Source: Thermosulfuriphilus ammonigenes | GTDB lineage: Bacteria; Desulfobacterota; Thermodesulfobacteria; Thermodesulfobacteriales; ST65 | Length of the DNA stretch: 64,000 nt | Reading direction: 5' to 3' | Assembly: GCF_011207455.1 (NCBI RefSeq) | Contig: NZ_CP048877.1 | Location: 1,046,576 to 1,110,575, forward strand | Shown: one piece after another, positions 1-64,000 of the stretch | How positions within the stretch are numbered: the stretch's first letter is position 1 | Layout of the letters: each line of letters opens with the position of its first letter | The notes under the pieces: model-generated | What the model was told of the DNA's origin: nothing | Database searches by the model: none | The model's input: the letters and a program-made list of their open reading frames with translations, nothing else | Program-made: the position numbers and the translations under genes

Positions 1-620
1 ATATCCTGACCATCGAGGATCCCATTGAATTTGTCCATGAGTCTCAGCTCTGTTTGGTTAATCATCGGGAGGTAGGGCTTCATACCAAGAGTTTTGCCGC
101 CGCTCTCCGGGCGGCCCTGCGTGAGGACCCAGACATCATCATGGTGGGAGAGATGCGAGATCTTGAGACCATTGCTTTGGCCATTGAGGCCGCCATGACT
201 GGTCACCTGGTCTTTGGTACCCTCCACACCATCAATGCAGCCAAGACCGTAGACCGGGTTATTGAGATCTTTCCCCACCAGCAGCAACCCCAGATCCGCT
301 CAACCCTGGCGGATGCCCTCCGGGCCGTGGTTTCTCAGACCATGTTCAAACGGGTGGATGTTCCCGGAAGGTGTGTGGCCTTTGAGATCCTTATCGCTAC
401 GCCAGCGGTACGGAACCTCATCCGGGAAGGCAAAACTTATCAAATTCCCTCCGCCATCCAGACAGGAAGAAAATACGGCATGATCAGTCTGGATGATTCC
501 ATCATGGAACTTCTCAAAAAGGGCTGGATTAATCCTCAGGAGGCCCTCAATAAGGCTGTGGACAAGGCCCGATTTTTGCCCTTTGTCAAGGGAGAGCTTT
601 CTGACTTCACGGAGGTCTAG
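1..620 (+). CDS. pilT: Type IV pilus retraction ATPase PilT, 5' end cut by window
   Basis: C-terminal 205 residues of a secretion-type ATPase that powers retraction of type IV pili (twitching) at the inner face of the cytoplasmic membrane. The open frame runs to the window edge, so the start and Walker A lie upstream. Visible are the Asp box region (TIEDPIEFVH), Walker B (DPDIIMVGEMRD), the His box (TGHLVFGTLHT) and the PilT-type C-terminal block with AVRNLIREGKT and QTGRKYGM, close to the PilT signature AIRNLIRE. A second, related ATPase follows after 2 bp, as in pilTU pairs. The PilT assignment rather than PilB rests on this C-terminal signature. Confidence 0.9.
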   Translation, partial: ILTIEDPIEFVHESQLCLVNHREVGLHTKSFAAALRAALREDPDIIMVGEMRDLETIALAIEAAMTGHLVFGTLHTINAAKTVDRVIEIFPHQQQPQIRSTLADALRAVVSQTMFKRVDVPGRCVAFEILIATPAVRNLIREGKTYQIPSAIQTGRKYGMISLDDSIMELLKKGWINPQEALNKAVDKARFLPFVKGELSDFTEV

Positions 621-622
621 TC

Positions 623-1786
623 TTGAGAGATCAAGATGTAGCCCATCTCATTGGTTATCTGGCCCGGGCCAGGGAACGGGTTACTGATCTTAACTTCACC
701 GTGGGCCGGCCTCTTCAGGTGGCCGCTGACGGACGGCTACATCCCGTCTTTTGGGAAGAGGTCCCTATAGAGGCCCTTACCCCCTTCCAGACCGAAATTC
801 TGGCTCTCTCTCTCATTCGGGGCAATGAACGCCTTCTCAAAGACTTAGTGACCACTGGCTCCTGCGATCTCTCCTACCGGTTGCCTGACGGCACCCGCTT
901 CCGGATAAATATCTTCTCCAGGCAGGGTTCTTACAGCTTGGTAATGCGTAAACTGGAGAGCCGGGTCCCCAGTATCAAAGAGCTTTCCCTGCCAAAGTGT
1001 TTTTACCAGATGGCCCGGGAGAAAAACGGCATTATTTTGTTTACCGGCGCCACTGGTACCGGTAAAACCACCTCTCTGGCGGCCATCCTTGACGCCATTA
1101 ATGAAGAAGAAGCCGTCCACATTGTCACCCTGGAGGATCCCGTAGAGTATGTCCACCAGTCCAAAAAGGCCACTTTTAACCAGCGGGAGCTGGGGCTGGA
1201 TTTTGACCACTTTGCCAGCGGACTCCGGGCGGCTCTGCGTCAGGCCCCTAATGTCATCCTGGTAGGGGAGATCCGAGACCGGGAGACTATGGAAATTGCC
1301 CTCACCGCCGCCGAGACCGGACACCTGGTCTTCTCCACCCTGCACACCGTAAATGCCGGCCATACCATCAACCGAATTCTGGGCTTTTTCAACACGGAAG
1401 AGGAAAGACAGATACGTTTTCGTTTGGCCGATGCCCTCAGATGGATTGTCTGCCAAAAGCTACTTCCTAAAATAGGTGGCGGGCGAGTAGCCATATTCGA
1501 GATTCTCTACAACAACCTGCGGGCCAAAGAGGCCATTCTCTTAGGAGAAGATGAGGGGCGAACTTTTTATCATATCATTCACGAAGGAAGCCCTTATGGA
1601 ATGCAAACCTTTGATCAGCACATCCTCGAGCTCTTCAAGCAAGGGATGATTACCGAAGAGACAGCCCTGGCCTATTGCACCAGAAAGGATCTGGTCGGTC
1701 GGGGGATAGATCTCATCAAGAGTGCCCGAGGAGAAAAAACCAGCGACATGGAGCTTTCCCTTGACCTCGAAAGTGACTTCCAGTAG
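623..1786 (+). CDS. PilT/PilU-family pilus retraction ATPase
   Basis: 387-residue hexameric ATPase of the PilT/PilU family, second of a tandem pair. It has Walker A (GATGTGKTTS) near residue 142, the Asp box (TLEDPVEYVH), Walker B (APNVILVGEIRD) and His box (TGHLVFSTLHT). The start is a TTG at 623 preceded by a GGAGG that lies inside the end of the upstream gene, so the two are translationally coupled. The C-terminus is longer and more acidic than in PilT and lacks the RNLIRE signature, which suggests a PilU-like accessory retraction motor, but PilU identity is inferred from position. Confidence 0.85.
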   Translation: MRDQDVAHLIGYLARARERVTDLNFTVGRPLQVAADGRLHPVFWEEVPIEALTPFQTEILALSLIRGNERLLKDLVTTGSCDLSYRLPDGTRFRINIFSRQGSYSLVMRKLESRVPSIKELSLPKCFYQMAREKNGIILFTGATGTGKTTSLAAILDAINEEEAVHIVTLEDPVEYVHQSKKATFNQRELGLDFDHFASGLRAALRQAPNVILVGEIRDRETMEIALTAAETGHLVFSTLHTVNAGHTINRILGFFNTEEERQIRFRLADALRWIVCQKLLPKIGGGRVAIFEILYNNLRAKEAILLGEDEGRTFYHIIHEGSPYGMQTFDQHILELFKQGMITEETALAYCTRKDLVGRGIDLIKSARGEKTSDMELSLDLESDFQ

Positions 1787-2402
1787 CCACCAGGAAGGAA
1801 GAGAATTTCGTTGCCCGAGCTGTGGGGGCCGTTTTCGGCTCAAGGGGCAGATTAATCTGACTCGCCCCATTCCTTGCCCCAAGTGCAAGGTGCCCCTTGA
1901 AGCGGCTACCAAAACGGAAGGGCTCTTTACTACCGATTCCAAGGGAGAGGAGCCTTTCGATTGGCCCCGGGGAGCCACGGCCCTTATTTACTGGGGTTTT
2001 AGTGATCCTAAGGATCCGGTAACCAGAATCCTCCGGGCCCGGGGCCTGGAGATCGTCGAGGTTCATGACCGGGATCACTTTCTCAAGGCCCTACGATATA
2101 CCCAAACTGAAGCCGTCATTTTGGCCTTTGGCCCTGAAGACAAAAAGGGTATTGAGATCTGGCAGGCCCTATCTCAGCTCTCAGCCCACGACCGCCGCCG
2201 TTTCTTCTCTGCCCTTATCGGACCTTACAAGACCTTAGACGATTTGGAGGCCTTTCGCCTCTCGGTAGACCTCACTATTAACCCCAGAGATATTCCCCAT
2301 CTGGCTGACATTTTGGCCCGGGCCTGGCAGGAAAGAGAGCGTCTCTATCGTAAATTTCTCGAACTGCTTGATCGCTTGCCAGCCCTGGCTCCTTTGGGCT
2401 AA
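1722..2402 (+). CDS. Zinc-ribbon protein with degenerate receiver-like domain
   Basis: Not a recognised family. The N-terminus has two CxxC pairs (C31/C34 and C52/C55 counted from the GTG at 1722) in the MJ0042-like zinc-ribbon pattern CPSCGGRFRL...CPKC. The remaining 150 residues alternate hydrophobic strands and helices in a way that resembles a CheY-like receiver fold, but no clear phospho-acceptor Asp/Lys set is visible. It overlaps the end of the pilus ATPase by 65 bp; an in-frame GTG at 1773 would shorten the overlap and leave the zinc ribbon intact. Location after two pilus ATPases hints at a regulatory role in motility, which is inference only. Confidence 0.6.
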   Translation: MPEEKKPATWSFPLTSKVTSSSHQEGREFRCPSCGGRFRLKGQINLTRPIPCPKCKVPLEAATKTEGLFTTDSKGEEPFDWPRGATALIYWGFSDPKDPVTRILRARGLEIVEVHDRDHFLKALRYTQTEAVILAFGPEDKKGIEIWQALSQLSAHDRRRFFSALIGPYKTLDDLEAFRLSVDLTINPRDIPHLADILARAWQERERLYRKFLELLDRLPALAPLG

Positions 2403-2410
2403 ATAGAGGC

Positions 2411-3073
2411 ATGGATCTTAATCGTCGTCAATTTATGATGGCGGCCCTGGCCGTCTCAGCCTTGGGTGCAAGCGAGGCCTTAGGGGCCAAGGAGTTTGGT
2501 CGATTAATTGGCCGGGTTAAAGGATTTTCTGCTACCCAGATAAAGACTCACCTGGCCTATCTTCAGCTTCAGGAGGAAAAGCTAGCCGAGGTAAAGGGGT
2601 ATCTAAACGAAGTGGACCTTTCCACTACCAGCCCCTTCTATAGCGACTATCGTGCCCTTATTCGAGCTTACACCGAGCTTACCACCTCCATTTACTGGCA
2701 CCGACTCTACTTTGAGGGCCTTTCATTGGGCTATGAACGTCCTCGATCCGGTCTCTCCGAGGCCATTGCCAAGGCCTTTGGCTCCTTTGACCGCTGGAAG
2801 ATCCGCTTCTACTCCCTCTGTCAGGCAGCCCGGGCCTGGGCTGTTGTAGCTGCCGATGCTACCGGTCAGCTCTACCACTTCTGTTTGGACAGCGAGTCAG
2901 AGGGACTCTGTCCAGAGTATCAGCCCATCATTGTTGTCGATACCGCTGACCATGCCTATTTATTTGATTTCGGAAATGATCGGGCAGGATATGCCGAAGC
3001 GATCATCAAAGCCCTGGCCTGGTCCAAGCTGGAGGAGAGATTTCAGAAGGTCAAAGGAGGGAAGTCTCCATGA
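2411..3073 (+). CDS. Tat-exported Fe/Mn superoxide dismutase-like protein lacking one metal ligand
   Basis: 220 residues. The N-terminus NRRQFMMAALAVSALG is a good twin-arginine signal, so the protein should be exported folded. The body follows the Fe/Mn SOD fold: ligand-type His47 in the first helix (IKTH), the YW helix (SIYW, 93-96), an ARAWAVV strand like the GWAWLV of SODs, and the C-terminal D177-x3-H181 pair (VVDTADHAY) followed by FDFGNDRAGY, like DYQNRRPDY. The second-helix His of the usual NHTFYW motif is Thr92 here, so one of the four metal ligands is missing. Either it uses a different ligand, such as the nearby His97, or it is no longer a dismutase. The stop overlaps the galU start. 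Confidence 0.7.
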   Translation: MDLNRRQFMMAALAVSALGASEALGAKEFGRLIGRVKGFSATQIKTHLAYLQLQEEKLAEVKGYLNEVDLSTTSPFYSDYRALIRAYTELTTSIYWHRLYFEGLSLGYERPRSGLSEAIAKAFGSFDRWKIRFYSLCQAARAWAVVAADATGQLYHFCLDSESEGLCPEYQPIIVVDTADHAYLFDFGNDRAGYAEAIIKALAWSKLEERFQKVKGGKSP

Positions 3074-3945
3074 AGGTAGCCAAGGCGGTAATTCCCGTAG
3101 CCGGGCTTGGGACCCGTTTCCTTCCGGCCACCAAAGCTATCCCCAAAGAAATGCTCAACATTGTCGATCGGCCGACCATTCAATACATTGTTGAAGAGGC
3201 CGTAAGCTCAGGCATAAAAGACATTGTTCTCATTACTGCCTCCCACAAGTCGGCCATTGAAGACCATTTCGATTACTCCTACGAGCTAGAGGCCTATCTT
3301 ACAGAGAAAAAAAAGTTTGATCTCCTAGAGGAGGTCAAGCGGGTCTCCCAGCTCATAGAGCACATTATTGCCGTCCGGCAGAAAAAGCCCCTAGGGCTGG
3401 GACATGCCGTGCTTATGGCCAAGAACGTCGTAGGTGATGAGCCCTTTGCCGTCCTTCTGGGGGATGATCTGGTTGACGCCGAGGAGCCTTGCATCCTTCA
3501 GATGCTCAAGGTCTATGAGCGCTATCAGGCTCCAGTGATTGCCGTCACTCCCGTCCCTGAAGAAGAGGTCCACCGTTACGGAATAATCGAGGGAGAGGAG
3601 GTCGAACCCGGAGTCTTTCGTATTCACCGGATGGTGGAAAAGCCAGCTCCAGGAACGGTAGATTCCAACCTGGCCATCATTGGTCGTTATATCCTTGTGC
3701 CAGAGATCTTCCGCCTCCTGGAAAAGACCCCTCCTGGCCATGGAGGTGAAATTCAGCTCACCGACGCCTTGGCCGCTCTGGCTAAATCCCGCCCCTTTTA
3801 CGCCTATTCCTTTAAGGGGAGACGATACGACGCTGGGGATAAGTTTGGCTATCTGCAGGCCACCTTGGCCTTTGGACTTAAACACCCCCAGCTTGGTCCC
3901 AAACTGGCAGCTTACATCAAGGAAGTGGCTGAGACTTTGAATTAA
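3070..3945 (+). CDS. galU: UTP--glucose-1-phosphate uridylyltransferase
   Basis: 291 residues, the usual GalU length. It makes UDP-glucose from UTP and glucose-1-phosphate in the cytoplasm, supplying envelope polysaccharide synthesis. The N-terminal nucleotidyltransferase signature AGLGTRFLPATKAIPKEM is intact, followed by VDRPTIQYIVEEA, LLGDDLVD (metal-binding Asp) and VEKPAPG with the conserved Lys. It overlaps the preceding gene by 4 bp and has an upstream GGAGG (3056-3060), so it is co-translated with the SOD-like gene. priA follows after 2 bp. Confidence 0.95.
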   Translation: MKVAKAVIPVAGLGTRFLPATKAIPKEMLNIVDRPTIQYIVEEAVSSGIKDIVLITASHKSAIEDHFDYSYELEAYLTEKKKFDLLEEVKRVSQLIEHIIAVRQKKPLGLGHAVLMAKNVVGDEPFAVLLGDDLVDAEEPCILQMLKVYERYQAPVIAVTPVPEEEVHRYGIIEGEEVEPGVFRIHRMVEKPAPGTVDSNLAIIGRYILVPEIFRLLEKTPPGHGGEIQLTDALAALAKSRPFYAYSFKGRRYDAGDKFGYLQATLAFGLKHPQLGPKLAAYIKEVAETLN

Positions 3946-3947
3946 TC

Positions 3948-6110
3948 TTGTTTGCTGAGATCCTTTTTCCGGCTACAGGCAAAAGCGAAAAGGTCTATCT
4001 AGAAGAGGAAACCTTGCCGGGGGTAAGGGTTCTTTCCCCCGGCAAGACCAGGCCTCGAATCGGTTTAGTTTTAAGGGAACTTCCTCCTGAATCTGATCTT
4101 TTTCCCCGAAAGACGGGGGTTTCTGTTCTTGACAAGGTGCCGGTTATCTCCCCTGACCTTCTTTCTTTTCTTCAGTGGGTCTCTTGGTATTATCAAAGCT
4201 CCCTGGCCCAGGTGATCCGGACCGCCCTTCCCCGGGAGCTTCTCCATCCTCCTCGGCCGAGGGTTTGTCTCAGTGCTGAGGGACGAGAGATCCTCCCAGT
4301 CAGTATCCCCCTGGTAGCCAGACTACGCCGGGCGGGCCGCCGTGGTCTGACCCTGGAAACAATCCAACGAAGCTATGGCCCGGGAGCCTTAAAGATGGTG
4401 CGGGAATGGCTTAAAAAGGGCCTGTTGAAAGAGGCCTGCCCCCTTAGTCAAAAAGGACGCCCCTTAAGTATCATCTCCCCGGAGATCCTGGATCAGACCC
4501 GGACCATCACTCCCACCACCGCTCAAAAAGCCGCCGCGGCCGTCATATCTCAATCTCTGAGTGGAGACTTCCACCCCTTTCTCCTTCATGGGGTTACCGG
4601 AAGCGGTAAGACATGGGTTTACATCAAAGCTGTCAGCGAGGTCTTAAAGCGGGGCAAAAGTGCCCTAATCCTGGTACCGGAGATAGCCCTCATTGGGGCC
4701 CTGGAGGGGGCCTTTGTGGCCGAATTTGGTCAGGAGGTGGCCCTGTTCCACAGTTTTCTCTCGGAAAGACAGCGGACGGAGACCTGGCTTAAGGCCTGTC
4801 GAGGAAAATGTCGTATCGTTATTGGAGCCCGATCGGCGATCTTTGTCCCCCTTAAGGACCTCGGACTAATTGTAGTCGATGAGGAGCATGACCCTTCGTA
4901 TAAACAAGAGGAGGGGCTTCGCTACCAAGCCCGAGATCTGGCCCTGGCCCGGGGCCAGATGGCGGGAGCCACGGTTATCCTGGGCTCGGCCACCCCGTCT
5001 ATTAAGAGTTATTATCTGGCCCGAAAGGGACGGTTGAGGCTTATCAGCCTACGGCAACGGGCCAGCGGACAGAGGCTGCCCCAGACCCGAATTGTCGATC
5101 TTACCCAGGTCGAAAGACCGGGCTACCTTCTCTCCAGACCCCTCCTTGAGGCCCTTAAAGAACGTCTCCGAGGGGGGGAACAGGCCATTGTTTTTGTCAA
5201 CCGGCGAGGATTTGCTACTCTGGTAGTTTGCCATCGTTGTGGCTATCAATTTCGCTGTCTCAATTGCTCCGTAGCCCTCACCTACCACAAGGAGGAAGGG
5301 GAACTTAGATGTCATTATTGCGGTCTGACCTTAAAGGCCCTGCCCCAGTGCCCGGCCTGCGGTCAGGGAAGGCTGGAGATCCTAGGTCTGGGAACCCAAC
5401 GGGTAGCCGAGGAGTTGGCCCGACTTCTGCCCGAGGCCCGGATAGGACGCCTGGACAGAGACGTGGCCAGGAGCCCTGGCCGCCTGAAGAAGGTCCTCGA
5501 TGATTTTCAGCAGGGAGAGCTGAACATTCTCGTCGGAACCCAGATGCTTAGCAAGGGGCACCACTTCCCCAGGGTGACCTTGGTAGGGGTCATCCTTGCT
5601 GATCTCTCCCTCAACTTTCCAGACTTCAGGGCCCCGGAGAGGACTTTCCAGCTTCTGGTTCAGGTGGCCGGCCGTTCTGGTCGGGAAAGATCCGGAGAGG
5701 TCATCGTTCAGACTTTCTCCCCGGGCCACTACAGCCTCCGACACGCCTTAAGACACGACTACGAGGGCTTTTACCAAACCGAGATTGGCCTGCGACAGGA
5801 ACTAAATTGGCCCCCCTTCAGTCGGCTGGCCAGCCTCCTCTGGGAGACTCCAGCCAAGGAGACGGGAGAGACCCTGGCCCGGGCCCTGGAAAGGCTTCCG
5901 GAGCTAGTCTCCCCGGCGCTTGAAGTCCTGGGCCCCGCTGAGGCCAGCCATCACCGCCTGAAGGGACGATGGCGCTGGCAGATAGTCTTTAAGGCCCCCA
6001 ACATCACCACTCTCCATCAGGGTCTAAAACAGGCCCAGGATCTTATTCGGGAAGCTTCTCCCCCGGGCCCCTTTCGGATAGTGGTGGATATTGACCCCGA
6101 GGAGACCTAA
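3948..6110 (+). CDS. priA: Primosomal protein N' (replication restart helicase PriA)
   Basis: 720-residue superfamily 2 helicase that reloads the replisome at stalled forks. Visible are Walker A (GVTGSGKTWVY), the DEEH box (VVDEEHDPS), GSATPS (motif III), the eight-Cys zinc module starting at CHRCGYQFRCLNC and ending CPACG, and the C-terminal helicase motifs GTQMLSKGHHFP and QVAGRSGR. The start is a TTG at 3948, only 3 bp after the galU stop; the N-terminal 3'-fork-binding domain is present but short on recognisable motifs. It is convergent with the methyltransferase gene and overlaps its end by 4 bp. Confidence 0.95.
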   Translation: MFAEILFPATGKSEKVYLEEETLPGVRVLSPGKTRPRIGLVLRELPPESDLFPRKTGVSVLDKVPVISPDLLSFLQWVSWYYQSSLAQVIRTALPRELLHPPRPRVCLSAEGREILPVSIPLVARLRRAGRRGLTLETIQRSYGPGALKMVREWLKKGLLKEACPLSQKGRPLSIISPEILDQTRTITPTTAQKAAAAVISQSLSGDFHPFLLHGVTGSGKTWVYIKAVSEVLKRGKSALILVPEIALIGALEGAFVAEFGQEVALFHSFLSERQRTETWLKACRGKCRIVIGARSAIFVPLKDLGLIVVDEEHDPSYKQEEGLRYQARDLALARGQMAGATVILGSATPSIKSYYLARKGRLRLISLRQRASGQRLPQTRIVDLTQVERPGYLLSRPLLEALKERLRGGEQAIVFVNRRGFATLVVCHRCGYQFRCLNCSVALTYHKEEGELRCHYCGLTLKALPQCPACGQGRLEILGLGTQRVAEELARLLPEARIGRLDRDVARSPGRLKKVLDDFQQGELNILVGTQMLSKGHHFPRVTLVGVILADLSLNFPDFRAPERTFQLLVQVAGRSGRERSGEVIVQTFSPGHYSLRHALRHDYEGFYQTEIGLRQELNWPPFSRLASLLWETPAKETGETLARALERLPELVSPALEVLGPAEASHHRLKGRWRWQIVFKAPNITTLHQGLKQAQDLIREASPPGPFRIVVDIDPEET

Positions 6111-6808
6111 GCCCCATCTTTGGGAGTCAGGCGGGTAAGGAGTATCTCAAAGCTTTCATCCTCGGATTTCAGACGCCGACGGCTCATGGCCAGATCATAT
6201 TCGGCCTCGGCCTTAGCCAGAAATGGCCCAAGGGTACGCAGCCTCTCCGAGGAGTGAGCCAGATAAATGGTCCCCCCAGGGCGGCGAAGGAAGCGCCGGA
6301 AAAGGGCCAGGAGGTCCTCATAGATTCGAGATGAATAGACCACCTCGGCCCCAATGATCATATCGAAGATTCCCACATCTTGGGGAGAGGCCCAGTCCAT
6401 TTGGAGGACATCTACCTCCAGATTGTTTACCGCTGCCGTGATCTTGACAAAGTCAAGGGGCTCTTCCTCGCCATCGGTAATGGTCACCTGATGGCCAACA
6501 GCAGCGGCAAAAAGACCGGCCACTCCTAGGCCGGCCCCGATTTCTAGAATCTTCCGAGGAGGATTGGCCTCAACAGAGGCCATAAAATCGGCCAAGACCA
6601 CCGCCCCCTCCCAGATCTTGACCCAGAAGGGGAAATTAGCCACTTCGGTAAGGGCATCTCTCTCCTCCAAAAGGGGTTCGAGGTTGCCAAGACGGAGAAA
6701 GTTGATTTCCTTTCCCCGAATGGCTATCGGCTCAAACTCCAGCTCATATCTTTTGGCCAAGCGCTCGTAGATCGGTTTGACGCTTTCGGGAATGGTAATC
6801 TCGGTCAT
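6107..6808 (-). CDS. Class I SAM-dependent methyltransferase
   Basis: 233 residues with the SAM-binding motif I ILEIGAGLGVAGLFAA, an acidic motif II (TITDGEEE) and a FDMIIGAEVVYSS motif of the METTL21 / protein-lysine methyltransferase-like group. The WVKIWEGAVVLADF segment before motif I is also typical of that group, so a protein substrate is likely, but the target cannot be read from sequence. Its ATG overlaps the stop of the upstream UppP-HtrA gene by 4 bp, so the two are an operon; whether they share a function is unknown. Confidence 0.8.
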   Translation of the reverse strand: MTEITIPESVKPIYERLAKRYELEFEPIAIRGKEINFLRLGNLEPLLEERDALTEVANFPFWVKIWEGAVVLADFMASVEANPPRKILEIGAGLGVAGLFAAAVGHQVTITDGEEEPLDFVKITAAVNNLEVDVLQMDWASPQDVGIFDMIIGAEVVYSSRIYEDLLALFRRFLRRPGGTIYLAHSSERLRTLGPFLAKAEAEYDLAMSRRRLKSEDESFEILLTRLTPKDGA

Positions 6809-8568
6809 CTTTTCCTCCGCTGATATCGTGGTTTGCTGATCAGCCTCACCCGAACCTGCTTCTTCTTTTTCCCCCGATAAAAGGTTATCTTAATAACCTC
6901 GCCAGGCCTCTTGCGCGAGATAATCTTCTCCAGATCGGCGGCCGAGGTCACCGGCTGATCATCGATAGCGTAAATGATATCTCCTCCTACAGAGACCAAA
7001 GTATTGCCAAAAAGGACCTCTTCTCGCCCCCCCCTAAGACCAACCCGGGCCGCGGGAGACCCCGGCAGGACTTTAAAGACCAGAGCCCCTCTGTCCAAAG
7101 GAAGGCCCTGGGCCCGAGCAAAAGCCGGGATGAGATCCTGGGCCAGCACCCCTAACCAGGCCCGCTCGATATATCCCTTCTCTACCAGCTGTGGCAAAAG
7201 GGCCTTTATCTGGGCCACCTCCACAGCCAAACCTATACCGGCCCGCCGGGCCTCAGGGAACAGACAGGTGGCCATAGCTACCAGAGCCCCACGGCGATCA
7301 ACCACCGCTCCCCCACAGAACCCAGGAGGCACCGGGGCAGAAAGCTCAACCACCCCGCGGAGAGAAGCCAATTCAGTGACAATCTCTCGACGGAAATCAC
7401 GCACCTGAGCCCCTCCCACCGCCAATCCTTGCCCCCAAGGATTGCCCCAGTAGAAGACCCACTCGCCCCGCCGCGGCCGCCTTTTGGCCTTAATGGCCGG
7501 AGAAAGACGGCTGGCCGGGGCATTGATGGCCAGCACAGCCAGATCCGTCTCCGGATCATAACCTACCATCCGGGCCGGCCACTTGGAACCATCAGGTAGA
7601 GTAACCTCCAAAAAACGGCTCTCCCGTACCAGATAATAGCTGGTAATAATGTGTCCTTTGCGATCCCAGATGATACCTGATCCCTCACTCAGAGGGGGAA
7701 CCGGGGCCAGAAGGGCCTCAGGCCTGAGAGGTGAGGTACTCAGATGGACAACATACTCCCCGGCCTCTGCCCCCCGGGCCTTGGTGGGAGAGAGAACCAG
7801 GAGAAAGATCACCAGGGTAGCCAGAGCCAGACGATAAAAGGCAAAGGGATAAAAGGTATGTTTTACCAGAAAGCGAAGCAGCCAGGCGATGACCAGGAGG
7901 CCGGAGAAAAAGGCGGAAAGAAGGCCTATTAAAAGATTGAATGCGTCAAGGGCCACACCCCCTCCTTGAAGGAGGTCAAGGGTCTTGTAAAGACCAGCTC
8001 CGGCGATAATGGGGGCCGAAAGCAAAAAGGAGAACTTAGCGGCCGCCGGTCGAGATAAGCCCAGAAAAAGGGCCGCGGCCATGGTAATTCCGCTACGAGA
8101 GACCCCCGGAACTATGGCCAGGGACTGGGCTAGACCAATGATCAGGGCCTCCCTGAGACCAATTTCCTCCAAGGATCGTCCCCGCCTTCCCAAACGTTCG
8201 GCCAGAATAAGCACCAGGGCCACCGAGGAAAGGGTAAAGGCAATCAGCGAAGGCCCCCGCAGGTGGTTTTCTACGATATCACCGGCCAGGGCCCCGGCCA
8301 AAGCCCCGGGAACCGTAGCTAAAAGGATAAGGAATAAGAGACGCCTTTTGTCCCTTTGCCGAGGATCAAGCATCCCCAGCCAGTCTTTCCAAAAATAGAT
8401 GAGAATGGCCGCCAGGGTGCCCAGATGAAGAAAGACGTCAAAGGTCAGCCCTCCACCTTTAATGCGAAAGAAATACTGGGCCAGAGCGAGATGCCCAGAG
8501 CTTGAAATTGGAAGAAATTCGGTTATCCCTTGGATTATTCCTAAAAAGATGGCCTCAAGGTGAGTCAT
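6805..8568 (-). CDS. uppP: Undecaprenyl-diphosphatase (UppP/BacA) fused to a degenerate HtrA-like protease plus PDZ
   Basis: 587 residues in a single frame. Residues 1-265 are a complete UppP: the Q13xxxE17 motif, FLPISSSGH (18-26) and PGVSRSG (154-160), with many membrane segments, recycling undecaprenyl diphosphate at the outer face of the membrane for peptidoglycan synthesis. A last hydrophobic helix ends in SPTKARGAEA, followed by a trypsin-like domain (about 295-455) and a PDZ domain (about 465-575) as in HtrA/DegP. The catalytic triad is altered: the TNxHVV His is Tyr312, the Asp342 (TDLAVL) is kept, and the GNSGG Ser is Cys418 (GFCGG). So the second half is probably a binding or regulatory pseudo-protease. 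UppP is normally about 270 residues; the fusion is unusual. Confidence 0.9.
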   Translation of the reverse strand: MTHLEAIFLGIIQGITEFLPISSSGHLALAQYFFRIKGGGLTFDVFLHLGTLAAILIYFWKDWLGMLDPRQRDKRRLLFLILLATVPGALAGALAGDIVENHLRGPSLIAFTLSSVALVLILAERLGRRGRSLEEIGLREALIIGLAQSLAIVPGVSRSGITMAAALFLGLSRPAAAKFSFLLSAPIIAGAGLYKTLDLLQGGGVALDAFNLLIGLLSAFFSGLLVIAWLLRFLVKHTFYPFAFYRLALATLVIFLLVLSPTKARGAEAGEYVVHLSTSPLRPEALLAPVPPLSEGSGIIWDRKGHIITSYYLVRESRFLEVTLPDGSKWPARMVGYDPETDLAVLAINAPASRLSPAIKAKRRPRRGEWVFYWGNPWGQGLAVGGAQVRDFRREIVTELASLRGVVELSAPVPPGFCGGAVVDRRGALVAMATCLFPEARRAGIGLAVEVAQIKALLPQLVEKGYIERAWLGVLAQDLIPAFARAQGLPLDRGALVFKVLPGSPAARVGLRGGREEVLFGNTLVSVGGDIIYAIDDQPVTSAADLEKIISRKRPGEVIKITFYRGKKKKQVRVRLISKPRYQRRKR

Positions 8569-8589
8569 TTTTTTCTTCCTCTATCCGGG

Positions 8590-8609
8590 AGGCAATACTA
8601 TCATTGCCT
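8590..8609. repeat. 7-bp inverted repeat between uppP and def
   Basis: AGGCAAT and ATTGCCT separated by 6 bp, about 22 bp upstream of the uppP-htrA start codon. It could be a hairpin in that gene's leader or an operator. No T-run follows on either strand, so it is not an obvious terminator. Confidence 0.4.
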
Positions 8610-8662
8610 GAGAACCCTCGAAAGGGGAAGATAGAAAAAGACTGCTTTCTTTGGTGAGAATC

Positions 8663-8690
8663 TTGACGAAATTAGAGTTAATTTTAAATT
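8663..8690 (+). promoter_or_regulatory. Sigma-70-type promoter of def, probably leaderless
   Basis: TTGACG (8663-8668), 16-bp spacer, TAAATT (8685-8690). The def ATG is at 8698, where transcription should begin, and there is no Shine-Dalgarno sequence before it. The mRNA is therefore predicted to be leaderless. Confidence 0.55.
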
Positions 8691-8697
8691 AAAATCT

Positions 8698-9210
8698 ATG
8701 CCAAAAAAGAAGATTGTAATATACCCAGACCCTCCTCTTCGGGAAACAGCCTCTCCAGTGGAGGAAATAGACGGCCAGCTCCAAAAGCTGATAGACGACA
8801 TGATAGAGACGATGTATGCGGCCAAGGGAGTGGGGCTGGCAGCCAATCAGGTTGGAGAGCTCAAGCGCCTGGTGGTCATGGATGTCAGCCAGAAGGATGG
8901 ACACCCTGGTGAGATCCTTGTTCTCATCAACCCGGAGATCATCGAGGCCGAAGGAGAGCTCTACGAAGAGGAAGGGTGCCTCTCTCTTCCCGGTTATGCC
9001 GCTAAAGTCAAAAGACACGCCCGCGTCTTGGCCCGGGCCTACGACCGCCAAGGCCGGGAGTTTGAACTCGAAGGGGAAGGACTCTTGGCCCGGGCTATCC
9101 AGCACGAACTCGACCACCTGAACGGAATCCTCTTTATCGACCATCTTTCTCCCCTTAAGCGGGCCCTTTTTCGCAAAAAGTGGAAGAAGATCCGACCCCA
9201 GAATGACTAA
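8698..9210 (+). CDS. def: Peptide deformylase
   Basis: 170 residues. It removes the formyl group from the N-terminal Met of nascent proteins. All three signatures are present: GVGLAANQV, EGCLSLPG (metal-ligand Cys) and QHELDHLNG (the two His ligands and catalytic Glu). The basic C-terminal tail (LFRKKWKKIR) is typical. The ATG has no ribosome-binding site and lies 7 bp after a good -10 box. hypE overlaps its end by 8 bp, so hydrogenase maturation is tied to a housekeeping transcript. Confidence 0.97.
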   Translation: MPKKKIVIYPDPPLRETASPVEEIDGQLQKLIDDMIETMYAAKGVGLAANQVGELKRLVVMDVSQKDGHPGEILVLINPEIIEAEGELYEEEGCLSLPGYAAKVKRHARVLARAYDRQGREFELEGEGLLARAIQHELDHLNGILFIDHLSPLKRALFRKKWKKIRPQND

Positions 9211-10204
9211 AGTAGTCCTTCTTGATCACGGAAGCGGGGGGCGGGCCAGCCAGGAGCTCATTGAGGGGCTTTTTCTCCGCCATCTTGGCCGGCCAGAACA
9301 ACTTCTTGACGCCGCCGTCCTTAAGGCCCCCTCAGAAAGGCTGGCCTTCACCACCGACAGTTTTGTGGTCGATCCCATCTTTTTTCCCGGAGGGGATATC
9401 GGTTCCCTGGCCGTTCACGGGACCATCAACGACCTGGCCATGGTGGGGGCTGACCCCCTCTTTCTCTCGGCAGGCTTTATCCTCGAAGAGGGATTGAGCC
9501 TGGAGGAACTTGAAGCGGTAGTAGCCTCCATGGCCCGGGCGGCCAGGAGCGCCGGAGTCTGTATTGTTACCGGAGACACCAAGGTTGTCCCCCGGGGCAA
9601 GGCCGACCGGATATTTATCAACACCGCGGGTATAGGTCTCCTCCCCCAAGGAGTAAGCCTGGGGCCAGATAGAATCCGCTCTGGGGATGAAATCATCCTC
9701 TCCGGCCCTATTGCCGAACATGGTCTGGCAGTCCTTTCGGCCCGGGAAGGACTTGAGCTTGAGGGGCTAAGTAGCGACACGGCTCCTCTTCACGCCCTGG
9801 TAAAGGCTCTCCTTTCTGGGCTCGGGGAAGACTTACACGCCCTCCGGGATCCTACCCGAGGGGGCCTGGCCACGGCCCTCAACGAACTGGCCGAGACTTC
9901 AGGGTCTCGATTTATTGTCTTTGAGGATACCGTGCCTATTCGGGACGAGGTCCGTTTTGGCTGCGAACTTCTAGGGCTTGACCCTCTCTATCTAGCCAAT
10001 GAGGGCCGACTGATCGCTTTCGTTAGCCGGGGAAGGGGGAAAGAAGCCCTCCAGATCCTTAAAGAAGAAGGAACCAATCCAGAATCAGCCATCATCGGCT
10101 ACGTAGATTCCCACGATCGGGCCCAGGTAATTCTCAAAACCGTTTACGGAGGGGAGAGGATCCTGCCCATGCTCAGCGGCGAACCTCTTCCCCGAATCTG
10201 CTGA
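9203..10204 (+). CDS. hypE: Hydrogenase maturation factor HypE (carbamoyl dehydratase)
   Basis: 333 residues. HypE receives a carbamoyl group from HypF on its C-terminal Cys and dehydrates it to the thiocyanate that gives the CN ligands of the [NiFe] site. The essential C-terminus PRIC is intact, and the AIRS-type ATP-binding features are visible (DHGSGGRASQ, FTTDSFVVDPIFFPGGDIG, RDPTRGGLATALNE). It sits apart from hypCAB (14469-15722), and hypF and hypD are not in the window. It is convergent with the hydrogenase operon, ending one base before it. Confidence 0.96.
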   Translation: MTKVVLLDHGSGGRASQELIEGLFLRHLGRPEQLLDAAVLKAPSERLAFTTDSFVVDPIFFPGGDIGSLAVHGTINDLAMVGADPLFLSAGFILEEGLSLEELEAVVASMARAARSAGVCIVTGDTKVVPRGKADRIFINTAGIGLLPQGVSLGPDRIRSGDEIILSGPIAEHGLAVLSAREGLELEGLSSDTAPLHALVKALLSGLGEDLHALRDPTRGGLATALNELAETSGSRFIVFEDTVPIRDEVRFGCELLGLDPLYLANEGRLIAFVSRGRGKEALQILKEEGTNPESAIIGYVDSHDRAQVILKTVYGGERILPMLSGEPLPRIC

Positions 10205-10879
10205 TCAGTCCTCAGGTTGATCCGCCGGCATAAATTTACACCCAGAGACCGCTCCAGAGATAATGGCCTCCGGAGCCTTAAAGTCATTCCATACGGCAAT
10301 ATAGAGATGAACAACAACAAAGAAGATAAAGGCCCAATGGAGAAGATAGTGGATAAACCGGGCCTGCTGGGGAGAACCGAAGATGACCACCCCCATGGCA
10401 TTTATCCAGCCTGTTTCCGGATAAAGAAGATAAAGACCCGAGAGGGTCATAACCACGGCGGCGACAAAGAGAGCAAAATAAATGGTTCCCGCTAAGACGG
10501 TATGGCCCATGCGCCATTCATGCTCATCGGTAAGGTAAAGATAGAAACGAAGTGACTGCCAGAAAGAGTGGATATTACGTTGATTGATAGGCAAAAAGTC
10601 CGTAAAGCGCTCATAGCGGTTACCAAAAAGGAGCAGATAGAAGCGGATAATCAACGCCGCCATAAAGAAATAGGCCGCCGTGAAGTGGTAGTAACGAAGG
10701 GTGGCCATAAGGTATTGAGGCTTAAATTCAGCCCATTTGGTAGTTACCGGAGGGTAGTGAATGTAAAGCCCGGTAAGGATAAGGACCAGAGTGGAGATAG
10801 CAAAGGCCCAGTGGAAGATTCTCAGGGCTCCACTCCAGACAAAAACCCGACGATAAAGAACCTGTTTTCTGGTGGCCAT
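10205..10879 (-). CDS. hyaC: [NiFe] hydrogenase cytochrome b subunit
   Basis: 224-residue di-haem membrane cytochrome b that passes electrons from the periplasmic hydrogenase to the quinone pool. Four hydrophobic helices are visible with the family's starting motif VWSGALRIFHWAFAIS and later HYLLHWAFIFFVVVHLY, each containing haem-ligand His. Last gene of the small-large-cytochrome operon, starting 9 bp after the large-subunit stop. The length and motifs match HyaC/HupC. Confidence 0.92.
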   Translation of the reverse strand: MATRKQVLYRRVFVWSGALRIFHWAFAISTLVLILTGLYIHYPPVTTKWAEFKPQYLMATLRYYHFTAAYFFMAALIIRFYLLLFGNRYERFTDFLPINQRNIHSFWQSLRFYLYLTDEHEWRMGHTVLAGTIYFALFVAAVVMTLSGLYLLYPETGWINAMGVVIFGSPQQARFIHYLLHWAFIFFVVVHLYIAVWNDFKAPEAIISGAVSGCKFMPADQPED

Positions 10880-10888
10880 GTTGACCTC

Positions 10889-12598
10889 CTAGAGAACTTT
10901 TACCCGGACGACCTCCTCCCGTTGGGGGTTGAGGACATGAACTGCGCAGGCGATACAAGGATCAAAGGAGTGAATAGTCCTTAAGACCTCAAGGGGCTTT
11001 TGAGGTTCGGCTACCGGATTGCCGATAAGGGCCGCTTCATAAGGCCCCCTCTTTCCCGCCTGGCATCGAGGGCTAACGTTCCAGGTAGAAGGCACTACGC
11101 ATTGGTAATTTTCAATCACCCCGTCTTTTATTACCACCCAATGGGAGAGAGTCCCCCGGGGGGCTTCATGGAAACCAAAACCTCGAATTTCTCCGTGGGG
11201 AAAGGTAGGCGGAGTGCGGTAGGGGAAGATCTCTGTGTCCCCCCGACCGATATTCTCAATGAGAAGATCCAGGTGTTTGAGCCCCAGCTCGGCCAACATA
11301 GCCGCCCGAATAGCCCGAGCCAGATGGCGCCCCGGGGTAGACTGGAGGGCCGTAACCGGAACAGGATGCCCCACCAGGGAAGAAAGCCGCCCAAGGGCGT
11401 AATCTACCCACTTTTTGGTCAACTCATGACCTTGGGCATAACCAGCCAGAACTTGAGCTAGAGGACCAACCTGCATGGGCTCCCCTTTGAAGCGAGGGGC
11501 CTTGGCCCAGGAATATTTGCCCTCCTCTTTAAAGGCCGTGTAGTGGGGTTTGGTTTCTTCTTTCCAGGGATGACGCGTCCAGTCTCCTTCGTACCAAGAA
11601 TGGACGATACTCTCGGCTACGTTGTCTCGAAAGTAAGGATCGTTGAAGCTGGTTATGGGTGTAAAGTTCTTGAAGTCTCCTCCAAATATGGTCCCACCAG
11701 GCAAGTCAAAAACCTCTCCCTTGGTGTCAAGGGGCATATCAGGAACGGCCAGATAGTTGGTTACCCCGGCGCCATAGGCCAGCCAGTCTTTGTAGAGGGC
11801 GGCCACAGCAATGACATCTGGTAGGTAGACCTGATGGACGAAATCCCGAACCTCACCAAGGAGCTGCTTGGCCCAATAAAGGCGCTCCATGTTCAGGGTG
11901 GCCAGGTTGTTGGTGTTGATAGCCAAGGCCACTCCACCGACAATGACCGTTTGGATATGGGGAGTTTTACCTCCAAAGATGGCCACCACCTGATTGGCCT
12001 TGAACTGGTACTCCAGGGCCTCCAGATAATGGGAGACGGCCATAAGATTGGCTTCCGGCGGAAGCTTCATGGCCGGGTGTCCCCAATAGCCATTGGCAAA
12101 AGGCCCCAGCTGGCCGCTCTGGACAAAGGCTGACAACTTTTCCTTTACGGCCTTGAAACGACTGGCTCCATTGCCCGGCCAAGGAGAAAGACTTTGAGCC
12201 AAAGAGGCCGTCTTGTGGGGATCGGCCTTTAAGGCGGAGACCACATCTACCCAATCAAGGGCCGAAAGGTGATAAAAGTGAACAATATGGTCGTGAAGAC
12301 CGTGGGCAGCCAGGATAATATTTCGGATATACTGGGCATTGAGAGGGATCTCCATCCCTAAGGCATTCTCCACGGCCCGCACCGAGGTGATGGCGTGCAC
12401 CGTGGTACAGACCCCGCAGATCCGCTGGCAGAAGGCCCAGGCATCCCGCGGATCACGCCCTTTGAGGATTATTTCTATCCCCCGCCACATCTGGGCTGAG
12501 GCCCAGGCATTGGTTACCCGACCAGAATCCACCTCCACGTCTATGCGCAAATGCCCTTCTATGCGGGTAATAGGGTCAACGGTAATCTTGGTGGCCAT
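10889..12598 (-). CDS. hyaB: [NiFe] uptake hydrogenase large subunit
   Basis: 569 residues, catalytic subunit that splits H2. The N-terminal Ni-ligand motif RICGVCTTVHAITS (L1) and the C-terminal DPCIACAVH (L2) are both present. The protein continues 15 residues past the His, the extension removed by the maturation protease encoded at 13972. The first Cys of L2 is encoded TGT, so this is not a selenocysteine (NiFeSe) enzyme. Its start lies 3 bp after the small-subunit stop, within a single operon. Confidence 0.97.
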   Translation of the reverse strand: MATKITVDPITRIEGHLRIDVEVDSGRVTNAWASAQMWRGIEIILKGRDPRDAWAFCQRICGVCTTVHAITSVRAVENALGMEIPLNAQYIRNIILAAHGLHDHIVHFYHLSALDWVDVVSALKADPHKTASLAQSLSPWPGNGASRFKAVKEKLSAFVQSGQLGPFANGYWGHPAMKLPPEANLMAVSHYLEALEYQFKANQVVAIFGGKTPHIQTVIVGGVALAINTNNLATLNMERLYWAKQLLGEVRDFVHQVYLPDVIAVAALYKDWLAYGAGVTNYLAVPDMPLDTKGEVFDLPGGTIFGGDFKNFTPITSFNDPYFRDNVAESIVHSWYEGDWTRHPWKEETKPHYTAFKEEGKYSWAKAPRFKGEPMQVGPLAQVLAGYAQGHELTKKWVDYALGRLSSLVGHPVPVTALQSTPGRHLARAIRAAMLAELGLKHLDLLIENIGRGDTEIFPYRTPPTFPHGEIRGFGFHEAPRGTLSHWVVIKDGVIENYQCVVPSTWNVSPRCQAGKRGPYEAALIGNPVAEPQKPLEVLRTIHSFDPCIACAVHVLNPQREEVVRVKVL

Positions 12599-12601
12599 AG
12601 G

Positions 12602-13687
12602 CTATTCCTCCTCTTTTTCCTGACCGGATTTGACCATCTTTTTGATGACCCCAACCGCGGCGTGGGTGGCCACCACGGCCAAGGCCCCTCCCACCGCCAC
12701 CTTGCCGATCTTCTCGGCCTCCTTTCGAATACCGCCACCGGCCGGGATATAAACCTCTGGCAGATGTTCATAGAAGGGGGTCATGGTGTCCCAGAATCCG
12801 GGCTCGGTACACCCAATACAGCCGTGACCGGACCCTACAGGCCAAGCCCCTACGTCGCAAAAACGAATGACCGGACAGTTGGAATAAGTAACTGGCCCCT
12901 TACAGCCTACTTTGTAGAGGCAGTAGCCCTTCTGGTGTCCTGGATCTCCAAAGGCCTCCACAAAACGCCCTTCATCAAAATGGGGGCGACGAGGACAATG
13001 GTCGTGTATCTTCCGTCCATAAGCAAACTTAGGACGGCCGAGCTCGTCTGTCTCTGGTGGACGTCCAAAAGTCAGGGTATGGAGGATAGTCCCCAGAATG
13101 TTGTAAGGATTAGGCGGGCAACCAGGGATGTTAATCACCGGTTTGACCTTGATGATGTCCCGCACTCCCACGGCCCCCGTGGGGTTAGGATGGGCCGCCT
13201 GGATACCACCAAAGGAGGCGCAGGCTCCTATGGCGATCACCATCTGGGCCTTTGGGGCTACGTGGTTGAGGATCTCAAGGGCGGTACGGCCGCCAATCTT
13301 GCAATAGATACCCCCGTCCTTTTTGGAGATAGCCCCTTCCACTACACAGATAAAGCGCCCCTCGTTTTTTTTGAGCTGTTCCTCAAGAACCGTCTCCGCC
13401 TGATGTCCGGCAGCAGCCATTAAGGTCTCGTGGTAATCAAGGGAAATAAGGTCCAAAATGAGCCGGGCCACGTCAGGATGAGAGGAGCGCAACAGGCTTT
13501 CGGTACAGCCGGTACACTCCATAAAGTGAAGCCAGATCACCGGCGGTCGCTGGGGAGAAGCCGCAGCCTCGGCCACCTTACCCACCATTTCCGCCGGCAA
13601 ACCCATAGCCGCCGTGGCTATGGTGCAGGCTTTAAGAAAACTGCGTCGACTCATCTTACCCAAACGGTGAGCCAGAAAGCGTTCCAT
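12602..13687 (-). CDS. hyaA: [NiFe] uptake hydrogenase small subunit with Tat signal
   Basis: 361 residues. The SRRSFLK twin-arginine motif at 13-19 exports the folded small-large pair. Fe-S ligands are visible: ECTGCTES (proximal cluster), HDHCPRRPHF and GYCLYKVGCKGP (distal), SNCP, FC and GCIGCTEP (medial). The proximal motif is CTGCT rather than CTGCC, so the extra Cys of oxygen-tolerant group 1 enzymes is absent and ordinary oxygen sensitivity is expected. A C-terminal hydrophobic anchor (about 325-345) holds it to the membrane. First gene of the operon, with AGGAGG-like sequence upstream of the ATG. Confidence 0.97.
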   Translation of the reverse strand: MERFLAHRLGKMSRRSFLKACTIATAAMGLPAEMVGKVAEAAASPQRPPVIWLHFMECTGCTESLLRSSHPDVARLILDLISLDYHETLMAAAGHQAETVLEEQLKKNEGRFICVVEGAISKKDGGIYCKIGGRTALEILNHVAPKAQMVIAIGACASFGGIQAAHPNPTGAVGVRDIIKVKPVINIPGCPPNPYNILGTILHTLTFGRPPETDELGRPKFAYGRKIHDHCPRRPHFDEGRFVEAFGDPGHQKGYCLYKVGCKGPVTYSNCPVIRFCDVGAWPVGSGHGCIGCTEPGFWDTMTPFYEHLPEVYIPAGGGIRKEAEKIGKVAVGGALAVVATHAAVGVIKKMVKSGQEKEEE

Positions 13688-13971
13688 CCCCGCCTCCTTT
13701 GCAAAAGCGTAAAAATTATCAGAAGATATGTATTACCTTGGATCCTAAAAAGAAAATTTGGCAAAAAAAGAGATCGACAAGGGACGAGTTAAAGACCATA
13801 ATTTTTTTTAGCATTTAACAGAAAAGAAGGCAAAAATTTTTTCAAAAAATGAAACCTTTAAGGATGTTAAAGGACCAAAATGACCTCTAAACCCCTCTAA
13901 ATGACAAAAATTGTCACAAAACCCCAAAAGGCTCAATAATGGGACAAAGATTTATCAAGGAGGGCAAAAGT
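13688..13971. promoter_or_regulatory. Divergent hydrogenase control region with a TGACAA/TTGTCA palindrome
   Basis: This 284-bp AT-rich gap separates hyaABC from the maturation genes. It holds A-runs and T-runs and one clean palindrome, TGACAA-N3-TTGTCA at 13902-13916, about 55 bp upstream of the protease gene. No unambiguous -10/-35 pair was found. The palindrome could be an operator for a CRP/FNR-like or other dimeric regulator; this is inference. Confidence 0.4.
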
Positions 13972-14466
13972 ATGGATGTGTGGGGGCCTTTGGCCCTGGT
14001 AGGCCTGGGGAACATCCTTCTCGGAGATGAAGGTTTCGGGGTTCATTTTATTAGGCACCTCAAGCAGGAGTTCTGCTTCCCAGAAGGGGTAGATCTTATA
14101 GATGGTGGTTGTGCCGGCCTGGGGCTCCTTAACCTCATCCGGGGCTATAAGACCGTCATCCTCTTTGATGTCTTGTTAAAGAAAGCCCCGCCGGGGACTA
14201 TCTATGTCCTGGAGATGGACGCCCTCGAAAACCTGCCCTCATCCTCCCTGGCCTCGGCCCACCAGATAGGAGTCAAAGATGCCCTGGCCCTGGCCAGGTT
14301 CTCCAGTGTTGGTCCCGAGAAGTTCTGGGCCTATGCGGTTGTCCCCAAGGATCTTTCACCTGGAGTAGGGCTTTCGGCAGAACTCCGGGAAGCCTTCTTT
14401 CCCCTCCAGGAAAGGCTCTTTACGGATCTTAAAACATTGGGGATCTATCCCGAAAAAGGGGGGTAG
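13972..14466 (+). CDS. hyaD: Hydrogenase maturation protease (HyaD/HupD family)
   Basis: 164 residues. It cleaves the C-terminal extension of the hydrogenase large subunit after Ni insertion. Family motifs: GLGNILLGDEGFGVH with the Ni-binding Glu, a LIDGG segment with the second acidic ligand, and a SAHQIG His. An upstream in-frame ATG exists at 13939, but the ATG at 13972 is preceded at 7 bp by AAGGAGGG and gives the usual N-terminus, so I chose it. Followed after 2 bp by hypC. Confidence 0.93.
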   Translation: MDVWGPLALVGLGNILLGDEGFGVHFIRHLKQEFCFPEGVDLIDGGCAGLGLLNLIRGYKTVILFDVLLKKAPPGTIYVLEMDALENLPSSSLASAHQIGVKDALALARFSSVGPEKFWAYAVVPKDLSPGVGLSAELREAFFPLQERLFTDLKTLGIYPEKGG

Positions 14467-14468
14467 TT

Positions 14469-14693
14469 ATGTGTCTAGGGGTACCCATGAGATTGATTGA
14501 GGTAAATTATCCCCTGGGGGTAGCCGAGGCCCGAGGTGTAAAGCGGACTGTCTATCTCCAGCTTCTTCCGGAAAATGAGATCAAAGAAGGGGACTATGTC
14601 ATCGTTCATGTGGGCTTTGCTATTCAGAGGCTTTCAGCCAGTGAGGCCGAGGAAACCTGGCGCCTTCTGGAAGGCCTGCTGGAGGGTTCTTGA
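14469..14693 (+). CDS. hypC: Hydrogenase assembly chaperone HypC
   Basis: 74 residues. HypC carries the Fe(CN)2CO unit with HypD and delivers it to the large subunit. The essential N-terminal MCLGVPM with Cys2 is intact, followed by the small beta-barrel with GDYVIVHVGFAIQRL. Its TGA overlaps the hypA ATG (TGATG), which implies coupling. Confidence 0.97.
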   Translation: MCLGVPMRLIEVNYPLGVAEARGVKRTVYLQLLPENEIKEGDYVIVHVGFAIQRLSASEAEETWRLLEGLLEGS

Positions 14694-15052
14694 TGCATGA
14701 GGCATCTCTGGTGGCCGCCATGGCCGAAGAAATAAGAAGATTGGCTGTGGCAGAGGGGGCCCAAAAGGTAACCCGAATCCTGGTGCGGATCGGGGAGGCC
14801 GCAGGGGTGGAGCTGGAGGCCTTTGATTTTGCCTTCTTGGCTCTAAAGGCCCAAGATCCCCTCTTCTCCGAAGCCCATCTGGAGATAGAGACCAGACCGG
14901 TGGTTTTGGAATGCTTTTTTTGCGGCCATCGCCAAGAAGGGGAACTCGGCCGGCCCTGTGATCAATGCGGCCAGATAGGGCTCCAGCTTATCTCTGGAGA
15001 TGAGATCTACCTGGCCAGTATAGACTTAATCACGGGAGACAAAAATGTGTGA
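14693..15052 (+). CDS. hypA: Hydrogenase nickel-insertion protein HypA
   Basis: 119 residues. HypA delivers nickel to the hydrogenase large subunit together with HypB. The start is fixed by function: the N-terminal Met-His-Glu binds Ni, so the ATG at 14693 (MHEASL) is correct rather than the TTG one codon earlier. A zinc site of two pairs is visible, CFFCGH and CDQCG. It overlaps hypB by 8 bp. Confidence 0.97.
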   Translation: MHEASLVAAMAEEIRRLAVAEGAQKVTRILVRIGEAAGVELEAFDFAFLALKAQDPLFSEAHLEIETRPVVLECFFCGHRQEGELGRPCDQCGQIGLQLISGDEIYLASIDLITGDKNV

Positions 15053-15722
15053 GGATTGCGGTTGTCAGACCAAACATCTGGAGATCGAAAGGGCCATCCT
15101 CTCTACTAACGAAGCCCTGGCCCAAAAAAATCGTCAGCATTTTCGCCGTCTCGGAGCCAAGGTTATCAACCTCATCAGCGCCCCGGGCTCCGGCAAGACC
15201 TCGCTGCTTGAGGCCACGGTGGAGGCCCTGGCCCAAGAGATACCTCTGGCGATCATCGAGGGAGATCCGGAGACCGAAAAAGACGCCGAAAGACTGCGGC
15301 GCAAAGGAGTCCCGGTGGCCGCAGTAACAACAGGCGGAGCCTGCCACCTGGATGCCCGGATGATCCACCGGGCTTGTCATCAGCTTGAGCCCCATCGCCC
15401 CCGCCTCATTTTTATCGAAAATGTCGGCAACCTGGTCTGTCCCGCCGCCTTTGATCTCGGAGAAGACCTCCGGGTTATCCTGGTCTCCGTACCTGAGGGG
15501 CCGGATAAACCAGAAAAATATCCAGCGGCTTTCCTCAAGGCTCAGGCCTTTTGCATCACCAAGGCCGATCTTTTACCCTACTTTGACTTTGACCCCCAGG
15601 AGGTCATCGACTCCGCCAGGAAAATCAAGCCAGATCTAAAGGCTTTTATCCTTTCAGTAAAAAATGGCCAGGGTCTCTCTGATTGGTTCACCTTTATAAG
15701 AGAATTCGTTATCAGGGGATAG
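15045..15722 (+). CDS. hypB: Hydrogenase nickel-incorporation GTPase HypB
   Basis: 225 residues. GTPase of the SIMIBI class that drives nickel delivery. It carries the N-terminal CEDCGC metal motif, the P-loop SAPGSGKTSLL, the metal/GTPase segment GGACHLDA, and the base-recognition TKAD. There is no long His-rich stretch, so nickel storage is not its role. Last of the hyaD-hypCAB block. Confidence 0.97.
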   Translation: MCEDCGCQTKHLEIERAILSTNEALAQKNRQHFRRLGAKVINLISAPGSGKTSLLEATVEALAQEIPLAIIEGDPETEKDAERLRRKGVPVAAVTTGGACHLDARMIHRACHQLEPHRPRLIFIENVGNLVCPAAFDLGEDLRVILVSVPEGPDKPEKYPAAFLKAQAFCITKADLLPYFDFDPQEVIDSARKIKPDLKAFILSVKNGQGLSDWFTFIREFVIRG

Positions 15723-15762
15723 CCGGTGGTCTCAGCCCCTTTTTTGGGTTACTAAAGGGGGC

Positions 15763-16140
15763 ATGATTCGAAGAAGGTTTCTGGAGATCCTGGCCCTGGG
15801 CTTACTGGCGTTCCCCACTGTCTCCTTTATTGTCTATCGCCTCCCCCGCCCCCCTCGTCTCAAAAAGGTCAAGGTTAACCTCAAGCCGGGTATGGTCTAT
15901 GTTGATGCAGAGTTTTTTTTGCTAGAGGGCCCTAACGGGCCACTGGCCCTTTTAAGAAGATGCCCTCATCTGGGCTGTCCGGTCTCTTACCAACCAGAGG
16001 TCGGTCTCTTTGTCTGCCCCTGTCACCAGAGTCGTTTCAAGCTAACTGGACGGTACGTGTCTGGTCCGGCCAAGAAGGACCTCCGCCGGCTCACTGTGGA
16101 GAAGAAAAAGGACGGCTATGTGGTGGAGATCCCGGTCTAA
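15763..16140 (+). CDS. Rieske [2Fe-2S] protein
   Basis: 125 residues. N-terminal RRRFLEILALGLLAF is a Tat-like signal/anchor, placing the cluster outside the membrane. The Rieske ligands are CPHLGC (C67, H69) and CPCHQS (C85, H88), with C72 and C87 able to form the stabilising disulfide. The start is an ATG after AAAGGGGG. With the following cytochrome b and multihaem cytochrome it should form a quinol-oxidising complex. Shorter than bc1 Rieske proteins but similar to those in minimal Rieske/cytochrome b complexes. Confidence 0.9.
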   Translation: MIRRRFLEILALGLLAFPTVSFIVYRLPRPPRLKKVKVNLKPGMVYVDAEFFLLEGPNGPLALLRRCPHLGCPVSYQPEVGLFVCPCHQSRFKLTGRYVSGPAKKDLRRLTVEKKKDGYVVEIPV

Positions 16141-16948
16141 GATAAGCCTTGGTATTGCCCAGCTTATCACGGCCAGTCTCCTTATCTCCGGGGGCTCGGG
16201 TATCCTGGTAGCCTATCACTTCTATCCAGACCACGCCTTTGTCTCCGTGGTCGGGCTGGATACGGTAATCCCCTTCGGGCGACTTATCCGGGGGGTGCAC
16301 TTTTGGTCAAGTCAGTTCTTTTTTCTTCTGCTTCTCTGGCATCTGTGGGAGTCTATCCGCAGCGGAGCCCATTTAAGACGCCGGCTCCTTTACTGGAGTG
16401 GGCTGGTCCTTCTCCTTCCGGCCGCCCTGATGGCCCTCTTTACCGGATATGTCCTCCGGGAGGATCAGACCGGCATGGCCGCCGGGGCCATCGCTGAGCA
16501 TCTGGCCCTTTCTGTGCCCCTGATCGGCGGGGTGGTAAACGCCCTCTTTTTTGATCTGGAACACTCCGGGCTAATAAGGGTCTATAGTGCCCATATCTTG
16601 ATCTTTTTCATCATTCTTTGGGGAAGTCTCTGGTACCACCTAAAGAGACGGAGATTGGAAAGCGAGGATCTTCTCCGGGCCCTTGTCCTCTCTCTGATCC
16701 CCGCCCTTATCTTAGCCGCCCCCCTGGAGATGACCTCCGGGGCCCTTCTCATTAAGGGCCCCTGGTTCTTTCTTGGAGTTCAAGAGCTTCTGCGCTATCT
16801 TCCTCCGCTGGTGGCCGGAGTTCTCTACCCGGCCGTGCCCATTGGGGCCCTTCTGGCCCTGCCCCGGGCGGAGAAACCGTCTCTTCTTACCCTCGGCCTG
16901 TGGCTGGTGAGCTATTTCATTCTCACCTTAGTGGGAGAGTTGAGGTGA
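16118..16948 (+). CDS. Cytochrome b (Rieske/cyt b complex, N-terminal b6-like)
   Basis: 276-residue membrane protein related to the N-terminal haem-binding part of cytochrome b/b6. Haem-ligand His pairs can be seen in the helices GRLIRGVHFWSSQFFFLLLLWH and VYSAHILIFF...WYHL, and the PFGR/GYVLREDQTG region resembles the Qo-side GYVLPWDQ of cytochrome b. About seven to eight hydrophobic helices. The ATG at 16118 overlaps the Rieske gene by 23 bp, so a slightly later start cannot be excluded. Predicted to oxidise quinol and pass electrons through the Rieske protein to the multihaem cytochrome. Confidence 0.88.
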   Translation: MWWRSRSKISLGIAQLITASLLISGGSGILVAYHFYPDHAFVSVVGLDTVIPFGRLIRGVHFWSSQFFFLLLLWHLWESIRSGAHLRRRLLYWSGLVLLLPAALMALFTGYVLREDQTGMAAGAIAEHLALSVPLIGGVVNALFFDLEHSGLIRVYSAHILIFFIILWGSLWYHLKRRRLESEDLLRALVLSLIPALILAAPLEMTSGALLIKGPWFFLGVQELLRYLPPLVAGVLYPAVPIGALLALPRAEKPSLLTLGLWLVSYFILTLVGELR

Positions 16949-18633
16949 AGACCTGGCTATCTCTGGCCCTTATAGTTTTAATCCTTTCGGCCACAGTCTA
17001 TGAGGTCCTGCGGCACCGGGCCGACAAAGTCCACCTTCTCCTCAGCGGCCAGGTAGATATGTGTCTTTCCTGTCACCAGGAAGAGCCGGATCAGGCCCAT
17101 CAGGCCGGAGTGGTGGGCTGTGCTGAGTGCCACCTGGGCAATCCCTTGGCTTCAGAAAAATGGCGGGCCCACCGAGGGATGGTCAAAAATCCCGGAGAGC
17201 TGGTTTGGGCGGAGAAGACCTGCGGTCGGCAGGGGTGTCATCCCAGCGATGTCCCCAACCTCAAAAAGGCCCTCATGGCCACCAATCGGGGCATCATTGC
17301 TACCCTTCGTTACTACTGGGGAGAGACCGACGACCCCCGGGAGAATCTCACCGTAGAAGACCTTCAACGGACCGGGAAGACCTCCCTGGCCCTTGATTAC
17401 TTCCGTAAGCTCTGCGGCTCCTGTCACCTTTGGGTAAAACGCGGTGAGCTCCCTTCGTTTCTGGCCGAAAAAGGCGGAGGCTGCACAGCCTGTCATAATC
17501 AGCCTCCCCCACGCTCTACCGGAAACAAAAGGGGCAAACCCCATCCCCAGATCACCAAAAAAGTTCCCCTTGAGGCCTGCGTCCGCTGTCATAATCGCAG
17601 TGGCCGCCTGGGCCTTACCTATCAGGGGATGATCGAATCTGAAGGCTACGGCGTCCCTTATGATGAAGGTCTTCCCCGTTCAGATCTTATCGATGGTCGT
17701 TCGGTAATTCGTATCCCCCCTGATGTCCACTTTAAGGCCGGGCTGGTCTGCATCGACTGCCATCTGCGGGAAGAAATCATGGGCGATGGTAAGTCTTATG
17801 CCCATTTTGAGGAGCAGGTAGAAATAACCTGCCAGATGTGCCATGGCGGAGATGGTCTAAGCCGCAAGGGACGCAAGGCCCCCAACTTTAAGAAGGGGCC
17901 AAACGGACAACCAGTTCTGGAGGGCAAACTGGATGGTCGGCTCCACCCACTGGCCCCTCCCAAGGAGATCTGTCAGGGGCGAGACCACCAAAGATTATCC
18001 TGTCAGGCCTGTCATAGCTGGTATGTCCCCCAGTGCTACGGCTGTCACGTACGCCAGGATGAGAGTCAATCCCAGCTAGACAAAGTAAACGCCAGAGAAA
18101 CCAAGGGGCTCTGGGAAGAGTTTCGTTCCTACATGCGTTATGAGAGGCCTGTCTTGGGGGTACAAGGTAACAAGATCGAGATCCTTGTCCCTGGCTGACA
18201 GGATTTTGTCTCCCTGCTGGATGAGCAGGGACGCCTGAAGAGGACTTTCAAACGCCTTACCTGGTCTTTCATGGATCCCCACTCTACCCAGAAGAAGGGA
18301 CGCAGTTGTCCCGACTGTCATCAGTCGCCCAAAACCGTAGGGCTTGGCCCGGGAAATGTCTTCTTTGAAAACGGCCGTTTGCTCTTTGCCCCAGCAGATA
18401 CCGGAGCCGATCTGGGACTTAACCATTCCCTTCAGGCCCTGGTGGATACCTCGGGACAGCCCCTTACCAACCTCTCCCGGCCCAACCTCCGACCTTTTAA
18501 TCAAGAGGAGATAAGGCGTATCCTTCGGGTGGGCCTCTGCCTTGTCTGTCATCCAGACTACAGCGATCCGGTTATGCAAAACTGGCGTCCAGACCTCACT
18601 TGTCCGGTATTTGACGAAAAAAATGGCCTCTGA
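16945..18633 (+). CDS. 12-haem cytochrome c with in-frame UGA (candidate selenocysteine or recoded Cys codon)
   Basis: Starts at a GTG overlapping the cytochrome b stop (GTGA), with an N-terminal signal anchor. Haem sites before the UGA: CLSCH, CAECH, CGRQGCH (CX4CH), CGSCH, CTACH, CVRCH, CIDCH, CQMCH, CQACH, CYGCH. The TGA at 18196-18198 is codon 418 in the context LVPG-UGA-QDF. The same frame then stays open for 435 bp to 18633 with two more haem sites (CPDCH, CLVCH), normal codon usage and no ribosome-binding site of its own. Read through, it gives about 562 residues. If UGA is a stop, the product is 417 residues and the remainder is a relic. A strong hairpin lies just after the UGA. Likely the electron acceptor of the Rieske/cytochrome b complex. 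Confidence 0.75.
18196..18231 (+). promoter_or_regulatory. UGA plus SECIS-like hairpin
   Basis: After the in-frame TGA (18196-18198) and 12 nt, TCCCTGCT (18211-18218) pairs perfectly with AGCAGGGA (18224-18231) around the loop GGATG. The loop begins 20 nt after the UGA and opens with G, matching the general bacterial SECIS layout (small G-starting loop roughly 16-37 nt downstream). No T-run follows, so it is not a terminator. Confidence 0.6.
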
Positions 18634-18644
18634 AGGAGAAAAAA

Positions 18645-19007
18645 ATGGCTTATGAAGGCCTAAAACGCTTCCTGCCCGCTGGCATTTACATGATTTTTCT
18701 GCTGGCGGTGGCCGTTATTCCCCTGGGCCCTCCAGGAGGAAGCGACAAGCTGGCCCATGCCCTCTCGTATTTTATTCTGGGTTTGCTGCTTTTCTGGTGG
18801 GCCTCATGGCGCCTAGCCCACCGCCCGGCCTATCTGGTGGCCTTGGTGGTCATAGGAATTGGGGCCGTCCACGGAGCCTTGGTTGAAATGGTTCAGAGCC
18901 AGGTGCCAGGAAGGGTAGCCGACCTAGGTGACTGGCAGGCCGACATCTTTGGTCTTCTCACCTCTCTTTTGGCCGCCCTGCCCATTTTGGGGGCCCGAAA
19001 GAGCTAA
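18645..19007 (+). CDS. VanZ-family membrane protein
   Basis: 120 residues with four hydrophobic helices and the VanZ pattern DKLAHALSYFILGLLL and GALVEMVQ...RVADLGDWQADIFGLL. VanZ-like proteins are widespread; the founding member raises teicoplanin resistance, but the role in most bacteria is unknown. It follows the cytochrome gene by 11 bp with an AAGGAG site, and its end overlaps the convergent thrC by 4 bp. Confidence 0.85.
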   Translation: MAYEGLKRFLPAGIYMIFLLAVAVIPLGPPGGSDKLAHALSYFILGLLLFWWASWRLAHRPAYLVALVVIGIGAVHGALVEMVQSQVPGRVADLGDWQADIFGLLTSLLAALPILGARKS

Positions 19008-20398
19008 AGAAGGGCGTTCTGGGCCACAAATTCTTTGACGGCCTTGATGTCAGCCGGAAGAATGGTTACCCGACGGGGGCGTTCCTCCAGCCCCTCCAAG
19101 GCCGGAGGCCGCCGGGGAGGATGGCCGATGGCCTCAGCCACGGCCTCTGGAAACTTGGCCGGATGAGCCGTGGCCAGACAAACCACCGGATGGCCCCGAT
19201 CAAGGAGGCGAAGTCCAGCCCGGACTCCCACCGCCGTGTGAGGATCAAGCACGTAACCTGTCTCCTGGTAAAATGAGGCAATGGTCTCCCGGGTTTCCTC
19301 CTGAGAAACAGAGACAGAGGCGAAATCTTCTCTCACCCGGGCCAGCTCTTCAGGGCCAAAACGAAGCCTTCCCTCCCGGGAGAAGACCTCCATGGCCTCC
19401 CGGACCCGAATCGGATCCTCCCCCAAGAGGTGATAGAGGTAGCGCTCAAAGTTGCTGGCCACCTGAATGTCCATGGAGGGGCTGATGGTGGAGACCACCT
19501 TCCCCAAAGAATAGTCCCCCTGATTGACAAACCTGGTCAGAATGTCGTTTTCGTTGGTGGCCAACATAAGCAGAGGAATCCGCTCCCGGCCCAGAATCCG
19601 ACGGGCCACATAGCCAGCAAAGATATCACCAAAGTTGCCGGTGGGGACGGAGAAGAAGACCGCAGACTGCCCCTTTTCAGCCAACCTCAGCCAGGCCCAG
19701 ATATAATAAACCACCTGGGCCATTACTCGGGCCCAGTTAATGGAATTTACCGCCCCCAGATGATAGCGGCGCTTGAAGGCCAGGTCTTCAAAGATGGCCT
19801 TAACGATGGCCTGACAATCATCAAAGGTGCCCTCTATAGCCAGGTTAAAAACATTGGCATCGGTAACCGTGGTCATCTGAAGGGCCTGAACAGGAGAGAC
19901 CCGACCATGGGGGTGAAGGATAAAGATATTGATGTTCTTGCGTCCTCTCACCCCGTAGATGGCTGCCGAACCGGTGTCTCCCGAGGTGGCCCCGAGAATA
20001 TTCATTCTGGCCCCCCGCTCGAGGAGAAGGTATTCAAAGAGTCCGCCGAGAAATTGAAGGGCTATGTCTTTAAAGGCCAAGGTTGGACCATGAAAAAGCT
20101 CAAGGATGAAGACCGGCCCCACCCGGACAAGAGGACATATCTCCGGATGATCAAAGGTGGCGTAGGCCTGAAAGACCAGCTTCCGGAGATCCTCAAGGGG
20201 AATGTCATCTACAAAAAGGGAAAAGACTTCCAGGGCCAGCTCTGGATAGGAAAGCCGACTCCAGAAAGAAAGGACCTCTTCATCCACCGCCGGATAGGCC
20301 TCGGGAAGGATAAGACCTCCATCCTCGGCCAGCCCCATAAGGACGGTTTCCTTAAAGCTTAAGGGGGTGATTCCTCCACGGGTGCTGATATAGCGCAT
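19004..20398 (-). CDS. thrC: Threonine synthase
   Basis: 464 residues, the last step of threonine synthesis (O-phosphohomoserine to threonine). PLP lysine in LAFKDIALQ, GATSGDTGSAA phosphate-binding loop, and the N-terminal YISTRGG signature of long (plant/E. coli type 2) enzymes. Start ATG after AAGGGG. A 107-bp gap upstream separates it from the divergent rsmD. Confidence 0.95.
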   Translation of the reverse strand: MRYISTRGGITPLSFKETVLMGLAEDGGLILPEAYPAVDEEVLSFWSRLSYPELALEVFSLFVDDIPLEDLRKLVFQAYATFDHPEICPLVRVGPVFILELFHGPTLAFKDIALQFLGGLFEYLLLERGARMNILGATSGDTGSAAIYGVRGRKNINIFILHPHGRVSPVQALQMTTVTDANVFNLAIEGTFDDCQAIVKAIFEDLAFKRRYHLGAVNSINWARVMAQVVYYIWAWLRLAEKGQSAVFFSVPTGNFGDIFAGYVARRILGRERIPLLMLATNENDILTRFVNQGDYSLGKVVSTISPSMDIQVASNFERYLYHLLGEDPIRVREAMEVFSREGRLRFGPEELARVREDFASVSVSQEETRETIASFYQETGYVLDPHTAVGVRAGLRLLDRGHPVVCLATAHPAKFPEAVAEAIGHPPRRPPALEGLEERPRRVTILPADIKAVKEFVAQNALL

Positions 20399-20505
20399 CT
20401 TTTTACCCCTTAATTATGGTCAGAAGGATCTTTAGTTTACGCTAAAACAGAAATAGGTCAAATTCGGCCCTGCCCAAGACGGTAAGGAGTGTTATATAGA
20501 AGCCC

Positions 20506-21054
20506 GTGTCTTTAAGGATCACCACCGGAAGGTTTAAAGGGCTGCGGCTCAAAGGGCCATCGGGGGAACGGATTCGGCCCATGGCCGATCGGGTCAGAAA
20601 GGCCCTTTTTGACATTCTGGCCTCCCGGGGTCTGCTGGAAGGGAGCTTCCTGGACCTTTATGCCGGTACAGGGGCGGTGGGGATCGAGGCCCTCTCCCGG
20701 GGAGCCTCCCGGGTCGTTTTAGTAGATAAGGATCCCCGGGCTTTGAGGCTCATTCGTCAAAATTTGGCCCGGACCGGAGCCTCTGCAGAGATTATTCGTT
20801 ATGATCTGAGTCGGGGGCTGCCTCCGGTTAGAGGGCCTTTTGAGGTCATCTCTGTCACCCCTCCTTATGGCCAGGGCCTGGCAGAGAAGACCTTAGGGGA
20901 TCTGGCCCAAAGCGGCCTTCTGGCTCCTGGAGGGCTCGTTGTAGTCGAGGAGAGAGAGACCGTGACTCTCCCTTCAAGGGTTGGAAGATTGACTCTAAAG
21001 GACCGAAGACGTTACGGCCAGTCGGTGCTCTGGTTCTACGAGGAGGAACGATGA
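20506..21054 (+). CDS. rsmD: 16S rRNA (guanine966-N2)-methyltransferase RsmD-like, altered motif IV
   Basis: 182 residues with RsmD features: the N-terminal RITTGRFKGLRLKGP, RPMADRVRKALFDIL, SAM motif I FLDLYAGTGAVGIEALSRGA and VDKD. The catalytic motif IV, normally (D/N)PPY, reads TPPY here (VISVTPPYGQG), which removes the acidic or amide side chain used in N-methylation. The GTG start has no nearby Shine-Dalgarno; AAGGAG lies about 17 nt upstream and a TATATA lies 7 bp upstream. It overlaps coaD by 4 bp, a common pairing. Confidence 0.88.
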   Translation: MSLRITTGRFKGLRLKGPSGERIRPMADRVRKALFDILASRGLLEGSFLDLYAGTGAVGIEALSRGASRVVLVDKDPRALRLIRQNLARTGASAEIIRYDLSRGLPPVRGPFEVISVTPPYGQGLAEKTLGDLAQSGLLAPGGLVVVEERETVTLPSRVGRLTLKDRRRYGQSVLWFYEEER

Positions 21055-21560
21055 GGGAACGTATCGCTATCTATCCCGGCACTTTTGATCCCATCACCAA
21101 TGGACACCTTGATGTCATCCAGCGCGGCGTGCGTCTGTTTGATCGACTTATAGTGGCTATCGGCCTTAACCCGGCCAAAAAACCCCTCTTCAGCCTCGAG
21201 GAAAGGCTGGATATGATCCGGGAGACAGTGGCTGGAATGGAACGGGTAGAGGTAGATTACTTTCAGGGCCTTCTGGTGGAATACGCCCAAAAGAGAGGGG
21301 CCTGTGCCGTCATCAGAGGGCTCAGGGCCGTCTCGGACTTTGAGTACGAGTTTCAAATTGCCCTTATGAACCGTAAACTCTGCCCCAATCTGGAAACAGT
21401 TTTCCTGATGCCCGGGGCAAAGTGGATATTCATTAGCTCCAGCATAATCAAGGAGGTGGCCAGGTTCGGCGGCTGTCTGGAGGGGCTGGTGCCGGAATCC
21501 GTCGAGAGGCGTCTCAAGGAAAGGTTCTCCTCCCGCTGCCCCGGGGGAGAATCAGGCTAG
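21051..21560 (+). CDS. coaD: Phosphopantetheine adenylyltransferase
   Basis: 169 residues, the usual CoaD length. It catalyses the penultimate step of coenzyme A synthesis. The nucleotidyltransferase motif YPGTFDPITNGHLDVI (HxGH-type), the RGLRAVSDFEYEFQ block and ISSSIIKEVA are intact. Shares a 4-bp overlap with rsmD and overlaps the convergent HAD gene by 9 bp. Confidence 0.97.
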   Translation: MRERIAIYPGTFDPITNGHLDVIQRGVRLFDRLIVAIGLNPAKKPLFSLEERLDMIRETVAGMERVEVDYFQGLLVEYAQKRGACAVIRGLRAVSDFEYEFQIALMNRKLCPNLETVFLMPGAKWIFISSSIIKEVARFGGCLEGLVPESVERRLKERFSSRCPGGESG

Positions 21561-22175
21561 AAGCCCCCGGATGATGGGCAAAAGCTCAGCAAAGGAGGAA
21601 ACATGATAGGCGGCCGAAAGGTCGCGGTTCTTGTAGGCCACCAGGGGAATACCAGCGGCGCGGGCCACGGCCTCGTCCACCTGAGTGTCTCCAATATAAA
21701 GGGCCTCTTCCGGACGGGTCCTGAAGTGGGCGAGGATTTTTCTTACCCCTTCAGGATGAGGTTTGGGCCTTTCTACATCCAGGGCACAGACGATAAGGTC
21801 AAAAAGCTCATCAAGCCGGAATATCTCTCTTAAGGCCGGCATGGTGGTAGAGCGATTGGTAGAAATGGCTGTCTTAAGGGGCGGTCGCACCTCTTCAATA
21901 AGCTCCTTTAGGCCCGGCTCAGGGGTTAGAAGCGGGAGAAACCCAGCATAGTCAAGCCTCTTTTGAAACGAAAGGGCCTCTTTTAGAAGATGGGGATGAT
22001 CTCGGAAGATATAACGGACAGAGTCCTCGGCGGCGTGCATATGGACATACTGAAGTTCATCTTCGTCAAGCGGCGGCAGGGAAAACTCCTCCCGAATCCG
22101 GTTATAGTAAGCCCGGTTAGCCTCTCGCGAATCAAAAAGCACCCCGTCACAATCAAAAATAAGAAGCTTGAGCAT
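21552..22175 (-). CDS. HAD-superfamily phosphatase, phosphoglycolate phosphatase-like
   Basis: 207 residues. HAD motif I FDCDGVLFDS with both catalytic Asp, motif II STNRS, motif III KPHPEG and motif IV YIGDTQVDE are present. The cap is small and helical, as in Gph/PGP-type enzymes. Substrate cannot be assigned from sequence. Divergent from nadB with a 41-bp gap. Confidence 0.85.
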   Translation of the reverse strand: MLKLLIFDCDGVLFDSREANRAYYNRIREEFSLPPLDEDELQYVHMHAAEDSVRYIFRDHPHLLKEALSFQKRLDYAGFLPLLTPEPGLKELIEEVRPPLKTAISTNRSTTMPALREIFRLDELFDLIVCALDVERPKPHPEGVRKILAHFRTRPEEALYIGDTQVDEAVARAAGIPLVAYKNRDLSAAYHVSSFAELLPIIRGLLA

Positions 22176-22216
22176 GGTCAGGAACTATAGCAGAGAGGGA
22201 GGAGAAGACAACTGCC

Positions 22217-23836
22217 ATGGCCTATGAGACGGATTTTTTGATCATCGGAAGCGGCATCGCCGGCCTCTCCCTGGCCCTTAAGGTGGCCGACCTAGGCCGG
22301 GTGACCATTATCACCAAAAAGGCCCCTAAGGAGGCCGCCACCACCCTGGCCCAGGGAGGAATTGCCTGCGTTCTGGGAGAAGATGATTCCTTTGAGCTTC
22401 ACATTGCCGACACCCTCCGGGCGGGAGACGGCCTCTGCAAAGAAGAAGTGGTCTCCCTGGTCGTTCGTCAGGCCCCGGAACGAATTCGGGAACTCATGGA
22501 TCTAGGGGTGCGTTTCAGTGAGGACCCAGAACGCCCTGGCCATCTGCACCTTGGCCTTGAGGGTGGACACAGCCGACGTCGCATTGTCCATGCCCAGGAT
22601 TTCACCGGCAGAGAGATAGAAAGCGTTCTTCTTAATCGAGCCCAGGACCATCCCCAGATAACCATTTTGGAAAATCACATGGCCGTTGACCTTATCACCG
22701 GCTGCAAGGTGGCCATTCGCCGACAGTGTGAGGATCTGGGGGAACGCTGTCTGGGGGCCTACGTTCTTGATGGACAAAGCGGTCAGGTAAAGACCTTTCT
22801 TTCCCGGGTGACGATCCTTTCTACAGGAGGGGCCGGCAAGGTCTATCTCTACACCAGCAACCCCGATGTGGCCACCGGTGATGGCATCGCCATGGCCTAC
22901 CGGGCCGGGGCCCGGGTGGCCAACCTGGAGTTTGTCCAGTTTCATCCCACCTGTCTCTACCACCCCTTGGCCAAAAACTTTCTCATCTCTGAAGCCCTAA
23001 GGGGGGAAGGAGCCCGACTACTTGACCCCGAAGGCCGACCTTTTATGCACAAATATGACCCCAATCTCAAGGACCTGGCCACCAGAGACGTGGTTGCCCG
23101 GGCCATAGATCAAGAGCTTAAAAAAAGCGGCCGCGACTTTGTTTATCTTGACATCAGTCATCGGGAATCGGAGTTCATCAAGAGGCGTTTCCCCAACATC
23201 TACCAGACCTGCCTGCGTTTTGGCATCGATATTACCCGTGAGCCCATCCCCGTGGTCCCGGCAGCCCATTACATGTGCGGCGGAGTGGTCACCGACACCT
23301 GGGGCCGAACCGATATCTTCGGCCTTTTTGCCATTGGGGAGTGCGCCTACACGGGTCTCCATGGGGCCAACCGCCTGGCCTCAAATTCTCTCCTTGAGGG
23401 GCTGGTATTTGCCCACCAGGCCGCCCGCTGGATACACCAGAACTGGGGGGAATACGGGGCCCTTGACCTTCCTCCCGTGCCTGACTGGGATCCCGGAGGG
23501 GCGGTGGATATGGAAGAGGCCGTTCTTATCTCCCACAACTGGGATGCCATCCGCCGGCTGATGTGGAACTACGTGGGCATTGTCAGAAACAAAAAGCGGC
23601 TTGAGCTGGCAAGCCGCCGCCTTAAACCCATCCTGGAAGAGATAGAACAACACTATTGGGACTACATTATCACGGCTGACTTTATCGAGCTCCGAAATAT
23701 TGCCCATTTGGCAGATCTCATCATCCGTTCGGCCAGGTGGCGCCGGGAAAGCCGCGGGGCCCACTACAACATGGACTGGCCCCACAAAGACGACGCCAAC
23801 TTTCGGCGTGACACCATCCTTTGCCGAAGCCCCTAA
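22217..23836 (+). CDS. nadB: L-aspartate oxidase
   Basis: 539 residues. FAD enzyme that converts aspartate to iminoaspartate, the first step of de novo NAD synthesis, and can use fumarate as acceptor in anaerobes. FAD motif GSGIAGLSLALK, TTLAQGGIA, GGHSRRRIVH with active-site His/Arg, and the C-terminal ANRLASNSLLEGLVF. nadA and nadC are not nearby. Followed by the folate ligase gene 13 bp later. Confidence 0.96.
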   Translation: MAYETDFLIIGSGIAGLSLALKVADLGRVTIITKKAPKEAATTLAQGGIACVLGEDDSFELHIADTLRAGDGLCKEEVVSLVVRQAPERIRELMDLGVRFSEDPERPGHLHLGLEGGHSRRRIVHAQDFTGREIESVLLNRAQDHPQITILENHMAVDLITGCKVAIRRQCEDLGERCLGAYVLDGQSGQVKTFLSRVTILSTGGAGKVYLYTSNPDVATGDGIAMAYRAGARVANLEFVQFHPTCLYHPLAKNFLISEALRGEGARLLDPEGRPFMHKYDPNLKDLATRDVVARAIDQELKKSGRDFVYLDISHRESEFIKRRFPNIYQTCLRFGIDITREPIPVVPAAHYMCGGVVTDTWGRTDIFGLFAIGECAYTGLHGANRLASNSLLEGLVFAHQAARWIHQNWGEYGALDLPPVPDWDPGGAVDMEEAVLISHNWDAIRRLMWNYVGIVRNKKRLELASRRLKPILEEIEQHYWDYIITADFIELRNIAHLADLIIRSARWRRESRGAHYNMDWPHKDDANFRRDTILCRSP

Positions 23837-23849
23837 AGAGGAGGAAGGC

Positions 23850-24431
23850 TTGGAAGACAAAAGAACCTTGCGAAAGAAATACCTAGCGGCCAGGGCCAAC
23901 CTGGATCCAAAAAAGAGGTCCGGGGCCAGCCGAATCATCGCCCAACATGCCCTTTCCTGGCCTCTTTATCGCTCGGTTAAGGTAACCCTTCTCTATGCCT
24001 CCTTTCGTGAGGAGGTAGAGACCTGGGATCTCATCCGGGAATCCCTTAAGCGGGGGAAAATCGTCCTTTTGCCGCGAACATTTGTCGAGGAGAAGACCCT
24101 GAGGCTCTACCAGATCATGAGACCGGAAAAGGATCTTTCTCCAGGATATGCCGGGATCCTGGAGCCCCGCCCTGACTTACCGGAGGCCACCCGACCTCCG
24201 GAGATAATCTTTGTCCCCGGGGTAGCCTTTGATGTCCACGGAGGCCGCCTGGGCTACGGTGGAGGTTACTACGATCGCCTCTTGAAAGAATACCCTGAGG
24301 CCATTCGAGTCGGGCTGGCCTTTGGGGTTCAGATCTGTCCCCGCCTTCCCCTTGAACCCCACGACCAGCTGATGGATTTCCTGATCACCGAGGAGGGACT
24401 TATCCGGACAAGGTGTGGGCCATCTCCTTGA
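23850..24431 (+). CDS. 5-formyltetrahydrofolate cyclo-ligase family protein
   Basis: 193 residues from a TTG at 23850 that follows GAGGAGGAAG at good spacing. The upstream open frame overlaps nadB and is not used. Family motifs are KRTLRKKYLAAR at the N-terminus and GVAFDVHGGRLGYGGGYYDR near the C-terminus, the ATP/folate-binding loop. It converts 5-formyl-THF to 5,10-methenyl-THF. Its 3' end overlaps the convergent potassium channel gene by 32 bp. Confidence 0.92.
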   Translation: MEDKRTLRKKYLAARANLDPKKRSGASRIIAQHALSWPLYRSVKVTLLYASFREEVETWDLIRESLKRGKIVLLPRTFVEEKTLRLYQIMRPEKDLSPGYAGILEPRPDLPEATRPPEIIFVPGVAFDVHGGRLGYGGGYYDRLLKEYPEAIRVGLAFGVQICPRLPLEPHDQLMDFLITEEGLIRTRCGPSP

Positions 24432-25416
24432 GGCGCATCAACCCCTTCTGATCGGCCAGGGCGATAAGGATATCTCCGGGTTCGATGATATAATCTGGGG
24501 GCGGGTTGTAGATCATCTGCCCGGATTCCTTTTTTACCGCCAGGATGATGGCTCCGGTCTTTTGCCGGATGCCACTTTCAAGAAGGCTTTGCCCCTGGAG
24601 CCTTGATCTTTCGATCACGGTGATCTCTTCGATCTGAAGATCCAGAGAGGCCTTGTGGACGGCCAGCTCCAGGAAGTCGGTCACCGTGGGGCGCAAGACG
24701 GTAAGGGCCATACGGCGGGCCCCGATGAGATAGGGGGAAACAACCTTATCGGCCCCGGCCCTAAGGAGTTTCTTCTCCGCGTCCTCCTCAGCGGCCCGGG
24801 CAACGAGGAAGAGTCTGGGATTCAAGCCCTTAGCCGTAAGGCATATATAGACATTGTCGGCGTCGGACTGAAGAACCGAAAAAAGCCCCCGGGCCCGTTC
24901 CACCCCGGCCTTAAGCAGGGTCTCCTCGCTGGTAGCATCTCCTTCCAGGTAAAGAAAGCCCTGCTCCTCCAGACGCTGAATCTGTGATGGATCATTCTCT
25001 ACCACCACCACCGGGTGCTCCTTGGAGACCATCTCGGCAATCACCATACCGATGCGTCCGAAACCGCAGATTATGTAGTGATCCTTAAGCTGGGCAATCT
25101 TTTTCTCCAGCCGACGTCGCCCCATGGCCTTCTGGATTTGACCACTGACTATGGCCTCCGTAACCATGGAGAAGACGTAAAGGACCAACCCCACCCCCAA
25201 AAAGAGGATAAGAATGGTAAAGATGCGCCCTTCCTCCGAAAGGGGATGAACCTCTCCGTAGCCTACGGTGGTCACGGTAATAAGGGTCATGTAGAGGGCA
25301 TCAAGAAGGCTCCAACCTTCTATAAGCTCATAGCCGAGAACACCAAGGGTAACGATGCTTATGGCGGCTAAGACCGAAAGCAGGACCTTTTTTATCTCTT
25401 CTCTCATGTCAGCCAT
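24400..25416 (-). CDS. Potassium channel with TrkA-N/TrkA-C (RCK) domains, MthK-like
   Basis: 338 residues. Two membrane helices flank the K+ selectivity filter TTVGYG (residues 49-54). A cytoplasmic RCK domain follows with the nucleotide-binding IICGFGRIGMVIAE (about 114-127) and Asp/Glu at the strand ends, then a TrkA-C domain (about 245-330) ending GDILIALADQ. This layout is that of ligand-gated two-TM channels such as MthK, opened by Ca2+ or nucleotides. Confidence 0.93.
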   Translation of the reverse strand: MADMREEIKKVLLSVLAAISIVTLGVLGYELIEGWSLLDALYMTLITVTTVGYGEVHPLSEEGRIFTILILFLGVGLVLYVFSMVTEAIVSGQIQKAMGRRRLEKKIAQLKDHYIICGFGRIGMVIAEMVSKEHPVVVVENDPSQIQRLEEQGFLYLEGDATSEETLLKAGVERARGLFSVLQSDADNVYICLTAKGLNPRLFLVARAAEEDAEKKLLRAGADKVVSPYLIGARRMALTVLRPTVTDFLELAVHKASLDLQIEEITVIERSRLQGQSLLESGIRQKTGAIILAVKKESGQMIYNPPPDYIIEPGDILIALADQKGLMRLKEMAHTLSG

Positions 25417-25560
25417 AATTTATGTCCTCCTCGAGGTCTTCAGTTTGCCCAAATCGGCTCCAAGATCAAGGGCCAGCGTCTTGCAAAAAGACCGGGCCAG
25501 TGCCTACTTTGGGATAGGGAAAAATTTTCTGAAAAGACACCTACTGCAAGGAGGAATACC

Positions 25561-26571
25561 ATGAAGGAGGCCATGCTCTACGAAAGGCTAAAGGACAAGG
25601 AGGTCCGGTGTCAACTATGCAGTCACCGCTGCAAGATAAAACCGGAGAAGACCGGCATCTGTGGAGTGCGCAAAAATGTGGATGGCACCCTTTACTCTCT
25701 TGTCTACGGGCGGGTGATTGCCAGGCATGTTGATCCCATTGAGAAAAAGCCCCTGTTTCACTTTCTTCCGGGCAGCCGCTCCTACTCCATTGCCACCGTA
25801 GGTTGCAATTTTCGCTGCGATTTTTGCCAAAATTTTGAGATCTCCCAGATGCCTCGGGACCAGGGAATCATTATGGGAGATACTATGAGCCCCGAAGAAA
25901 TAGTCGCCGAGGCCAAAGAAGCCAGGGCCAAGACCATCTCTTACACCTACACCGAGCCGACAATCTATTTTGAGCTGGCCTACGACTGCGCCCGCCTGGC
26001 GGTGGAAGAGGATATCCGGAACGTATTTGTCTCCAATGGCTACATGACCAAAGAGGCCCTAGAGACCATCCGGCCCTATTTACATGCGGCCAACATCGAC
26101 CTTAAAGGTGACGACCGCTTTTATCGCCGTCACTGTGGGGCCAGACAAAGTCCAGTCCTGGAAACATTGAAAAATCTCAAAGAAATGGGGATCTGGCTGG
26201 AAGTAACCACCCTGCTTATCCCTGGTGAGAATGACTCCCTGGATCTGGTCCGAGAACTGGCCCGTTTTATCAAAGAAGAACTGGGCCCAGGAACCCCCTG
26301 GCACCTTTCTCGCTTTTACCCCCGGTATCATCTAACGGGGCTCCCGCCCACCGAGGTGGAAAAACTGGCCGCCGCCCGTCAGATCGCTCTTGAGATGGGC
26401 CTGCGCTACGTTTACACTGGAAACGTCCCCGGAGACCCCGGGGAGAAGACCTACTGTTATGCCTGCGGACGGGTGATCATCGACCGCTTTGGTTTCACTA
26501 TCACCGACTATCACCTCGATGAAGGTCGCTGCAGCTTCTGTGGGGCCGAGATCGACGGTGTCTGGAGCTGA
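25561..26571 (+). CDS. amrS: AmmeMemoRadiSam-system radical SAM protein
   Basis: 336 residues. Radical SAM cluster motif GCNFRCDFCQN, preceded by an N-terminal Cys region (CQLCSHRCKI, TGICGVR) and followed by a C-terminal CYACG...CSFCG zinc-like region, all typical of AmrS (formerly PflA-like). Elsewhere AmrS travels with AMMECR1 and Memo genes, with an unknown modification as the role; neither partner is in this window. A strong AAGGAGG precedes the ATG. Confidence 0.9.
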   Translation: MKEAMLYERLKDKEVRCQLCSHRCKIKPEKTGICGVRKNVDGTLYSLVYGRVIARHVDPIEKKPLFHFLPGSRSYSIATVGCNFRCDFCQNFEISQMPRDQGIIMGDTMSPEEIVAEAKEARAKTISYTYTEPTIYFELAYDCARLAVEEDIRNVFVSNGYMTKEALETIRPYLHAANIDLKGDDRFYRRHCGARQSPVLETLKNLKEMGIWLEVTTLLIPGENDSLDLVRELARFIKEELGPGTPWHLSRFYPRYHLTGLPPTEVEKLAAARQIALEMGLRYVYTGNVPGDPGEKTYCYACGRVIIDRFGFTITDYHLDEGRCSFCGAEIDGVWS

Positions 26572-26597
26572 GTACTATTTAGAACAGACCGACTTTT

Positions 26598-27326
26598 ATG
26601 GACAAAGAAGACTGGCAGAGACGGGGAGCCGGCCATCGACAGCGGTTAAGAGAAAAGTTTATGGAATATGGGCTTTCGGCCTTCACCGACGCCGAGATTT
26701 TAGAGGTTCTTCTTAGCTTTGGCACCCCCCGAAAGGACTGCAAGGTTCCGGCCCGAAAGGCCCTCCAGTATTTCAAGGGGCTGGCCCAGGTTCTGGAGGC
26801 TCCGGTAGAGGAGCTGGTCAAGATCCCCGGGCTTGGCCCCAAGAACATCTTTGCCCTTAAGTTTGTCCAAGGAGTGGCCCGAAGATACCTGGAGAGAAGG
26901 ATCAAAGAAAAGGTCTATCTTCGCTCCGCCAGAGAGGTCTATGAATATCTCTATCACTCCATGGCTGACCTCAAAAAAGAGGTCTTTAAGGCCATCTATC
27001 TCGATGCCCGGGGGGCCATCCTGGCCGTAGAGGATCTTTTTCGGGGCACTGTCAACATGAGCCATGTCTATCCTCGCGAACTCATCGAACGCACCCTGAG
27101 ACACAATGCCTCGGCCCTGGTAGTGGCCCATAACCACCCCTCTGGCGACACCACCCCCTCCAGGGAGGATCTCCACCTCACCAGGCGTCTTATCATCATC
27201 TGTGAGATGCTGGAGATAAGGCTGCTTGACCACCTGATTATTGGACACCCCGGTAAATATTACAGCTTCGCCGAAAGGGGGCTCATGGACAGCCTGAGGG
27301 AGGAAGTCCGGAGGGCCCTGTTATGA
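26598..27326 (+). CDS. radC: RadC family protein (JAB/MPN domain)
   Basis: 242 residues with a helix-hairpin-helix-like N-terminus (LVKIPGLGPKNIFALK) and the C-terminal metallo-motif HNHPSGDTTPSREDLHLT of the RadC JAB domain. Once thought to act in DNA repair; its real role is unsettled. The stop overlaps the ispH start (ATGA), so the two genes are coupled. Confidence 0.93.
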   Translation: MDKEDWQRRGAGHRQRLREKFMEYGLSAFTDAEILEVLLSFGTPRKDCKVPARKALQYFKGLAQVLEAPVEELVKIPGLGPKNIFALKFVQGVARRYLERRIKEKVYLRSAREVYEYLYHSMADLKKEVFKAIYLDARGAILAVEDLFRGTVNMSHVYPRELIERTLRHNASALVVAHNHPSGDTTPSREDLHLTRRLIIICEMLEIRLLDHLIIGHPGKYYSFAERGLMDSLREEVRRALL

Positions 27327-29053
27327 AGGTGGTTCTGGCCAAAAAGGCTGGCTTTTGTATGGGGGTAAGACGGGCCATGCAGCTGGCTTTGAAGGCAGCC
27401 CGTACAGGCCCTCATCCGGTCTTCACCTATGGCCCTCTTATTCATAACCCTCAGGCCCTAGATCTTCTTAAGTCTTTAGGGGTTGAGATCCTCAAGGATA
27501 TTCCAGAAAAGGGTGAAGGAACGGTGATTATCCGGGCCCACGGCGTGCCCCCAGAGGAGAAGAGTCGGCTCATCAACGCTGGTTTTAAGGTCATCGATGG
27601 AACCTGTCCCCGGGTGATAAAGGTCCAGAAGATCGTCCAGCGTCATGCCGAAGATGGCTATCGGATAATCATCATCGGAGACAAAGATCATGCCGAGGTT
27701 ATTGGCATCCTGGGCCACTGCCGGGGGAAGGGAATCGTGGTCAGCGATTTGCGGGACATCCGGGAGCTAAAAGACCTTCAAAAGTACATCATCGTCTCTC
27801 AAACCACCCAAGAGGAAGAGACTTTTGAATTCCTGAGCCAGGAGATCGTGGAGCTTTTTCCCGGTGGGCAGGTCTTTAATACCATCTGCAACGCCACCCA
27901 CAATCGTCAGGCCGAAGTCCGGCGTCTGGCAGCAGAGGCCGAGGCCATTGTCGTTGTCGGAGGGAAAAACAGTGCCAACACCAACCGCCTGGCCATGGTG
28001 GCCCGGGAGGCCGGTTGCCAGGCCTACCTGGTAGAAACCGAGAGCGACATTCCCCGTGAAGAGCTGAGCCAGTTCCGCCGGGTGGGGGTGACTGCGGGGG
28101 CCTCTACTCCTAACTGGATGATAAACCGAATCGTCAGGATCCTTGAAGACATCCGGGGAAAAGGAGAACCATTTTTCTTTCGCTGGCTCCGCCGAGCCAT
28201 AAGAATGGCCGTGGAGATAAATCTGGCCGTGGCCCTTTCGGCTGCCCTTCTGGGGGTCTTCGCCCAGACGGCCCTGGGCCAGGATCCATCCTTAACATGG
28301 GCCTTTGTTGCCGGCGGCTATGCCTGGGTCATGCACACCATAAATCGGCTTTTTGATTTGGAATCCCTGAAGTTAAATGATCCCTTGCGAGCGGCCTTTT
28401 TTGAAAGGCACCGCCTGTGTTTTTATCTGGTGGCCGCCCTGGTGACTGGAGCCATCCTATCTCTAGCCTTCAGGGCCGGATCTCTTCCTGGTGGACTCCT
28501 TTTAACCCTCCTCCTCCTTGGCTCTCTCTACGGATTTCAGGCCTTACCCCCTCCCCTTAAACACCTCCTGGGATACCGGGCCCTCAAGGAAGTCCCCGGC
28601 GGGAAGATGTTCTTTGTGGCCCTGGCCTGGGCCGCGACGGCGGCCGTAGTTCCGGGTCTTACCCTGGGCCCCCGGCCATCTGCCTTGGCAGGGGTCTTTG
28701 TCCTCGCCGCCCTTTTAGCCTATCTGCGGGGAATACTCCTTGAAGTTCTTGAAGTCCAGGGAGATGGCTTTGTGGGCAAAGAAACCCTTCCAGTCTTTCT
28801 GGGCGAAGAAAAAACCTTAACCATCGCCCGCTGGATTACCGGAGTTCTTATGGTCTTAGGGCTTATCCTGCCGGCCATGGGGATCTTGCCCCCTTCCGCC
28901 CTGGCCGTCTTTGCCGGCGGGATCTATCTTCTCTTTCTCATCAGAGTCTTTGCCCAGAGAAATCCCGGCCAAAGCTTCCGACTGGAGATCTTAGTGGAAG
29001 GCCTTATTCCTCTGACAAGCGCCATCTCTCTGGCTATAGCCCTCTACTTATAA
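27323..29053 (+). CDS. ispH: IspH (HMBPP reductase) fused to a UbiA-family prenyltransferase-like membrane domain
   Basis: 576 residues. Residues 1-280 are complete IspH: cluster ligands C12 (GFCMGV), C95 (GTCPRV) and C189 (TICNATHNRQ), substrate His H41, H73 and H123 with E125, and GGKNSANTNRL. It makes IPP and DMAPP in the MEP pathway. From about 290 onward there are eight or so hydrophobic helices with N342xxxD346...NDPLR, corresponding to the first UbiA metal motif, and EVQGDGFVGKETLPV, corresponding to the second. So the enzyme that makes the prenyl building blocks is joined to a domain of the family that transfers prenyl chains. IspH alone is about 280-310 residues. No stop or frameshift separates the halves. 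Confidence 0.92.
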   Translation: MKVVLAKKAGFCMGVRRAMQLALKAARTGPHPVFTYGPLIHNPQALDLLKSLGVEILKDIPEKGEGTVIIRAHGVPPEEKSRLINAGFKVIDGTCPRVIKVQKIVQRHAEDGYRIIIIGDKDHAEVIGILGHCRGKGIVVSDLRDIRELKDLQKYIIVSQTTQEEETFEFLSQEIVELFPGGQVFNTICNATHNRQAEVRRLAAEAEAIVVVGGKNSANTNRLAMVAREAGCQAYLVETESDIPREELSQFRRVGVTAGASTPNWMINRIVRILEDIRGKGEPFFFRWLRRAIRMAVEINLAVALSAALLGVFAQTALGQDPSLTWAFVAGGYAWVMHTINRLFDLESLKLNDPLRAAFFERHRLCFYLVAALVTGAILSLAFRAGSLPGGLLLTLLLLGSLYGFQALPPPLKHLLGYRALKEVPGGKMFFVALAWAATAAVVPGLTLGPRPSALAGVFVLAALLAYLRGILLEVLEVQGDGFVGKETLPVFLGEEKTLTIARWITGVLMVLGLILPAMGILPPSALAVFAGGIYLLFLIRVFAQRNPGQSFRLEILVEGLIPLTSAISLAIALYL

Positions 29054-29080
29054 AAGGCTTCTAATTTTTACCCCACCAAA

Positions 29081-29105
29081 ATACTTGACATAATAAGTCA
29101 AGTAT
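29081..29105. promoter_or_regulatory. Rrf2/IscR-type operator
   Basis: Perfect 9-bp inverted repeat ATACTTGAC-N7-GTCAAGTAT overlapping the -35 of the rrf2 promoter. It resembles the ATA-TTGAC...GTCAA type 1 operator of IscR. Binding would block RNA polymerase, so the Rrf2 protein encoded just downstream probably autorepresses the Fe-S operon. Confidence 0.75.
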
Positions 29106-29112
29106 TTAAAAT
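29085..29112 (+). promoter_or_regulatory. Promoter of the Fe-S operon, probably leaderless
   Basis: TTGACA (29085-29090), 16-bp spacer, TAAAAT (29107-29112). The rrf2 ATG at 29119 coincides with the expected transcription start, and there is no Shine-Dalgarno sequence. Confidence 0.7.
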
Positions 29113-29118
29113 AAAGCC

Positions 29119-29586
29119 ATGTTCAGGTTATCAACCAAAGGGCGTTATGGGCTGAGGGCCATGTATGAGATCGCCAGAAGCTATCCCCGGCCCATAAACA
29201 TTAAAACCATCTCTGAGCGCCAGGGGGTGCCGGTAAGGTATCTGGAGCAGATTTTAAACCGCCTGCGTCGGGCCGGTTTTATTGAAAGCATCAAAGGTCC
29301 GGGTGGGGGATACGTCCTCAAGCGAAAGCCGGCGGAGATTAATCTGGCAGAGATTCTCCTGGAACTGGTTGGTCCGGTGGCCATAACCTCATGTCTTGAT
29401 CCAGAAGAAGGCTGTCTGCGGGTTGACAGGTGTGTCTTTCACCTTCTGTGGAAGGCCCTCGGCCAGCAAATAGAGAATTTTCTTAGCACCATAACCCTGG
29501 AGGATCTACTCCAGGAGTGGTTTCTCGAGGCACTCCAAAATCAGGGAGGAGAGCATGAGCAAGATCAAGTTTGTGGAAAATATTAA
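29119..29586 (+). CDS. Rrf2-family (IscR-like) transcriptional regulator
   Basis: 155 residues. Winged-helix start MFRLSTKGRYGLRAMYEIA and the IKGPGGGYVLKR wing are typical of Rrf2. Three Cys in SCLDPEEGCLRVDRC (about 93-107) match the Fe-S ligand region of IscR, so it likely senses cluster supply. It is the first gene of an operon with a tusA-like gene, an iscS homologue and iscU, and has a clear palindromic operator in its own promoter. Confidence 0.9.
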   Translation: MFRLSTKGRYGLRAMYEIARSYPRPINIKTISERQGVPVRYLEQILNRLRRAGFIESIKGPGGGYVLKRKPAEINLAEILLELVGPVAITSCLDPEEGCLRVDRCVFHLLWKALGQQIENFLSTITLEDLLQEWFLEALQNQGGEHEQDQVCGKY

Positions 29587-29866
29587 ACCCGATGTCACCA
29601 CAGACATTGTCTATATGATGTGCCCTATGCATCTCCTGACCCTGGAGGAAACCATCTCTCAGCTCGAGGAAGGGCAGATCCTTGAGCTTCTGACCGACTA
29701 TGACGGGGCTCTGGAGGATGTTCCCAGCTGGTGTGAGCGGACAGGCAACGAATTCCTGGGGCTAAGCGAGGGAGAAGACTACTTTCGCTTCTATATTCGC
29801 AAACGCTGTCCCAAGAGCTGTCCCTTCCGGGGCCAAAGGGTAACCAGAAAAGAGACCAATAACTAG
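29555..29866 (+). CDS. TusA/SirA-family sulfur-carrier-like protein
   Basis: 103 residues. The pattern CPMHLLTLEETISQLEEGQILELLTDYDGALEDVPSWCERTG follows the TusA fold: a catalytic-type Cys, then G and D at strand turns and a DIPxW-like segment. The usual CPxP is CPMH here. An extra CPKSCPF near the C-terminus is not part of ordinary TusA. Located between the Rrf2 regulator (32-bp overlap) and the desulfurase homologue, it probably relays sulfur for Fe-S assembly. Confidence 0.75.
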   Translation: MSKIKFVENIKPDVTTDIVYMMCPMHLLTLEETISQLEEGQILELLTDYDGALEDVPSWCERTGNEFLGLSEGEDYFRFYIRKRCPKSCPFRGQRVTRKETNN

Positions 29867-29879
29867 AAAGGGAAAAGAC

Positions 29880-31076
29880 ATGGATTGCTATTTCGACCAC
29901 GTTGCCACTACTCCTCTCAGGCCAGAGGTTCTCGAAGCCATGCTCCCCTATCTTAAGGAGGAGTTTGGCAACCCTTTGAGTGTCTATCCTCTAGGGGTTA
30001 AGGCCAGAGAGGCTATAGAAGAGGCCCGCGAAAAGGTGGCTGGTCTCATCGGAGCCAAGGCCAGCGAGATCGTCTTCACCTCCAATGGGGCCGAGGCCAA
30101 TAACTTTGCCGTTCAAGGGATTGCCCGGGCCATGGAGAAAAAGGGCCGACACATTATCGTCAGCCTCATGGAGCACCATTCGGTCCTAAACCCGGCCCGT
30201 TTTTTGGAAAAACAGGGGTTTGTGGTCAGTTTTATTAAACCAGATAAATTTGGTCTCATTGATCCTGACGAGGTGCGCCGGGCCATTCGCAAGGAGACCA
30301 TTCTGATTTCGGTAATCATGGCCAGCCCCGAGGTGGGGACCATCGAACCTATTGCCGAAATAGCCCGGGTGGCTCGGGAAAATGGAGTGGTGTTTCATAC
30401 GGATGCTGTAGCCGCTGTGGGCAACATACCGGTAAATGTTGAAGAACTGGGGGTTGATCTTCTGAGCATGTCGGCCCACCAGTTCTATGGTCCTAAGGGG
30501 GCTGGGGCCCTTTATATTCGCAAGGGGCTACGGATTACCCCTCTTATCTTTGGCGGCATCCAGGAAAACGGCCGCCGGGCGGGCACGGAAAACGTTCCCG
30601 CCATTGTGGGCATGGGCAAGGCCGCTGAGTTGGCCCAAAAGGAGCTTCCTCAGCGGATGGAACACGTAAAGAGACTCCGGGATATGTTTGTTGCCGGTAT
30701 CACCGGAGAGATAGACCATCTTTTGTATACCGGACACCGGGAGAAGAGGCTTCCGGGACACGCCAGCTTCTGCGTAGAGTTTGTCGAGGGTGAGGCCATG
30801 TTGCTCCTTCTGGCCTCAAAAGGGATCTATGCCGCCAGCGGCTCAGCCTGTACCTCAAAGGCCCTCAAGGCCTCCCCGGTGCTTCTTTCTATGGGTGTCC
30901 CGGCCCATATAGCCCAGGGGTCGGTGGTCTTTAGCTTTGGCCAGGATAACAATGAAGAACAAATCAAATATGCCCTGAGGGAGTTCCCTCAGGTGGTTAA
31001 GAGACTCAGAGAACTCTCCCCCTTCGGACAGGGCTGGGGAGAAATGGAGGGAGGACTATGTACACGAAAGAGGTAA
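29880..31076 (+). CDS. IscS/NifS-like protein lacking the PLP-binding lysine
   Basis: 398 residues, class V aminotransferase fold, full length and aligned throughout with IscS. The catalytic Cys324 (GSACTSK) and the PLP-stacking His (EHH, 99-100) and Asp175 (HTDAV) are present. Three PLP residues are changed: the Schiff-base Lys of SAHK is Gln201 (SAHQFYGPKG, codon CAG), the Gln after DAV is Ala178, and the Asn before ExG is Pro150. So PLP chemistry, and with it cysteine desulfuration, is probably lost. A similar loss is known in Archaeoglobus fulgidus IscS, reported to lack desulfurase activity and to donate a Cys ligand for the cluster on IscU. In a sulfide-rich cell this makes sense. Confidence 0.88.
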   Translation: MDCYFDHVATTPLRPEVLEAMLPYLKEEFGNPLSVYPLGVKAREAIEEAREKVAGLIGAKASEIVFTSNGAEANNFAVQGIARAMEKKGRHIIVSLMEHHSVLNPARFLEKQGFVVSFIKPDKFGLIDPDEVRRAIRKETILISVIMASPEVGTIEPIAEIARVARENGVVFHTDAVAAVGNIPVNVEELGVDLLSMSAHQFYGPKGAGALYIRKGLRITPLIFGGIQENGRRAGTENVPAIVGMGKAAELAQKELPQRMEHVKRLRDMFVAGITGEIDHLLYTGHREKRLPGHASFCVEFVEGEAMLLLLASKGIYAASGSACTSKALKASPVLLSMGVPAHIAQGSVVFSFGQDNNEEQIKYALREFPQVVKRLRELSPFGQGWGEMEGGLCTRKR

Positions 31077-31432
31077 TGGATCACTTCATGAACCCGAGAA
31101 ACGTAGGCGAAATTCCCGACGCTGACGGGGTCGGGATGCAGGGAAATCCAGTTTGCGGCGATGTAATGAAGGTCTACATCAAAGTAAAAGATGGCCGCAT
31201 CGTTGACGCCAAATTCCAGACCTTCGGTTGCGGGGCCGCCATTGCCGTAAGTAGCATGATCACCGAAATGGTTAAGGGCAAGACCCTTGAGGAGGCCCTC
31301 AAGATCACCAACAAAGAGGTGGCCAAGGCTCTGGGAGGACTACCACCCCAGAAAATGCATTGTTCAAACCTGGGGGCCGACGCCCTCAAGGAGGCCATTG
31401 AACAATACCTGGCAAAACAAAAAACCCAATAA
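31058..31432 (+). CDS. iscU: Fe-S cluster scaffold protein IscU
   Basis: 124 residues. The three scaffold Cys are in NPVCGD, FGCGAAIA and KMHCSNL, with the conserved Asp after the first. It builds [2Fe-2S] clusters for transfer to apo-proteins. A GGAGG precedes the ATG and the gene overlaps the iscS homologue by 19 bp, so the pair is coupled. Last gene of the operon, followed by a strong terminator. Confidence 0.95.
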   Translation: MYTKEVMDHFMNPRNVGEIPDADGVGMQGNPVCGDVMKVYIKVKDGRIVDAKFQTFGCGAAIAVSSMITEMVKGKTLEEALKITNKEVAKALGGLPPQKMHCSNLGADALKEAIEQYLAKQKTQ

Positions 31433-31450
31433 CTCCCCCCTCCCAAAGCA

Positions 31451-31489
31451 GGGGCAGGGTTTTCCCTCGGGAAAACCCTGCCCCTTTTT
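31451..31489 (+). terminator. Rho-independent terminator after iscU
   Basis: GGGGCAGGGTTTTCCC pairs with GGGAAAACCCTGCCCC (15-16 bp, no mismatch) and is followed by TTTTT. It ends the rrf2-tusA-iscS-iscU operon. Confidence 0.95.
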
Positions 31490-31507
31490 ATTATGTGGGC
31501 AGGAGGG

Positions 31508-31672
31508 TCAGGAGCGCTTCTCAGAAGAGGTTTTGATATGGTTCTTTTTATCTTCTGGATCTTTCCCCTGGAAACAGCCGGTAAGCATCAGATCCGCAAG
31601 GGTGGAACAAGTCCCGCCATTTTCTTCAGCCCCAACCATCTCTAAAGTTATTTCCTTAAAATCTTTCTCCAT
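31508..31672 (-). CDS. Small Cys-containing peptide, possible RiPP precursor or carrier peptide
   Basis: 54 residues from the ATG at 31672, which follows AAGGAGG at 5 bp; a longer reading from 31714 would overlap the upstream gene. The N-terminal half is acidic (MEKDFKEITLEMVGAEENGG), then comes TCSTLADLMLTGC with two Cys, and a charged tail. The gly-gly between an acidic leader-like part and a Cys-rich segment resembles precursor peptides, but no known family is recognised. It is the last gene of an operon with a B12-binding radical SAM enzyme and a LuxE-like acyl-activating enzyme, either of which could act on it. This is inference. Confidence 0.6.
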   Translation of the reverse strand: MEKDFKEITLEMVGAEENGGTCSTLADLMLTGCFQGKDPEDKKNHIKTSSEKRS

Positions 31673-31682
31673 ATAAACCTCC

Positions 31683-32888
31683 TTAAACATTAATGCGAGC
31701 ATAGATTCGGCCAATCTTACTTAAGCGATGTCGTAATAAAAACTCCGTCAGTTTATTAGCTACTCGTCCGCCGGGATGCTGGAAAGTTTTATCGATAAAC
31801 ACCTCCTGCCCCCGTTTGCGCCAACGTCCAAGAATCTCAAATCCATCTTCGACAGCCATACCGACATTATCTGTTTGGACAGCCAACATTTGAGCCCTAT
31901 TGGTAAGGTCATAATGACACAGGAGTCCGATCTCTCCCGGCCGAACAGGATTTAATGTTTCGGGATCAATAATTTTAAGACGGGTCCATGGAGGAAGTTC
32001 CTTGTAGCGAAAGACCTTTCGTCCCTTAAGATGATTTCTTAAGACGTTGTCAAAATAATTAGTGCTGGTTTCCGCCATCCCCAAAACGTTAATACAGTAA
32101 GTCTCTGGGATCCCGAGAATTCTTTTGGCTTTGGCCCAAAATTCCTCCTTACTACACTCACCAAACTGACCTTGATATCCGCCACCATCACAGAGTCGAC
32201 TTCCGGGAGGAAGTTTAAAGTGTAAACCTTCTTTCTCGCAGGCGTTAAAAAAGTAGATAAAGGCCGAGGTGGCCCCGATGAGGGCCAAAGGTTCGCCAGT
32301 TTTCTCTGCTTGTTTGAGGGCCTTGAGGAGTAATGCCAGTTTTAGCCCCCGATAGCCTATAAGAAAGGCACTATCCGACGTTCCAAAGATGCGCCTCACT
32401 TCCCCTAAACCGACAGCCATCCCCATACCGGGAACTAGTTTAGGAGAAGGGGCAAAAAAGAGAATCTTCATTTTGTCTATATCGGGAAAGAGATACTCCC
32501 GGGTAAGAAGGGCATTGGCCTGAACCATAATTTCAACGGCCCGCTGATCTCGATAGACCTTGGCTCGATTAGTTGGATCTGTGGTCCCACTACTCATGTA
32601 GTGCTGAACCGCCACATCAGGTGGAAAGGTAGTTAAAACAAACTTCTTAAAGGCCAGAGAAGGGACGGCCGGAATATCTTCCCAAGAAGAAACTGTTTCT
32701 GGAGTCCGGCCTACTTTAAGGCAGAAGGTACGATAGGGTTCTATATTACGAAATTGGAGCTCAAATTCCTTAAGAGCCAAACGATTGAAAGTCTTCTCAT
32801 CATTATTATCTAGCCCCCGGGCCACGAAGGCCTGAATTTCTTGATCGAGCTCCCGAACAAAGCTGGAGTCAAGGCTATAGTCCCTCAC
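31683..32888 (-). CDS. LuxE-like acyl-protein synthetase
   Basis: 401 residues of the LuxE / acyl-protein synthetase family (adenylating enzymes). The phosphate-binding SSGTT motif (residues about 98-102), a GFGTSDSAF-like core, GMAETS, and a C-terminal QHPGG are visible. In luminous bacteria LuxE activates fatty acid as acyl-AMP and moves it to its own Cys before reduction; no luxC or luxD is here, so the acceptor is unknown. The ATG overlaps the radical SAM stop by 4 bp. Confidence 0.85.
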   Translation of the reverse strand: MRDYSLDSSFVRELDQEIQAFVARGLDNNDEKTFNRLALKEFELQFRNIEPYRTFCLKVGRTPETVSSWEDIPAVPSLAFKKFVLTTFPPDVAVQHYMSSGTTDPTNRAKVYRDQRAVEIMVQANALLTREYLFPDIDKMKILFFAPSPKLVPGMGMAVGLGEVRRIFGTSDSAFLIGYRGLKLALLLKALKQAEKTGEPLALIGATSAFIYFFNACEKEGLHFKLPPGSRLCDGGGYQGQFGECSKEEFWAKAKRILGIPETYCINVLGMAETSTNYFDNVLRNHLKGRKVFRYKELPPWTRLKIIDPETLNPVRPGEIGLLCHYDLTNRAQMLAVQTDNVGMAVEDGFEILGRWRKRGQEVFIDKTFQHPGGRVANKLTEFLLRHRLSKIGRIYARINV

Positions 32889-34324
32889 GAAGCGTTCCCC
32901 TTCAGGAATCTCTTAAAAGGAACAAGGAGGCTCATCATCTCTGAGGCCAAATAAGACCTCTCCAGTAAAAGCTGGAGTACGGTGAGCATAAAGCCCCTCT
33001 TGTAGGGAGTAAGGGTCTCTAGACGGGCAAACTTATGAGCAAAAAAGCGGCCGGTAGCCGAAAACATTGCCCGCCGAAGTTCTGCCCGACTCATGGCTAG
33101 CGGCCTGATGATGGGTTCAATGAGATTGTAGTGGCTATAATTGTAGTCTTCGATGTAGTCTCTAAAACGTTGATAAAGAGGAGTATAGGGCCAAGGGGTC
33201 AGGGGCAAAAAAAACGCCATATCTGGATCATAAAATTTGGCCAGTTCCAAAGTCTGGTTGAGAGAGTCTTTTGTTTCATCTGGAGTGCCCACAACAAAAG
33301 ATGTCTCTGAAACAATGTCTGCCCTATTAATGATATCTAAGGCCTTCTTGGAGGCCTCAACTCGGATATCTTTCTGAAAAAGGTCTATTTTCTGCTGATC
33401 CGGTGATTCCACTCCCACATAGATATGGGTTATTCCGGCCAGGCGATATTTCTCCATAATGTCTTCATCTCGGATAATATCATCGACCCGAGTCTCCATG
33501 AGGATCTCTATTTCTAGATCCCGCTGGAGAAGAAGATCCAGAATCCTTTGCCAGCGCTGGCGATCCCGAGTTGGATATTCATCACTGATCATGACCACAT
33601 CCACCCCATAGACACGACGAAGATACGCCAGCTCGTCCACAAAAGCTTCGGGAGATCTGGCCCGCCATGATCCCCGCCAAAAAAGACGCTGGGAGCAAAA
33701 AAGGCATCCGGCCACACAGCCTCGGGAAGAAGAGACGATAGCCAATCTGGAGCCTGGCTGAGGATGATAGGTATAGACAGACCAATCAAGCAGATCCCAG
33801 GCTGGCTTGAGCCGGTCAAGATCGACGACAAAGGGTCTTTCTGGAGTAAGGAAAGGGCCCCCGTCTTTGAGAAAGGCCAGCCCAGCCACCTTTTGGGGGT
33901 TATCTTCAGCAGCCAGACATTCAACAAGTTCGGAAAAGGTTTCCTCCCCCTCACCCCGAACAATAAAATCCACCACCCCAGAGGCCAAAACCTCTTCATA
34001 CATAAAGGTGGGATGGACATTACCCAAGACGGTGATCACCTGAGGATCAATTTCTTTCGCCAGATGACAAAGCTTCAGGGAGTCGTTTACCGTAGCCGTA
34101 ATAGCCCCCGAGGCCAGAATATGAGGCTTGAAATCCTCAATAAGGCAAGCGATCTCCTCCCAACCATGATAAAGAGACATGGCATCATAAATTATAACTT
34201 CGTGTCCGGCTTCGCGGACTGCCCCGGCCAGATAGACCAACCCCAAAGGCAGCCAGGTACCAGCGGCCTCCAGCATGCCACAGTGATACGGTGGAGTTAC
34301 CAAAAGAATACGTTTTTTACCCAT
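32885..34324 (-). CDS. B12-binding radical SAM enzyme (BchE/P-methylase type)
   Basis: 479 residues. An N-terminal cobalamin-binding Rossmann domain (residues 1-140; ILLVTPPY start and GNVHPTF) without the DxHxxG motif, then a radical SAM core with SRGCVAGCLFCSQ (Cys at about 202, 206, 209), and a C-terminal helical part ending in FKRFL. Such enzymes methylate unactivated carbons or cyclise rings. The substrate is unknown; neighbours are cytochrome maturation genes, a LuxE-like enzyme and a small peptide. Confidence 0.9.
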   Translation of the reverse strand: MGKKRILLVTPPYHCGMLEAAGTWLPLGLVYLAGAVREAGHEVIIYDAMSLYHGWEEIACLIEDFKPHILASGAITATVNDSLKLCHLAKEIDPQVITVLGNVHPTFMYEEVLASGVVDFIVRGEGEETFSELVECLAAEDNPQKVAGLAFLKDGGPFLTPERPFVVDLDRLKPAWDLLDWSVYTYHPQPGSRLAIVSSSRGCVAGCLFCSQRLFWRGSWRARSPEAFVDELAYLRRVYGVDVVMISDEYPTRDRQRWQRILDLLLQRDLEIEILMETRVDDIIRDEDIMEKYRLAGITHIYVGVESPDQQKIDLFQKDIRVEASKKALDIINRADIVSETSFVVGTPDETKDSLNQTLELAKFYDPDMAFFLPLTPWPYTPLYQRFRDYIEDYNYSHYNLIEPIIRPLAMSRAELRRAMFSATGRFFAHKFARLETLTPYKRGFMLTVLQLLLERSYLASEMMSLLVPFKRFLKGNAS

Positions 34325-34329
34325 AAAAA

Positions 34330-34641
34330 TTACTCCCCAAAGGCTATGACATAGCCCCAGAGACTCCCCGCCAAAAATACAAAAGCCAAAAGCAGGTGTT
34401 TAAGCCAAAGAAGTTTGGTCTTAAAGGCCAAGGATTTCTGGCCACGATAGTCCCGAAGTCTTAAAATCCCGGTAATGGCCACCAATACCAAGGAAAATAT
34501 GATTACCAAAAACATCAGACGCTTAGTATCTGCGATGCTCCTTTTAGTGGACAGTAAAAAAAGGTTTATTAAAGCCCCGGCCCACAAACCAGTAGCCAGA
34601 TCATGAAGAAAGTTGTTGATGATTTGCAAGGGCCGGTTCAT
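34330..34641 (-). CDS. Small integral membrane protein
   Basis: 103 residues with three hydrophobic helices (about 15-30, 43-60, 83-100) and the pattern HDLATGLWAGAL, which recalls CopD-like or related haem-type membrane proteins. The ATG at 34641 overlaps the ccsA stop (TGATG). Not assignable to a family with confidence. It sits between ccsA and the radical SAM gene, so it is likely part of the same membrane pathway. Confidence 0.7.
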   Translation of the reverse strand: MNRPLQIINNFLHDLATGLWAGALINLFLLSTKRSIADTKRLMFLVIIFSLVLVAITGILRLRDYRGQKSLAFKTKLLWLKHLLLAFVFLAGSLWGYVIAFGE

Positions 34642-35456
34642 CAACTACTTCCCCCGATCACATACATAGTGTGAAGACCTTGGCTAATAAAAGGAACTAC
34701 GAAGAGAGCCAGAATAAAGAAGGAAAAACAAATTACTGTCAACCAGGCCGCCCGTCGGCCCCGCCAACCGAAAAATCTCTGTAGATGAAGATCAAGTCCC
34801 AATCCTAGCCAGACAATAAGCGACCAAGTTTCAATAGGATCCCAAGACCAATAGCGTCCCCAGCGAAGGTTGGCCCACACAGCTCCTGAGGCGGTGGCTA
34901 TTGTCCAGAAGACAAAGGCCAGCCCCATAAAACGGTAATTGTATAGTTCAAGGGAGTTTGAATCCAGCTGAGTTGAGGAACGCCGAAGGAGCCAGAGGCT
35001 GCAACCTAAAGCCACCAAAATAGCGGCAATGGAGAGTTTGATAAAGAGAACATGAATCACCAACCAAAAATAGTGAAAGGCTGTAGGTAAGCCTGGCTGA
35101 CCATCGTATTTGCTGAGCCCCAGAAGGAGAAAAAATAGGGCCCCGGGAAGTACCACCAAACCGACAGGCAGAAGACGCCCCATCCTAAGGGTAACTAACC
35201 CGTAGATAGCCAAAATCACCCAGGCATTAGAGGAGTAAACCTCATAGGCTGTAGTGTAAGGCCCGTGACCCACATAGTACCAGCGAAGTGCCAGGGCCAA
35301 ACCGTGTAAAGCTATCCCCCAAAAGACCAGAAACCGTGAGGCCGAAAGGCCTCTTTCCTTCGTGAAGAAAACTCCCCAGGCCAGGGCAATAATGGCCAAG
35401 GCATAAGAAGCTACGGCCAGCCAGCTCAGAATTATTTCAAAAGTGACTTCTCTCAT
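34641..35456 (-). CDS. ccsA: Cytochrome c assembly protein CcsA (system II)
   Basis: 271 residues from the ATG at 35456, which overlaps the resB stop (ATGA). The tryptophan-rich signature WGRYWSWDPIETWS lies in the C-terminal half, with conserved His in HYFWLVIHVL and GLHTMY. About seven to eight membrane helices. With ResB it transports haem and joins it to CxxCH motifs at the outer face of the membrane. Confidence 0.93.
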   Translation of the reverse strand: MREVTFEIILSWLAVASYALAIIALAWGVFFTKERGLSASRFLVFWGIALHGLALALRWYYVGHGPYTTAYEVYSSNAWVILAIYGLVTLRMGRLLPVGLVVLPGALFFLLLGLSKYDGQPGLPTAFHYFWLVIHVLFIKLSIAAILVALGCSLWLLRRSSTQLDSNSLELYNYRFMGLAFVFWTIATASGAVWANLRWGRYWSWDPIETWSLIVWLGLGLDLHLQRFFGWRGRRAAWLTVICFSFFILALFVVPFISQGLHTMYVIGGSS

Positions 35457-36724
35457 CTTCCATTCTGGTTGGCTAAAACCTTCCGGAACTCGGAGATGAG
35501 AAAATCTTCCTCTTGGGGGAAGAAGCGTCCCGGGTAGGGAGACCACAGGAAGACCCACAGGGCCTGGTTAGCATCTAAAACTAGAAAGATACGCCTAGGC
35601 GGCAGAAAATAGACTAAAATCGCCCCCAGCACAGCCGCTAAAAGCCCAGCGAAAAAGACTCCCTCCCCCTGATGAGAAGTGACCACCAAACCCGTCCAGT
35701 AGGCCAAACGACCAAAGGTTAAGCGTTCATCTCCAAGAGAGATGGTCTGGCTAAAGAACAGCCTTCCCTCAAAAAGCAGCTCTCCAGCCCTTTGTACCTG
35801 AATATAGATTCCAGGCCAGGCAGGATCTAAGGCCTGTTGATCAAATAAGTTGGGGTAGAATTTAATGTTTAGAGAATAATCTCTGCCAGGAAAGTCTCCG
35901 CCGCCGACAAATCCCTCCCCAGGGCGGGAGGGTGGATCAAGAAAATAATGAGCTGATATAAACTCCCCTTTCTGGTCTCGAAGATAAAGAGTGGTTACAA
36001 AACCAAAGTCAGGGGCTTGGTAAAGACGGAAGCCCTGATATCGCAAAGGCCCCCGTAAACTTGTTTCCATCTCTTTCCTAAGCTTTCCCAAAAGCCGAAG
36101 CCGGCTATTGATGTCAAAGAGTTCCCCATCTTGGTAACGAACATTACAGGAAAGGAGGGCCAGGCCAAAATTTGGTTCAAATCTGGAGATCAGAAGGCCG
36201 GTCTCTTTGACCAGCCAATGACGGTCTTTAATTCGCTCAAGGCGTTCTCCCTCCATTATCTGAAGATAGCCTCTCGCCCCCCACATTCCTCGATAGATGA
36301 ATGAAAGGACAACCAAAAATAATCCCAAGTGGAAGACAAAGGTTCCCCAGCGTCCGATACGGTGCCGTTCAAAAAGGAGCCATTCCTGGCCTTCAGCAGT
36401 AAAGACATACCCCAGAGACTCGAGTTTATTCCTTAAGGGAACCAGGGAGCCGTTAAATGAAGGCTCCAGGAGAACTTTCTTTCCTAAAGGATGTGGAGGC
36501 CTCCTTTCACGAGACCATAGACGCTTGAGAGCCAAGGCCAGAGAGACCAAACTGAGCGAGGCTACAAGTAAGAGAAAAAGACCATTTAGACGTCGTATAA
36601 GATGTAAAGAATCATCTGACCTCTCTTGGGGGATAAGGGCTTGAAAGAGAGAAGCCAAAAGAAGGGCTAAGATAAGCCAACTTATAAACCCCCTTTTAAG
36701 GAAAAACTTACTTAGCCTAAGCAT
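35453..36724 (-). CDS. resB: Cytochrome c biogenesis protein ResB (Ccs1)
   Basis: 423 residues. Three N-terminal hydrophobic helices (RGFISWLILALLLASLFQALIP; FLLLVASLSLVSLALAL; GTFVFHLGLFLVVLSFIYRG) with the haem-coordinating FHLG His, a long exported domain, and a last helix around 360. This is the ResB architecture. It immediately follows the multihaem cytochrome it may serve. Confidence 0.9.
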   Translation of the reverse strand: MLRLSKFFLKRGFISWLILALLLASLFQALIPQERSDDSLHLIRRLNGLFLLLVASLSLVSLALALKRLWSRERRPPHPLGKKVLLEPSFNGSLVPLRNKLESLGYVFTAEGQEWLLFERHRIGRWGTFVFHLGLFLVVLSFIYRGMWGARGYLQIMEGERLERIKDRHWLVKETGLLISRFEPNFGLALLSCNVRYQDGELFDINSRLRLLGKLRKEMETSLRGPLRYQGFRLYQAPDFGFVTTLYLRDQKGEFISAHYFLDPPSRPGEGFVGGGDFPGRDYSLNIKFYPNLFDQQALDPAWPGIYIQVQRAGELLFEGRLFFSQTISLGDERLTFGRLAYWTGLVVTSHQGEGVFFAGLLAAVLGAILVYFLPPRRIFLVLDANQALWVFLWSPYPGRFFPQEEDFLISEFRKVLANQNGR

Positions 36725-36733
36725 AGGGCGGGT

Positions 36734-38170
36734 TCAGGGATCATAGGGCCCCTGGTAGTTCTTATGGTAGCGACAAGGATTGATAGTGCTGTAGCAGTTT
36801 CTCTTATTGTAAGAATCGGGATCAGAGGCCTTCCGATAGCCCTCAAGGACCGCCATCTTGGTGCCATCGCTCTGAAGGGCAGCATAGGGTTCCGGATCAC
36901 TATTGTAGGCAATAAGCCGCCCCCTCTTGGAGCCATGAGGCACGGCTACATGGCAGGCCACACAGGGGGCACCGGGATAAGAAACCGTTCCAAAGGTGTA
37001 ATTTTCATTATAATGGTCATCCTTGTCGTGAACATTGTTTAAAAAACGGCCATTTACCTTAAGTGGATGACACTTGGCACAAAGAAGTTTGGTCTGCCAA
37101 TTGCCCTGGTCGTTAAAAACATCGGCCAAAGTCCAGAACTTGCCTGTGTCTGGCCTTATGGGCCAGGTATAACCATCAGCCAGCATGTACTTAGTGTTTG
37201 AGGCATGAGGCCCTTCGGGGCCTGTAGAGGCATCATCTCCATGACAGTCGCTACACCACATGGTCTGATCTCCTACGGCCTGCGTCCAGGGCGACTTGAC
37301 CCGAGCCCCTCTACTAGAAGCCACTAAAGCCCTAGGAGAATCCGAACCGCTGCGATTGTTTAGAGTGACTACCACTGGATGACCAGATTTGTTGGCCGGA
37401 GCAAACTCAAGAGCCTGATCAGTCAGATAGTATTCGCTGGTGGCGTTTGTGATGGTGGTCACTCCAGTGGAGGTGTTCTCTGCCGAACCAAAGGCATAGT
37501 AAGAATGACACTTCAGACAGACCTGATACTCCTTGATCGCCCCTCCAGCAGGATTAGCAGTGGTTGGACGGAGCTCATTAAAGCTTGTCGGAACCGTCCA
37601 GGCTGATGAGGGCCAGATGGGTTCTACTCCCCAGACTCCTTTTAACAAGTTGGAGACCAGATTGTTATTTGCCGGATTGGTAGTGTTGTATTGGTGATAG
37701 GCTGTCCCTGGATAGCCAATAGTATGAGGATTGTGGCAATCAGCACACTCTGCATGACGATTGCTGGCCCCGAAGGAGGAAGCCCCCTCCAATTTGCTCA
37801 CTGTATGCCGCCCGCTGCGTTCCACCGGATGCCGATAAGATTTGTTAAACTGGGTCTCAATATCCCTTGAAAGGGAAGGCACGTTGTTACTAACCGCCCC
37901 ATGACAATAAAAACAGAGTTTCTCCTCCAAGGCGAAAAGGGCTAGGGGGGAAGGACCGGCTCCTACAGGAGAGGGTTCTGTACCACCAATGCTGGCATGC
38001 ATCTCATGGCAATGGGCACAATTACCCACCGAATAGCCTAGGGTCTGAATAGAATCACGATTTACCCCACTACTACTGTTGCCGTGGGCTGAGCCGGTAT
38101 AAGTGCCAGCCCAGAGAGAAAAAGGAAGGGCTAAGAACAGTAAGAAAAAGAAAATCATAAAAGATGCCAC
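36734..38170 (-). CDS. Seven-haem exported cytochrome c
   Basis: 478 residues with an N-terminal signal peptide (LLFLALPFSLWA). Haem sites: CAHCH, CFYCH, CADCH, CLKCH, CSDCH, CAKCH and CVACH; many extra His could serve as distal ligands. The C-terminal part lacks further CxxCH but has a Cys pair (NCYSTINPC) that is not haem-type. It heads the seven-gene operon and probably moves electrons across the periplasm or cell surface. It is not a recognised named cytochrome. Confidence 0.88.
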   Translation of the reverse strand: MASFMIFFFLLFLALPFSLWAGTYTGSAHGNSSSGVNRDSIQTLGYSVGNCAHCHEMHASIGGTEPSPVGAGPSPLALFALEEKLCFYCHGAVSNNVPSLSRDIETQFNKSYRHPVERSGRHTVSKLEGASSFGASNRHAECADCHNPHTIGYPGTAYHQYNTTNPANNNLVSNLLKGVWGVEPIWPSSAWTVPTSFNELRPTTANPAGGAIKEYQVCLKCHSYYAFGSAENTSTGVTTITNATSEYYLTDQALEFAPANKSGHPVVVTLNNRSGSDSPRALVASSRGARVKSPWTQAVGDQTMWCSDCHGDDASTGPEGPHASNTKYMLADGYTWPIRPDTGKFWTLADVFNDQGNWQTKLLCAKCHPLKVNGRFLNNVHDKDDHYNENYTFGTVSYPGAPCVACHVAVPHGSKRGRLIAYNSDPEPYAALQSDGTKMAVLEGYRKASDPDSYNKRNCYSTINPCRYHKNYQGPYDP

Positions 38171-38366
38171 TTAATCTTACCCTCCTAGCCATTGTTTCTC
38201 GAACATATTAGGATGCTATAAATAACCAACTTTTAAGTAATTGTCTATTTATAAAAAATCGTTTCCCTAAACACTAAAATTTAATTTTAATCTATTTGTT
38301 GCTATAATGTTATTATACAATATGTAAATAACACTTAATGCTACAGATAGATAATTGAGTGATTAA

Positions 38367-40061
38367 TCAAGGGCGTTCTTCCTGTTGGCGGCGTCCGGAG
38401 GGGCAAAGACGGCTGTAGTGGGCCTCCCGAAGCTCCTTGAGAAGCCCGTCAATCCTTTCTTCTGGCAGAAGATAGACCCTGAGACTCCGGACAAAGATCT
38501 CCAGGGCCACTACCAATTCTTCAGGAATGACCTCATCGGCCCCCAGCCTTAAAAGAGGAGCAATCTTGGCTACATACCGAGTGCGAACAATAATATAAAG
38601 GTTAGGATTCAGTGACCTGGCCAGAGAAACCACCCGACGCACGGCCTGAGAGTCAGGGATAGTCACCGCCAGGACTTTGGCCTGATCAACTCCGGCCTCA
38701 AGAAGAATGTATTCATAAGTGGCATCCCCAAAGATGATAGGTTCCCCGGCCTTCTTTTCCCTTTTTACCGTCTCCGGATTCATCTCCACTATGGAATAGG
38801 GAATCTCCATCCGCCTGGCGGCATCCCTTAGGGCCCGACCGATAATTCCAAAGCCAATGATGACCAGCCGGTCCCGGATAGATTCTGAAGACGAGGGCCT
38901 TCGCCCGGGCAGAAAAAGATACTGCCACCTTTCCGCCAGAGCGATCAGCACAGGAGTGACCAGCATAGTGATGATGGACACTGCCAGGAGGAATTGATAC
39001 TCCTGGCGGCTGATAAGCTCTATCTTCAGGGCCTCCTGAGCCAGGAGAAAGGAAAACTCTCCTATTTGAAAGAGGCTGAGGGCCACCAAAAAGCAGATCC
39101 GCAGAGAATACCTCAGTAACCTTACCACCCCAAAAATAACGGCTGTCTTAAGGGCAAAGGATAAAAGGGCCAGCCCCAGAATGGGAACCGGATGACGCCA
39201 GACAAACAGGGGATCAAAGAGCATCCCGATAGAAATAAAGAAAAAACAGCTCAAGAAATCCTTGAAAGGCAGGATATTGGCTATGGCCTGATAACTGTAT
39301 TCGGAACGAGCCAAAATAAACCCGGCCAGAAAGGCCCCTAAAGAGAGAGAAAAACCGGCCTTGTAGGTACCCCAGGCCACTGCCAGACAAAAGGTGAGAA
39401 CCGCCAGGACAAAAAGCTCCCGGCTTCTTGTTCGAACCACCAGTTCCATGAATCGGGGGACTCCCCAGCGCCCCAAGGTGTAGAGCAAGGCAAACAAGAG
39501 AAGGCTTTTAAGGAAGATGATTCCCACGGAGCGGGGATCGGCCTCAACCTGTCCGGCCAGAAAGGGAACCAGGAGAACAAGGGGGACAATGGCCAAATCC
39601 TGGAAAAGAAGAAGACCCAGGGAGACCTGCCCCTGGGGACTTTCTATGAGACCCTTTTGCTGAAGGATAGTTAGAACAATGGCCGTGCTACTTAGAGCCA
39701 CAAAAGAACCCAAAAAAATCGACCTTCCAAGTTCGGGGGCCACCAGGAGCCAGTAAAGACCTCCGGCCAGAACTATAGTCAGGAGGATTTGGGCCGTGCC
39801 CCCGAGAAGAACCACCCGCCGCAGACGGCGAAAGTGGGCCGGAGAAAACTCCAGCCCAATACTAAAAAGTAGCAGGACGATGCCCAATTCGGCCAGAAGT
39901 TCGATTTCGTGAGTGTTGGGAATGAGCCGGAGGCCAAAAGGACCTATAAACATTCCGGCAATGATGAATCCCACAAGGTTAGGCACCCGAAGTCGATGGG
40001 CCAGAAGACTCGTTGCCAGGGCAAAACCGAGAATGATAAGGATATCCTGAAGGATAACCAT
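38367..40061 (-). CDS. Monovalent cation:proton antiporter with TrkA-N domain (KefB/CPA2)
   Basis: 564 residues. Twelve or so membrane helices of the CPA2 family (VGFIIAGMFIGPFGL, GLEFSP, QDLAIVPLVLL, GAFLAGFILA), then a cytoplasmic nucleotide-binding TrkA-N domain from about 400 (RLVIIGFGIIGRALRDA). K+/H+ exchange is likely. It is separated from the multihaem cytochrome by a 196-bp AT-rich gap with no gene. Confidence 0.93.
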   Translation of the reverse strand: MVILQDILIILGFALATSLLAHRLRVPNLVGFIIAGMFIGPFGLRLIPNTHEIELLAELGIVLLLFSIGLEFSPAHFRRLRRVVLLGGTAQILLTIVLAGGLYWLLVAPELGRSIFLGSFVALSSTAIVLTILQQKGLIESPQGQVSLGLLLFQDLAIVPLVLLVPFLAGQVEADPRSVGIIFLKSLLLFALLYTLGRWGVPRFMELVVRTRSRELFVLAVLTFCLAVAWGTYKAGFSLSLGAFLAGFILARSEYSYQAIANILPFKDFLSCFFFISIGMLFDPLFVWRHPVPILGLALLSFALKTAVIFGVVRLLRYSLRICFLVALSLFQIGEFSFLLAQEALKIELISRQEYQFLLAVSIITMLVTPVLIALAERWQYLFLPGRRPSSSESIRDRLVIIGFGIIGRALRDAARRMEIPYSIVEMNPETVKREKKAGEPIIFGDATYEYILLEAGVDQAKVLAVTIPDSQAVRRVVSLARSLNPNLYIIVRTRYVAKIAPLLRLGADEVIPEELVVALEIFVRSLRVYLLPEERIDGLLKELREAHYSRLCPSGRRQQEERP

Positions 40062-40184
40062 AAGCTGCCCAAACCTCCTGTCCTTTTTGAGTCTTAGGAA
40101 AGGTTTGAACTTTTTTAGCCCGTGTCCAGAGGATGGCCTTTTTTCTAAAGACTCTTAAACTTTCTGAAGGGGGTCGTAGAAGAC

Positions 40185-40778
40185 ATGAACCAGTCTGGAG
40201 AAAAAATCAGGCATTTCCTTGAGGAGATCTCCAGCCTTAACTGGGAACCACCCTCACGAGCCAAAAGCCTCCAGAAACTTCATCGACAGGTAACTGAGCT
40301 CGTCCTTGACCACATAAGATATTATAGCCGCCAGTATCAACGAAATCACAGACTATCTTGCCTTCTCAGGGGCCTGATCATCTCAATCGGGGCAAGCGGG
40401 GTCCTCTTCCCTTATTGGTCTTCCTTACTACCAAACAAATGGCAACAGCCCCATCTAGGCTACTTCCTGGTAGGGCTGGCCGGGGTCTTTTATCTGCTTG
40501 ACGAGGTCTTTGCCGTAACCAAAAACTACACCCGCTTTATCCTGGTCAAGCTTCAACTAGAAGATCTTCTCTCTCGCACATCGCTTAAGTGGCAGAAGTT
40601 GTTTGCCCTCCTTGATCCCCCAAACATCTCAGACAAAGAGGTATCAGACATATTCTTTCTGGAGGAAGACCTCCTGGAGAAGGTCTACAGCCAGATCCTG
40701 AGCGAGACAGGCCAGTGGGAGTCTCTTCTAAAAAGACAACTGGCCACCATCAAAGAGAGAATCGGGACCTTAACTTAA
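40185..40778 (+). CDS. Two-TM membrane protein with SLATT-like layout
   Basis: 197 residues. An N-terminal helical part, two adjacent hydrophobic helices (about 62-80 and 90-108), then an amphipathic C-terminal half. The layout RxHRLSCLLRGLIISIGASG...FLVGLAGVFYLLDEVF...W resembles SLATT-type proteins linked to nucleotide-signalling conflict systems, but no partner nucleotidyltransferase is nearby and similarity is by eye. It ends at a good terminator. Confidence 0.6.
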   Translation: MNQSGEKIRHFLEEISSLNWEPPSRAKSLQKLHRQVTELVLDHIRYYSRQYQRNHRLSCLLRGLIISIGASGVLFPYWSSLLPNKWQQPHLGYFLVGLAGVFYLLDEVFAVTKNYTRFILVKLQLEDLLSRTSLKWQKLFALLDPPNISDKEVSDIFFLEEDLLEKVYSQILSETGQWESLLKRQLATIKERIGTLT

Positions 40779-40805
40779 AGTTAATTTTATTAGCCAGCTA
40801 GCAAT

Positions 40806-40831
40806 AAGACCTTGCCTGAAAGGTCTTTTTT
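40806..40831 (+). terminator. Rho-independent terminator
   Basis: AAGACCTT pairs with AAGGTCTT around a 6-nt loop and runs into a T-tract. It ends the two-TM protein gene. Confidence 0.85.
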
Positions 40832-40871
40832 GGGTAGGTGGAACCTTTAAAAAAACCCGGAGGGGTTGCCC

Positions 40872-41387
40872 ATGAGGGTGTTGATTGTCGTGGACATGCT
40901 CAATGACTTTGTCGATGAAAGGGGGGCTCTCTTTTGTGGTCCGGCGGCCCGGAGGATCATCCCCTTCGTGGCCCAAAAGATTGCGGAATTTAGACAGCAG
41001 GGCCAGCCGATTATCTATCTTCGTGATAGCCACAGCCCCGATGACCGAGAATTTGAGGCCTTTCCCCCTCACTGTGTGCGGGGTAGCTGGGGAGGAGAGA
41101 TCATCCCTGAACTGGCTCCGGCCCCGGGAGATATCATCATCGAAAAGACCAGATTCTCCGGCTTTTTTCGGACACCCCTGGAGAAAGAACTTGAGCGTCT
41201 TAAGGCCCAAGAACTTCACTTTGTGGGAGTTTGCACCAATATCTGCGTCATGGACACCGTGGGAGACGCCCGCAACCGTGACTACCCTGTGGTGGTCTAT
41301 CGAGACGGGGTGGCCGACTTTGACCAGGAAGCCCATGAATTCGCCCTTAAACGAATGGAGCGCATCTACCGGGCCAGGGTAATCTGA
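40872..41387 (+). CDS. pncA: Isochorismatase-family hydrolase, probable nicotinamidase
   Basis: 171 residues from the ATG at 40872, placed 6 bp after GGAGGGG. Catalytic triad: Asp in VDMLNDF (residue 8), Lys in IEKTRFSGF and Cys in GVCTNICV. The metal-site segment DSHSPDD follows the pattern of nicotinamidases, though DxHxxxH is partly changed. It converts nicotinamide to nicotinate; the next gene, 2 bp later, uses nicotinate, which supports the assignment. Confidence 0.82.
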   Translation: MRVLIVVDMLNDFVDERGALFCGPAARRIIPFVAQKIAEFRQQGQPIIYLRDSHSPDDREFEAFPPHCVRGSWGGEIIPELAPAPGDIIIEKTRFSGFFRTPLEKELERLKAQELHFVGVCTNICVMDTVGDARNRDYPVVVYRDGVADFDQEAHEFALKRMERIYRARVI

Positions 41388-41389
41388 CC

Positions 41390-42745
41390 ATGGAGTTCTC
41401 TGCTCTGCTGACAGATCTTTATCAGCTGACCATGGCCGCCTGCTACTTTGAGGAGGGAATGGCCGAAGAGGCCACCTTTTCTCTGTTTGTCCGTCGTCTC
41501 CCTCAGAATCGGGCCTTTCTGGTAGCCGCCGGTCTGGATGAGGCCCTAAGGTACCTGGAATCGTTTCACTTTCGTCAAGAAGACCTGGCCTACCTGGAAA
41601 GACTGGGGCTCTTTAAGAGCAAGTTTCTTCAGTTTCTTGAGGGCCTACGTTTTACCGGCCAGGCCGCGGCCCTCCCTGAGGGAAGCATATTTTTTGCCAA
41701 CGAGCCAATCATCGAGATTACCGCCCCCATTATTGAGGCCCAGCTGGTGGAGACCTATCTCCTGAACATCTTTAATATCCAGACCATGGTAGCCACCAAG
41801 GCGGCCCGTTGTCTTCTGGCCGCCCCTGATAAGACTCTAGTAGATTTTGCCGCCCGAAGAACTCAAGGGGCCGACGCCAGCCTTAAGGTGGCCCGGGCCA
41901 GTTACCTGGCCGGATTCGCTGCTACTAGCAACGTCCTGGCCGGAAAGCTCTTCGGCCTTCCGGTAGTGGGAACCATGGCCCATTCTTTTATTGAGAGCTT
42001 CCCCAGGGAAATAGACGCCTTTCGATCCTTTGCCCGCCTTTTTCCCGAAAAAACGGTCCTTCTGATCGACACCTATGACACCCTGGCCGCGGCCCAAAAG
42101 GCGGTGGCCGTAGCCAAAGAACTGGCTGCCAAGGGCTATCGAATGCTTGGGGTAAGGCTTGACTCCGGAGACATCGCCTCTTTGGCCAAGGAGGTCCGCC
42201 GAATCCTGAACGAGGCAGGGCTTAATTACGTGAAGATCTTTGTCAGCGGTGGCCTTGATGAGTTCGCCATCCGGGATCTCCTTGATCAAGGAGCCCCTAT
42301 AGATGCCTTCGGAGTAGGAACCAAAATGGGAGTCTCTGCTGACGCCCCCTATCTGGATTCGGCCTATAAACTCGTCCGCTATGGACGTCGCCCGGTGGCC
42401 AAGCTGTCTGTGGGGAAGGCCACCTTGGCCGGAGACAAACAGGTCTTCAGAAAGGTAGAAGACGGCCAGATGATAGAAGACCTCATCGGCCTTCGAGAAG
42501 AGGCCATCCCCGAGGCCACCCCTCTCCTTGTCCCGGTAATGAAAGACGGAAAGCGTATTTTCTTTGAAGATCTGGCCACCTCAAGGGCGCGGTTCCAACA
42601 GGAGCTTTCCCAGCTGCCGGAAGGCCTAAAGGCCCTCTCCCCCCCCTTCCCCACCTACCCTGTGCGCCTCACCGAGGCCCTCTCCCATCTTCAGGAGGAA
42701 GTCCGCCAACGTCTCCTCAAAGAGACAGAGCATTCTAAATTTTAG
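41390..42745 (+). CDS. pncB: Nicotinate phosphoribosyltransferase
   Basis: 451 residues, the PncB2 length. N-terminal LLTDLYQLTMAA, FAARRTQGADA and VGTMAHSFI with the His that is phosphorylated, then VRLDSGD and GVGTKMGVS. It joins nicotinate to PRPP in the Preiss-Handler route. With pncA and nadB the cell has both salvage and de novo routes to NAD. Confidence 0.95.
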   Translation: MEFSALLTDLYQLTMAACYFEEGMAEEATFSLFVRRLPQNRAFLVAAGLDEALRYLESFHFRQEDLAYLERLGLFKSKFLQFLEGLRFTGQAAALPEGSIFFANEPIIEITAPIIEAQLVETYLLNIFNIQTMVATKAARCLLAAPDKTLVDFAARRTQGADASLKVARASYLAGFAATSNVLAGKLFGLPVVGTMAHSFIESFPREIDAFRSFARLFPEKTVLLIDTYDTLAAAQKAVAVAKELAAKGYRMLGVRLDSGDIASLAKEVRRILNEAGLNYVKIFVSGGLDEFAIRDLLDQGAPIDAFGVGTKMGVSADAPYLDSAYKLVRYGRRPVAKLSVGKATLAGDKQVFRKVEDGQMIEDLIGLREEAIPEATPLLVPVMKDGKRIFFEDLATSRARFQQELSQLPEGLKALSPPFPTYPVRLTEALSHLQEEVRQRLLKETEHSKF

Positions 42746-42815
42746 GATCTTAATTAAAGTAAAAGACTCCCCCAACCGAATATCTTAGAGAAAAAACTAT
42801 TCCGGAGGTTAAAGG

Positions 42816-44366
42816 GTGAAGATCTGGCAGAAGATTGCCCTGGGGTTCTTGGTGGTTGTCATCATCAATCTGGCCAACCTGTTGCTCCTGCTCCACCTAG
42901 AAGGCAAGGTCTTCCAGTATCAGGAGGAATCAAGCAAGGCCCAAAAAGATGTTCAGGAGCTTATCTACATAAAGGCCGGCCACATTCGCTGGAAGGTAAA
43001 TGTGCTCTCGGCCCTCCTCAACGAGGTTGCTCCCAAGGTAGAGTATGATCCTACCAAATGTTCCCTGGGGCGCTTCATGGCCCGAGTCCATCCTCAGAGC
43101 CCCGAAGAAGAAAAACTCTGGGCCTCTCTCAAAAAGTATCACACCCAGATGCACCTCAATGCCCAAAAGATGGCCCAGATGATAGAAGACGAAGAGGATT
43201 TTGAAGACGTAATCGTCCCTTTTTACAACGAAAAAATCAACGCTGTCTCTAAAAAAGTCCTTAAAAAATTAGACGAGCTGGTTGATCTCTATAACCAGCG
43301 GGCCCAAGGCCTTGAGGCTCGCTCAAATGGTGAGCTCCTCCTCCTTAAAAAGACCAGCCTTATGGCCAACATGATGACCATTATCTTGGCCGTGGTCTTC
43401 GGATTTTGGGTAATCAGAGCCGTAACCGGCCCCATAAAAGAAGTCTCCAGGGGGCTGTCTCGGGTGGCCCAGGGAGATTTCAGCCAGACCATCTCTGTCT
43501 CCGGCCGGGATGAAATCTCCCAGGTAGCCGAGGCCGTAAACGGGATGATTCTCTCTTTAAGGCCCCTTATCAAGAACATCGCCCAGGGTTCAAAGACCAT
43601 CAAAGAAGAGACCGAAAAGATGGCCACTTTTTCCGAAAACGCAGCCAAAGGCGGGGAGAAGGCCAGTTCCCGAGCCGACAGAATGCTTACAGAGATAGAA
43701 ACTGTGGTCCAGAGCGTCGAGGAGGAAGCCGCATCCATCAACGAGATCTCCTCTGCTATCAAAGAAATCAGCCAGAACACCACCCAGGCCAGCATGATCA
43801 CCAATGAGGCTGTGGATAAGGCCCAGAATGCCGGAGAGATCATCGGCCGGCTGAGCCAGGTCTCTCAAGACGTAGAAGGGATCATCAAACTCATTAGCTC
43901 CATTGCCGAGCAGACCAACCTTCTGGCCCTAAACGCCACCATTGAGGCCGCCCGGGCCGGGGAGGCGGGCAAGGGCTTTGCCGTGGTGGCCGGCGAGGTC
44001 AAGGAGCTGGCCCGCCAGACGGCAGCGGCCACAGAAGAGATCACGGAGAAGATCCGGGCCATGCAGTCTGAAAGTCAAGCTGCTGTCTCGGCTACCGAAT
44101 CTATTCTGAATATTATCGGACAGATAAACGACATCTCCTCCACTATTGCCGCAGCCGTAGAGGAGCAGACGGCCGTCATTGCTGACATCGCTTCCAAGGT
44201 GGAGGATCAAAAAGAAGGGGCCAGAATCCTCAAAAATGAAGCCCAAGAGGCCCAGCAGGCGGCCAAAGAGGCCGTAGCAGCGGCCCTGGTGAACCTAGAA
44301 AACATCAAAAAGCTCGTTCACCTGGCGGAAGACTTCGAACAGGAGGCCAGAAAGTTCCGGGTCTAA
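42816..44366 (+). CDS. Methyl-accepting chemotaxis protein with CZB-like sensor region
   Basis: 516 residues. TM1 (8-28), periplasmic domain (30-175), TM2 (185-205), HAMP (207-260) and the methyl-accepting signalling domain with the tip EQTNLLALNATIEAARAGE. The periplasmic part carries HIRWK, CSLGRFM and HTQMH, the order of zinc ligands in CZB domains (H...CxxG...HxxxH), which are normally cytoplasmic. The start is a GTG with CGGAGG 7 bp upstream. It could sense zinc, hypochlorite-like oxidants or another ligand. Confidence 0.9.
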   Translation: MKIWQKIALGFLVVVIINLANLLLLLHLEGKVFQYQEESSKAQKDVQELIYIKAGHIRWKVNVLSALLNEVAPKVEYDPTKCSLGRFMARVHPQSPEEEKLWASLKKYHTQMHLNAQKMAQMIEDEEDFEDVIVPFYNEKINAVSKKVLKKLDELVDLYNQRAQGLEARSNGELLLLKKTSLMANMMTIILAVVFGFWVIRAVTGPIKEVSRGLSRVAQGDFSQTISVSGRDEISQVAEAVNGMILSLRPLIKNIAQGSKTIKEETEKMATFSENAAKGGEKASSRADRMLTEIETVVQSVEEEAASINEISSAIKEISQNTTQASMITNEAVDKAQNAGEIIGRLSQVSQDVEGIIKLISSIAEQTNLLALNATIEAARAGEAGKGFAVVAGEVKELARQTAAATEEITEKIRAMQSESQAAVSATESILNIIGQINDISSTIAAAVEEQTAVIADIASKVEDQKEGARILKNEAQEAQQAAKEAVAAALVNLENIKKLVHLAEDFEQEARKFRV

Positions 44367-44370
44367 GGTG

Positions 44371-45336
44371 TCAGTCCGGATACACCGGGGCCAATTTCAG
44401 GCCAAAGTCCCGGTCTAGATCCACCGGAAGGCCATGGACCACGCCGCGCCCCTCGGCAATGGTCAGTTTGCGGCGATGAACGTCCTCAACCCATCGGGGC
44501 CGAGAGGCCTCAGCCCGGCGATGGGCCACCACCCGCATCTTCTCCACCTCAAGGGCTTCGGGGGGAAGATCTTTATCCAGCTCGGCAAAGTCCTGCCGAA
44601 TGATAACCTCCACCAGCGAGGGGATCCCGCCATTTTGAACTTTGATGTCAAACATGAGGGCGACCGCCCTCTCGGACCAGAGATCAAAATCAGCAGCCAG
44701 CCGGGAGGCAGCGGCAAAAAGCTCAGAGGCAGTCTCCACCTGAATGGCCTGAAACTCCGACAACCGCCCCAAAGTCTTAAAGTATCCGCGCCAGGGCTGA
44801 TAGAGACGGAAGCGATAATCCTGGATGGACCGGGCCCAGGCTAGTTGCTCCTCCCGATCGAGAGAGAGAACCTGGAGAAGGATCCCATAGTGTTCGCCAA
44901 AGACATCGGCCAAAAGATCCGGATATCTTTCATTCATCCGCAAAATAAGGGGCGGCAGTGATCCCTGACCAAAGTTCCACTGTAGGGCTCCAAAGGAAAG
45001 CCCCTGGCCGTCAAAGTCTCCCGTTAGCCCAGCAAAACACTCCGGAGGTAGCTCACCTGTTTCAAAGAGGCCCGTTAAGGCCAGAGAGCGATAGGCCAGC
45101 GATTCCTTATAGATCGAGGGCTCTGGTATCTCTTCCCCAAACAGGGCCCTCCAGGTCTCTGGCCCTACCCGGCCATCCACTAAAAGCCCCCGGGCCCGCT
45201 GAAAACGTCGTACAGCCGACTCCGTCCCCCCGCCAAAGTCTCCGTCTATCGGACCCAGATAAAGACCAAGCTGCTGGAGTGCCCTCTGGATCTTGATGAC
45301 CTCCCTTCCCTTGGAGCCGCGACGATAAACTATCAT
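44371..45336 (-). CDS. Peptidoglycan-binding protein with GH46-like hydrolase domain
   Basis: 321 residues. Residues 1-68 are a PG_binding_1 repeat (RGSKGREVIKIQRALQQLG...VDGRVGPETWRALF). From about 80 the sequence ALTGLFETG...GDFDGQGLSFGALQWNFGQG recalls the chitosanase/GH46 and lysozyme-like group, with Glu and Asp in the right order. No signal peptide is seen, so export would need another route. Operon with the DUF3108 gene (12-bp gap). Confidence 0.75.
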   Translation of the reverse strand: MIVYRRGSKGREVIKIQRALQQLGLYLGPIDGDFGGGTESAVRRFQRARGLLVDGRVGPETWRALFGEEIPEPSIYKESLAYRSLALTGLFETGELPPECFAGLTGDFDGQGLSFGALQWNFGQGSLPPLILRMNERYPDLLADVFGEHYGILLQVLSLDREEQLAWARSIQDYRFRLYQPWRGYFKTLGRLSEFQAIQVETASELFAAASRLAADFDLWSERAVALMFDIKVQNGGIPSLVEVIIRQDFAELDKDLPPEALEVEKMRVVAHRRAEASRPRWVEDVHRRKLTIAEGRGVVHGLPVDLDRDFGLKLAPVYPD

Positions 45337-45347
45337 GCCCTCCCCCT

Positions 45348-46085
45348 CTAGGGCCTGGGTCTGACAAGCCAGGCCGTAAGATGGCCAATGGTCAGGCGTC
45401 CGGTCACCTTGACCGGAAGACGGCGAGAGTCGGCTGTAAGCCAGACATGGATATCCCCTTTGCGACCAAAAACCCCCTCAAAGGGAACCTTAGGCCGAAG
45501 GTGGAGGACTTTCTTCCAGCCGCCGGTGACCTTTATCTCCTCGTAGCCCAAAAACTCCACCGGAACCCGATAAAAACGCCCGCCGGAAAAGGTCGGAACA
45601 TACTTGATCTCGCCAGGGGCAGAAAACTCAAGGTCTCTCAGATAAACAAAGGCGCTAATCTCATCAAAGGCCGGAAACTCTAAGCGGACTTCTTTTTTAA
45701 GACGGCCGTTTTTAAGCACCCGGACCACCCCGCCCCGGTAGTCAAAAAGATACTCCTTCTTTCGAGACCATTTTCCCTCGTTTTGGTCTATAAAAGACCT
45801 CACAGGATACGGGGGAGAGCCGGCCAGGATTGACTGCCAGAGATCCCGCACCGGGTAAAAAGTAGAGAGAAGCCTGGAGGATCTAGCGGTGGCGGTGATC
45901 ACTATCTCCCGGCTGTTTTTTTCTACTTTAAGATGGACCTTGCCCGCCGGAAGGCCAAACCATGTCACCCGGAAGACCAGGCTCTGAGAAGAAAAGGCCT
46001 CTGTGGCCGAAAGAGGAACGGCCCCCAAAAAGAAGAAAAGACAAAAAAATCCCCAAAAAACCCGCCAGATAAACTTACCAGGCAT
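45348..46085 (-). CDS. DUF3108 exported protein
   Basis: 245 residues from the ATG at 46085, preceded at 5 bp by AAGGAG; an upstream ATG at 46133 lacks such a site. The signal peptide (VFWGFFCLFFFLGAVPLSA) is followed by the DUF3108 pattern: beta-rich, LVFRVTWFGLPAGKVHLKV, and a C-terminal DIHVWLTADSRRLPVKV. Role unknown; it is probably periplasmic. Confidence 0.82.
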   Translation of the reverse strand: MPGKFIWRVFWGFFCLFFFLGAVPLSATEAFSSQSLVFRVTWFGLPAGKVHLKVEKNSREIVITATARSSRLLSTFYPVRDLWQSILAGSPPYPVRSFIDQNEGKWSRKKEYLFDYRGGVVRVLKNGRLKKEVRLEFPAFDEISAFVYLRDLEFSAPGEIKYVPTFSGGRFYRVPVEFLGYEEIKVTGGWKKVLHLRPKVPFEGVFGRKGDIHVWLTADSRRLPVKVTGRLTIGHLTAWLVRPRP

Positions 46086-46279
46086 GAAGACTCCTTTCTG
46101 AACCTTCTTCAGAAAATAGGAGAAGATGTTCAAATGGAAAAAATGCCCTTAAAGGTAAATGATAGAGCCTTTTAGATGTTTAGGCGACCTTTTTATCAGA
46201 CCTTCTCTCTTTTCCCCTTGACAAAAGACAGGATAGTAGAAAGAGCTTTTCTCCAGAAGATTCCAGAAGGAGGATAGCA

Positions 46280-46558
46280 ATGGCTAAAAAGAGGGTTCAT
46301 GTCTTTATCAGCGGGAAGGTCCAAGGGGTTTTCTTTCGGGCCTATACCCAGGAAGAGGCTCGCCGCCTTGGCCTCCGAGGCTGGGTTCGCAACCTGCCAG
46401 ATGGCCGGGTAGAGGCGATCTTTGAAGGTGAGGAGAAGGCCTTAGAGGAGATGATCCGCTGGTGCCACAAGGGATCTCCCGGGGCCCGAGTGACCGGAGT
46501 TGAAGTCATTGAGGAGCCTTATACAGGGGAGTTCTCCGACTTTCGCATCCGCTACTGA
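46280..46558 (+). CDS. acyP: Acylphosphatase
   Basis: 92 residues. The signature GKVQGVFFRAYTQEEA with the catalytic Arg, and GWVRNLPDGRVEAIFEG with the catalytic Asn, are intact. It hydrolyses carboxyl phosphates such as acetyl phosphate. Start ATG after GGAGG. Confidence 0.96.
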   Translation: MAKKRVHVFISGKVQGVFFRAYTQEEARRLGLRGWVRNLPDGRVEAIFEGEEKALEEMIRWCHKGSPGARVTGVEVIEEPYTGEFSDFRIRY

Positions 46559-46610
46559 AACTTGGCGGCGACTCCAGTTAAAGTGATCCTTTTAAGCAAG
46601 GAGGCTGTAG

Positions 46611-47741
46611 ATGATCAACATAGACCGCCTTACCAGAGAGTTTATCCGCTTAGCCACCATCGAAAGCCCCTCGCGCAAAGAGGGCAGACTGGCGACCTAT
46701 CTTCAGGAGGTCTTTGAATCTTTAGGAGCCCGGGTTCTTTTTGACGCCTCCGCAAGCCAAACCGGCTCCGAGGTAGGCAACATGGTGGTCAAGATCCCCG
46801 GAGGCCGGGGACAGGCCATCTTCTTCAACGCCCACCTGGATACCGTGAGCCCCGTAGAGGGGATTAAGGTCATCTTCCGGGACGGAGTTTTCTCCACCGA
46901 TGGCCGAACCATCCTGGGGGCTGACGACAAAAGTGCCATTGCCGCCCTGATTGAGGCCGTACGGGTCATCCAGGAGCAGGGTCTGGATCATCCTCCTCTG
47001 GAATTAGTCTTTACGGTTTGTGAGGAAATCGGTCTTCTGGGGGCCAAAAACCTGGGCTGGGAACTCATTGAGGCCCCCATGGGATATGCCCTGGACAACG
47101 AAGAGATTGATATCCTCATCAACCGGGCCCCTCAAGCTATTCGATTTCGGGCCCAGATATTGGGTCGCAGTGCTCATGCCGGGCTGGCCCCTGAGAAGGG
47201 GATAAACGCCATTAAGCTGGCGGCCAAGGCCCTGCTGGAGATGCCCTGTGGCCGAATAGATGAAGAGACCACCGCCAACGTGGGTATCATCCAAGGAGGA
47301 GTAGCTACCAACATTGTTCCCCCCGAGGTGACCATTGAGGGCGAGGCCAGAAGTCATGACAGCACCAAGCTTAAGCAGACCTGGCAGGCCATGGAGGCTG
47401 CTTTAATTAAGGCCTGCCAGACACTACCTCAGGGGCAAGACGGCCGGCCCAGTTACTCCTGGCAGATGGAAGAAGACTACCCCTTGATGAAAGTTCCCGA
47501 AGAACATCCTGTCATCAAGCTGGCCCTTCAGGCCGCCAAGGATGTGGGCCTTGATCTCAAGCTAGAGAAAACCGGTGGCGGAAGCGATGCCAACATCTTT
47601 AACGCCCACGGTCGAACTACGGTTATCCTGGGCACCGGGATGCGCGAGGTTCACACCACCAAGGAATATCTACGGTTAGAAGATCTGATAACCACCACCC
47701 GACTGGTCCTGGGAATTATCCGGGTAGCTGCCCGAGGCTAA
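46611..47741 (+). CDS. M20-family metallopeptidase (PepT/tripeptidase-like)
   Basis: 376 residues. Zinc ligands in FNAHLDTV (His, Asp), GADDKSA (Asp), CEEIGLLGA (catalytic Glu-Glu), LDNEE and the C-terminal His in EVHTTKE. A dimerisation domain lies between (GRSAHAGLAP). Substrate cannot be specified beyond peptide or aminoacyl amide. Its 3' end overlaps the convergent histidine kinase gene by 4 bp. Confidence 0.9.
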   Translation: MINIDRLTREFIRLATIESPSRKEGRLATYLQEVFESLGARVLFDASASQTGSEVGNMVVKIPGGRGQAIFFNAHLDTVSPVEGIKVIFRDGVFSTDGRTILGADDKSAIAALIEAVRVIQEQGLDHPPLELVFTVCEEIGLLGAKNLGWELIEAPMGYALDNEEIDILINRAPQAIRFRAQILGRSAHAGLAPEKGINAIKLAAKALLEMPCGRIDEETTANVGIIQGGVATNIVPPEVTIEGEARSHDSTKLKQTWQAMEAALIKACQTLPQGQDGRPSYSWQMEEDYPLMKVPEEHPVIKLALQAAKDVGLDLKLEKTGGGSDANIFNAHGRTTVILGTGMREVHTTKEYLRLEDLITTTRLVLGIIRVAARG

Positions 47742-49069
47742 AGAGGCAAAATGATCCGGGCCCGGGCCCCGCGAGGCTTTCGGTTTTCCAGCAAAAGCTT
47801 TCCGCCATGGGCCTCAATAATCTGACGACTGATAGCCAACCCCAGACCGGTGCCCTGAGGTTTGGTGGTAAAGAAAGGGCTAAAGAGCCGTCGGCTTACC
47901 TCCGGTGGAATCCCAGGCCCTTCATCCTCAACGAGAATCTCCACCTTCTGGCCGCCGCGCAAACAAATCGTAACTCCGCCCCGCCCCTTCATGGCCTCAG
48001 CAGCGTTGAGAATAAGATTCCAAAGCACCTGACGGATCTTGTCAGGATCCACCTCACTCCTGACAGAGGAGTCAAGGTCCAGCCGGAAGTCTATTTCCGG
48101 ATAGGCCTCACTGATTGCCTCCACCGTCTCTCTAATGAGCCCGGCCAAGGGGGTTGGCCGGCGCTGGAGCCTTATGGGGCGAGCCCGTTCAAGCATGTCC
48201 TGAACAATGCGCTCTATACGCCGGCATTCTCTAACAATAACCTCGGCCCGACGACGGGCCTCTTCATCCTGGAGGGTTTCTGTGAGCATCACCCCGGCCA
48301 GCTTGAGGCTGGTAAGGGGGTTTTTTACTTCGTGGGCAAAGCTGGCCGCCATTTGAGCGGCTGTATTCTGACGCTCCGCCACCAGAAGCCTCTGCTGGTA
48401 TTCCCTGAGCCGAACCAGCATTTCATTTATGGTTCGAGCTAGCTCTTTTATCTCTGGGGGGCCCTCCTCTGGAAGCTTAAGGCCTGTTTCTCCCTGGGAG
48501 ATGCGCCGGGCATACCGACAAAGTCTCTCCAGGGGCCGGCCCAGGTAGTAGCCGAGGTGATAGGAAACCACCAGAGCAAAGAGAAAGCCGCTTAGAGCCG
48601 TATAAAAGACCCCTATGGCCAGCCGTTTCTTAAACAGGCTTAGAGAGGATTCCGAGGAAACCAGGGAGATTATCAGCTTCGTCCCTCCTGGCAACCGAAC
48701 CAAAGAAAGGGCCTGACGTAGCGGCCCCCCGGTCGATCTGATTATTCGCTCACCAGCAAGTAGTTTTTCTAGCAAATCAGGGGTTAGCTGGGTCGGAACT
48801 TGGCCCATCAGGGCCTTATTGGTGGCCAAAAGCATCTTCCCCTGGAGATCATAAACGAAGATTTCCGCTTGAAGGAGTCTTTTAAGCCGAGGAAGGATCT
48901 GGGGTTGAAGCAGGAGGGGATCCTCGGCAATGGCCACCACTGCTCGATCCAGCTGACTGATAAGGGTCATATCCAGGATCTTTCCGGCAAAAGAGATGAT
49001 AGTATAAACAAAGAAGGCACATAGAAAGAGAATAAGTGCTGAAAAATAGACAATAATCCGTCTGATCAT
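47738..49069 (-). CDS. Sensor histidine kinase
   Basis: 443 residues. TM1 (6-28), an extracytoplasmic sensor (30-150), TM2 (155-175), HAMP (175-230), then the H-box FAHEVKNPLTSLK, N-box NLILNAAEAM and G-boxes DEGPGIPP and GTGLGLAIS. No response regulator is adjacent. The ATG lacks a Shine-Dalgarno and lies 7 bp after a -10 box, so the mRNA is probably leaderless. Confidence 0.93.
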   Translation of the reverse strand: MIRRIIVYFSALILFLCAFFVYTIISFAGKILDMTLISQLDRAVVAIAEDPLLLQPQILPRLKRLLQAEIFVYDLQGKMLLATNKALMGQVPTQLTPDLLEKLLAGERIIRSTGGPLRQALSLVRLPGGTKLIISLVSSESSLSLFKKRLAIGVFYTALSGFLFALVVSYHLGYYLGRPLERLCRYARRISQGETGLKLPEEGPPEIKELARTINEMLVRLREYQQRLLVAERQNTAAQMAASFAHEVKNPLTSLKLAGVMLTETLQDEEARRRAEVIVRECRRIERIVQDMLERARPIRLQRRPTPLAGLIRETVEAISEAYPEIDFRLDLDSSVRSEVDPDKIRQVLWNLILNAAEAMKGRGGVTICLRGGQKVEILVEDEGPGIPPEVSRRLFSPFFTTKPQGTGLGLAISRQIIEAHGGKLLLENRKPRGARARIILPL

Positions 49070-49075
49070 GATCGG

Positions 49076-49105
49076 ATCTTAGGGTGGCCAGGGAGGCGGT
49101 GTCAA
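49076..49105 (-). promoter_or_regulatory. Promoter of the histidine kinase gene, probably leaderless
   Basis: On the minus strand TTGACA (49105-49100), 18-bp spacer, TAAGAT (49081-49076), then 6 nt to the ATG at 49069. The transcript should start at or one base from the A of the ATG. Confidence 0.6.
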
Positions 49106-49113
49106 TCAAAAGC

Positions 49114-50073
49114 TCAGGGCAGGAAGGAAATCACCGTGTGTCGGTCTATCTGAAGAAACATATAAGGAACAAAAAGAAGGTGGACAGCCACCGCCAGAAT
49201 CACCAGAACAGGACGGGCCCCACCTGACAAAGAGGCCCTTTCTGCCTGCCAGCATCTTCCCCCTCTTAGGAGACAGACAAAGTTGTACATCACAAAACAC
49301 TCTACCGCAAAGGGAGGGAAACCCAAAAAACCAGGCAGAGGCATCTCAAACAGTTTGAGATCTCCCACCCAAGGCACCGTATATACCCATTTGGCCTGGG
49401 CCCAAAAGTTCCAAAACTCCCACAAAAAACCGCAGATCAGACCGGCCAGCAGAAGAAGATAAAATCGTTGGGGCCGCCCCTGCTGCCAGTCCTCAAGGAG
49501 AGAGTCACCACCAAATCGGTGATTGATGGGTTCAAGGAGAAAAATAAACCCGCCCCAAACCAGAGGAAAAAAATAAAGGGGCCAAATAACAGGCAGGACA
49601 AGGCAGACCAGCCCCAGGGCCACCAGAGGTAAGTAAAGCCGTTCCGGGGCACGCAGGGGAGGCACCCGAGAGCGGGCCCCGAAACCCAGAGTAAAAAGAA
49701 GCTCGTAGGTCTCAAAGAGACCGGGGAGAACCGTGGCGAAGGAAAGATAATAGCCTATCCAGCGAAGCGGCCGGTTGGCAATAATATCCACATAGTGCCA
49801 ATTTTTAAGGAAGAGGTTAAACCACTCGAAGACAAGCCAGAAAAAAACCGACCAGGGGAGGAGAAGAAAGAATTCCCGACGCCGGCTTTTAAAGAGAGAG
49901 TTTCCCTTCAGGTAATAAATCAGGGCATCTATGGCAAAGATATAGGACCACCAGGCGATAAGGTAGAACCATTGCCTGACCAAGGCCTGGCCGGAGAAAA
50001 GGAGGATCTCTCCGATCACCAAAACCCCGATGGCCAGCAGACCATAGGCAGGAAAGGAGCGCTTTCTGGACAA
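49114..50073 (-). CDS. Integral membrane protein of unknown function
   Basis: 319 residues with about eight hydrophobic helices and many aromatic residues (FFWLVFEWFNLFLKNWHYVD, FLWEFWNFWAQAKWVYTVP). I do not recognise a family. The TTG start at 50073 is preceded by GGAGG at 7 bp. It is divergent from the HDOD-GGDEF gene. Confidence 0.75.
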   Translation of the reverse strand: MSRKRSFPAYGLLAIGVLVIGEILLFSGQALVRQWFYLIAWWSYIFAIDALIYYLKGNSLFKSRRREFFLLLPWSVFFWLVFEWFNLFLKNWHYVDIIANRPLRWIGYYLSFATVLPGLFETYELLFTLGFGARSRVPPLRAPERLYLPLVALGLVCLVLPVIWPLYFFPLVWGGFIFLLEPINHRFGGDSLLEDWQQGRPQRFYLLLLAGLICGFLWEFWNFWAQAKWVYTVPWVGDLKLFEMPLPGFLGFPPFAVECFVMYNFVCLLRGGRCWQAERASLSGGARPVLVILAVAVHLLFVPYMFLQIDRHTVISFLP

Positions 50074-50177
50074 GATTTACCTCCAAGTACGGATCTGGCC
50101 CCTTGTTTGCTGACCGCATCAAGACAGTTAATAAAATAATCTTTTCTGCCGACTCCTTAAAGAAAAAGAAGAAAAGT

Positions 50178-51692
50178 ATGAGTGTCCTTACACGGCTAAC
50201 CCAGGAGAAGTTTAGACTACCATCGCCTCCGGCTATCGCCATCCGGATCCTTGAAACCTTCAAAAAGGGGGAACCCTCTTTTGAAGAAATCGCCCGGATA
50301 ATCTCTTCAGACCCGGCCCTCACGGCCAAAATCCTCCGGTTTGCCAATTCTTCTTTCTTCGGTCTCCAAAAGAAGGTGGACAACCTGAGCACAGCCGTGG
50401 GGCTTATAGGCCTTGAGGCCCTCAAAAACATGGCTCTTTCCTTCGCCATTGTTCAGAAATTTCGCGGGGAGAGCAGCGGTGGCTTCAGCTTCGAGCTTTT
50501 CTGGAAGCGAGCCGTAACCTCAGCCGTAGCCGCCTCGGAGATCGCCCGGACCATCTCTCTGACCTCAGAGAACATCTTTGTGGCCGCCCTGCTAATGGAT
50601 CTGGGCATCCTGACCATGCATCTCTGCCGCCCTCAGGACTACCAGCAAGTCTTCGATGAAAAGAGGGCCAAGGGGCTCTCGGTAGTTGAGGCTGAAAGAC
50701 TGGTCTTTGGCTTTGACCACCAAGCCGTGGGACAAGAGCTCCTTCAGGAATGGAACCTCCCAGAGGGAATCTGGCAGCTGGTAGGCAAACACCACTTCGA
50801 TTACTCCCTCTACTGCAAGAACAAGAAGCTAACGGCCAATATGATCCTCTGCCTGGCTGATCTATGTTCCTCGGTCTATCATGGTTCGGGCAATGTTCAG
50901 AAACTCCAGACCCTGAAAAAGATCCTCCAGGAAGTACTCCGCTTTGAAGAAAGCGAAACAGAAAATTTTATCGACAAGATAGGACAGGAGACGGTAGAGA
51001 TTCTTTCTGTCTTTGAGATCGAACCCGGAAAGATGAAGCCTTACTCCCAGATTCTCCAGGAGGCCAACGAAGAGCTGGCCAAACTAAATATCTCCTACGC
51101 CCAGCTGCTCGTGGCCCACAAACAGGCCAAAGAACGGGCGGAGAAGCTGGCCCAAGAGCTTCTTGAGGCCAATAAAAAACTACGAGAGCTGGCCTATCGC
51201 GACGGGCTTACCGGGCTTTATAATCATCGATACTTTCAGGAAATCCTGGAAAGGGAGATTAAGAGGGCCAGGCGTTATAAAAAACCTCTTTCTCTGCTTA
51301 TGATCGACATCGACCACTTTAAAAAGATAAACGACACCTACGGGCACCTCCACGGTGATGAGGTTTTAAAGAGACTGGCCCAAATCTTCAGTGAATCCAT
51401 CCGGGCCTGTGATTACGCCGCCCGATACGGAGGCGAGGAGTTTTCCATAATTCTCCCCGAAACTCCCCTGAACGGAGCCCTAAATGTGGCTGAAAGACTG
51501 CGTCAAAGGGTAAAAAACACCCCCATAGTCCTTGCTGATCAGGAGATCAGAGTGACTATCAGCATTGGACTGGCCGCCTATGAAAATACTCAAATAGAAA
51601 TTACCAGATCACAACTTATCTCTCTGGCAGACAAGGCTCTTTATCAGTCTAAAATGGCCGGACGAGACCGGGTTACCGGAGTCCGCATATAA
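50178..51692 (+). CDS. HDOD domain - diguanylate cyclase (GGDEF) protein
   Basis: 504 residues from the ATG at 50178 (a TTG at 50103 would add 25 residues). An N-terminal HDOD domain (about 5-200, LPSPPAIAIRILE...DPALTAKILRFANSSFF), a helical linker and coiled coil (about 290-350), and a GGDEF domain with the active loop YGGEEF and an inhibitory-site RACD just before it. It should make cyclic di-GMP under feedback control. The HDOD domain lacks HD phosphohydrolase residues. Confidence 0.92.
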   Translation: MSVLTRLTQEKFRLPSPPAIAIRILETFKKGEPSFEEIARIISSDPALTAKILRFANSSFFGLQKKVDNLSTAVGLIGLEALKNMALSFAIVQKFRGESSGGFSFELFWKRAVTSAVAASEIARTISLTSENIFVAALLMDLGILTMHLCRPQDYQQVFDEKRAKGLSVVEAERLVFGFDHQAVGQELLQEWNLPEGIWQLVGKHHFDYSLYCKNKKLTANMILCLADLCSSVYHGSGNVQKLQTLKKILQEVLRFEESETENFIDKIGQETVEILSVFEIEPGKMKPYSQILQEANEELAKLNISYAQLLVAHKQAKERAEKLAQELLEANKKLRELAYRDGLTGLYNHRYFQEILEREIKRARRYKKPLSLLMIDIDHFKKINDTYGHLHGDEVLKRLAQIFSESIRACDYAARYGGEEFSIILPETPLNGALNVAERLRQRVKNTPIVLADQEIRVTISIGLAAYENTQIEITRSQLISLADKALYQSKMAGRDRVTGVRI

Positions 51693-51724
51693 AATCTTTA
51701 TCTGAAATGAGGGGCTGAGATTAT

Positions 51725-52099
51725 ATGAAATTTTGCACCGTAATTAATTGTATGGATGGAAGGACTCAAATACCAGTAATTGAATATCTAAAACGAAGAT
51801 TCAAAGTGCAATATGTAGATAGCATTACAGAACCGGGGCCAAATCTCATCTTGGCCCAAAAAGATGACCTGCACTCGGTTCAATCTATTCTCAAGAGATT
51901 AAGCATTTCGGTTAAAAAACACGGCTCTCAGGCAATAGCAATTGTTGGACATTATGACTGTGCTGGAAACCCTGCCCCCAAAGAAGAACAGATTAACCAT
52001 ATTAAAGAAGCTATCAAATTTATCAAATATTATTACCCAGACAAAGAAGTTATTGGTCTCTGGGTCAACAAAGATTGGAAAGTCAAAGAAGTAAAATAA
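51725..52099 (+). CDS. Beta-carbonic-anhydrase-like small protein
   Basis: 124 residues. Zinc ligands of beta-carbonic anhydrase are present: C9 in CMDGR (with Asp11/Arg13 dyad), and H76 and C79 in GHYDC. The protein is about half the size of a normal beta-CA (about 200), so it may be a minimal or divergent enzyme. It lies in an AT-rich stretch with different codon use from its neighbours, suggesting acquisition by transfer. Confidence 0.75.
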   Translation: MKFCTVINCMDGRTQIPVIEYLKRRFKVQYVDSITEPGPNLILAQKDDLHSVQSILKRLSISVKKHGSQAIAIVGHYDCAGNPAPKEEQINHIKEAIKFIKYYYPDKEVIGLWVNKDWKVKEVK

Positions 52100-52131
52100 A
52101 AAACCAACTTGAAATATGGACCCCACCTCCA

Positions 52132-52704
52132 CTAAGCATCAATAAAAAAGAAGTCTTTTGTCTTCATTCTCCATGAATCATGGTCAATGGTTAAAAGCCC
52201 TCGAGAGATTAAAGATTTATCACAGAGAAAAGGCAACTCTACTTGTTTTCTGACAACAATATCTTCATTAATTTTTGATTTACCCAAGACACCTTTAATA
52301 TATCTAATGTTCTTTAAGTCGATCTTATCATCCATATACATGGCCTCTACCAGGTGGCCTCCGCACCAAAGAAAGCAGATAGAAAAAGGGTACGTACTTG
52401 TATAAATCCGATCAAGTCCACTAAAATGAATAAAAGGTTCGGGATGTTTATGAACAATTCCCCAAAAACCGTTTGAGGGAATCCAATAAGGTATTACATA
52501 ATCCGGAGAGATAGTCTGAGGTGGAATGATAGCTTCTTTATTAAAGAGGAGACGATTGCCATCTATCTCTCCCTCAATATAAAAAATAAATTCATAGTCT
52601 TTCAGTTTTTGGTCAAGATTTCGGGCAGTATCAAGAATTTTCTCATTAAGAAAATATTCTTCTATAGATTCGGAAACAGAAAGCCACTTTTCGACTTTGT
52701 TCAT
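52132..52704 (-). CDS. JAMM/MPN-domain metalloprotease-like protein
   Basis: 190 residues, AT-rich and unlike flanking genes. The segment VHKHPEPFIHFSGLD gives H85-x-H87-x7-S95-x2-D98, the JAMM zinc motif, with candidate Glu44 or Glu46 upstream (IEGEIDG). JAMM enzymes cut isopeptide or peptide bonds, often next to ubiquitin-like proteins; no ubiquitin-like, E1 or E2 gene is nearby. The rest is not recognised. Identification rests on this motif. Confidence 0.6.
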   Translation of the reverse strand: MNKVEKWLSVSESIEEYFLNEKILDTARNLDQKLKDYEFIFYIEGEIDGNRLLFNKEAIIPPQTISPDYVIPYWIPSNGFWGIVHKHPEPFIHFSGLDRIYTSTYPFSICFLWCGGHLVEAMYMDDKIDLKNIRYIKGVLGKSKINEDIVVRKQVELPFLCDKSLISRGLLTIDHDSWRMKTKDFFFIDA

Positions 52705-52840
52705 TTTAGAATCTCCGATTTTCCCCCCTTCTGGCCTTAAGGCCTTTATAAATTTTGATTCTCTTTGCCTTAAACAGGATGTTTTCGACAGGAAAGGGCC
52801 ACTTTTGGGAATTCAACAGGCAGAAAAAAATAAAAAAAAC

Positions 52841-52917
<77 letters not shown>

Positions 52918-52931
52918 TACCAGTCTCTCCG

Positions 52932-53019
52932 TGGTGCCGAGGGCGGGATTCGAACCCGCACGGGCTCACGCCCACTGCCCCCTCAAGACAGCGTGTCTCC
53001 CAATTCCACCACCTCGGCA
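52932..53019 (-). tRNA. tRNA-Leu (GAG)
   Basis: 88 nt with encoded CCA, long variable arm (class II), anticodon loop TTGAGGG reading GAG, and a GGTTCGAATCC T-loop. It lies between secG and tRNA-fMet. Confidence 0.96.
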
Positions 53020-53070
53020 CCGGGAGCAAAAGCATATTAATCGCTTTCGCCCATCCTTTCAAGGGTAGAA

Positions 53071-53394
53071 CTATTTAGCCTCAGGGGTAGATGGTGCCGG
53101 AGGAATGGGGGCCTCGTGCTTCTCGGTCTGGGGCGGGGGAGAAAACTTCTCCACCACCGAGCCTTTCCCCCCTCTGGCGGCCATATAAGTCAGAGAAAGA
53201 GAGGTAATAAAAAACAAGACCACTAAAACAGTGGTGACCTTATTCAAGAAGGTGGCCGGGCCAGAGCCGCCAAAAATGGCCTGACTGGAGCCAAAGACAG
53301 CCCCCACCTCGGCTCCCTTACCGGCCTGCATCAGAACAACAGCAATTAAAAAGAGGCAAACAATAACATGAATTACTATCAAAAGGGTGTGCAT
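53071..53394 (-). CDS. secG: Preprotein translocase subunit SecG
   Basis: 107 residues. Two hydrophobic helices with the loop motif LMQAGKGAEVGAVFG and GSGPATFLNKVT, both SecG signatures, and a Pro-rich C-terminal tail. It assists SecYEG translocation. It is followed by tRNA-Leu(GAG), the same order as in E. coli secG-leuU. Confidence 0.95.
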   Translation of the reverse strand: MHTLLIVIHVIVCLFLIAVVLMQAGKGAEVGAVFGSSQAIFGGSGPATFLNKVTTVLVVLFFITSLSLTYMAARGGKGSVVEKFSPPPQTEKHEAPIPPAPSTPEAK

Positions 53395-53405
53395 ACTTTA
53401 CTCCA

Positions 53406-54164
53406 TCAGCCCTGATACTTGACAATCCGGACAAAGCTCTCCAGTTTGAGAGAAGCCCCCCCGACCAGGACCCCATCGATGTCATCCTGGGCCATAAGGG
53501 AATCAATGTTGTCCGGTTTAACGCTGCCTCCATACAATATTCTCAACCCCTTGGCAAGGGTATCTCCAAAGAGCTCCCCCAGGTGGTTACGGATAAAGGC
53601 ATGGACTTCCTGGGCCTGGTCCGGAGTGGCCGTCTTGCCTGTTCCTATGGCCCAGACAGGCTCGTAAGCGATAACCAGATCTTTAAGGTCTTTGCCCTCA
53701 AGGCCAGCCAGACCTCCGTCTATCTGGGTCTTTACTACCTGAAAGGTCTCTCCGGACTCTCGCTCCTCAAGGCGCTCCCCCACACAGAGGATAGGCCTCA
53801 AACCATGCCTTATAACCGCGGCCACCTTTTTGTTGATCAGCTCATCTGTCTCTCCGAAGATATGACGCCTTTCTGAGTGGCCCAGGATAACGTAGCGACA
53901 CCCCACATCCTTAAGCATCAGAGGAGAGATCTCCCCGGTAAAGGCCCCCTGATCCTCATAGTAACAGTTCTGGGCTCCCAACTGGATAGACGTATTTGAG
54001 ACCACCTCTGATACCGGCTTAAGAGCAGTAAACGGTGGGCAAATGAGAACCTCCCGGTCTCCAAGCCCCTGACATTCTTTGGCCAACCCCTGGGCCAAGT
54101 CCAGGGCCTCGGCCACGGTCTTATACATCTTCCAGTTTCCGGCAATAAGGGGAAGCCTCTCCAT
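53406..54164 (-). CDS. tpiA: Triosephosphate isomerase
   Basis: 252 residues. N-terminal AGNWKMYKT, catalytic His in ILGHSERR and Glu in AYEPVWAIGTG, and the phosphate loop YGGSVKPDN. Interconverts glyceraldehyde-3-phosphate and dihydroxyacetone phosphate. Overlaps pgk by 1 base; AAGGAGGG lies before the ATG. Confidence 0.98.
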   Translation of the reverse strand: MERLPLIAGNWKMYKTVAEALDLAQGLAKECQGLGDREVLICPPFTALKPVSEVVSNTSIQLGAQNCYYEDQGAFTGEISPLMLKDVGCRYVILGHSERRHIFGETDELINKKVAAVIRHGLRPILCVGERLEERESGETFQVVKTQIDGGLAGLEGKDLKDLVIAYEPVWAIGTGKTATPDQAQEVHAFIRNHLGELFGDTLAKGLRILYGGSVKPDNIDSLMAQDDIDGVLVGGASLKLESFVRIVKYQG

Positions 54165-55366
54165 TAGTCCCTCCTTCCCTCAGGATCGCATAACTCCAGG
54201 GCAGCCACCCCGGGCAGGGTCTTTCCCTCAAGGAGGGCCAAAAAGGCCCCCCCGCCCGTGGAGATATAGGAGATGTTGTCTGATTCACCCGCCTTATGAA
54301 CGGCGACATCGGTATCACCACCGCCGACGATGGTCAGGGCATAAGAAGAGGCCAGGGCCCGCACCATGGCCATCGTCCCCCGGGAGAAGGCGTCCATCTC
54401 AAAGACCCCCATCGGCCCATTCCAGACAATGGTTCGGGCGTTGTGAAGGGCCTCGGTAAAAAGCCGTACTGTAGCCGGCCCGATATCCATTATGTACCAG
54501 CCGGCCGGAACTTCCTGGATAGGGACAATCTTTATCTCCGCCCGGGGATCAAACTTCTCGGCCACCACGCAATCAACAGGCAGGTAGAACTTAACCCCCC
54601 GCTCTTTGGCCTGTCTGATGAGCTGGGAAGCGGTCTCAAGAAGGTCATCTTCAACTTTGGAACGCCCCACCTCAAAGCCCTGGCTCTTAATAAAAGTGTT
54701 GGCCATGGCCCCCCCGATGAGAAGCTTGTCAACCTTCTGGAGAAGGTTTTCTAGGGCTCCCAGCTTGCTGGAGACCTTGGCTCCACCGACAATGGCCACC
54801 AGAGGCCGAGCCGGCTCTTCAAGGGCCCGATGAAAATAAGACAGCTCCCGTTTCATCAGGAAACCAGCCCCACAGAGTTGAACGTACTCTGTCACCCCCA
54901 CCACCGAGGCATGGGCCCGGTGGGCAACGGCGAAGGCATCGTTAATGTAACCCTCGGCCAGAGAGGCCAGCTCTCGGGCAAAGGCCGGATCATTCTTGGT
55001 CTCCCCCTCGTGAAAGCGAAGGTTCTCCAGAAGAAGAATCTCCCCCGGAGAGAGCCCTTCACAGAGCCTTTTTACCTCTTCTCCCACACAGTCTGGGGCC
55101 AGGGTGACCTCCTTGGCCAGAAGACGCGAAAGTCTCTTGGCCACCGGTCTGAGACTGTAGCGTTCGTCCCTTTTGCCCTTGGGCCGGCCCAGATGAGAAC
55201 AAAGAACCAGACTGGCCCCCTCATCTAGGGCATAATTTAAAGTCGGCAAAACGGCCCTTATCCGAGTATCGTCAGTGATATTGCCCTCTTCATCTAGGGG
55301 GACATTAAAATCCACTCGAACAAGAAGTCTCTTCCCTTTAATAGGGAGCTCGTTGATATACTTCAT
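54164..55366 (-). CDS. pgk: Phosphoglycerate kinase
   Basis: 400 residues. [28 protein letters not shown] and the nucleotide-binding GGGDTDVAV region are complete. It joins glycolysis and gluconeogenesis in the gap-pgk-tpi operon. AGGAGGG at 4 bp from the ATG. Confidence 0.98.
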
Positions 55367-55379
55367 CCGTCCCTCCTGA

Positions 55380-56639
55380 TCAGCTCATCTTGCCAGCGAT
55401 GTAAACGGTAAGATCCCCCAACATATTGGTATAGCTGCCAAGCTCGTTGTCATACCAACCGTAGATAACCACCTGAGTCACCGGGACCTCCACCAGAGGA
55501 CAGGCCAGGGCCTTGAGGGCCTCCTCCGGGGCCTCACCGCAGGCCTTGGAGATATCCACCCGAATAGTGGCTGTTCTGGTGTGGGTCTCGGAGGCCTCGA
55601 TAATGGCGGCCGCCCTGGGGTAGCCGATAATATCGGCCGAGACATTCTGCTCCTCCGTATAAACCAGATAGTCCTTCATGGGGCCTGAGGCGGCCTTGGC
55701 GTAGATCTCATTTATTACCTCTCGGGTAACCCGATTCTCCACACTCTCATCATGAATATTAACGGTGAGGATAATCAGAGAACCAGTAGAGGTGGGGATA
55801 CGGACACTTTCGGCAATAAAGCCAATGCGCCGCATCTCTGGAATGACCAAGGCCAGGGCCTTGGCCGCCCCGGTAGTGGTAAGGATGATGTTATTAAAAA
55901 TACTGCGATTTTTTCGCAGATCTTTAGCCCCGGCCGCCGGTAGCCGGTCAAGAACCATCTGACTCCCGGTGGCCGCATGCACGGTAACCATGGAGGCGGT
56001 CAGTATTCGATCAGCCCCGAAGTGGTCTATAAGGGGTTTAATCATATAGGCCAGGCAGGTAGTGGTGCAGCTGGCCGCAGAGACCAGTTTGTGTTTGGCG
56101 GGGTTGAAGTCATCTTCGTTAATCCCCATAACCGTGGTTACGGCATCCTCTGGAATGGTCTTTTCTTTATCTTTTATCTTAAACGGGGCAGAAAGGATGG
56201 CCCTTTCGGCTCCGGCCTCAAGGTGCCCCCTGAGGGCCCCCCCGGGTTCGCTGGCCGGTTTGGTAGGGTCAGTAAAACGACCGGTAGAATCCACCACCAG
56301 TCGGACATCATGTTTCCGCCAGTTGATCTCAGCCGGGTTGCGACTTTCCCGAAGTATCCTCACCGGAACTCCGTCGATGGTCATGGTTCCCTCTGCCTCA
56401 TTAAGATTCTCAATAACCCGGCCAGACCTGTGCCCATAAAGATAAACGTTTAGCCGACCATAGGTGCTGTCTTTTTCGATGTAGTTGGCAATATCCTCCA
56501 GACTCCGACCAGCTTGGCGACCGATATTGACAACGATCTCCGGGAAGTGCTTCCGGGACACATGGTGCCAGAGGGTGAGCTTGCCGATTCTACCCAGACC
56601 ATTGATGCCAAGTTTCAGTGGACTCTTCGCCTCCGTCAT
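55380..56639 (-). CDS. Second glyceraldehyde-3-phosphate dehydrogenase-like protein, extended
   Basis: 419 residues, about 80 longer than the neighbouring Gap. NAD-binding [13 protein letters not shown], catalytic Cys in [10 protein letters not shown] (canonical SNASCTTNCL), and the C-terminal [18 protein letters not shown] are present. Insertions are spread along the N-terminal half. It may be a paralogue with different cofactor or direction preference. AAGGAGG before the ATG; next gene is the PPDK-like protein. Confidence 0.9.
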
Positions 56640-56663
56640 CTTGCCTCCTCCTTAAAGAGCTTT

Positions 56664-59600
56664 CTATTCAAGGGCAAATTTGACCTCTTCCTGAACGGGA
56701 TGTCGGCCGAGATAGACCCTGCCCCGAACCCCATCGATGCTGACCCAGTCTCCTTTCTTTACGGTATGGCCGTTGAAGCGGCAATATCCTTTTGGCTCAA
56801 AGACGACCATGGGCTGACATCCGACAACACACGTTTTACCCAGCCGGGCAGCGACAATGGCCGCATGGGAAGTCTGCCCGCCCTTAGCGGTCAAAAGGCC
56901 ATCAGCCAGCGAGATCTCCTGAATATCATCAGGAACTGTATCAGAGCGGATAAGAATGATGGGAACTCCAGGATCGGTCTCTCTAAGATCTTTAATATCC
57001 TCCAGGCTAAAGGCCGCCAGTCCCGACAGGGCGCCTCCATTTACCCCGATGCCCCGGGCAACAAAGCTCTTCTCCAGGGCCTCCGAGGGCACAAAAACCG
57101 GCACCCGTTCACGATCTTCCTTGGTAACCATATCCCGGCTCTGGAGGATAAAGAGCTTCTCGGCCTCCGGTCCCTCAAAGGTAAATTCGATTTCCTGAGG
57201 ACTCCACTTTTTGCGATAGACAAGCTCCTGGGCCATCTTATAAAGGGCCTGATAAATCTCTGGAAAGGCCTCCTCCAGGGATAGCTCTCCGGAGCGTCCT
57301 TCCCGCTTTTTCTGTTCAATGGAGATAGGATAGGTGGTCACCAAACCGGAAACAATATCTTCTCCCTGATTGCCGGGAGTGTAGTCGCCCCAAAGAACAA
57401 CCCTGGAGAGCTTACCAAAGGGCGGAGCCGTAAAGAGCACTCCCGTGCCTGAATCCCGGGAAAGATTCCCAAAGGTCATACACTGGACGATGACCGCTGT
57501 CCCCCAATTATCGGATATCCCCATGATCTGCCGGTAGGCCCGGGCCTTGGGAGAGTCCCAAGAGCCGAGAACAAGCCTTATGGCCACCAGGAGTTGTTCC
57601 CAGGGATCATCAGCGATCTCCAAACCGTAGTCAAGAACTGTCCGGCGGTAAAGGAGGGCCAGCTCCTTCATCTGCTCTCCCGTAAAGTCCCTCTTCTTGA
57701 CCACCCGGTAGCGCTCCTTATGGGTCCGCATGAGGGAGTTAAAGATCTCCCGCTCCATACCAAAAGCCATTCCCCAGCTCTGGACAAAGCGGCGATAGGT
57801 ATCCCAGGCAAACCAGACCTGGCCTGTTCTCTCGGCCAGCCCCTCGATGATCTCCGGATTGCTACCCACATTGAGAAGAGTGGCCATCATCCCGGGCATG
57901 GAGATAGCCGCCCCACTCCGAACCGAAAGAAGGAGCGGATTAGTGGGAGAGCCGAAAGTCCGACCTGTTTCCTCCTCCAGCCGGTGAATGCCGTCTTTTA
58001 TCTGGGCGATAAAGTCTTCGTGGGCCTTAACAGAAAGCTGAATGATCCGATAGCAACGGAAAACCTCGGTAGTAATAATGAAGCCTGGAGGCACCCGAAT
58101 TCCCTCCCGGGCCAGGAGATAAAGATTATATCCTTTGTTGCCCAGATGAATAAGGTCTTCGGTTAGAGGGTTGGGTTGATGGATAAAACAGATGGCCCGA
58201 CCAGGGTCATAACTCAGAAGGAGGTCGAGATCCTCGGCCGAGAGGCCTTCCCGCTGCTCAAGAATGGTATGATAGATACGACTGACAAAGTTATCCAGAT
58301 ATTGAAGCCCGAAGGCCGAGGCAATGAGATCCCTCAAGAAACGCTCTGAGAGGCGATGGAAAAGTTCCCGATCGCATAGCCTCTCGGCCCCAACCAAGTA
58401 CTTCGGAAGCAGGTTCTCGCGTCCGAGTTGCCGAATAATTATTCCCAAATTTTCCCGGTGGGGGCTGACGTAATAGACCTTGATAATGTCCTTAACCCCC
58501 TCGGAAAGCCCCCGAACAATGTCCACATACTGGGTAAAGGTAAAGCGGCGCACCTCAAGGGATTTCTCCAGAAGGGTGAGATAAGTATTAAACTTTTTGG
58601 AACTGATTCCCTCCAGCTCCAAGGCTCGCTGAAAGAAACGCAGGCACTTGAGAATTTTGTAAAAGGTGGCCCGGGTAATAAAAGGAATGTCGATGGAATC
58701 CACCAGACGTTCAAAATAAACGTTGGCCAGATTCTCTAGCCGAAACGTAAGCCCCAGGGCATCAAACTTCCGCTCATGGTAGCGACCATACATGGAGGGG
58801 ATATCAGCAGCAATATGGCGTTTGTGGTAGATATCCTCTCGGGCCTCAAACTTCTCCGGGGAGAGAATGATCCCCTTTAGATAACATAGATAATCCAGGA
58901 TGGCGTCAAGACAGGCGGCCGGATCGTCCTTCTTATCCTTAAGGATGGTAATTAGATGGTCCAGGTTCTCAAAACCCCAATATTTGGCCTGCTCCAGATG
59001 GTAGAAGATCTCCTCTACCCCCAGAGTGTATTTGATGTTCTCCAGACGATACATCTTCACCAAGAGCTGAAAGCGCCTGCGCTCCTGCTCGGAGACGTCT
59101 TTTTGAGCAGCCAGGAAGGACTCCAGCTCCTCATCTGAGAGACGCAAAAGTTGCTCAGGTCTTTGGAGCTCAAAGGTTTCAAAAAGGCGTTTAAGAAGCA
59201 GGTGAACTTCATCCACAAAAGGCCCGGAAGTCTCTATCTGTTCCAGAACCTCCGGGGGAACATAACGGGAAAGGCCTGACTTTTCCCTGGTGAGCCAGAA
59301 GCGGAAGATCTCCTCAATGAAATCAAGGATCAGATTAGAGGATTCCACATGACTCTGCTTACGCAGAAAGTGGATAAGGGGATCCTTGCGCCGAAGAATC
59401 TCGTCAAGCTCGGTGGAGACATCGCGCAGCAGACCTTCAGCCCCGATCTCATTAAAATAGACGGGAAGAATCCGGCAGAACTGCTTGACAAGATTGTAGA
59501 CAGGCTCAATCTCGCTGTTGAGGAGCTTGGTAATATCTTTCTGAAAAAGATCTGTGTCTCGAATGCAGGTGCCAGCCAACTTGAGATTAATGATCAGGGC

Positions 59601-60920
59601 GGACAGCAGGGTGGTGCACCACTTCGGATTGCGGCCGATAAGATCAAGCCAGATGCGAATATTAAGCAGATGGGCCGGATTACAGATTACGTGCCACTCG
59701 ACATCCACTCCCTGGACATTGGGGGGTTGAAAACCAAAGCGAACCACCTGTTCCAGAAAAAGCTCCACCAGGTGAGGACTGGCCCGATCGAAGATCTCCT
59801 GCCCCAGGGCCCGGATACACTCCAGGGCCGTATGAGGGTATTCGGCCACGTTGTCCCGCAGAAGCTCAAAAGAGCGGACGATAAACTCCTCCAGACGGGC
59901 TGGAGGCTCCCGGCGAACCATGGAGACCAGGATCCGGTTGACCTCTCTAAGGGTCTCCTCGTGGATGGGAGCCAGACCTTTTAGCTCCAAGATGTGGAAG
60001 AGAAACAATATGTGACAGTTGCGTAAAGGGTCATCGGCGGCCAGGCCCTGGGAGAGCTCCTCCAGCCTCCGGGCTATCTCTTTGTAGCTCCGGATAAGGT
60101 CGATGAAGTCTGGAAACTCCAGAAGCCTATCCAGGGCAGCCCTTGAGCTTAAGGCATAAGGGAAGGCCTCCAGGACAGCCAGATACTGCCGTAAAGTCTC
60201 GTGTGAGATTGGTTGAAAGATAGCACAGGCATCTTCCTTAAGGCAGGTCTTTTGACACTGAGACAAAAACCAGGCCAAAGGATCAGGGGCCTTAAGCCAG
60301 AAGTGGTAGGTAAGGACCAGCCCCCGATAGATGAGCCGGGCGAGATTCTCCAGACCAGCCTCTGGTGGCAATTTGTGGAGCAGGCTTCGCCCCAGCCTTT
60401 TAAGGGAATGGTAGCTCTGCATAAGGGAGATGAAGGTCTCATCAGGGATACTCTGAAGGCGCCCAAAGATGTAGTTAAGGAAGGGAAGGTAGGCAGGAAA
60501 GCTATCCTCAGGAAGGACCTCGACAATCTTCTCCAGATAGGCCCAGAGGGCATCAATAGCCTGGGATTTTATATCCTCCTCTTTGGCCTCCAGGATAAGG
60601 TCAATAAAGACATCGGCAATGGCGGCCGAGGCCTCGGCCCCTCGTTCGTGGAGGCCATAAGCCTTGAAGTTTTTCAGGGCAAAGGATCTAAGCTCCGGCA
60701 GGATCAAACGCCAGTTTCGATAGGGATGATGAAGCTCAAAAAGAAGGTGGTCTACCTGTTTACGAAGCCCCTGGTAGTCAGCCACCACCTCTCTTAAGAC
60801 TTCAAACCGGGGCTGGATGCAGACGGACTCAACCGCGGTTTCCTGAAGATTGGCCCTCAGGGCGTCGGATTCCAGAGGAATCTCGCGCCCTGGAGGGCAG
60901 GCATTTGGCGGATTCTTCAT
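56664..60920 (-). CDS. Giant PPDK-like protein without the pyruvate/PEP barrel
   Basis: 1418 residues. The first ~900 are mostly helical and unrecognised. From about 915 there is a PPDK-type ATP-binding domain (IHLGNKGYNLYLLAREGIRVPPGF, LLLSVRSGAAISMPGMMATLLNVG, DNWGTAVIVQCMTFGNLSRDSGTGV), then the swivelling phosphohistidine domain with TSHAA, His1352 as phospho-carrier. The C-terminal TIM barrel that handles PEP/pyruvate is missing; the protein ends about 65 residues after the His. So it can probably be phosphorylated by ATP on His1352 but the acceptor is unknown, perhaps bound by the N-terminal region. It lies between two GAPDH genes. Confidence 0.85.
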   Translation of the reverse strand: MKNPPNACPPGREIPLESDALRANLQETAVESVCIQPRFEVLREVVADYQGLRKQVDHLLFELHHPYRNWRLILPELRSFALKNFKAYGLHERGAEASAAIADVFIDLILEAKEEDIKSQAIDALWAYLEKIVEVLPEDSFPAYLPFLNYIFGRLQSIPDETFISLMQSYHSLKRLGRSLLHKLPPEAGLENLARLIYRGLVLTYHFWLKAPDPLAWFLSQCQKTCLKEDACAIFQPISHETLRQYLAVLEAFPYALSSRAALDRLLEFPDFIDLIRSYKEIARRLEELSQGLAADDPLRNCHILFLFHILELKGLAPIHEETLREVNRILVSMVRREPPARLEEFIVRSFELLRDNVAEYPHTALECIRALGQEIFDRASPHLVELFLEQVVRFGFQPPNVQGVDVEWHVICNPAHLLNIRIWLDLIGRNPKWCTTLLSALIINLKLAGTCIRDTDLFQKDITKLLNSEIEPVYNLVKQFCRILPVYFNEIGAEGLLRDVSTELDEILRRKDPLIHFLRKQSHVESSNLILDFIEEIFRFWLTREKSGLSRYVPPEVLEQIETSGPFVDEVHLLLKRLFETFELQRPEQLLRLSDEELESFLAAQKDVSEQERRRFQLLVKMYRLENIKYTLGVEEIFYHLEQAKYWGFENLDHLITILKDKKDDPAACLDAILDYLCYLKGIILSPEKFEAREDIYHKRHIAADIPSMYGRYHERKFDALGLTFRLENLANVYFERLVDSIDIPFITRATFYKILKCLRFFQRALELEGISSKKFNTYLTLLEKSLEVRRFTFTQYVDIVRGLSEGVKDIIKVYYVSPHRENLGIIIRQLGRENLLPKYLVGAERLCDRELFHRLSERFLRDLIASAFGLQYLDNFVSRIYHTILEQREGLSAEDLDLLLSYDPGRAICFIHQPNPLTEDLIHLGNKGYNLYLLAREGIRVPPGFIITTEVFRCYRIIQLSVKAHEDFIAQIKDGIHRLEEETGRTFGSPTNPLLLSVRSGAAISMPGMMATLLNVGSNPEIIEGLAERTGQVWFAWDTYRRFVQSWGMAFGMEREIFNSLMRTHKERYRVVKKRDFTGEQMKELALLYRRTVLDYGLEIADDPWEQLLVAIRLVLGSWDSPKARAYRQIMGISDNWGTAVIVQCMTFGNLSRDSGTGVLFTAPPFGKLSRVVLWGDYTPGNQGEDIVSGLVTTYPISIEQKKREGRSGELSLEEAFPEIYQALYKMAQELVYRKKWSPQEIEFTFEGPEAEKLFILQSRDMVTKEDRERVPVFVPSEALEKSFVARGIGVNGGALSGLAAFSLEDIKDLRETDPGVPIILIRSDTVPDDIQEISLADGLLTAKGGQTSHAAIVAARLGKTCVVGCQPMVVFEPKGYCRFNGHTVKKGDWVSIDGVRGRVYLGRHPVQEEVKFALE

Positions 60921-61931
60921 CTAGACGGCCCTTTTGCTATCCATGAATTTAATCAGATCAAGAACCCGATTGGAATACCCCCACTCATTGTCGTACCAGG
61001 CCATGACTTTTACCATGTAACCCTCAATGACCCGGGTGCAAAGTCCATCAACCACCGCCGAATGCTGGTTCCCCAGAAAGTCTGTGGATACCAGAGGCTC
61101 CTCGGTGTAGCCCAGAAAGCGGCTCTGGGCGGCCTTAAGGGCCTCATTAACCTCAGGGACCGTAACCTCTCGCTCCACCTCACAGACCAGGTCAATAAGG
61201 GAAACGTCTGGGGTGGGCACCCGGACAGCCAGACCATCAAATTTGCCCTGGAGTTCAGGGATCACCTTGCCCACCGCCGCCGCCGCCCCGGTCTTGGTGG
61301 GAATCATGTTCACCGCCGCCGCCCGGGCCCGCCGCAGGTCTTTGTGAGGAAAGTCAAGGATTCGCTGGTCATTGGTGTAGGCGTGAACTGTAGTCACCAA
61401 CCCCCTTTTGATGCCAAAGCGATCCAGGATCACCTTGGCCACCGGAGCCAAACAGTTAGTGGTGCAAGAGGCGTTGGAAACTACATGATGCTCAAGAGGA
61501 TTGTAATCGTCTTCATTGACCCCCATAACAATAGTAATATCTTCATTTTTGGCCGGGGCAGTAATAACCACCTTCTTGGCCCCAGCATCCAGGTGCCCGC
61601 GGGCCAGATTGCCGTCGGTAAAACGACCGGTGGCCTCAATAACGTAATCTACCCCCATCTCCGCCCAGGGGATCTTGGCCGGCTCGGTAAAGTTAAAGAT
61701 ACGAACCTCCTCTCCATCAACAAGGAGACCGTTTTCCGTAGCCTTTACCTCCTGAGGCAGGGTTCCCATCACTGAATCATATTTTAACAGGTGAGCCAGA
61801 GTGCGATTATCGGTGAGATCATTGACGGCTACAATCTGGATATCATCTTTAAATTCTGGATATTTAAGGTGGGCCCGATAAATACAACGCCCGATACGGC
61901 CAAAACCGTTAATACCAACCCGTATAGCCAT
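60921..61931 (-). CDS. gap: Glyceraldehyde-3-phosphate dehydrogenase
   Basis: 336 residues. VGINGFGRIGR, catalytic Cys in SNASCTTNCLAP, and AWYDNEWGYSNRV. AAGGAGG lies directly against an ATG at 61937 but 6 bp before the ATG at 61931, so I prefer the latter, giving the normal MAIRVGINGF start. First gene of the gap-ppdk-like-gap2-pgk-tpiA-secG operon. Confidence 0.97.
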   Translation of the reverse strand: MAIRVGINGFGRIGRCIYRAHLKYPEFKDDIQIVAVNDLTDNRTLAHLLKYDSVMGTLPQEVKATENGLLVDGEEVRIFNFTEPAKIPWAEMGVDYVIEATGRFTDGNLARGHLDAGAKKVVITAPAKNEDITIVMGVNEDDYNPLEHHVVSNASCTTNCLAPVAKVILDRFGIKRGLVTTVHAYTNDQRILDFPHKDLRRARAAAVNMIPTKTGAAAAVGKVIPELQGKFDGLAVRVPTPDVSLIDLVCEVEREVTVPEVNEALKAAQSRFLGYTEEPLVSTDFLGNQHSAVVDGLCTRVIEGYMVKVMAWYDNEWGYSNRVLDLIKFMDSKRAV

Positions 61932-61991
61932 AGCCATCCTCCTTATTTAGATTTTTCCATCCTGATCGGAAAAACCCTCCGGTCTTTGAAG

Positions 61992-62038
61992 CGATAAGAG
62001 CCTTCTCGCCCAATCAAATCACTTTTTTACGATAAGAG
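61992..62038. repeat. Direct repeat upstream of gap
   Basis: CGATAAGAG occurs at 61992-62000 and 62030-62038, 38 bp apart, in the gap promoter region. Could be sites for a regulator of the glycolytic operon; only two copies are seen. Confidence 0.35.
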
Positions 62039-62057
62039 GCCCCTTGAGCGGCGTCAA
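62029..62057 (-). promoter_or_regulatory. Promoter of the gap operon
   Basis: On the minus strand TTGACG (62057-62052), 17-bp spacer, TATCGT (62034-62029). It gives a leader of about 90 nt before the gap start. Confidence 0.45.
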
Positions 62058-62155
62058 TTAGCATCTTTTATAAGAGAAAGCGAAAGGTTATCATAGATGT
62101 TATCGATAGAATCTATTTGAAATAGCAATCAAACACCGCTAAGTATTTGTAATGA

Positions 62156-62244
62156 GGGGACGATGGTGCTGGGCACCCGGCGGGCTGCAAACCCGCTTGT
62201 TCCCGGGTTAAACCGGGAAGGAGGTTCGATTCCCCTCGTCCCCT
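62156..62244 (+). tRNA. tRNA-Sec-like tRNA-Cys (GCA anticodon), tRNA-ReC type
   Basis: 89 nt without encoded CCA. Acceptor GGGGACGA pairs with TCGTCCCC (8 bp; or 7/5 if the last pair is given to the T stem), and the base at 73 is U, the Cys identity base. The D arm is a short stem (GGTGC/GCACC) with a tiny loop, as in tRNA-Sec. Anticodon arm GCGGG-CTGCAAA-CCCGC gives GCA. The variable arm is long, TTCCCGG/CCGGGAA (7 bp). T-loop TTCGATT, with one A-C mismatch in the T stem. Ordinary tRNA-Cys is class I with a short variable loop; this is class II. Confidence 0.85.
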
Positions 62245-62369
62245 AATCTCCTGATCCCAGAACAAAACTTTTTAAATCTGGTCGGGACAAAACCACCGAT
62301 TCCGCAAAGATTTGGACTCAGCCCCTTGTCTCCTATCCGGCCATTTGAGCTGGCAAATCTATTAGGATC

Positions 62370-62402
62370 CGTTCCCATTTTTCGTTCCGAAAAATGAGAA
62401 CG
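62370..62402 (-). repeat. Long RNA hairpin downstream of the histidine kinase gene
   Basis: Arms of 15 nt (CGTTCTCATTTTTCG and CGAAAAATGGGAACG on the minus strand) with a 3-nt loop. The one non-Watson-Crick pair is G-U only in the minus-strand RNA, so it fits a transcript from the kinase gene. No U-run follows, so terminator activity is uncertain. Confidence 0.5.
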
Positions 62403-62421
62403 GCTATTTGATGCCCGTATA

Positions 62422-64000
62422 TCAGGTAGCCATAAATTGAAGCAGTTCATGAAGGCGGTATGGCTTCCGCAAAAAACCGCTCGCTCCAAGGGCCTGGGCC
62501 TCTTCTTTGAGCTCTTCTGAGAGATAGCCACTTGAGACCACCACCTTGGCTCGGGGGAAAAGACGTCGGATCTCCCGCAGGCAATCTTTACCCGAGAGTC
62601 CGGGCATATAGTAGTCCATGACTACTAGCTCCACATCACCAAAGCGAGACGCCAGGCGGGAGAGGGCTTCGCACTTGCTGGCCACCTGGACTTCAAGCCC
62701 CAGGTCCTTTAAGGATTGGGCCATCAATTCCAGCAAGGACTCTTCATCATCGATGATCAGAACCTTCCTGATTCGAGGGCTAACTGTCTTTTTGGAGCTT
62801 GCCTCTGGGACTTTCTCCCGGCCACTGGCTTCAGGGAGATAGATCCGAAAGGTCGCCCCTTTACCCGGAGCACTTTCTACCTCAATCTGGCCATCAAAGG
62901 TCCTAACAATTTGGAAGACTGTAGCCAGACCAAGCCCCGTCCCCTTGCCAGGCTCTTTTGTGGTGTAGAAGGGTTCAAAGATATGGGGGAGATCTTCGGC
63001 GGCGATACCGCAACCATTGTCTGTAACCTCAAAAACCACATAACCTCCGGCAGGGATTTCTCCCCAGGGAAGCCTTTTATCCGTGGCCAGATATTGGCGA
63101 TAGATCCGCAGACGGACTTCACCTTCTCCCCCAAGGGCATCTCTGGCATTGGTGAGGAGATTGTAGAAGACATGCTCCAGGGAACTCGGATCAGCCAAAA
63201 TGTAAAGGGGGCCCTCGGGTAGCTCCAGGTGAAATGCCACCCCGGGGCCGAGAAGGGCCCGACTTATATCCGTGAACCGACGCACAAACTCCCCTACCTC
63301 AATAAGTTCTTTCTTTTTAAGACCTCCGCGGGCGAAAAAGAGGATCCGGTCGGTAAGAGACCTGGCCCGATCCAGGCCCTGATCCATCTTCTCCAGAATG
63401 CCGGCCATCTCCAAAAGAGAGCTTGAAGGTGGACGGCATTCCTCCTTGGCCTGAAGGTAGCGAAGTTTTAAGAACTCAAGCCCGGAAGCAAAGATGGTCA
63501 GAACGTTGTTAAAATCATGGGCCACTCCAGCGGCCAGCCGCCCCAGGGTCTCAAGGCGCTGGGCCACCTGAAGGCGCTCTTCGGCAGCCACCAGCTGGCT
63601 TACGTCCATAAAGGCCAGGAGACAGCGACGCCCTACCGAAGAACAGATCAACTTGACATAGGCCCAAAAAGTAGCCCCATCGGCCCGACGAAGTTGGACT
63701 CGTCCCTCAAAGGAGCCTCCCTCCCGCAGGAGATTCCGCAGCTTGAGGTCAGGAACAACCTGCTCAACGGAAAGCCTTTTAAGCTTCCAGGAGCTCCGAT
63801 ATCCCAAAAGCCCCACCGCCGTCTCGTTGGCGTCTTTGACCTGGCCCTCAGGGCTAAGAAGGAGAAGCCCTACAGGGACAGAGTTGAAGAGTTCCCGATA
63901 GTGGCTCTCAGAGTCGCTTAAAAAGCTCTGAAGATGATAGCTGGCCGTGATATCCCGGAGAATGACAATAAGGTAAAGGCTACTCTGGTGCCTGACCTCC
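62422..64000 (-). CDS. Hybrid histidine kinase with PAS and receiver domains, 5' end cut by window
   Basis: The frame stays open to the window end, giving 526 visible residues; the start lies beyond 64000. In order: the end of one PAS domain (LIVILRDITASYHL), a PAS domain (SHYRELFNSVPVGLLLL...), H-box LAAGVAHDFNNVLT, N-box NLLTNARDAL, G-boxes DNGCGIAAEDLPHIFEPF and GKGTGLGLATV, and a C-terminal receiver (IIDDEESLLE, acceptor Asp in VVMDYYMPGLSG, and Lys in FLRKPY). Cytoplasmic in what is visible. Confidence 0.93.
   Translation of the reverse strand, partial: EVRHQSSLYLIVILRDITASYHLQSFLSDSESHYRELFNSVPVGLLLLSPEGQVKDANETAVGLLGYRSSWKLKRLSVEQVVPDLKLRNLLREGGSFEGRVQLRRADGATFWAYVKLICSSVGRRCLLAFMDVSQLVAAEERLQVAQRLETLGRLAAGVAHDFNNVLTIFASGLEFLKLRYLQAKEECRPPSSSLLEMAGILEKMDQGLDRARSLTDRILFFARGGLKKKELIEVGEFVRRFTDISRALLGPGVAFHLELPEGPLYILADPSSLEHVFYNLLTNARDALGGEGEVRLRIYRQYLATDKRLPWGEIPAGGYVVFEVTDNGCGIAAEDLPHIFEPFYTTKEPGKGTGLGLATVFQIVRTFDGQIEVESAPGKGATFRIYLPEASGREKVPEASSKKTVSPRIRKVLIIDDEESLLELMAQSLKDLGLEVQVASKCEALSRLASRFGDVELVVMDYYMPGLSGKDCLREIRRLFPRAKVVVSSGYLSEELKEEAQALGASGFLRKPYRLHELLQFMAT

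Follow-up and report, generated by a model that had tools for sequence, protein, structure and literature searches.

An undecaprenyl-diphosphatase fused in frame to an HtrA-like pseudoprotease in Thermosulfuriphilus ammonigenes and its relatives

A fusion of UppP with an HtrA-like module

The undecaprenyl-diphosphatase UppP (BacA) of Thermosulfuriphilus ammonigenes is joined, in one polypeptide, to an HtrA-like trypsin-fold and PDZ region whose catalytic triad is degenerate. This fusion is confirmed. Its gene lies in the window analysed here (the whole stretch of DNA, 64,000 nucleotides long) and is one unbroken open reading frame, 587 codons long, in which the Pfam domains BacA, Trypsin_2 and PDZ_2 follow one another in this order, each exceeding its gathering cut-off (Table 1). 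The T. ammonigenes genome (G000) is one contig of 2,287,345 bases, 100% complete, and the fusion is its sole BacA-family gene. It also counts four Trypsin_2 genes and one PAP2 gene; since a PAP2 phosphatase is encoded, the cell may have a C55-PP phosphatase besides the fusion. Because ten other genomes carry it, the fusion is neither a chance reading frame nor an assembly error. An assembly or frameshift artefact is ruled out by these ten relatives together with the complete single-contig genome.

Table 1. Positions of the fusion gene, its parts and its downstream neighbour within the window
Feature	Position	Strand	Description
UppP-pseudoHtrA fusion gene	6805..8568	-	587 aa; ATG 8566-8568, TGA 6805-6807; homologous fusions in relatives
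UppP/BacA half	7783..8568	-	residues 1-262; Pfam BacA E 5.8e-78; model match to 5oon
Junction/linker	7753..7782	-	residues 263-272; AxA-like signal-peptidase motif (AEA, then GEY)
Trypsin-fold pseudoprotease domain	7189..7752	-	residues 273-460; Trypsin_2; DegS/MucD/Deg1 fold, Z ~30-31
Tyr312, replaces catalytic His	7633..7635	-	alignment
Asp342, catalytic Asp position kept	7543..7545	-	alignment
Cys418, replaces catalytic Ser	7315..7317	-	alignment
PDZ domain	6835..7173	-	residues 466-578; conserved W471-L472-G473 loop, G529-D530; PDZ_2
Downstream PF10294-type methyltransferase	6107..6808	-	ATGA overlap with the fusion stop

The first half is a complete UppP, as the original prediction had proposed from its QxxxE, SSSGH and PGxSRSG motifs. 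These read QGITE (residues 13-17), SSSGH (22-26) and PGVSRSG (154-160) and are intact. The Pfam BacA profile (PF02673) covers residues 6-251 with 262.6 bits against a cut-off of 33.4, and the curated cut-off of TIGR00753 (undec_PP_bacA, 217.5 bits) is passed with 225.5 bits. Essential residues of E. coli BacA are Glu21, Ser27 and Arg174 (PMC4641660); their equivalents, as judged from motif position, are all present. The AlphaFold model of residues 1-258 superimposes on E. coli BacA (5oon) with a Z score of 34.2 and an rmsd of 2.3 Å over 255 aligned residues, the final membrane helix being modelled at residues 240-259. Likeness to the E. coli enzyme therefore holds for the whole sequence, the fold and the catalytic motifs; the fusion differs from it by some 325 additional C-terminal residues, which make up a second, periplasmic module. 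With its intact active-site motifs, the UppP half is predicted to be an active C55-PP phosphatase.

The trypsin-fold and PDZ region expected to follow in frame is likewise borne out by the intact reading frame, by the Pfam matches (Trypsin_2 at residues 296-432, E 9.1e-21; PDZ_2 at residues 491-576, E 2.7e-12) and by the predicted folds. In the whole-protein AlphaFold model, residues ~256-582 matched DegS, AlgW, MucD and plant Deg1/Deg8 at Z scores of about 30. Because the whole-protein alignment set some rows of unfused Htr wrongly against the columns of UppP, the Htr half was folded again with an alignment of its own (pLDDT 93.4, pTM 0.88); the second model agreed with the first and superimposed on DegS with a Z score of 31.1 and an rmsd of 2.8 Å over 283 residues. 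Alignment with both canonical HtrA proteins of T. ammonigenes, which carry H/D/S in the three catalytic columns, verified the reading of the triad as Tyr312/Asp342/Cys418; Asp342, Gly419 and Gly420 are retained. Among the defining features of HtrA/Deg (S1C) proteins, the trypsin fold and the PDZ domain are thus present and the His-Asp-Ser triad is absent. The Do/HtrA profile TIGR02037 is matched with E 2.8e-46 and 158 bits, far below its cut-off of 416.

The two halves are separated by a short linker with pLDDT values below 50 at residues 262-267. The whole-protein model has a mean pLDDT of 90.9 and a pTM of 0.69, the relative placement of the domains being uncertain. The C-terminus of E. coli BacA is periplasmic, a fusion of full-length BacA with beta-lactamase being active (PMC4641660), and the paper describing the BacA crystal structure places both termini in the periplasm (PMC5852022). 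Because the BacA C-terminus is periplasmic, the HtrA-like half most likely sits on the face of the membrane where UppP has its active site and where HtrA proteins work. The predicted structures, matching BacA on one side and DegS, Deg1 and MucD on the other, and the periplasmic placement, consistent with the published BacA topology, agree with what had been anticipated.

Fused, adjacent and separate genes in relatives

Relatives were surveyed in the phylum (297 genomes), in the whole order (41 genomes) and in the class of G029 (46 genomes). The fusion is present in 11 genomes including that of T. ammonigenes, so that the search for it in related genomes returned ten further cases; in two of these (G776 and G324) it could be traced no further than the end of a contig. 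They belong to family f31 (G029, G181, G776), to family f97 (G779) and to g5 of family f2 (G289, G320-G323, G324). In 49 other genomes, uppP is directly followed on the same strand by a homologous htr gene, and the two frames mostly overlap or are separated by a short gap. These pairs occur in families f2, f3, f20, f50, f57, f63, f67, f80, f85 and f99. At 76 further loci of the UppP tree having enough downstream sequence, no htr gene adjoins uppP. The original prediction had counted separate genes in relatives as evidence against it. Such genes do exist, but as adjacent and co-oriented pairs they strengthen the functional link instead: since unfused relatives hold the two halves as neighbours, a process shared by UppP and HtrA is strongly implied.

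Coupling is not universal. UppP has no adjoining htr gene in f2 g2, g3 and g204, showing that UppP works without htr there. One genome of this group (G128, f2 g3; L202:3689-5379) retains the gene order corA-uppP-methyltransferase-prmC-murA, with a gap of some 290 bases where htr would stand. Degenerate htr genes lying away from uppP were observed at L181 and L182 (G774 and G775, family f96) and at L185 (G789, f80 g211). Tight physical coupling is therefore not obligatory in these two groups. The UppP of f96 is a distant one, with 35-39% identity to the UppP of the window, so that the pseudoprotease of this family seems to have outlived its neighbour. G020 carries a tandem pair of intact HtrA genes (L033:442-1347 and 1351-2454). 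A hydrophobic tail replaces most of the PDZ domain in the first of them, and the second, with 40% identity to the Htr half of the window, is among its closest stand-alone relatives.

Elsewhere, a search at E 1e-70, run without a positive control, gave no fusion among 299 genomes from the phylum to which G328, a Rhodospirillales MAG, belongs; among 149 genomes from the phylum of the Acidobacteria MAG G327, no full-length fusion was found at E 1e-45. Plasmids gave no match to the fusion.

Repeated fusion and repeated loss of the triad

In the UppP tree as well as in the concatenated UppP+Htr tree, fused copies fall in several places. A grouping of all fused copies in one clade, put to the AU test after the first tree had been seen, was rejected (lnL difference 302, p 5e-46). 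By parsimony, the UppP+Htr tree requires a minimum of four changes between the fused and the separate state, fusion and later fission being indistinguishable within the clade of f1, f2, f3 and f31. The fused state arose more than once. T. ammonigenes branches at the base of the clade of its order, on a long branch and with an unsure exact position.

Of the 60 copies that are fused or adjacent, 59 gave a readable triad, in a few cases from fragments. An intact H-D-S triad was observed in 15 of the 59, all of them separate genes (f20, f85 and most of f99), and the triad is degenerate in the other 44, including all 11 fused copies. The replacements are specific to each lineage. In the order His/Asp/Ser, they read Y/D/C in T. 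ammonigenes and H/D/A in G779; S, V or A/G, R or K/A, N or M in f31; and E or P/G, E or D/E, R or V in f2 g5. Among unfused families, f3 has mostly Y/G/G, much of f80 has S/G/D, f50 has E/G/R and f63 has G/D/E; partial loss is visible in two genomes of f99 (N/D/S and Q/D/A). If lost triads were never regained, the UppP+Htr tree implies that the triad would have been lost independently about six times or more. The HtrA module probably goes back to a periplasmic HtrA that was once active and whose gene lay immediately downstream of uppP.

Conservation differs between the two parts of the module. Mean pairwise identity of the protease domain is 55% among intact copies as compared to 28% among degenerate ones, and that of the PDZ domain 42% as compared to 40%. 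Variability of the His and Ser columns in degenerate copies reaches the 84th and 95th percentiles within the protease domain; in the PDZ domain of these copies, G473, G494, D530 and R565 do not vary and position 471 holds either W or Y. Pairwise dN/dS of degenerate Htr halves ranges from 0.04 to 0.20, with 0.05 for the fused pair L042/L043, which rules out pseudogene decay of the second half. Because the PDZ domain is conserved and dN/dS is low while the triad columns vary, the module is under selection, though not for proteolysis. The second half is thus an HtrA-fold pseudoprotease, as had been claimed, within a fusion that has been maintained in evolution.

Possible role of the module

We propose that the gene encodes one membrane protein, a UppP/BacA whose periplasmic C-terminus would bear a non-proteolytic HtrA module made of a trypsin fold and a PDZ domain. 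The PDZ domain, possibly helped by HtrA-type trimerisation, would bind C-terminal peptides of envelope proteins, and the peptide-bound module would then either bring UppP to the places where polymers are made or alter its activity. On balance we lean towards the view that the module is a non-proteolytic, peptide-binding subunit, regulatory or scaffolding, tethered to UppP. Peptide binding, oligomerisation and an effect on UppP are all inferred. Candidate ligands may be a misfolded outer-membrane protein, a synthase partner or UppP itself. The earlier reading, in which the second half tethers or gates UppP by binding peptides, is partly supported: the maintained fusion, the pseudoprotease with its conserved PDZ domain, the periplasmic placement and a process shared by the two halves bear it out, whereas binding of misfolded envelope proteins by the PDZ domain, a change of UppP activity and envelope stress as the input would be its hypothetical parts. 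A role in scaffolding or localisation would suit the sequence data equally well as stress-gated regulation. A link of UppP with envelope stress would not be unprecedented, because E. coli bacA is transcribed by sigma-E (PMC2215328, PMC2731931). A wider scheme, which we put forward tentatively, is that in one branch of Thermodesulfobacteriota a stress protease of the HtrA type turned into a regulatory subunit devoted to UppP and without proteolysis, having lost catalysis repeatedly and been fused more than once, and that periplasmic peptide signals read by the PDZ domain would directly set the rate or the place of undecaprenyl-phosphate recycling.

Other explanations were weighed against the tethered subunit. 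The protein could be a polyprotein, cleaved by signal peptidase after the last UppP helix to free a soluble periplasmic HtrA-like protein, the fusion serving only to equalise dosage. AxA-like motifs do occur past the last helix in T. ammonigenes (AEA before GEY) and in f2 g5 (ALA before APP, ARA before ASP), the mature module begins near such a motif, and unfused htr genes start with a hydrophobic stretch resembling a signal peptide. However, f31 fusions have no AxA-like motif, and the last UppP helix, of about 20 residues, exceeds the usual signal-peptide core, which is shorter than this; we regard cleavage as unlikely. The module could also be a chaperone, a holdase devoid of proteolysis acting near the membrane on UppP or on nascent envelope proteins. 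Loss of the triad with retention of the PDZ domain and of the fold would fit, as would the chaperone and proteolytic roles both ascribed to HtrA proteins (PMC11535027), but the specific tie to uppP across many families would be left unexplained and the pair is missing in f2 g2 and g3 of the same order. This explanation appears rather improbable.

Right behind the uppP stop, and in frame with it, the htr frame begins in four genomes, G290, G205, G783 and G808, so that fusion needs one small change only; such an arrangement is a plausible stepping stone. It would also allow two proteins with unrelated jobs to be joined by the mere loss of a stop codon. That the fusion is neutral in this sense is very unlikely in view of the adjacency across about ten families, of more than one fusion, of the fact that only pseudoproteases are fused and of strong purifying selection. 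Finally, Cys418 and Asp342 might form an unusual active cysteine peptidase in T. ammonigenes alone, where Asp342, Gly419 and Gly420 are retained; cysteine serves as the nucleophile in trypsin-fold peptidases of some viruses. Yet the catalytic His is a Tyr, and the other fused relatives have A, N, R, V, E or M at the Ser position, showing that the family is not under selection for catalysis. That Cys418 supports proteolysis is unlikely, in line with the original view that a Cys lacking its His makes an improbable protease, and a peptidase peculiar to this one species is barely credible.

Relation to known systems

The nearest precedent is MamO, the magnetosome HtrA pseudoprotease carrying a transporter domain, one of the several cases of such loss that arose independently among magnetotactic bacteria (PMC4794232). 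As in the fusion, an HtrA pseudoprotease is joined to an integral-membrane module and the triad was lost independently in several taxa. The general architecture, a degenerate-triad HtrA scaffold with a membrane domain, is therefore common to both. The two differ in the order of the parts, in the membrane partner (a transporter domain instead of a lipid-carrier-recycling enzyme) and in the conserved PDZ domain kept by the fusion, and the MamO profile NF040961 gives 31.1 bits against a cut-off of 800: the window protein is not a MamO. The membrane-anchored stress sensors DegS and AlgW resemble it in having a trypsin fold and one PDZ domain behind a membrane anchor (Z about 30-31). In contrast to them, the fusion has no triad, Cys418 standing in place of the active serine, and it is anchored by an enzyme's last helix; the DegS profile TIGR02038 is matched with 120.5 bits as compared to a cut-off of 422.95. 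Plant Deg1/Deg8 and cyanobacterial HhoA are also alike, Deg1 being the best PDB profile match (3qo6, E 2.8e-84) and a top fold match, but they are listed as proteases and are not joined to a phosphatase.

We found no description of a UppP-HtrA fusion or operon in the open-access literature. To our knowledge, no protein regulator acting directly on UppP has been established. The module described here is a candidate for such a regulator: it stands beside UppP in about ten families, was fused to it more than once and lost its triad with its peptide-binding part conserved. The pairing of phosphatase and pseudoprotease, adjacent or fused across one branch of sulfur bacteria, suggests a binding or control part for the recycling enzyme, and the natural chimera makes control of lipid-carrier recycling testable in a single protein. 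The copies, which range from active proteases over partly degenerate forms to complete pseudoproteases, provide natural material for studying how an enzyme evolves into a regulator.

Genomic setting

The gene settings of uppP-htr largely concern the cell envelope. The PF10294-type methyltransferase downstream of the fusion is the neighbour within the order, recurring in G204, G289, G323, G319 and G128. In f2, it is followed by prmC, a murA-like gene of the EPSP_synthase family and a holB-like gene, with corA upstream, the murA and holB labels having been given from sequence rather than by a family-specific test. A glycoside hydrolase family 3 (NagZ-like) gene is a common neighbour of the pair in the sister class, and in G779 the next gene downstream encodes a family 9 glycosyltransferase.

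Outside the window, T. ammonigenes encodes a second HtrA of 353 residues with an intact H-D-S triad (L204:479-6873; G000:C1, ~763.5-769.9 kb). It clusters tightly with a family 2 glycosyltransferase, an LPG_synthase_TM protein, the sole PAP2 phosphatase and a PMT-type glycosyltransferase, and the order HtrA-GT2-LPG_TM is also found in family f3. Because PAP2 clusters with this second HtrA, both kinds of candidate C55-PP phosphatase of the species lie near an HtrA gene. Within the window, positions 10205-15719 hold an apparent membrane-bound NiFe hydrogenase cluster, as read from the sequences, with a cytochrome b-like protein and the large and small subunits on the minus strand, and a maturation protease and HypC/HypA/HypB-like reading frames on the plus strand.

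Follow-up and report, generated by a model that had tools for sequence, protein, structure and literature searches.

A 12-haem c-type cytochrome of Thermosulfuriphilus ammonigenes in which an in-frame UGA is very probably read as selenocysteine

The window analysed here, a 64-kb stretch of the Thermosulfuriphilus ammonigenes genome (contig NZ_CP048877.1), carries a multihaem cytochrome gene with an internal UGA codon, together with neighbouring genes, a hairpin close to the UGA and an unusual tRNA gene. The features, in window coordinates, are as follows:

15763–16140, forward strand: Rieske [2Fe-2S] protein, probably in the same operon as the cytochrome
16118–16948, forward strand: cytochrome b (b6/ExtP-like), probably in the same operon as the cytochrome
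16945–18633, forward strand: ExtM-related 12-haem c-type cytochrome gene, encoding a membrane-anchored protein of 562 residues, very probably with selenocysteine (Sec) at residue 418
18196–18198, forward strand: UGA very probably read as Sec, residue 418, motif LVPG-U-QD
18211–18231, forward strand: putative SECIS hairpin, 8-bp stem and 5-nt loop GGAUG, starting 12 nt 3' of the UGA
18645–19007, forward strand: VanZ-family small membrane protein, downstream of the cytochrome
62155–62245, forward strand: selC*-type tRNA-Cys, anticodon GCA, not a decoder of UGA

The cytochrome frame starts with GTG and runs from 16945 to 18633 with a single internal TGA, at 18196–18198 (codon 418). The 435 bp 3' of this codon (18199–18633) are open and contribute CxxCH motifs at residues 455 and 532, and no Shine-Dalgarno-like sequence precedes the next in-frame ATG (18271). 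Eleven CxxCH motifs and an invariant C-x4-CH at residues 93–99 give 12 haem sites in all. The sequence-only reading of this DNA had described the frame in the same terms (one TGA at codon 418, 435 open base pairs with two extra haem motifs, no ribosome-binding site) and had counted 12 haems; both statements held when the coordinates and motifs were rechecked.

The stop codon of the cytochrome b gene overlaps the GTG start of the 12-haem cytochrome, and the order Rieske, cytochrome b, cytochrome is retained at all four other Thermodesulfobacteriales loci tested. Adjacent Rieske or cytochrome b genes were found at none of the tested Sec or Cys loci outside Thermodesulfobacteriales, so the electron donor would be lineage-specific or uncertain; at the loci examined there, the neighbours are unrelated and many are housekeeping genes. 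The VanZ-family gene had no match near the cytochrome at the other loci examined. Directly 5' of the Rieske/cytochrome genes lie genes for a NiFe hydrogenase small subunit and for hydrogenase maturation (protease, hypA, hypB), at 12602–13687 on the reverse strand and 13939–15722 on the forward strand.

Using the read-through protein as a query, we searched 395 genomes of the host's phylum; many genera yielded full-length matches, and these very often contained a single internal TGA. In 121 homologues the codon aligned to 418 is TGA in 53 and TGC or TGT in 68, and nothing else (the total joins one tally of 47 TGA and 68 Cys forms to 6 UGA forms read separately). Cys also occupies this column in ExtM-type and other more distant relatives. 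Across 59 aligned sequences, with U read as C, U/C418 and Q419 are invariant and the surrounding motif P-G-U/C-Q-D is nearly so. The sequence-only reading had named a Cys or Sec column at 418 as the support to look for and had mentioned Cys at this place in some related multihaem cytochromes; the column is there, with Cys in the 68 homologues and the ExtM-type relatives.

Distinct homologous sequences with UGA at this codon number 44 and come from many families, from isolates as well as metagenome-assembled genomes (MAGs). The cultured Thermosulfurimonas dismutans (L063) is one carrier of the UGA form. A lone in-frame stop in one genome is often caused by a sequencing error, the true codon being a sense codon, or by decay of a pseudogene, but recurrence of the same codon in 44 distinct homologues shows that the UGA is due neither to chance nor to error; the possibility of an error, which the sequence-only reading had itself listed against its claim, is thereby ruled out. 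In pairs of relatives dN/dS is about as low 3' of the UGA as 5' of it (mostly 0.05–0.2), and the downstream codons thus appear to be under the same purifying selection as the upstream ones, which also speaks against decay. Taken together, we regard error or pseudogene as a vanishingly improbable account of this codon.

Mechanical ORF calling splits these genes at the UGA (one homologue, L128, appears as ORFs of 453 and 132 aa), so that annotation of sulfur-cycling thermophiles may overlook the cytochrome. Such a split corresponds to a true stop, followed either by a second protein from the ATG at 18271 or by nothing, as a programmed truncation. An in-frame ATG does lie 24 codons on, where the call divides the gene; however, it lacks a ribosome-binding site, the 24 intervening codons show conservation at the protein level, the Cys homologues form a single continuous frame, and the motif spanning codon 418 barely varies. 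A true stop therefore seems extremely improbable.

In a tree of the family the Sec label requires two changes. Sec forms make up a Thermodesulfobacteriales group and a second group of MAGs labelled Deltaproteobacteria or Thermodesulfobacteriota, and Cys is found in a large clade composed mainly of Desulfobulbales, among them cable bacteria (Electrothrix, Electronema). A lone Cys sequence inside one of the Sec groups (L041) has a degraded hairpin and possibly represents a recent Sec-to-Cys change. The tree was rooted by midpoint, which does not fix the direction of Sec/Cys change; since the ExtM-type relatives carry Cys, their sequences suggest that Cys may be the ancestral state at column 418.

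The hairpin at 18211–18231 reads TCCCTGCT-GGATG-AGCAGGGA and its stem is perfect, as the sequence-only reading had reported (8 bp, a 5-nt loop starting GG, 12 nt past the TGA). Prediction of the bSECISearch type looks for a stem-loop just 3' of the UGA, with the apical loop some 16–37 nt away and an early G in the loop; here the GGAUG loop begins after 20 nt. A 46-nt stretch containing the hairpin has a folding energy of −18.1 kcal/mol (z = −3.0), a value that 1 of 200 shuffles attained.

The same position was compared between Sec and Cys forms. The best-stem score averaged 17.1 over the 44 distinct Sec sequences and 8.4 over the 64 Cys ones (p = 5e-17, with related sequences treated as independent), and a score of at least 12 was reached by 43/44 of the former versus 4/64 of the latter. 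Against shuffles preserving both protein and codon usage, folding gave a mean z of −1.43 in Sec forms and −0.23 in Cys forms (p = 3e-8, related sequences again treated as independent); fold energy alone was no better than the shuffles (p > 0.1) in about one-third of the Sec sequences. Compensatory pairs are seen in the commonest register, with C-G, G-C and U-A at one pair, C-G and G-C at the next and U-A and C-G at another. The SECIS-like hairpin proposed from the single sequence is thus specific to UGA forms and shows covariation. A G stands within loop positions 1–2 in 34/44 Sec forms, and 10/44 best stems are without it. Register and loop vary by lineage, and as those of Thermodesulfobacteriales differ, the SECIS elements of these cytochromes look like a set of equivalent hairpins rather than one conserved sequence.

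The host genome is complete (2,287,345 bp, one contig) and encodes selA (633 bits), selB (393 bits), selD (376 bits) and a tRNA-Sec (76 bits) with anticodon UCA, so that the four sel genes whose presence the sequence-only reading had proposed to check are all found. Its selD holds an in-frame TGA, like those of Sec-containing selenophosphate synthetases, and two further multihaem cytochrome genes of the host also contain one:

C1:748881–749804 of the host genome: selD (L059), one in-frame TGA
C1:1755392–1756651 of the host genome: ExtKL-type (NF040886) multihaem cytochrome gene (L183), one in-frame TGA
242440–243597 of the host genome: ExtKL-type (NF040886) multihaem cytochrome gene (L184), one in-frame TGA

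The two ExtKL-family genes serve as a kind of internal positive control. Among other genomes with the UGA form that were tested, selA is present in 28/28 and a tRNA-Sec was detected in 26/28. Both also occur in genomes with the Cys form, so presence of the machinery alone does not discriminate between the two. Elsewhere in the window, frames interrupted by a single TGA occur in 8 other places, several at the ends of listed ORFs; these were taken for ordinary stops or antisense frames.

The tRNA gene at 62155–62245 is tRNA-Sec-like (Rfam RF01852, 53 bits). Read from its sequence, it has an 8-bp acceptor stem (GGGGACGA/TCGTCCCC), a 4-bp T stem GG(A)GG/CCCC with a bulged A, U73 and the anticodon GCA. 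It therefore has every feature that PMC7609411, summarising Mukai et al. 2017, gives for selC* tRNA-Cys: an 8/4 structure, a T stem with a bulged A, U73, and GCA or UCA as anticodon. tRNAs of this known kind have been reported in Thermodesulfobacteria, and in this host the GCA form coexists with the true UCA tRNA-Sec located elsewhere in the genome.

The sequence-only reading had taken residue 418 to be Sec or, in second place, Cys inserted by this tRNA, which it placed at 62156. Decoding as Cys has some appeal, because the tRNA is real and resembles tRNA-Sec, some selC* tRNAs elsewhere carry a UCA anticodon and have their own SelB* and CysRS* (PMC7609411), and many homologues do have Cys at 418. 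The anticodon GCA, however, reads UGC and UGU and not UGA, and on this ground we reject Cys insertion by this tRNA as highly improbable; the genome moreover has its separate UCA tRNA-Sec, and one SelB alone exceeds the family cut-off. The Sec half of the earlier proposal stands, on the Sec/Cys column, the hairpin and the sel genes, and the Cys half does not.

Recoding of the UGA is strongly supported by the comparative evidence, and we infer the Sec-insertion pathway because selA, selB, selC and selD are all present. The gene is thus very likely to encode a selenoprotein in which UGA 418 is recoded by the ordinary bacterial SelB/SECIS route, with no essential difference from that system: the same UGA, a hairpin at standard distance and the four sel genes. 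SelD would produce selenophosphate, SelA would convert Ser-tRNA-Sec to Sec-tRNA-Sec, and SelB on the hairpin would bring the latter to the ribosome at UGA 418. Judging from gene order and family, the exported, N-terminally anchored cytochrome would receive electrons from the Rieske protein and cytochrome b whose genes lie just upstream, and hand them on. We infer that the product is an anchored periplasmic electron carrier or a terminal reductase.

Structure prediction was poor with 13 sequences (pLDDT 47.4) and good with 59 (pLDDT 88.8, no haems in the model). The latter model has an N-terminal helix at residues 2–22 and places residue 418 between strands 410–416 and 420–425; no solved structure matches this haem-free model, and a sequence search of the PDB with the cytochrome gave only weak matches around haem motifs. 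As Sec418 replaces a Cys otherwise invariant in the family and its ExtM-like relatives, in the tight P-G-U-Q-D turn between predicted strands, it most likely sits at a reactive site, where its selenol may be redox-active or bind substrate, or where it may be a distal ligand to a haem. In our reading of the alignments conserved His outside the haem motifs are fewer than the haems, so some haems would need another ligand or have an open site. A more specific assignment of Sec418, either to distal (selenolate) ligation of one among the 12 haems or to catalysis in a reductase of sulfur or selenium compounds at the Rieske/cytochrome b outlet, is tentative and on balance unlikely.

The closest known system is ExtM (NCBIfam NF040943), a 12-haem c-type cytochrome of the Geobacter selenite/tellurite reduction operon. 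The present protein is homologous to it over most of its length (295.9 bits, well short of the curated equivalog cut-off of 800 bits), the Cys of ExtM-type relatives aligns with the Sec column, and the adjacent cytochrome b is ExtP-like. Unlike ExtM it has Sec instead of Cys, and only the Rieske protein and cytochrome b recall the ext operon. UGA-encoded Sec within a multihaem c-type cytochrome is shared with ExtKL (NF040886), a 5-haem protein (PMC5877670) unlike the 12-haem one here. Sec in a multihaem cytochrome is also shared with the octahaem cytochrome of the tetrathionate reductase family (TIGR04315), which is listed as a selenoprotein family (PMC13188914). Membership of either was rejected: the read-through protein matched neither model at E ≤ 0.01.

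A 2026 review inventories 119 prokaryotic selenoprotein families and subfamilies, including ExtKL, the GSU2204 family and the octahaem tetrathionate-reductase family, and the 12-haem cytochrome family is not among them (PMC13188914). Nor did we find a report of it as a selenoprotein in the open-access literature. It is therefore probably a new selenoprotein family using a known mechanism, single members of which may already be annotated in GenBank/RefSeq. Sec is rare in multihaem cytochromes. The present case adds to them an apparently new and taxonomically broad selenoprotein family. Because this family occurs naturally in Sec and Cys versions (Cys in the Desulfobulbales, cable bacteria among them), what the residue does can be tested directly.

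What the first reader, a model, noticed from the sequence alone, without database searches (positions are those of the whole stretch)
31508..38170. Seven-gene operon joining multihaem cytochrome, system II maturation, B12 radical SAM, LuxE-like enzyme and a peptide
Seen: all on the minus strand with gaps of 5-10 bp or 4-bp overlaps. Known: ResB/CcsA attach haem; B12-radical SAM enzymes methylate or cyclise; LuxE-type enzymes activate acids onto proteins. No family combination I know explains this set. Inference: a dedicated cytochrome with a modified cofactor, lipid or peptide attached by the last three gene products.
Basis: partly seen in the sequence, partly recalled or inferred. Interest (0 to 1): 0.75.

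Follow-up and report, generated by a model that had tools for sequence, protein, structure and literature searches.

The report
BchE-like cytochrome cassette with split LuxE
A seven-gene operon pairs a relative of the enzyme that closes the fifth ring of bacteriochlorophyll with its own haem-attachment machinery and a multihaem cytochrome, and the same pairing recurs in metal-reducing bacteria and methane-oxidising archaea, which suggests an undescribed way of altering haem before it is put into electron-conducting cytochromes.

Summary
The operon is real: seven minus-strand genes, 38170 to 31508, spaced as stated. The grouping is not local. The B12-radical-SAM protein belongs to a subfamily whose best NCBIfam match is BchE, the anaerobic bacteriochlorophyll ring cyclase (387 bits; cut-off 481). 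Members occur in Geobacter/Geomonas, Nitrospirota, Methanoperedens archaea and others. In 41 of 45 well-flanked loci one lies within 7 kb of CcsA, ResB or a cytochrome with at least 5 haem motifs; CcsA alone is near in 33 of 45, against about 3% expected. LuxE is an optional part (14 of 45) and, where present, sits in the same cassette. The 'peptide' is most likely not a RiPP precursor. Ordinary LuxE ends in an acyl-accepting Cys arm (RGCSL...). The window LuxE lacks it, and the next gene supplies the same motif (GTCSTLADLML). In related clusters the motif is fused to LuxE. My best explanation is a cytoplasmic BchE-like enzyme that modifies a haem or porphyrin, with a LuxE/peptide pair activating a carboxylate as a thioester, and a dedicated CcsBA that exports and attaches the product. 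The haem step is inferred, not shown. No matching description was found in the papers searched.

The parts
36734..38170 (-). Secreted multihaem c-type cytochrome, 7 CXXCH, C-terminal NCYSTINPC tail
   Evidence: orthologue in G129 71% identical with the same NCYSTVKAC tail
35453..36724 (-). ResB/Ccs1 (system II cytochrome c maturation)
   Evidence: PF05140 65.3 bits
34641..35456 (-). CcsA, haem export/attachment; WWD-type motif WGRYWSWDPIETWSLI and conserved periplasmic His kept
   Evidence: PF01578 96.6 bits, TIGR03144 141 bits, below the 187.6 equivalog cut-off; one of 4 PF01578 genes in the genome
34330..34641 (-). Small CopD-like membrane protein; H14, D15, G59, R62, K82 invariant and H83 nearly so
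   Evidence: CopD/DUF2214 weak matches; conservation over 39 relatives; AlphaFold pLDDT 92.7, no confident PDB match
32885..34324 (-). BchE-like cobalamin radical SAM enzyme, CxxxCxxC at 203-210
   Evidence: TIGR02026 BchE 387 bits, next best HpnR 143; tree and signature residues
31683..32888 (-). LuxE-like acyl-adenylating enzyme lacking the C-terminal acyl-acceptor Cys
   Evidence: PF04443 63.1 bits; last Cys is C324 of 401; only PDB match LuxE 7xc6 chain E
31508..31672 (-). 54-aa peptide with GTCSTLADLML; proposed split-off acyl-acceptor arm of LuxE
31450..31485 (.). Terminator-like hairpin between the operon and the convergent gene
   Evidence: 16 pairs, 10 G-C; sequence

Best explanation
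The operon makes and installs a modified tetrapyrrole (most likely an altered haem) in one dedicated multihaem cytochrome. In the cytoplasm, LuxE adenylates a carboxylate (plausibly a porphyrin or haem propionate) and passes it as a thioester to the Cys of the small peptide, which is the detached C-terminal arm of LuxE. The BchE-like cobalamin radical SAM enzyme then oxidises or cyclises the side chain, the thioester doing the protecting job that the methyl ester does for BchE. The CopD-like membrane protein may hold or pass the product, and the dedicated ResB/CcsA pair exports it and attaches it to the secreted cytochrome. Shown: the gene set, its conservation, the BchE likeness and the LuxE arm motif moved to a separate gene. 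Inferred: substrate, order of steps and the haem modification itself.
For: BchE is by far the best NCBIfam match (387 vs 143 bits for the next); true BchEs align at 37% over about 95%. The subfamily shares with BchE residues that are rare elsewhere, e.g. Y13, G16, E19, A21, G22, M49, W181, H300, E340, W378, N400, P408, K431. CcsA/ResB/cytochrome near in 41 of 45 well-flanked loci, CcsA in 33 of 45; genomes carry 3-7 CcsA homologues in 1.5-4.5 Mb, so a few per cent by chance. It holds in bacteria and in Methanoperedens/ANME archaea. Topology: CcsBA moves haem outward (PMC10663686), so a cytoplasmic haem-modifying enzyme would need a matching exporter/lyase. All 17 ordinary LuxE chains with a complete C-terminus end in [RK]GC[SAG] plus a short tail, the place of acyl-acceptor Cys364 of P. 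phosphoreum LuxE (PMC8301110); the window LuxE lacks it and the peptide has it (GTCSTLADLML; relatives GRGCSTVADFLI, GGGCSTVADRML). It is fused to LuxE in sister clades (SCPQVVDEIL; CPCGEIIDDMI). Cytochrome-linked LuxEs form one clade (99*).
Against: No chemistry is shown. The score is below the BchE cut-off, and BchE-type chemistry with this substrate is an extrapolation from 37% identity. The sister relation to BchE is only moderately supported (66/92; the alternative BchE + cyanobacterial BchE-like clade is not rejected, p-AU 0.23). LuxE is missing from most loci, so carboxylate activation cannot be essential to the core reaction. In G063, G287 and G303, which hold deeper-branching members, no CcsA homologue lies within 10 kb. 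The peptide motif is short, was defined after seeing it, and profile comparison gave only P 1.4e-4 and 0.007. The CopD-like protein has no confident fold match.
Confidence: 0.45

Rival explanations
1. Protein modification: the BchE-like rSAM and LuxE/peptide pair modify the apocytochrome polypeptide before secretion, for example its conserved C-terminal Cys pair (NCYSTINPC), and the dedicated CcsBA then adds ordinary haem.
For: 31 of 38 cytochromes just upstream of ResB/CcsA have at least two Cys after the last CXXCH, against 22 of 61 other cytochromes in the loci, most of the latter being CX4CH haem motifs. In the window's genome only this cytochrome, of those found, ends that way. B12-rSAM enzymes do modify peptides (known from RiPP families).
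Against: Closest known enzyme acts on a porphyrin. The tail varies greatly in sequence and spacing, and archaeal cluster cytochromes lack it. It does not explain the dedicated haem lyase.
Confidence: 0.2
2. Separate small molecule: rSAM + LuxE + peptide build an acyl product (lipid, quinone or shuttle) on a carrier, merely co-regulated with the respiratory cytochrome.
For: A related LuxE (about 44%) sits with LuxC, a B12-rSAM, an HMGL-like enzyme and an aconitase in another cluster. Crystallised relatives TokK and CysS were solved with pantetheine-tethered substrates.
Against: No LuxC or other acyl-using enzyme in the operon. The rSAM is tied to CcsA/ResB even where LuxE is absent.
Confidence: 0.2
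3. RiPP cluster: the small peptide is a precursor modified by the rSAM and LuxE.
For: Small peptide directly beside rSAM and LuxE in 7 loci.
Against: The motif matches the acyl-acceptor arm of LuxE and is fused to LuxE in relatives. The peptide follows the LuxE type, not the rSAM; most rSAM loci have none. No protease or exporter in the operon.
Confidence: 0.1

Closest known systems
BchE (TIGR02026), anaerobic Mg-protoporphyrin IX monomethyl ester cyclase
   Same: Cobalamin radical SAM architecture, 37% identity over about 95%, shared signature residues in the B12 and SAM domains
   Different: Below the family cut-off; organisms not known as phototrophs; neighbours are CcsA/ResB and cytochromes, not bch/puh genes
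LuxE acyl-protein synthetase (PF04443, PDB 7xc6 chain E)
   Same: Adenylating fold by sequence; Cys arm motif present in the system
   Different: Arm encoded as a separate gene; no LuxC or LuxD; far below the LuxE equivalog cut-off (62.7 of 550)
Dedicated system II enzymes for special haem sites (CcsA1 for the CX15CH site of MccA-type sulfite reductase; PMC6976685 and PMC12285233, details from memory)
   Same: Extra CcsA/ResB copy next to one multihaem cytochrome
   Different: The window cytochrome has only CXXCH sites; BchE-like enzyme and LuxE added. Geobacter cluster cytochromes do carry CX4CH sites (TIGR01904)
Lipoyl synthase acting on octanoyl-H protein
   Same: Radical SAM enzyme working on a protein-tethered acyl group (analogy only)
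   Different: No homology beyond the radical SAM core

Membership tests
BchE (TIGR02026) | Score above the curated cut-off of 481 bits | tested here: not met
   387 bits; true BchE of Thiodictyon 816
BchE (TIGR02026) | Radical SAM CxxxCxxC plus N-terminal B12 domain | tested here: met
BchE (TIGR02026) | Clade-specific residues of BchE | tested here: met
   About 28 positions conserved in family and in all 5 BchEs but rare in other B12-rSAMs
BchE (TIGR02026) | Forms ring E on Mg-protoporphyrin monomethyl ester | not testable with these tools
   Needs enzyme assay
LuxE acyl-protein synthetase | PF04443 above gathering score | tested here: met
   63.1 vs 24.9 bits
LuxE acyl-protein synthetase | C-terminal acyl-acceptor Cys in the same chain | tested here: not met
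   No Cys after residue 324 of 401; motif found in the next gene
LuxE acyl-protein synthetase (LCFA equivalog NF052244) | Score above 550 bits | tested here: not met
   62.7 bits
Cytochrome c maturation system II | ResB and CcsA side by side above Pfam cut-offs | tested here: met
Cytochrome c maturation system II | CcsB equivalog TIGR03144 cut-off 187.6 | tested here: not met
   141 bits: a divergent copy
Dedicated CcsA for non-CXXCH haem sites | Cognate cytochrome with CX15CH, CXXCK or similar | tested here: not met
   Only CXXCH plus a CX6C tail in the window cytochrome
RiPP system | Precursor with leader and variable core, travelling with its maturase | tested here: not met
   Peptide travels with one LuxE type, its Cys motif is conserved and it is fused to LuxE in relatives

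The most novel reading that the evidence does not exclude
A widespread pathway in bacteria and anaerobic methane-oxidising archaea uses a BchE-like cobalamin radical SAM enzyme to make a haem with an altered side chain (possibly an extra ring), which a dedicated CcsBA attaches to large electron-conducting cytochromes; the bacteriochlorophyll cyclase BchE would then be a close cousin of a haem-modifying enzyme of anaerobic respiration.
Probability: 0.35. Interest if true: 0.93.

Novelty: new variant of a known kind. Interest (0 to 1): 0.77.

Why it matters
c-type cytochromes are generally taken to carry one haem, attached in known ways. A BchE-like enzyme tied to dedicated haem-attachment genes in many extracellular-electron-transfer organisms would add a new cofactor or modification step, could explain why these cytochromes need their own CcsBA, and gives a direct test of where the bacteriochlorophyll ring cyclase came from. 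The split LuxE arm is a simple, testable new arrangement of an acyl-activating enzyme with a separate carrier peptide.

Tried and rejected
LuxE single-sequence scan of genome contigs found nothing; the rSAM alignment scan worked. RiPP reading of the peptide: set aside after the LuxE arm match. CX15CH-type dedicated haem site: not in the window cytochrome. An AhbD-like rSAM near L123 looked like a haem link, but it lies about 10 kb away, and the other members of that neighbour cluster that were scanned are a mixed SPASM set with best matches to MoaA. Fold search for the CopD-like protein: no confident match. The rSAM AlphaFold model is weak in its C-terminal third (pLDDT 69.5 overall), and its matches only confirm the B12-rSAM fold. 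No Rfam element in the region. Literature: no paper with BchE + multiheme cytochrome + radical SAM; BchE + Geobacter + cytochrome gave five papers, none on this topic from titles and abstracts; later searches also found none. The library lacks many subscription journals.

Full report
Observation. The seven genes are present at the stated coordinates, on one strand, with 5-10 bp gaps or 4-bp overlaps. The CcsA start is better placed at the ATG at 35456, giving an ATGA overlap with ResB; the long GTG ORF from 35558 is not needed. The peptide starts at the ATG at 31672, after an AGGAGG, and has 54 residues. A terminator-like hairpin at 31450-31485 separates the operon from the convergent downstream gene. 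The genome is a single 2,287,345-base contig. Nearest named relatives in the scans are Thermodesulfobacteriaceae/Thermosulfurimonas MAGs. The organism is probably a thermophilic sulfur-metabolising Desulfobacterota; that is my inference.

The rSAM. Pfam gives B12-binding and Radical_SAM domains. Among NCBIfam models BchE is far ahead (387 bits; next HpnR 143), but 387 is below the BchE cut-off of 481, so I do not file it as BchE. Authentic BchE proteins on plasmids of phototrophs match at about 37% identity over 95%. A tree of 65 proteins puts the window's family (32 rows, 97*) together with five BchEs and a small cyanobacterial/Sphingobium BchE-like clade (96*). A slower tree with fewer long branches still has family + BchE as one side of a branch, but with modest support (66/92), family monophyly is 60/80 there, and BchE + BchE-like is not rejected. 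Residue comparison is clearer: many positions conserved in 96 family members and all five BchEs are rare in other B12-rSAMs, several of them absent even from the BchE-like clade (Y13, E19, A21, M49, W181, E340, W378, K431). BchE is a cobalamin radical SAM enzyme that makes a six-electron oxidation and ring closure rather than a methylation, with intermediates observed in vitro (PMC13142503).

Gene neighbourhood. Members were found in Geobacter, Geomonas, Geotalea, Nitrospirota, Candidatus Methanoperedens and other ANME-2 archaea, Actinomycetota, Elusimicrobiota, Planctomycetota and Acidobacteriota, several of them only as MAG contigs. In 94 loci, many on short contigs, CcsA is near in 65, ResB in 57, multihaem cytochromes in 54, the CopD-like protein in 51 and LuxE in 29. 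In 45 loci with at least 7 kb on both sides, CcsA is within 7 kb in 33, ResB in 28, a cytochrome with at least five CXXCH in 30, any of the three in 41, LuxE in 14. Twelve Desulfobacterota genomes hold 3-7 CcsA-family genes each, so the chance of one within 7-10 kb of a random gene is a few per cent. This is the main result: the rSAM travels with its own haem-attachment machinery and large cytochromes. Exceptions exist: G063, G287 and G303 have no CcsA-family gene within 10 kb of the rSAM (one search compared).

LuxE and the peptide. The window LuxE is a PF04443 protein whose only PDB relative is LuxE. Of the related LuxE chains outside this cassette, the 17 with a complete C-terminus end in [RK]GC[SAG] followed by a short tail. 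P. phosphoreum LuxE carries its acyl-acceptor Cys364 at the C-terminus (PMC8301110, citing Soly and Meighen 1991). The window LuxE ends without any Cys, and the next gene encodes GTCSTLADLML. The same holds for its close relatives: GGGCSTVADRML (L032), GRGCSTVADFLI (L092 and L093), CCRVFADPFI (L033), CSCSVRIAQLL (L123), MCSCAALVADII (L119); the peptide gene directly follows a LuxE gene in each. In two sister groups of cytochrome-linked LuxE the motif is fused to the C-terminus, as SCPQVVDEIL in chains of about 500 aa and as CPCGE.I.DMI in chains of about 420 aa. Profile comparison aligns the Cys in register (P 1.4e-4 and 0.007). A regular expression for the motif hit 10 of 17,584 short ORFs in all loci, every one a copy of this peptide; the pattern was written after seeing the peptides, so this shows specificity, not independent discovery. 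All cytochrome-linked LuxEs form one clade (99*) beside the LuxC-linked type. The simplest reading is that the LuxE arm became a separate gene in the window's lineage.

Cytochrome. The window cytochrome has seven CXXCH and an unusual tail with two more Cys. Of 38 cytochromes immediately upstream of ResB/CcsA, 31 have at least two Cys after the last CXXCH, against 22 of 61 others, most of which are CX4CH haem motifs. In the window's genome, among the cytochromes recovered through PF09699, only this one ends that way. Geobacter cluster cytochromes also carry CX4CH/CXXCH domains (TIGR01904, six copies in L078). The role of the tail is unknown.

Mechanism. The rSAM, LuxE and peptide have no export signal that I can see, while the cytochrome is secreted. 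CcsBA is a haem exporter and attachment enzyme (PMC10663686, PMC6299221). The arrangement that accounts for all parts is modification of a haem or porphyrin in the cytoplasm, export and attachment by a cognate CcsBA, and use in one cytochrome. In BchE the propionate is first protected as a methyl ester (PMC13142503 and PMC5972617); a thioester on the LuxE arm could do the same here. LuxE is absent from most loci, so either another protecting step exists or the core reaction does not need it. The CopD-like protein has invariant His, Asp, Arg and Lys in its helices that could serve haem handling, but its model has no confident structural relative. I give the modified-tetrapyrrole explanation 0.45. 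The split LuxE arm by itself I would put at about 0.8.

Novelty. No paper in the held library describes this set, with the limit that many journals are not held. Each component family is known; the combination and the split arm are not described in what I could search.

Noticed in passing
window 16900-18198 (+): A second multihaem cytochrome in the window: 9 CXXCH plus one CX4CH.
   Followed up: no
L034 3384-12848 and similar loci L036-L039: Desulfobacterota cluster of B12-radical SAM, HMGL-like, aconitase, FAD oxidoreductase, LuxE with GCSL tail, LuxC and U32 peptidase: looks like an undescribed acid-reduction pathway.
   Followed up: partly
L107 6484-7851, also L112, L119, L137 and others: A second B12-radical SAM (TIGR04013-like, about 445 aa) sits between CcsA and LuxE in Geobacter and Nitrospirota versions of the cassette.
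   Followed up: partly
L119 5384-5650, L033 13518-13766, L035 10945-11205, L124: Small membrane protein with motif W.VT.R.F.PYHL..IIPG in the cassette; no Pfam or NCBIfam match for the L119 copy.
   Followed up: no
L035 5508-5651 (-): 47-aa ORF ending MKKRTYIKPRVVGSANVHPC beside the BchE-like gene; could be a precursor peptide or chance.
   Followed up: no
L078 13830-17354 and other Geobacter cluster cytochromes: Up to 32 CXXCH plus many CX4CH motifs next to a dedicated CcsA/ResB; the cassette may serve CX4CH haem sites there.
   Followed up: partly
L085 and L086: Two BchE-like paralogues about 4 kb apart in G063 and G287, with no CcsA homologue within 10 kb: deeper branches of the family with another role or distant partners.
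   Followed up: no
L148, L152, L162, L163, L165, L167: Methanoperedens and other ANME archaea carry the rSAM with bacterial-type ResB/CcsA, suggesting transfer of the cassette between domains.
   Followed up: no

Follow-up and report, generated by a model that had tools for sequence, protein, structure and literature searches.

Background

The closest described counterparts of the gene studied here are selC* tRNA-Cys, or tRNA-ReC, a rare group of tRNAs described in 2017-2018 (Mukai et al. 2017; Vargas-Rodriguez et al. 2018) and reviewed since (PMC7609411, PMC11415595), with Thermodesulfobacteria named among the carriers in a review of the group. A 4-bp T-stem with an unpaired A (51a) is a trait of selC* tRNA-Cys (PMC7609411), and Cys insertion activity has been demonstrated for a related tRNA that is a close analogue of the present one (PMC11415595). 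A selB* gene downstream of selC* has been described for the Syntrophobacterales and Desulfobacterales only, and such a neighbour is therefore not a universal trait of tRNA-ReC (PMC7609411). In canonical tRNA-Sec the D-arm consists of a 6-bp stem and a 4-nt loop (PMC7609411), and EF-Tu prefers an acceptor/T helix of 12 bp (PMC11231383).

We report that a 64,000-nucleotide stretch of the Thermosulfuriphilus ammonigenes chromosome (the window) carries a real, intact class II tRNA gene of this kind (Table 1). It is a new member of an already published group, its presence in Thermodesulfobacteria included, and the lack of SelB* in its genome is mildly unusual.

Table 1. Coordinates of the tRNA, its arms and the UGA-containing cytochrome gene in the window
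Feature	Position	Strand	Details	Basis
selC*-type tRNA-Cys (tRNA-ReC)	62156..62244	+	8/4 class II; anticodon GCA 62187-62189; U73 at 62244	
Acceptor stem, 5' strand, 8 bp	62156..62163	+	partner strand 62236-62243	
D-arm	62165..62177	+	stem 5 bp, loop UGG (3 nt)	free-energy fold
Anticodon arm	62179..62197	+	stem 6 bp including one G-U pair, loop CUGCAAA	free-energy fold
Variable arm	62200..62219	+	stem 7 bp, loop 6 nt	free-energy fold
T-arm	62220..62235	+	GG-A-GG/CCCC, 4 bp, bulged A at 62222 (A51a of selC* tRNA-Cys)	by eye and alignment
Multiheme c-type cytochrome, ExtM-like	16945..18633	+	in-frame UGA 18196-18198; possible, not dedicated target	
SECIS-like hairpin	18211..18231	+	15 nt past UGA start; stem UCCCUGCU/AGCAGGGA, loop GGAUG	

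Structure and identity of the tRNA

The initial annotation had described a class II tRNA with a 7-bp variable arm, a minimal D-loop, a GCA anticodon and U73, and free-energy folding, ARAGORN and Rfam bear out each of these features as well as the exact coordinates. ARAGORN calls a tRNA-Cys (GCA) at 62155-62245, and folding of the gene recovers the acceptor, D, anticodon and variable stems (z = -3.07). Of all Rfam families the best match is RF01852 (tRNA-Sec; 53.0 bits, gathering score 47, E = 7.3e-8), ahead of the clan's generic tRNA model, and assignment to a different class by a covariance model, which had been named as evidence against the annotation, was thus not found. Canonical class I tRNA-Cys (7/5, short variable loop) is ruled out by the class II fold; the genome's own canonical tRNA-Cys (GCA) is a separate gene.

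The gene shows every structural and identity feature of tRNA-ReC that we tested, in line with the annotated identity. Shared with the published group are the 8/4 fold, the bulged A of the T-stem, the long variable arm, U73 and GCA, as well as the coexistence with canonical tRNA-Sec, tRNA-Cys and a Sec system; it differs in that no SelB* clade member and no cysS* were found in the window's genome and no selB beside the tRNA gene, and in that CCA is not encoded. Two acceptor-stem pairs, A5-U and G7-C, replace the group consensus G5-C and A7-U in the alignment and represent compensated changes, and loop positions that are invariant across the group have been retained. Allo-tRNAs (8/4 or 9/3) are similar in their unusual 8/4 cloverleaf and long variable arm but have Ser or Ala identity (G3:U70 for Ala), whereas the window tRNA has Cys identity, G3:C70 and U73.

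With canonical tRNA-Sec the gene shares the long acceptor stem, the small D-loop, the long variable arm and the match to RF01852, and a tRNA-Sec with a GCA anticodon is known (PMC11415595). It might hence be read as a variant tRNA-Sec whose Cys anticodon directs Sec to UGC/UGU, as in Aeromonas salmonicida, a reading to which we give hardly any credence. Canonical tRNA-Sec has UCA, G73, a 6-bp D-stem and an 8/5 fold, whereas the window tRNA has GCA, U73 instead of G73, a D-stem of 5 bp and not the 6 bp read by SelA, and a bulged 4-bp T-stem; moreover, a canonical tRNA-Sec (UCA) with G73 is separately present in the genome.

Selenocysteine and cysteine machinery of the genome

The window is part of a complete chromosome of 2.29 Mb with one copy each of selA and selB and a canonical tRNA-Sec (UCA) at 2200871-2200964 (L001:1501-1594; 76.4 bits with RF01852, G73, CCA encoded). 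Absence of selB and selC, the other finding that would have spoken against the annotation, does not apply to this genome. The selB gene belongs to the canonical clade and is located about 840 kb from tRNA-ReC.

The standalone CysRS is intact with respect to HIGH, KMSKS and the C-terminal domain. A second CysRS is an 824-aa cysteine synthase-CysRS fusion (L089:1471-3945; genome 1733400-1734776 region), and in its synthetase part HLGL replaces HIGH and KMSRS replaces KMSKS. This CysK-CysRS fusion is present in 117 of the 297 phylum genomes, that is in 23/29 tRNA-ReC carriers vs 94/268 non-carriers (p = 9e-6, shared ancestry ignored). A fusion specific to tRNA-ReC is rejected on the basis of these 94 non-carriers and of the 11 further order members sampled, every one of which has it. 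That it might act as a coupled unit, both making cysteine and charging tRNA-ReC in a dedicated Cys channel for UGA recoding that bypasses the ordinary CysRS, is in our view very unlikely.

Relatives and phylogenetic distribution

Relatives were found by DNA search, a covariance model was then built from 37 of them, and genomes with a score of at least 87 bits were considered clear carriers. Using this model, 29 of the 297 genomes of the phylum Desulfobacterota are clear tRNA-ReC carriers. In named genomes a pattern scan recovered 73 loci, the majority in sulfate-reducing Desulfobacterota; a few carry the label Actinobacteria and one that of Thermodesulfovibrionales. U73 is present in 97 of 98 relatives, and the anticodon is GCA or UCA. 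In the alignment of the 37 relatives standard pairs make up 97.9% of the paired cells, and both sides have changed at 15 of 27 pairs vs a shuffle mean of 5.3. Covariation hence supports the fold of the tRNA-ReC group beyond chance. Nearly all carriers scanned also have canonical tRNA-Sec, the three exceptions being incomplete assemblies.

Within the window's order, tRNA-ReC was detected in this genome only (1/41 genomes), and the gene stands alone between divergent genes for GAPDH and a sensor histidine kinase, both on the opposite strand. It is also one of two tRNAs without an encoded CCA (44 of the genome's 46 tRNAs have it), and no clear promoter or terminator was found at the locus. These data would fit a lone, disused remnant, acquired horizontally or left behind after SelB* loss, which we nevertheless regard as improbable, given that the stems are all fully paired and compensated, that the invariant loop positions have been kept, and that an encoded CCA is missing in some other carriers too.

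At window 55380-61937 (minus strand), a 1418-aa PPDK-like protein, whose long N-terminal part has no family assignment, is encoded between two different GAPDH genes. Variants of the tRNA were seen in other genomes. In five genomes of one family (L074-L078) the acceptor/T helix of tRNA-ReC is 8/5 and the bulged A is missing; all five have a single selB, and the one examined (from G017) falls within the canonical clade. Besides tRNA-Sec, G294 has a divergent tRNA-Sec-like tRNA-Cys (GCA; L186:1501-1594, 70 bits) whose 5-bp T-stem contains a bulged C.

Association with SelB genes

At 72 of 98 loci a SelB start is found on the same strand at most 1.5 kb downstream (median gap 44.5 bp), in agreement with the published position of selB* downstream of selC* (PMC7609411). 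Two selB genes are present in 18/29 carriers vs 2/268 non-carriers (Fisher p = 2e-19, shared ancestry ignored). The tRNA-ReC group is strongly tied, evolutionarily, to SelB genes. The SelB* proteins have kept the elongation-factor domains, and most of the eight that were scanned have winged-helix domains. In the SelB tree 18 sampled canonical SelB proteins and that of the window's genome form one clade (support 1.0) apart from all SelB*, and the SelB of the window's genome groups with those of order-mates that are without tRNA-ReC. Carriers without a second selB include the window's genome, the five 8/5-helix genomes and G249. Two genomes, G083 and G157, have two selB genes and no detected tRNA-ReC. 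The partner factor of the window tRNA is uncertain because the gene is not beside selB and the genome is without a member of the SelB* clade.

The acceptor/T helix of the window tRNA is 4+8 = 12 bp, which is the length preferred by EF-Tu and counts against delivery by SelB. The gene could thus encode an extra Cys tRNA for ordinary UGC/UGU codons with EF-Tu as its delivery factor, its tRNA-Sec-like shape having no recoding role here. Pairing of GCA with UGC/UGU, the fit of the helix to EF-Tu (PMC11231383) and a genome without SelB* in which the gene does not adjoin selB are all consistent with such a tRNA. We consider it unlikely all the same, since the genome already has its canonical tRNA-Cys (GCA), among the tested analogues the closest one works without EF-Tu (PMC11415595) and the link to SelB genes holds for the group as a whole.

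Proposed function

By analogy with the published group, we suggest that the gene probably encodes a functional selC*-type tRNA-Cys that is charged by CysRS, delivered by the canonical SelB and used as a fallback to place Cys at SECIS-flanked UGA codons. The ordinary CysRS would recognise U73 and GCA as the marks for charging with cysteine, while the 8-bp acceptor stem and the tRNA-Sec-like body may allow binding by the single canonical SelB of the genome. SelB would bring Cys-tRNA to a UGA codon followed by a SECIS hairpin, where GCA would mispair with UGA and Cys would be inserted. Operating alongside normal Sec-tRNA-Sec, this could give full-length selenoproteins as Cys variants under selenium shortage. 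Vargas-Rodriguez et al. in 2018 reportedly used the name tRNA-ReC and described GCA mispairing with UGA as a selenoprotein safeguard.

If delivery by the canonical SelB is true, two tRNAs compete for a single ordinary SelB at the same UGA codons, and the choice between Sec and Cys could therefore depend on selenium supply alone. A dedicated SelB* spares most relatives such rivalry. Carriers that have no SelB* are few and offer a natural test of whether Cys-tRNA-ReC is acceptable to an ordinary SelB and whether the T-arm adapts to it; as to the latter, the 8/5 helix of one SelB*-less group has 13 bp, the length in canonical tRNA-Sec.

UGA codons in the cytochrome gene and near tRNA-ReC loci

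The cytochrome gene at 16945 had been put forward as a natural target of the tRNA. Its in-frame UGA is real and conserved: of 24 orthologues, 16 have UGA at the aligned position and 8 a Cys codon (UGC/UGU), and no other residue is encoded there. A hairpin 15-20 nt downstream was predicted for 10 of the 11 UGA orthologues folded and for none of three Cys orthologues. As judged from these sequences, the codon is a genuine Sec site with Cys as its natural substitute, and since it is exchanged only for Cys, insertion of Cys would plausibly leave a working cytochrome. A role as dedicated target did not hold, as UGA orthologues are also present in order-mates without the tRNA, and tRNA-ReC is therefore not needed for the cytochrome gene. 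In NCBIfam the protein best matches a selenite/tellurite-reduction cytochrome, with a score under the cut-off of that family.

A search for FdhA with UGA beside the tRNA-ReC relatives gave Cys codons or no match only. At two loci (L109 and L116) tRNA-ReC (GCA) directly follows, in the same orientation, a formate dehydrogenase gene with a Cys codon at the Sec position.
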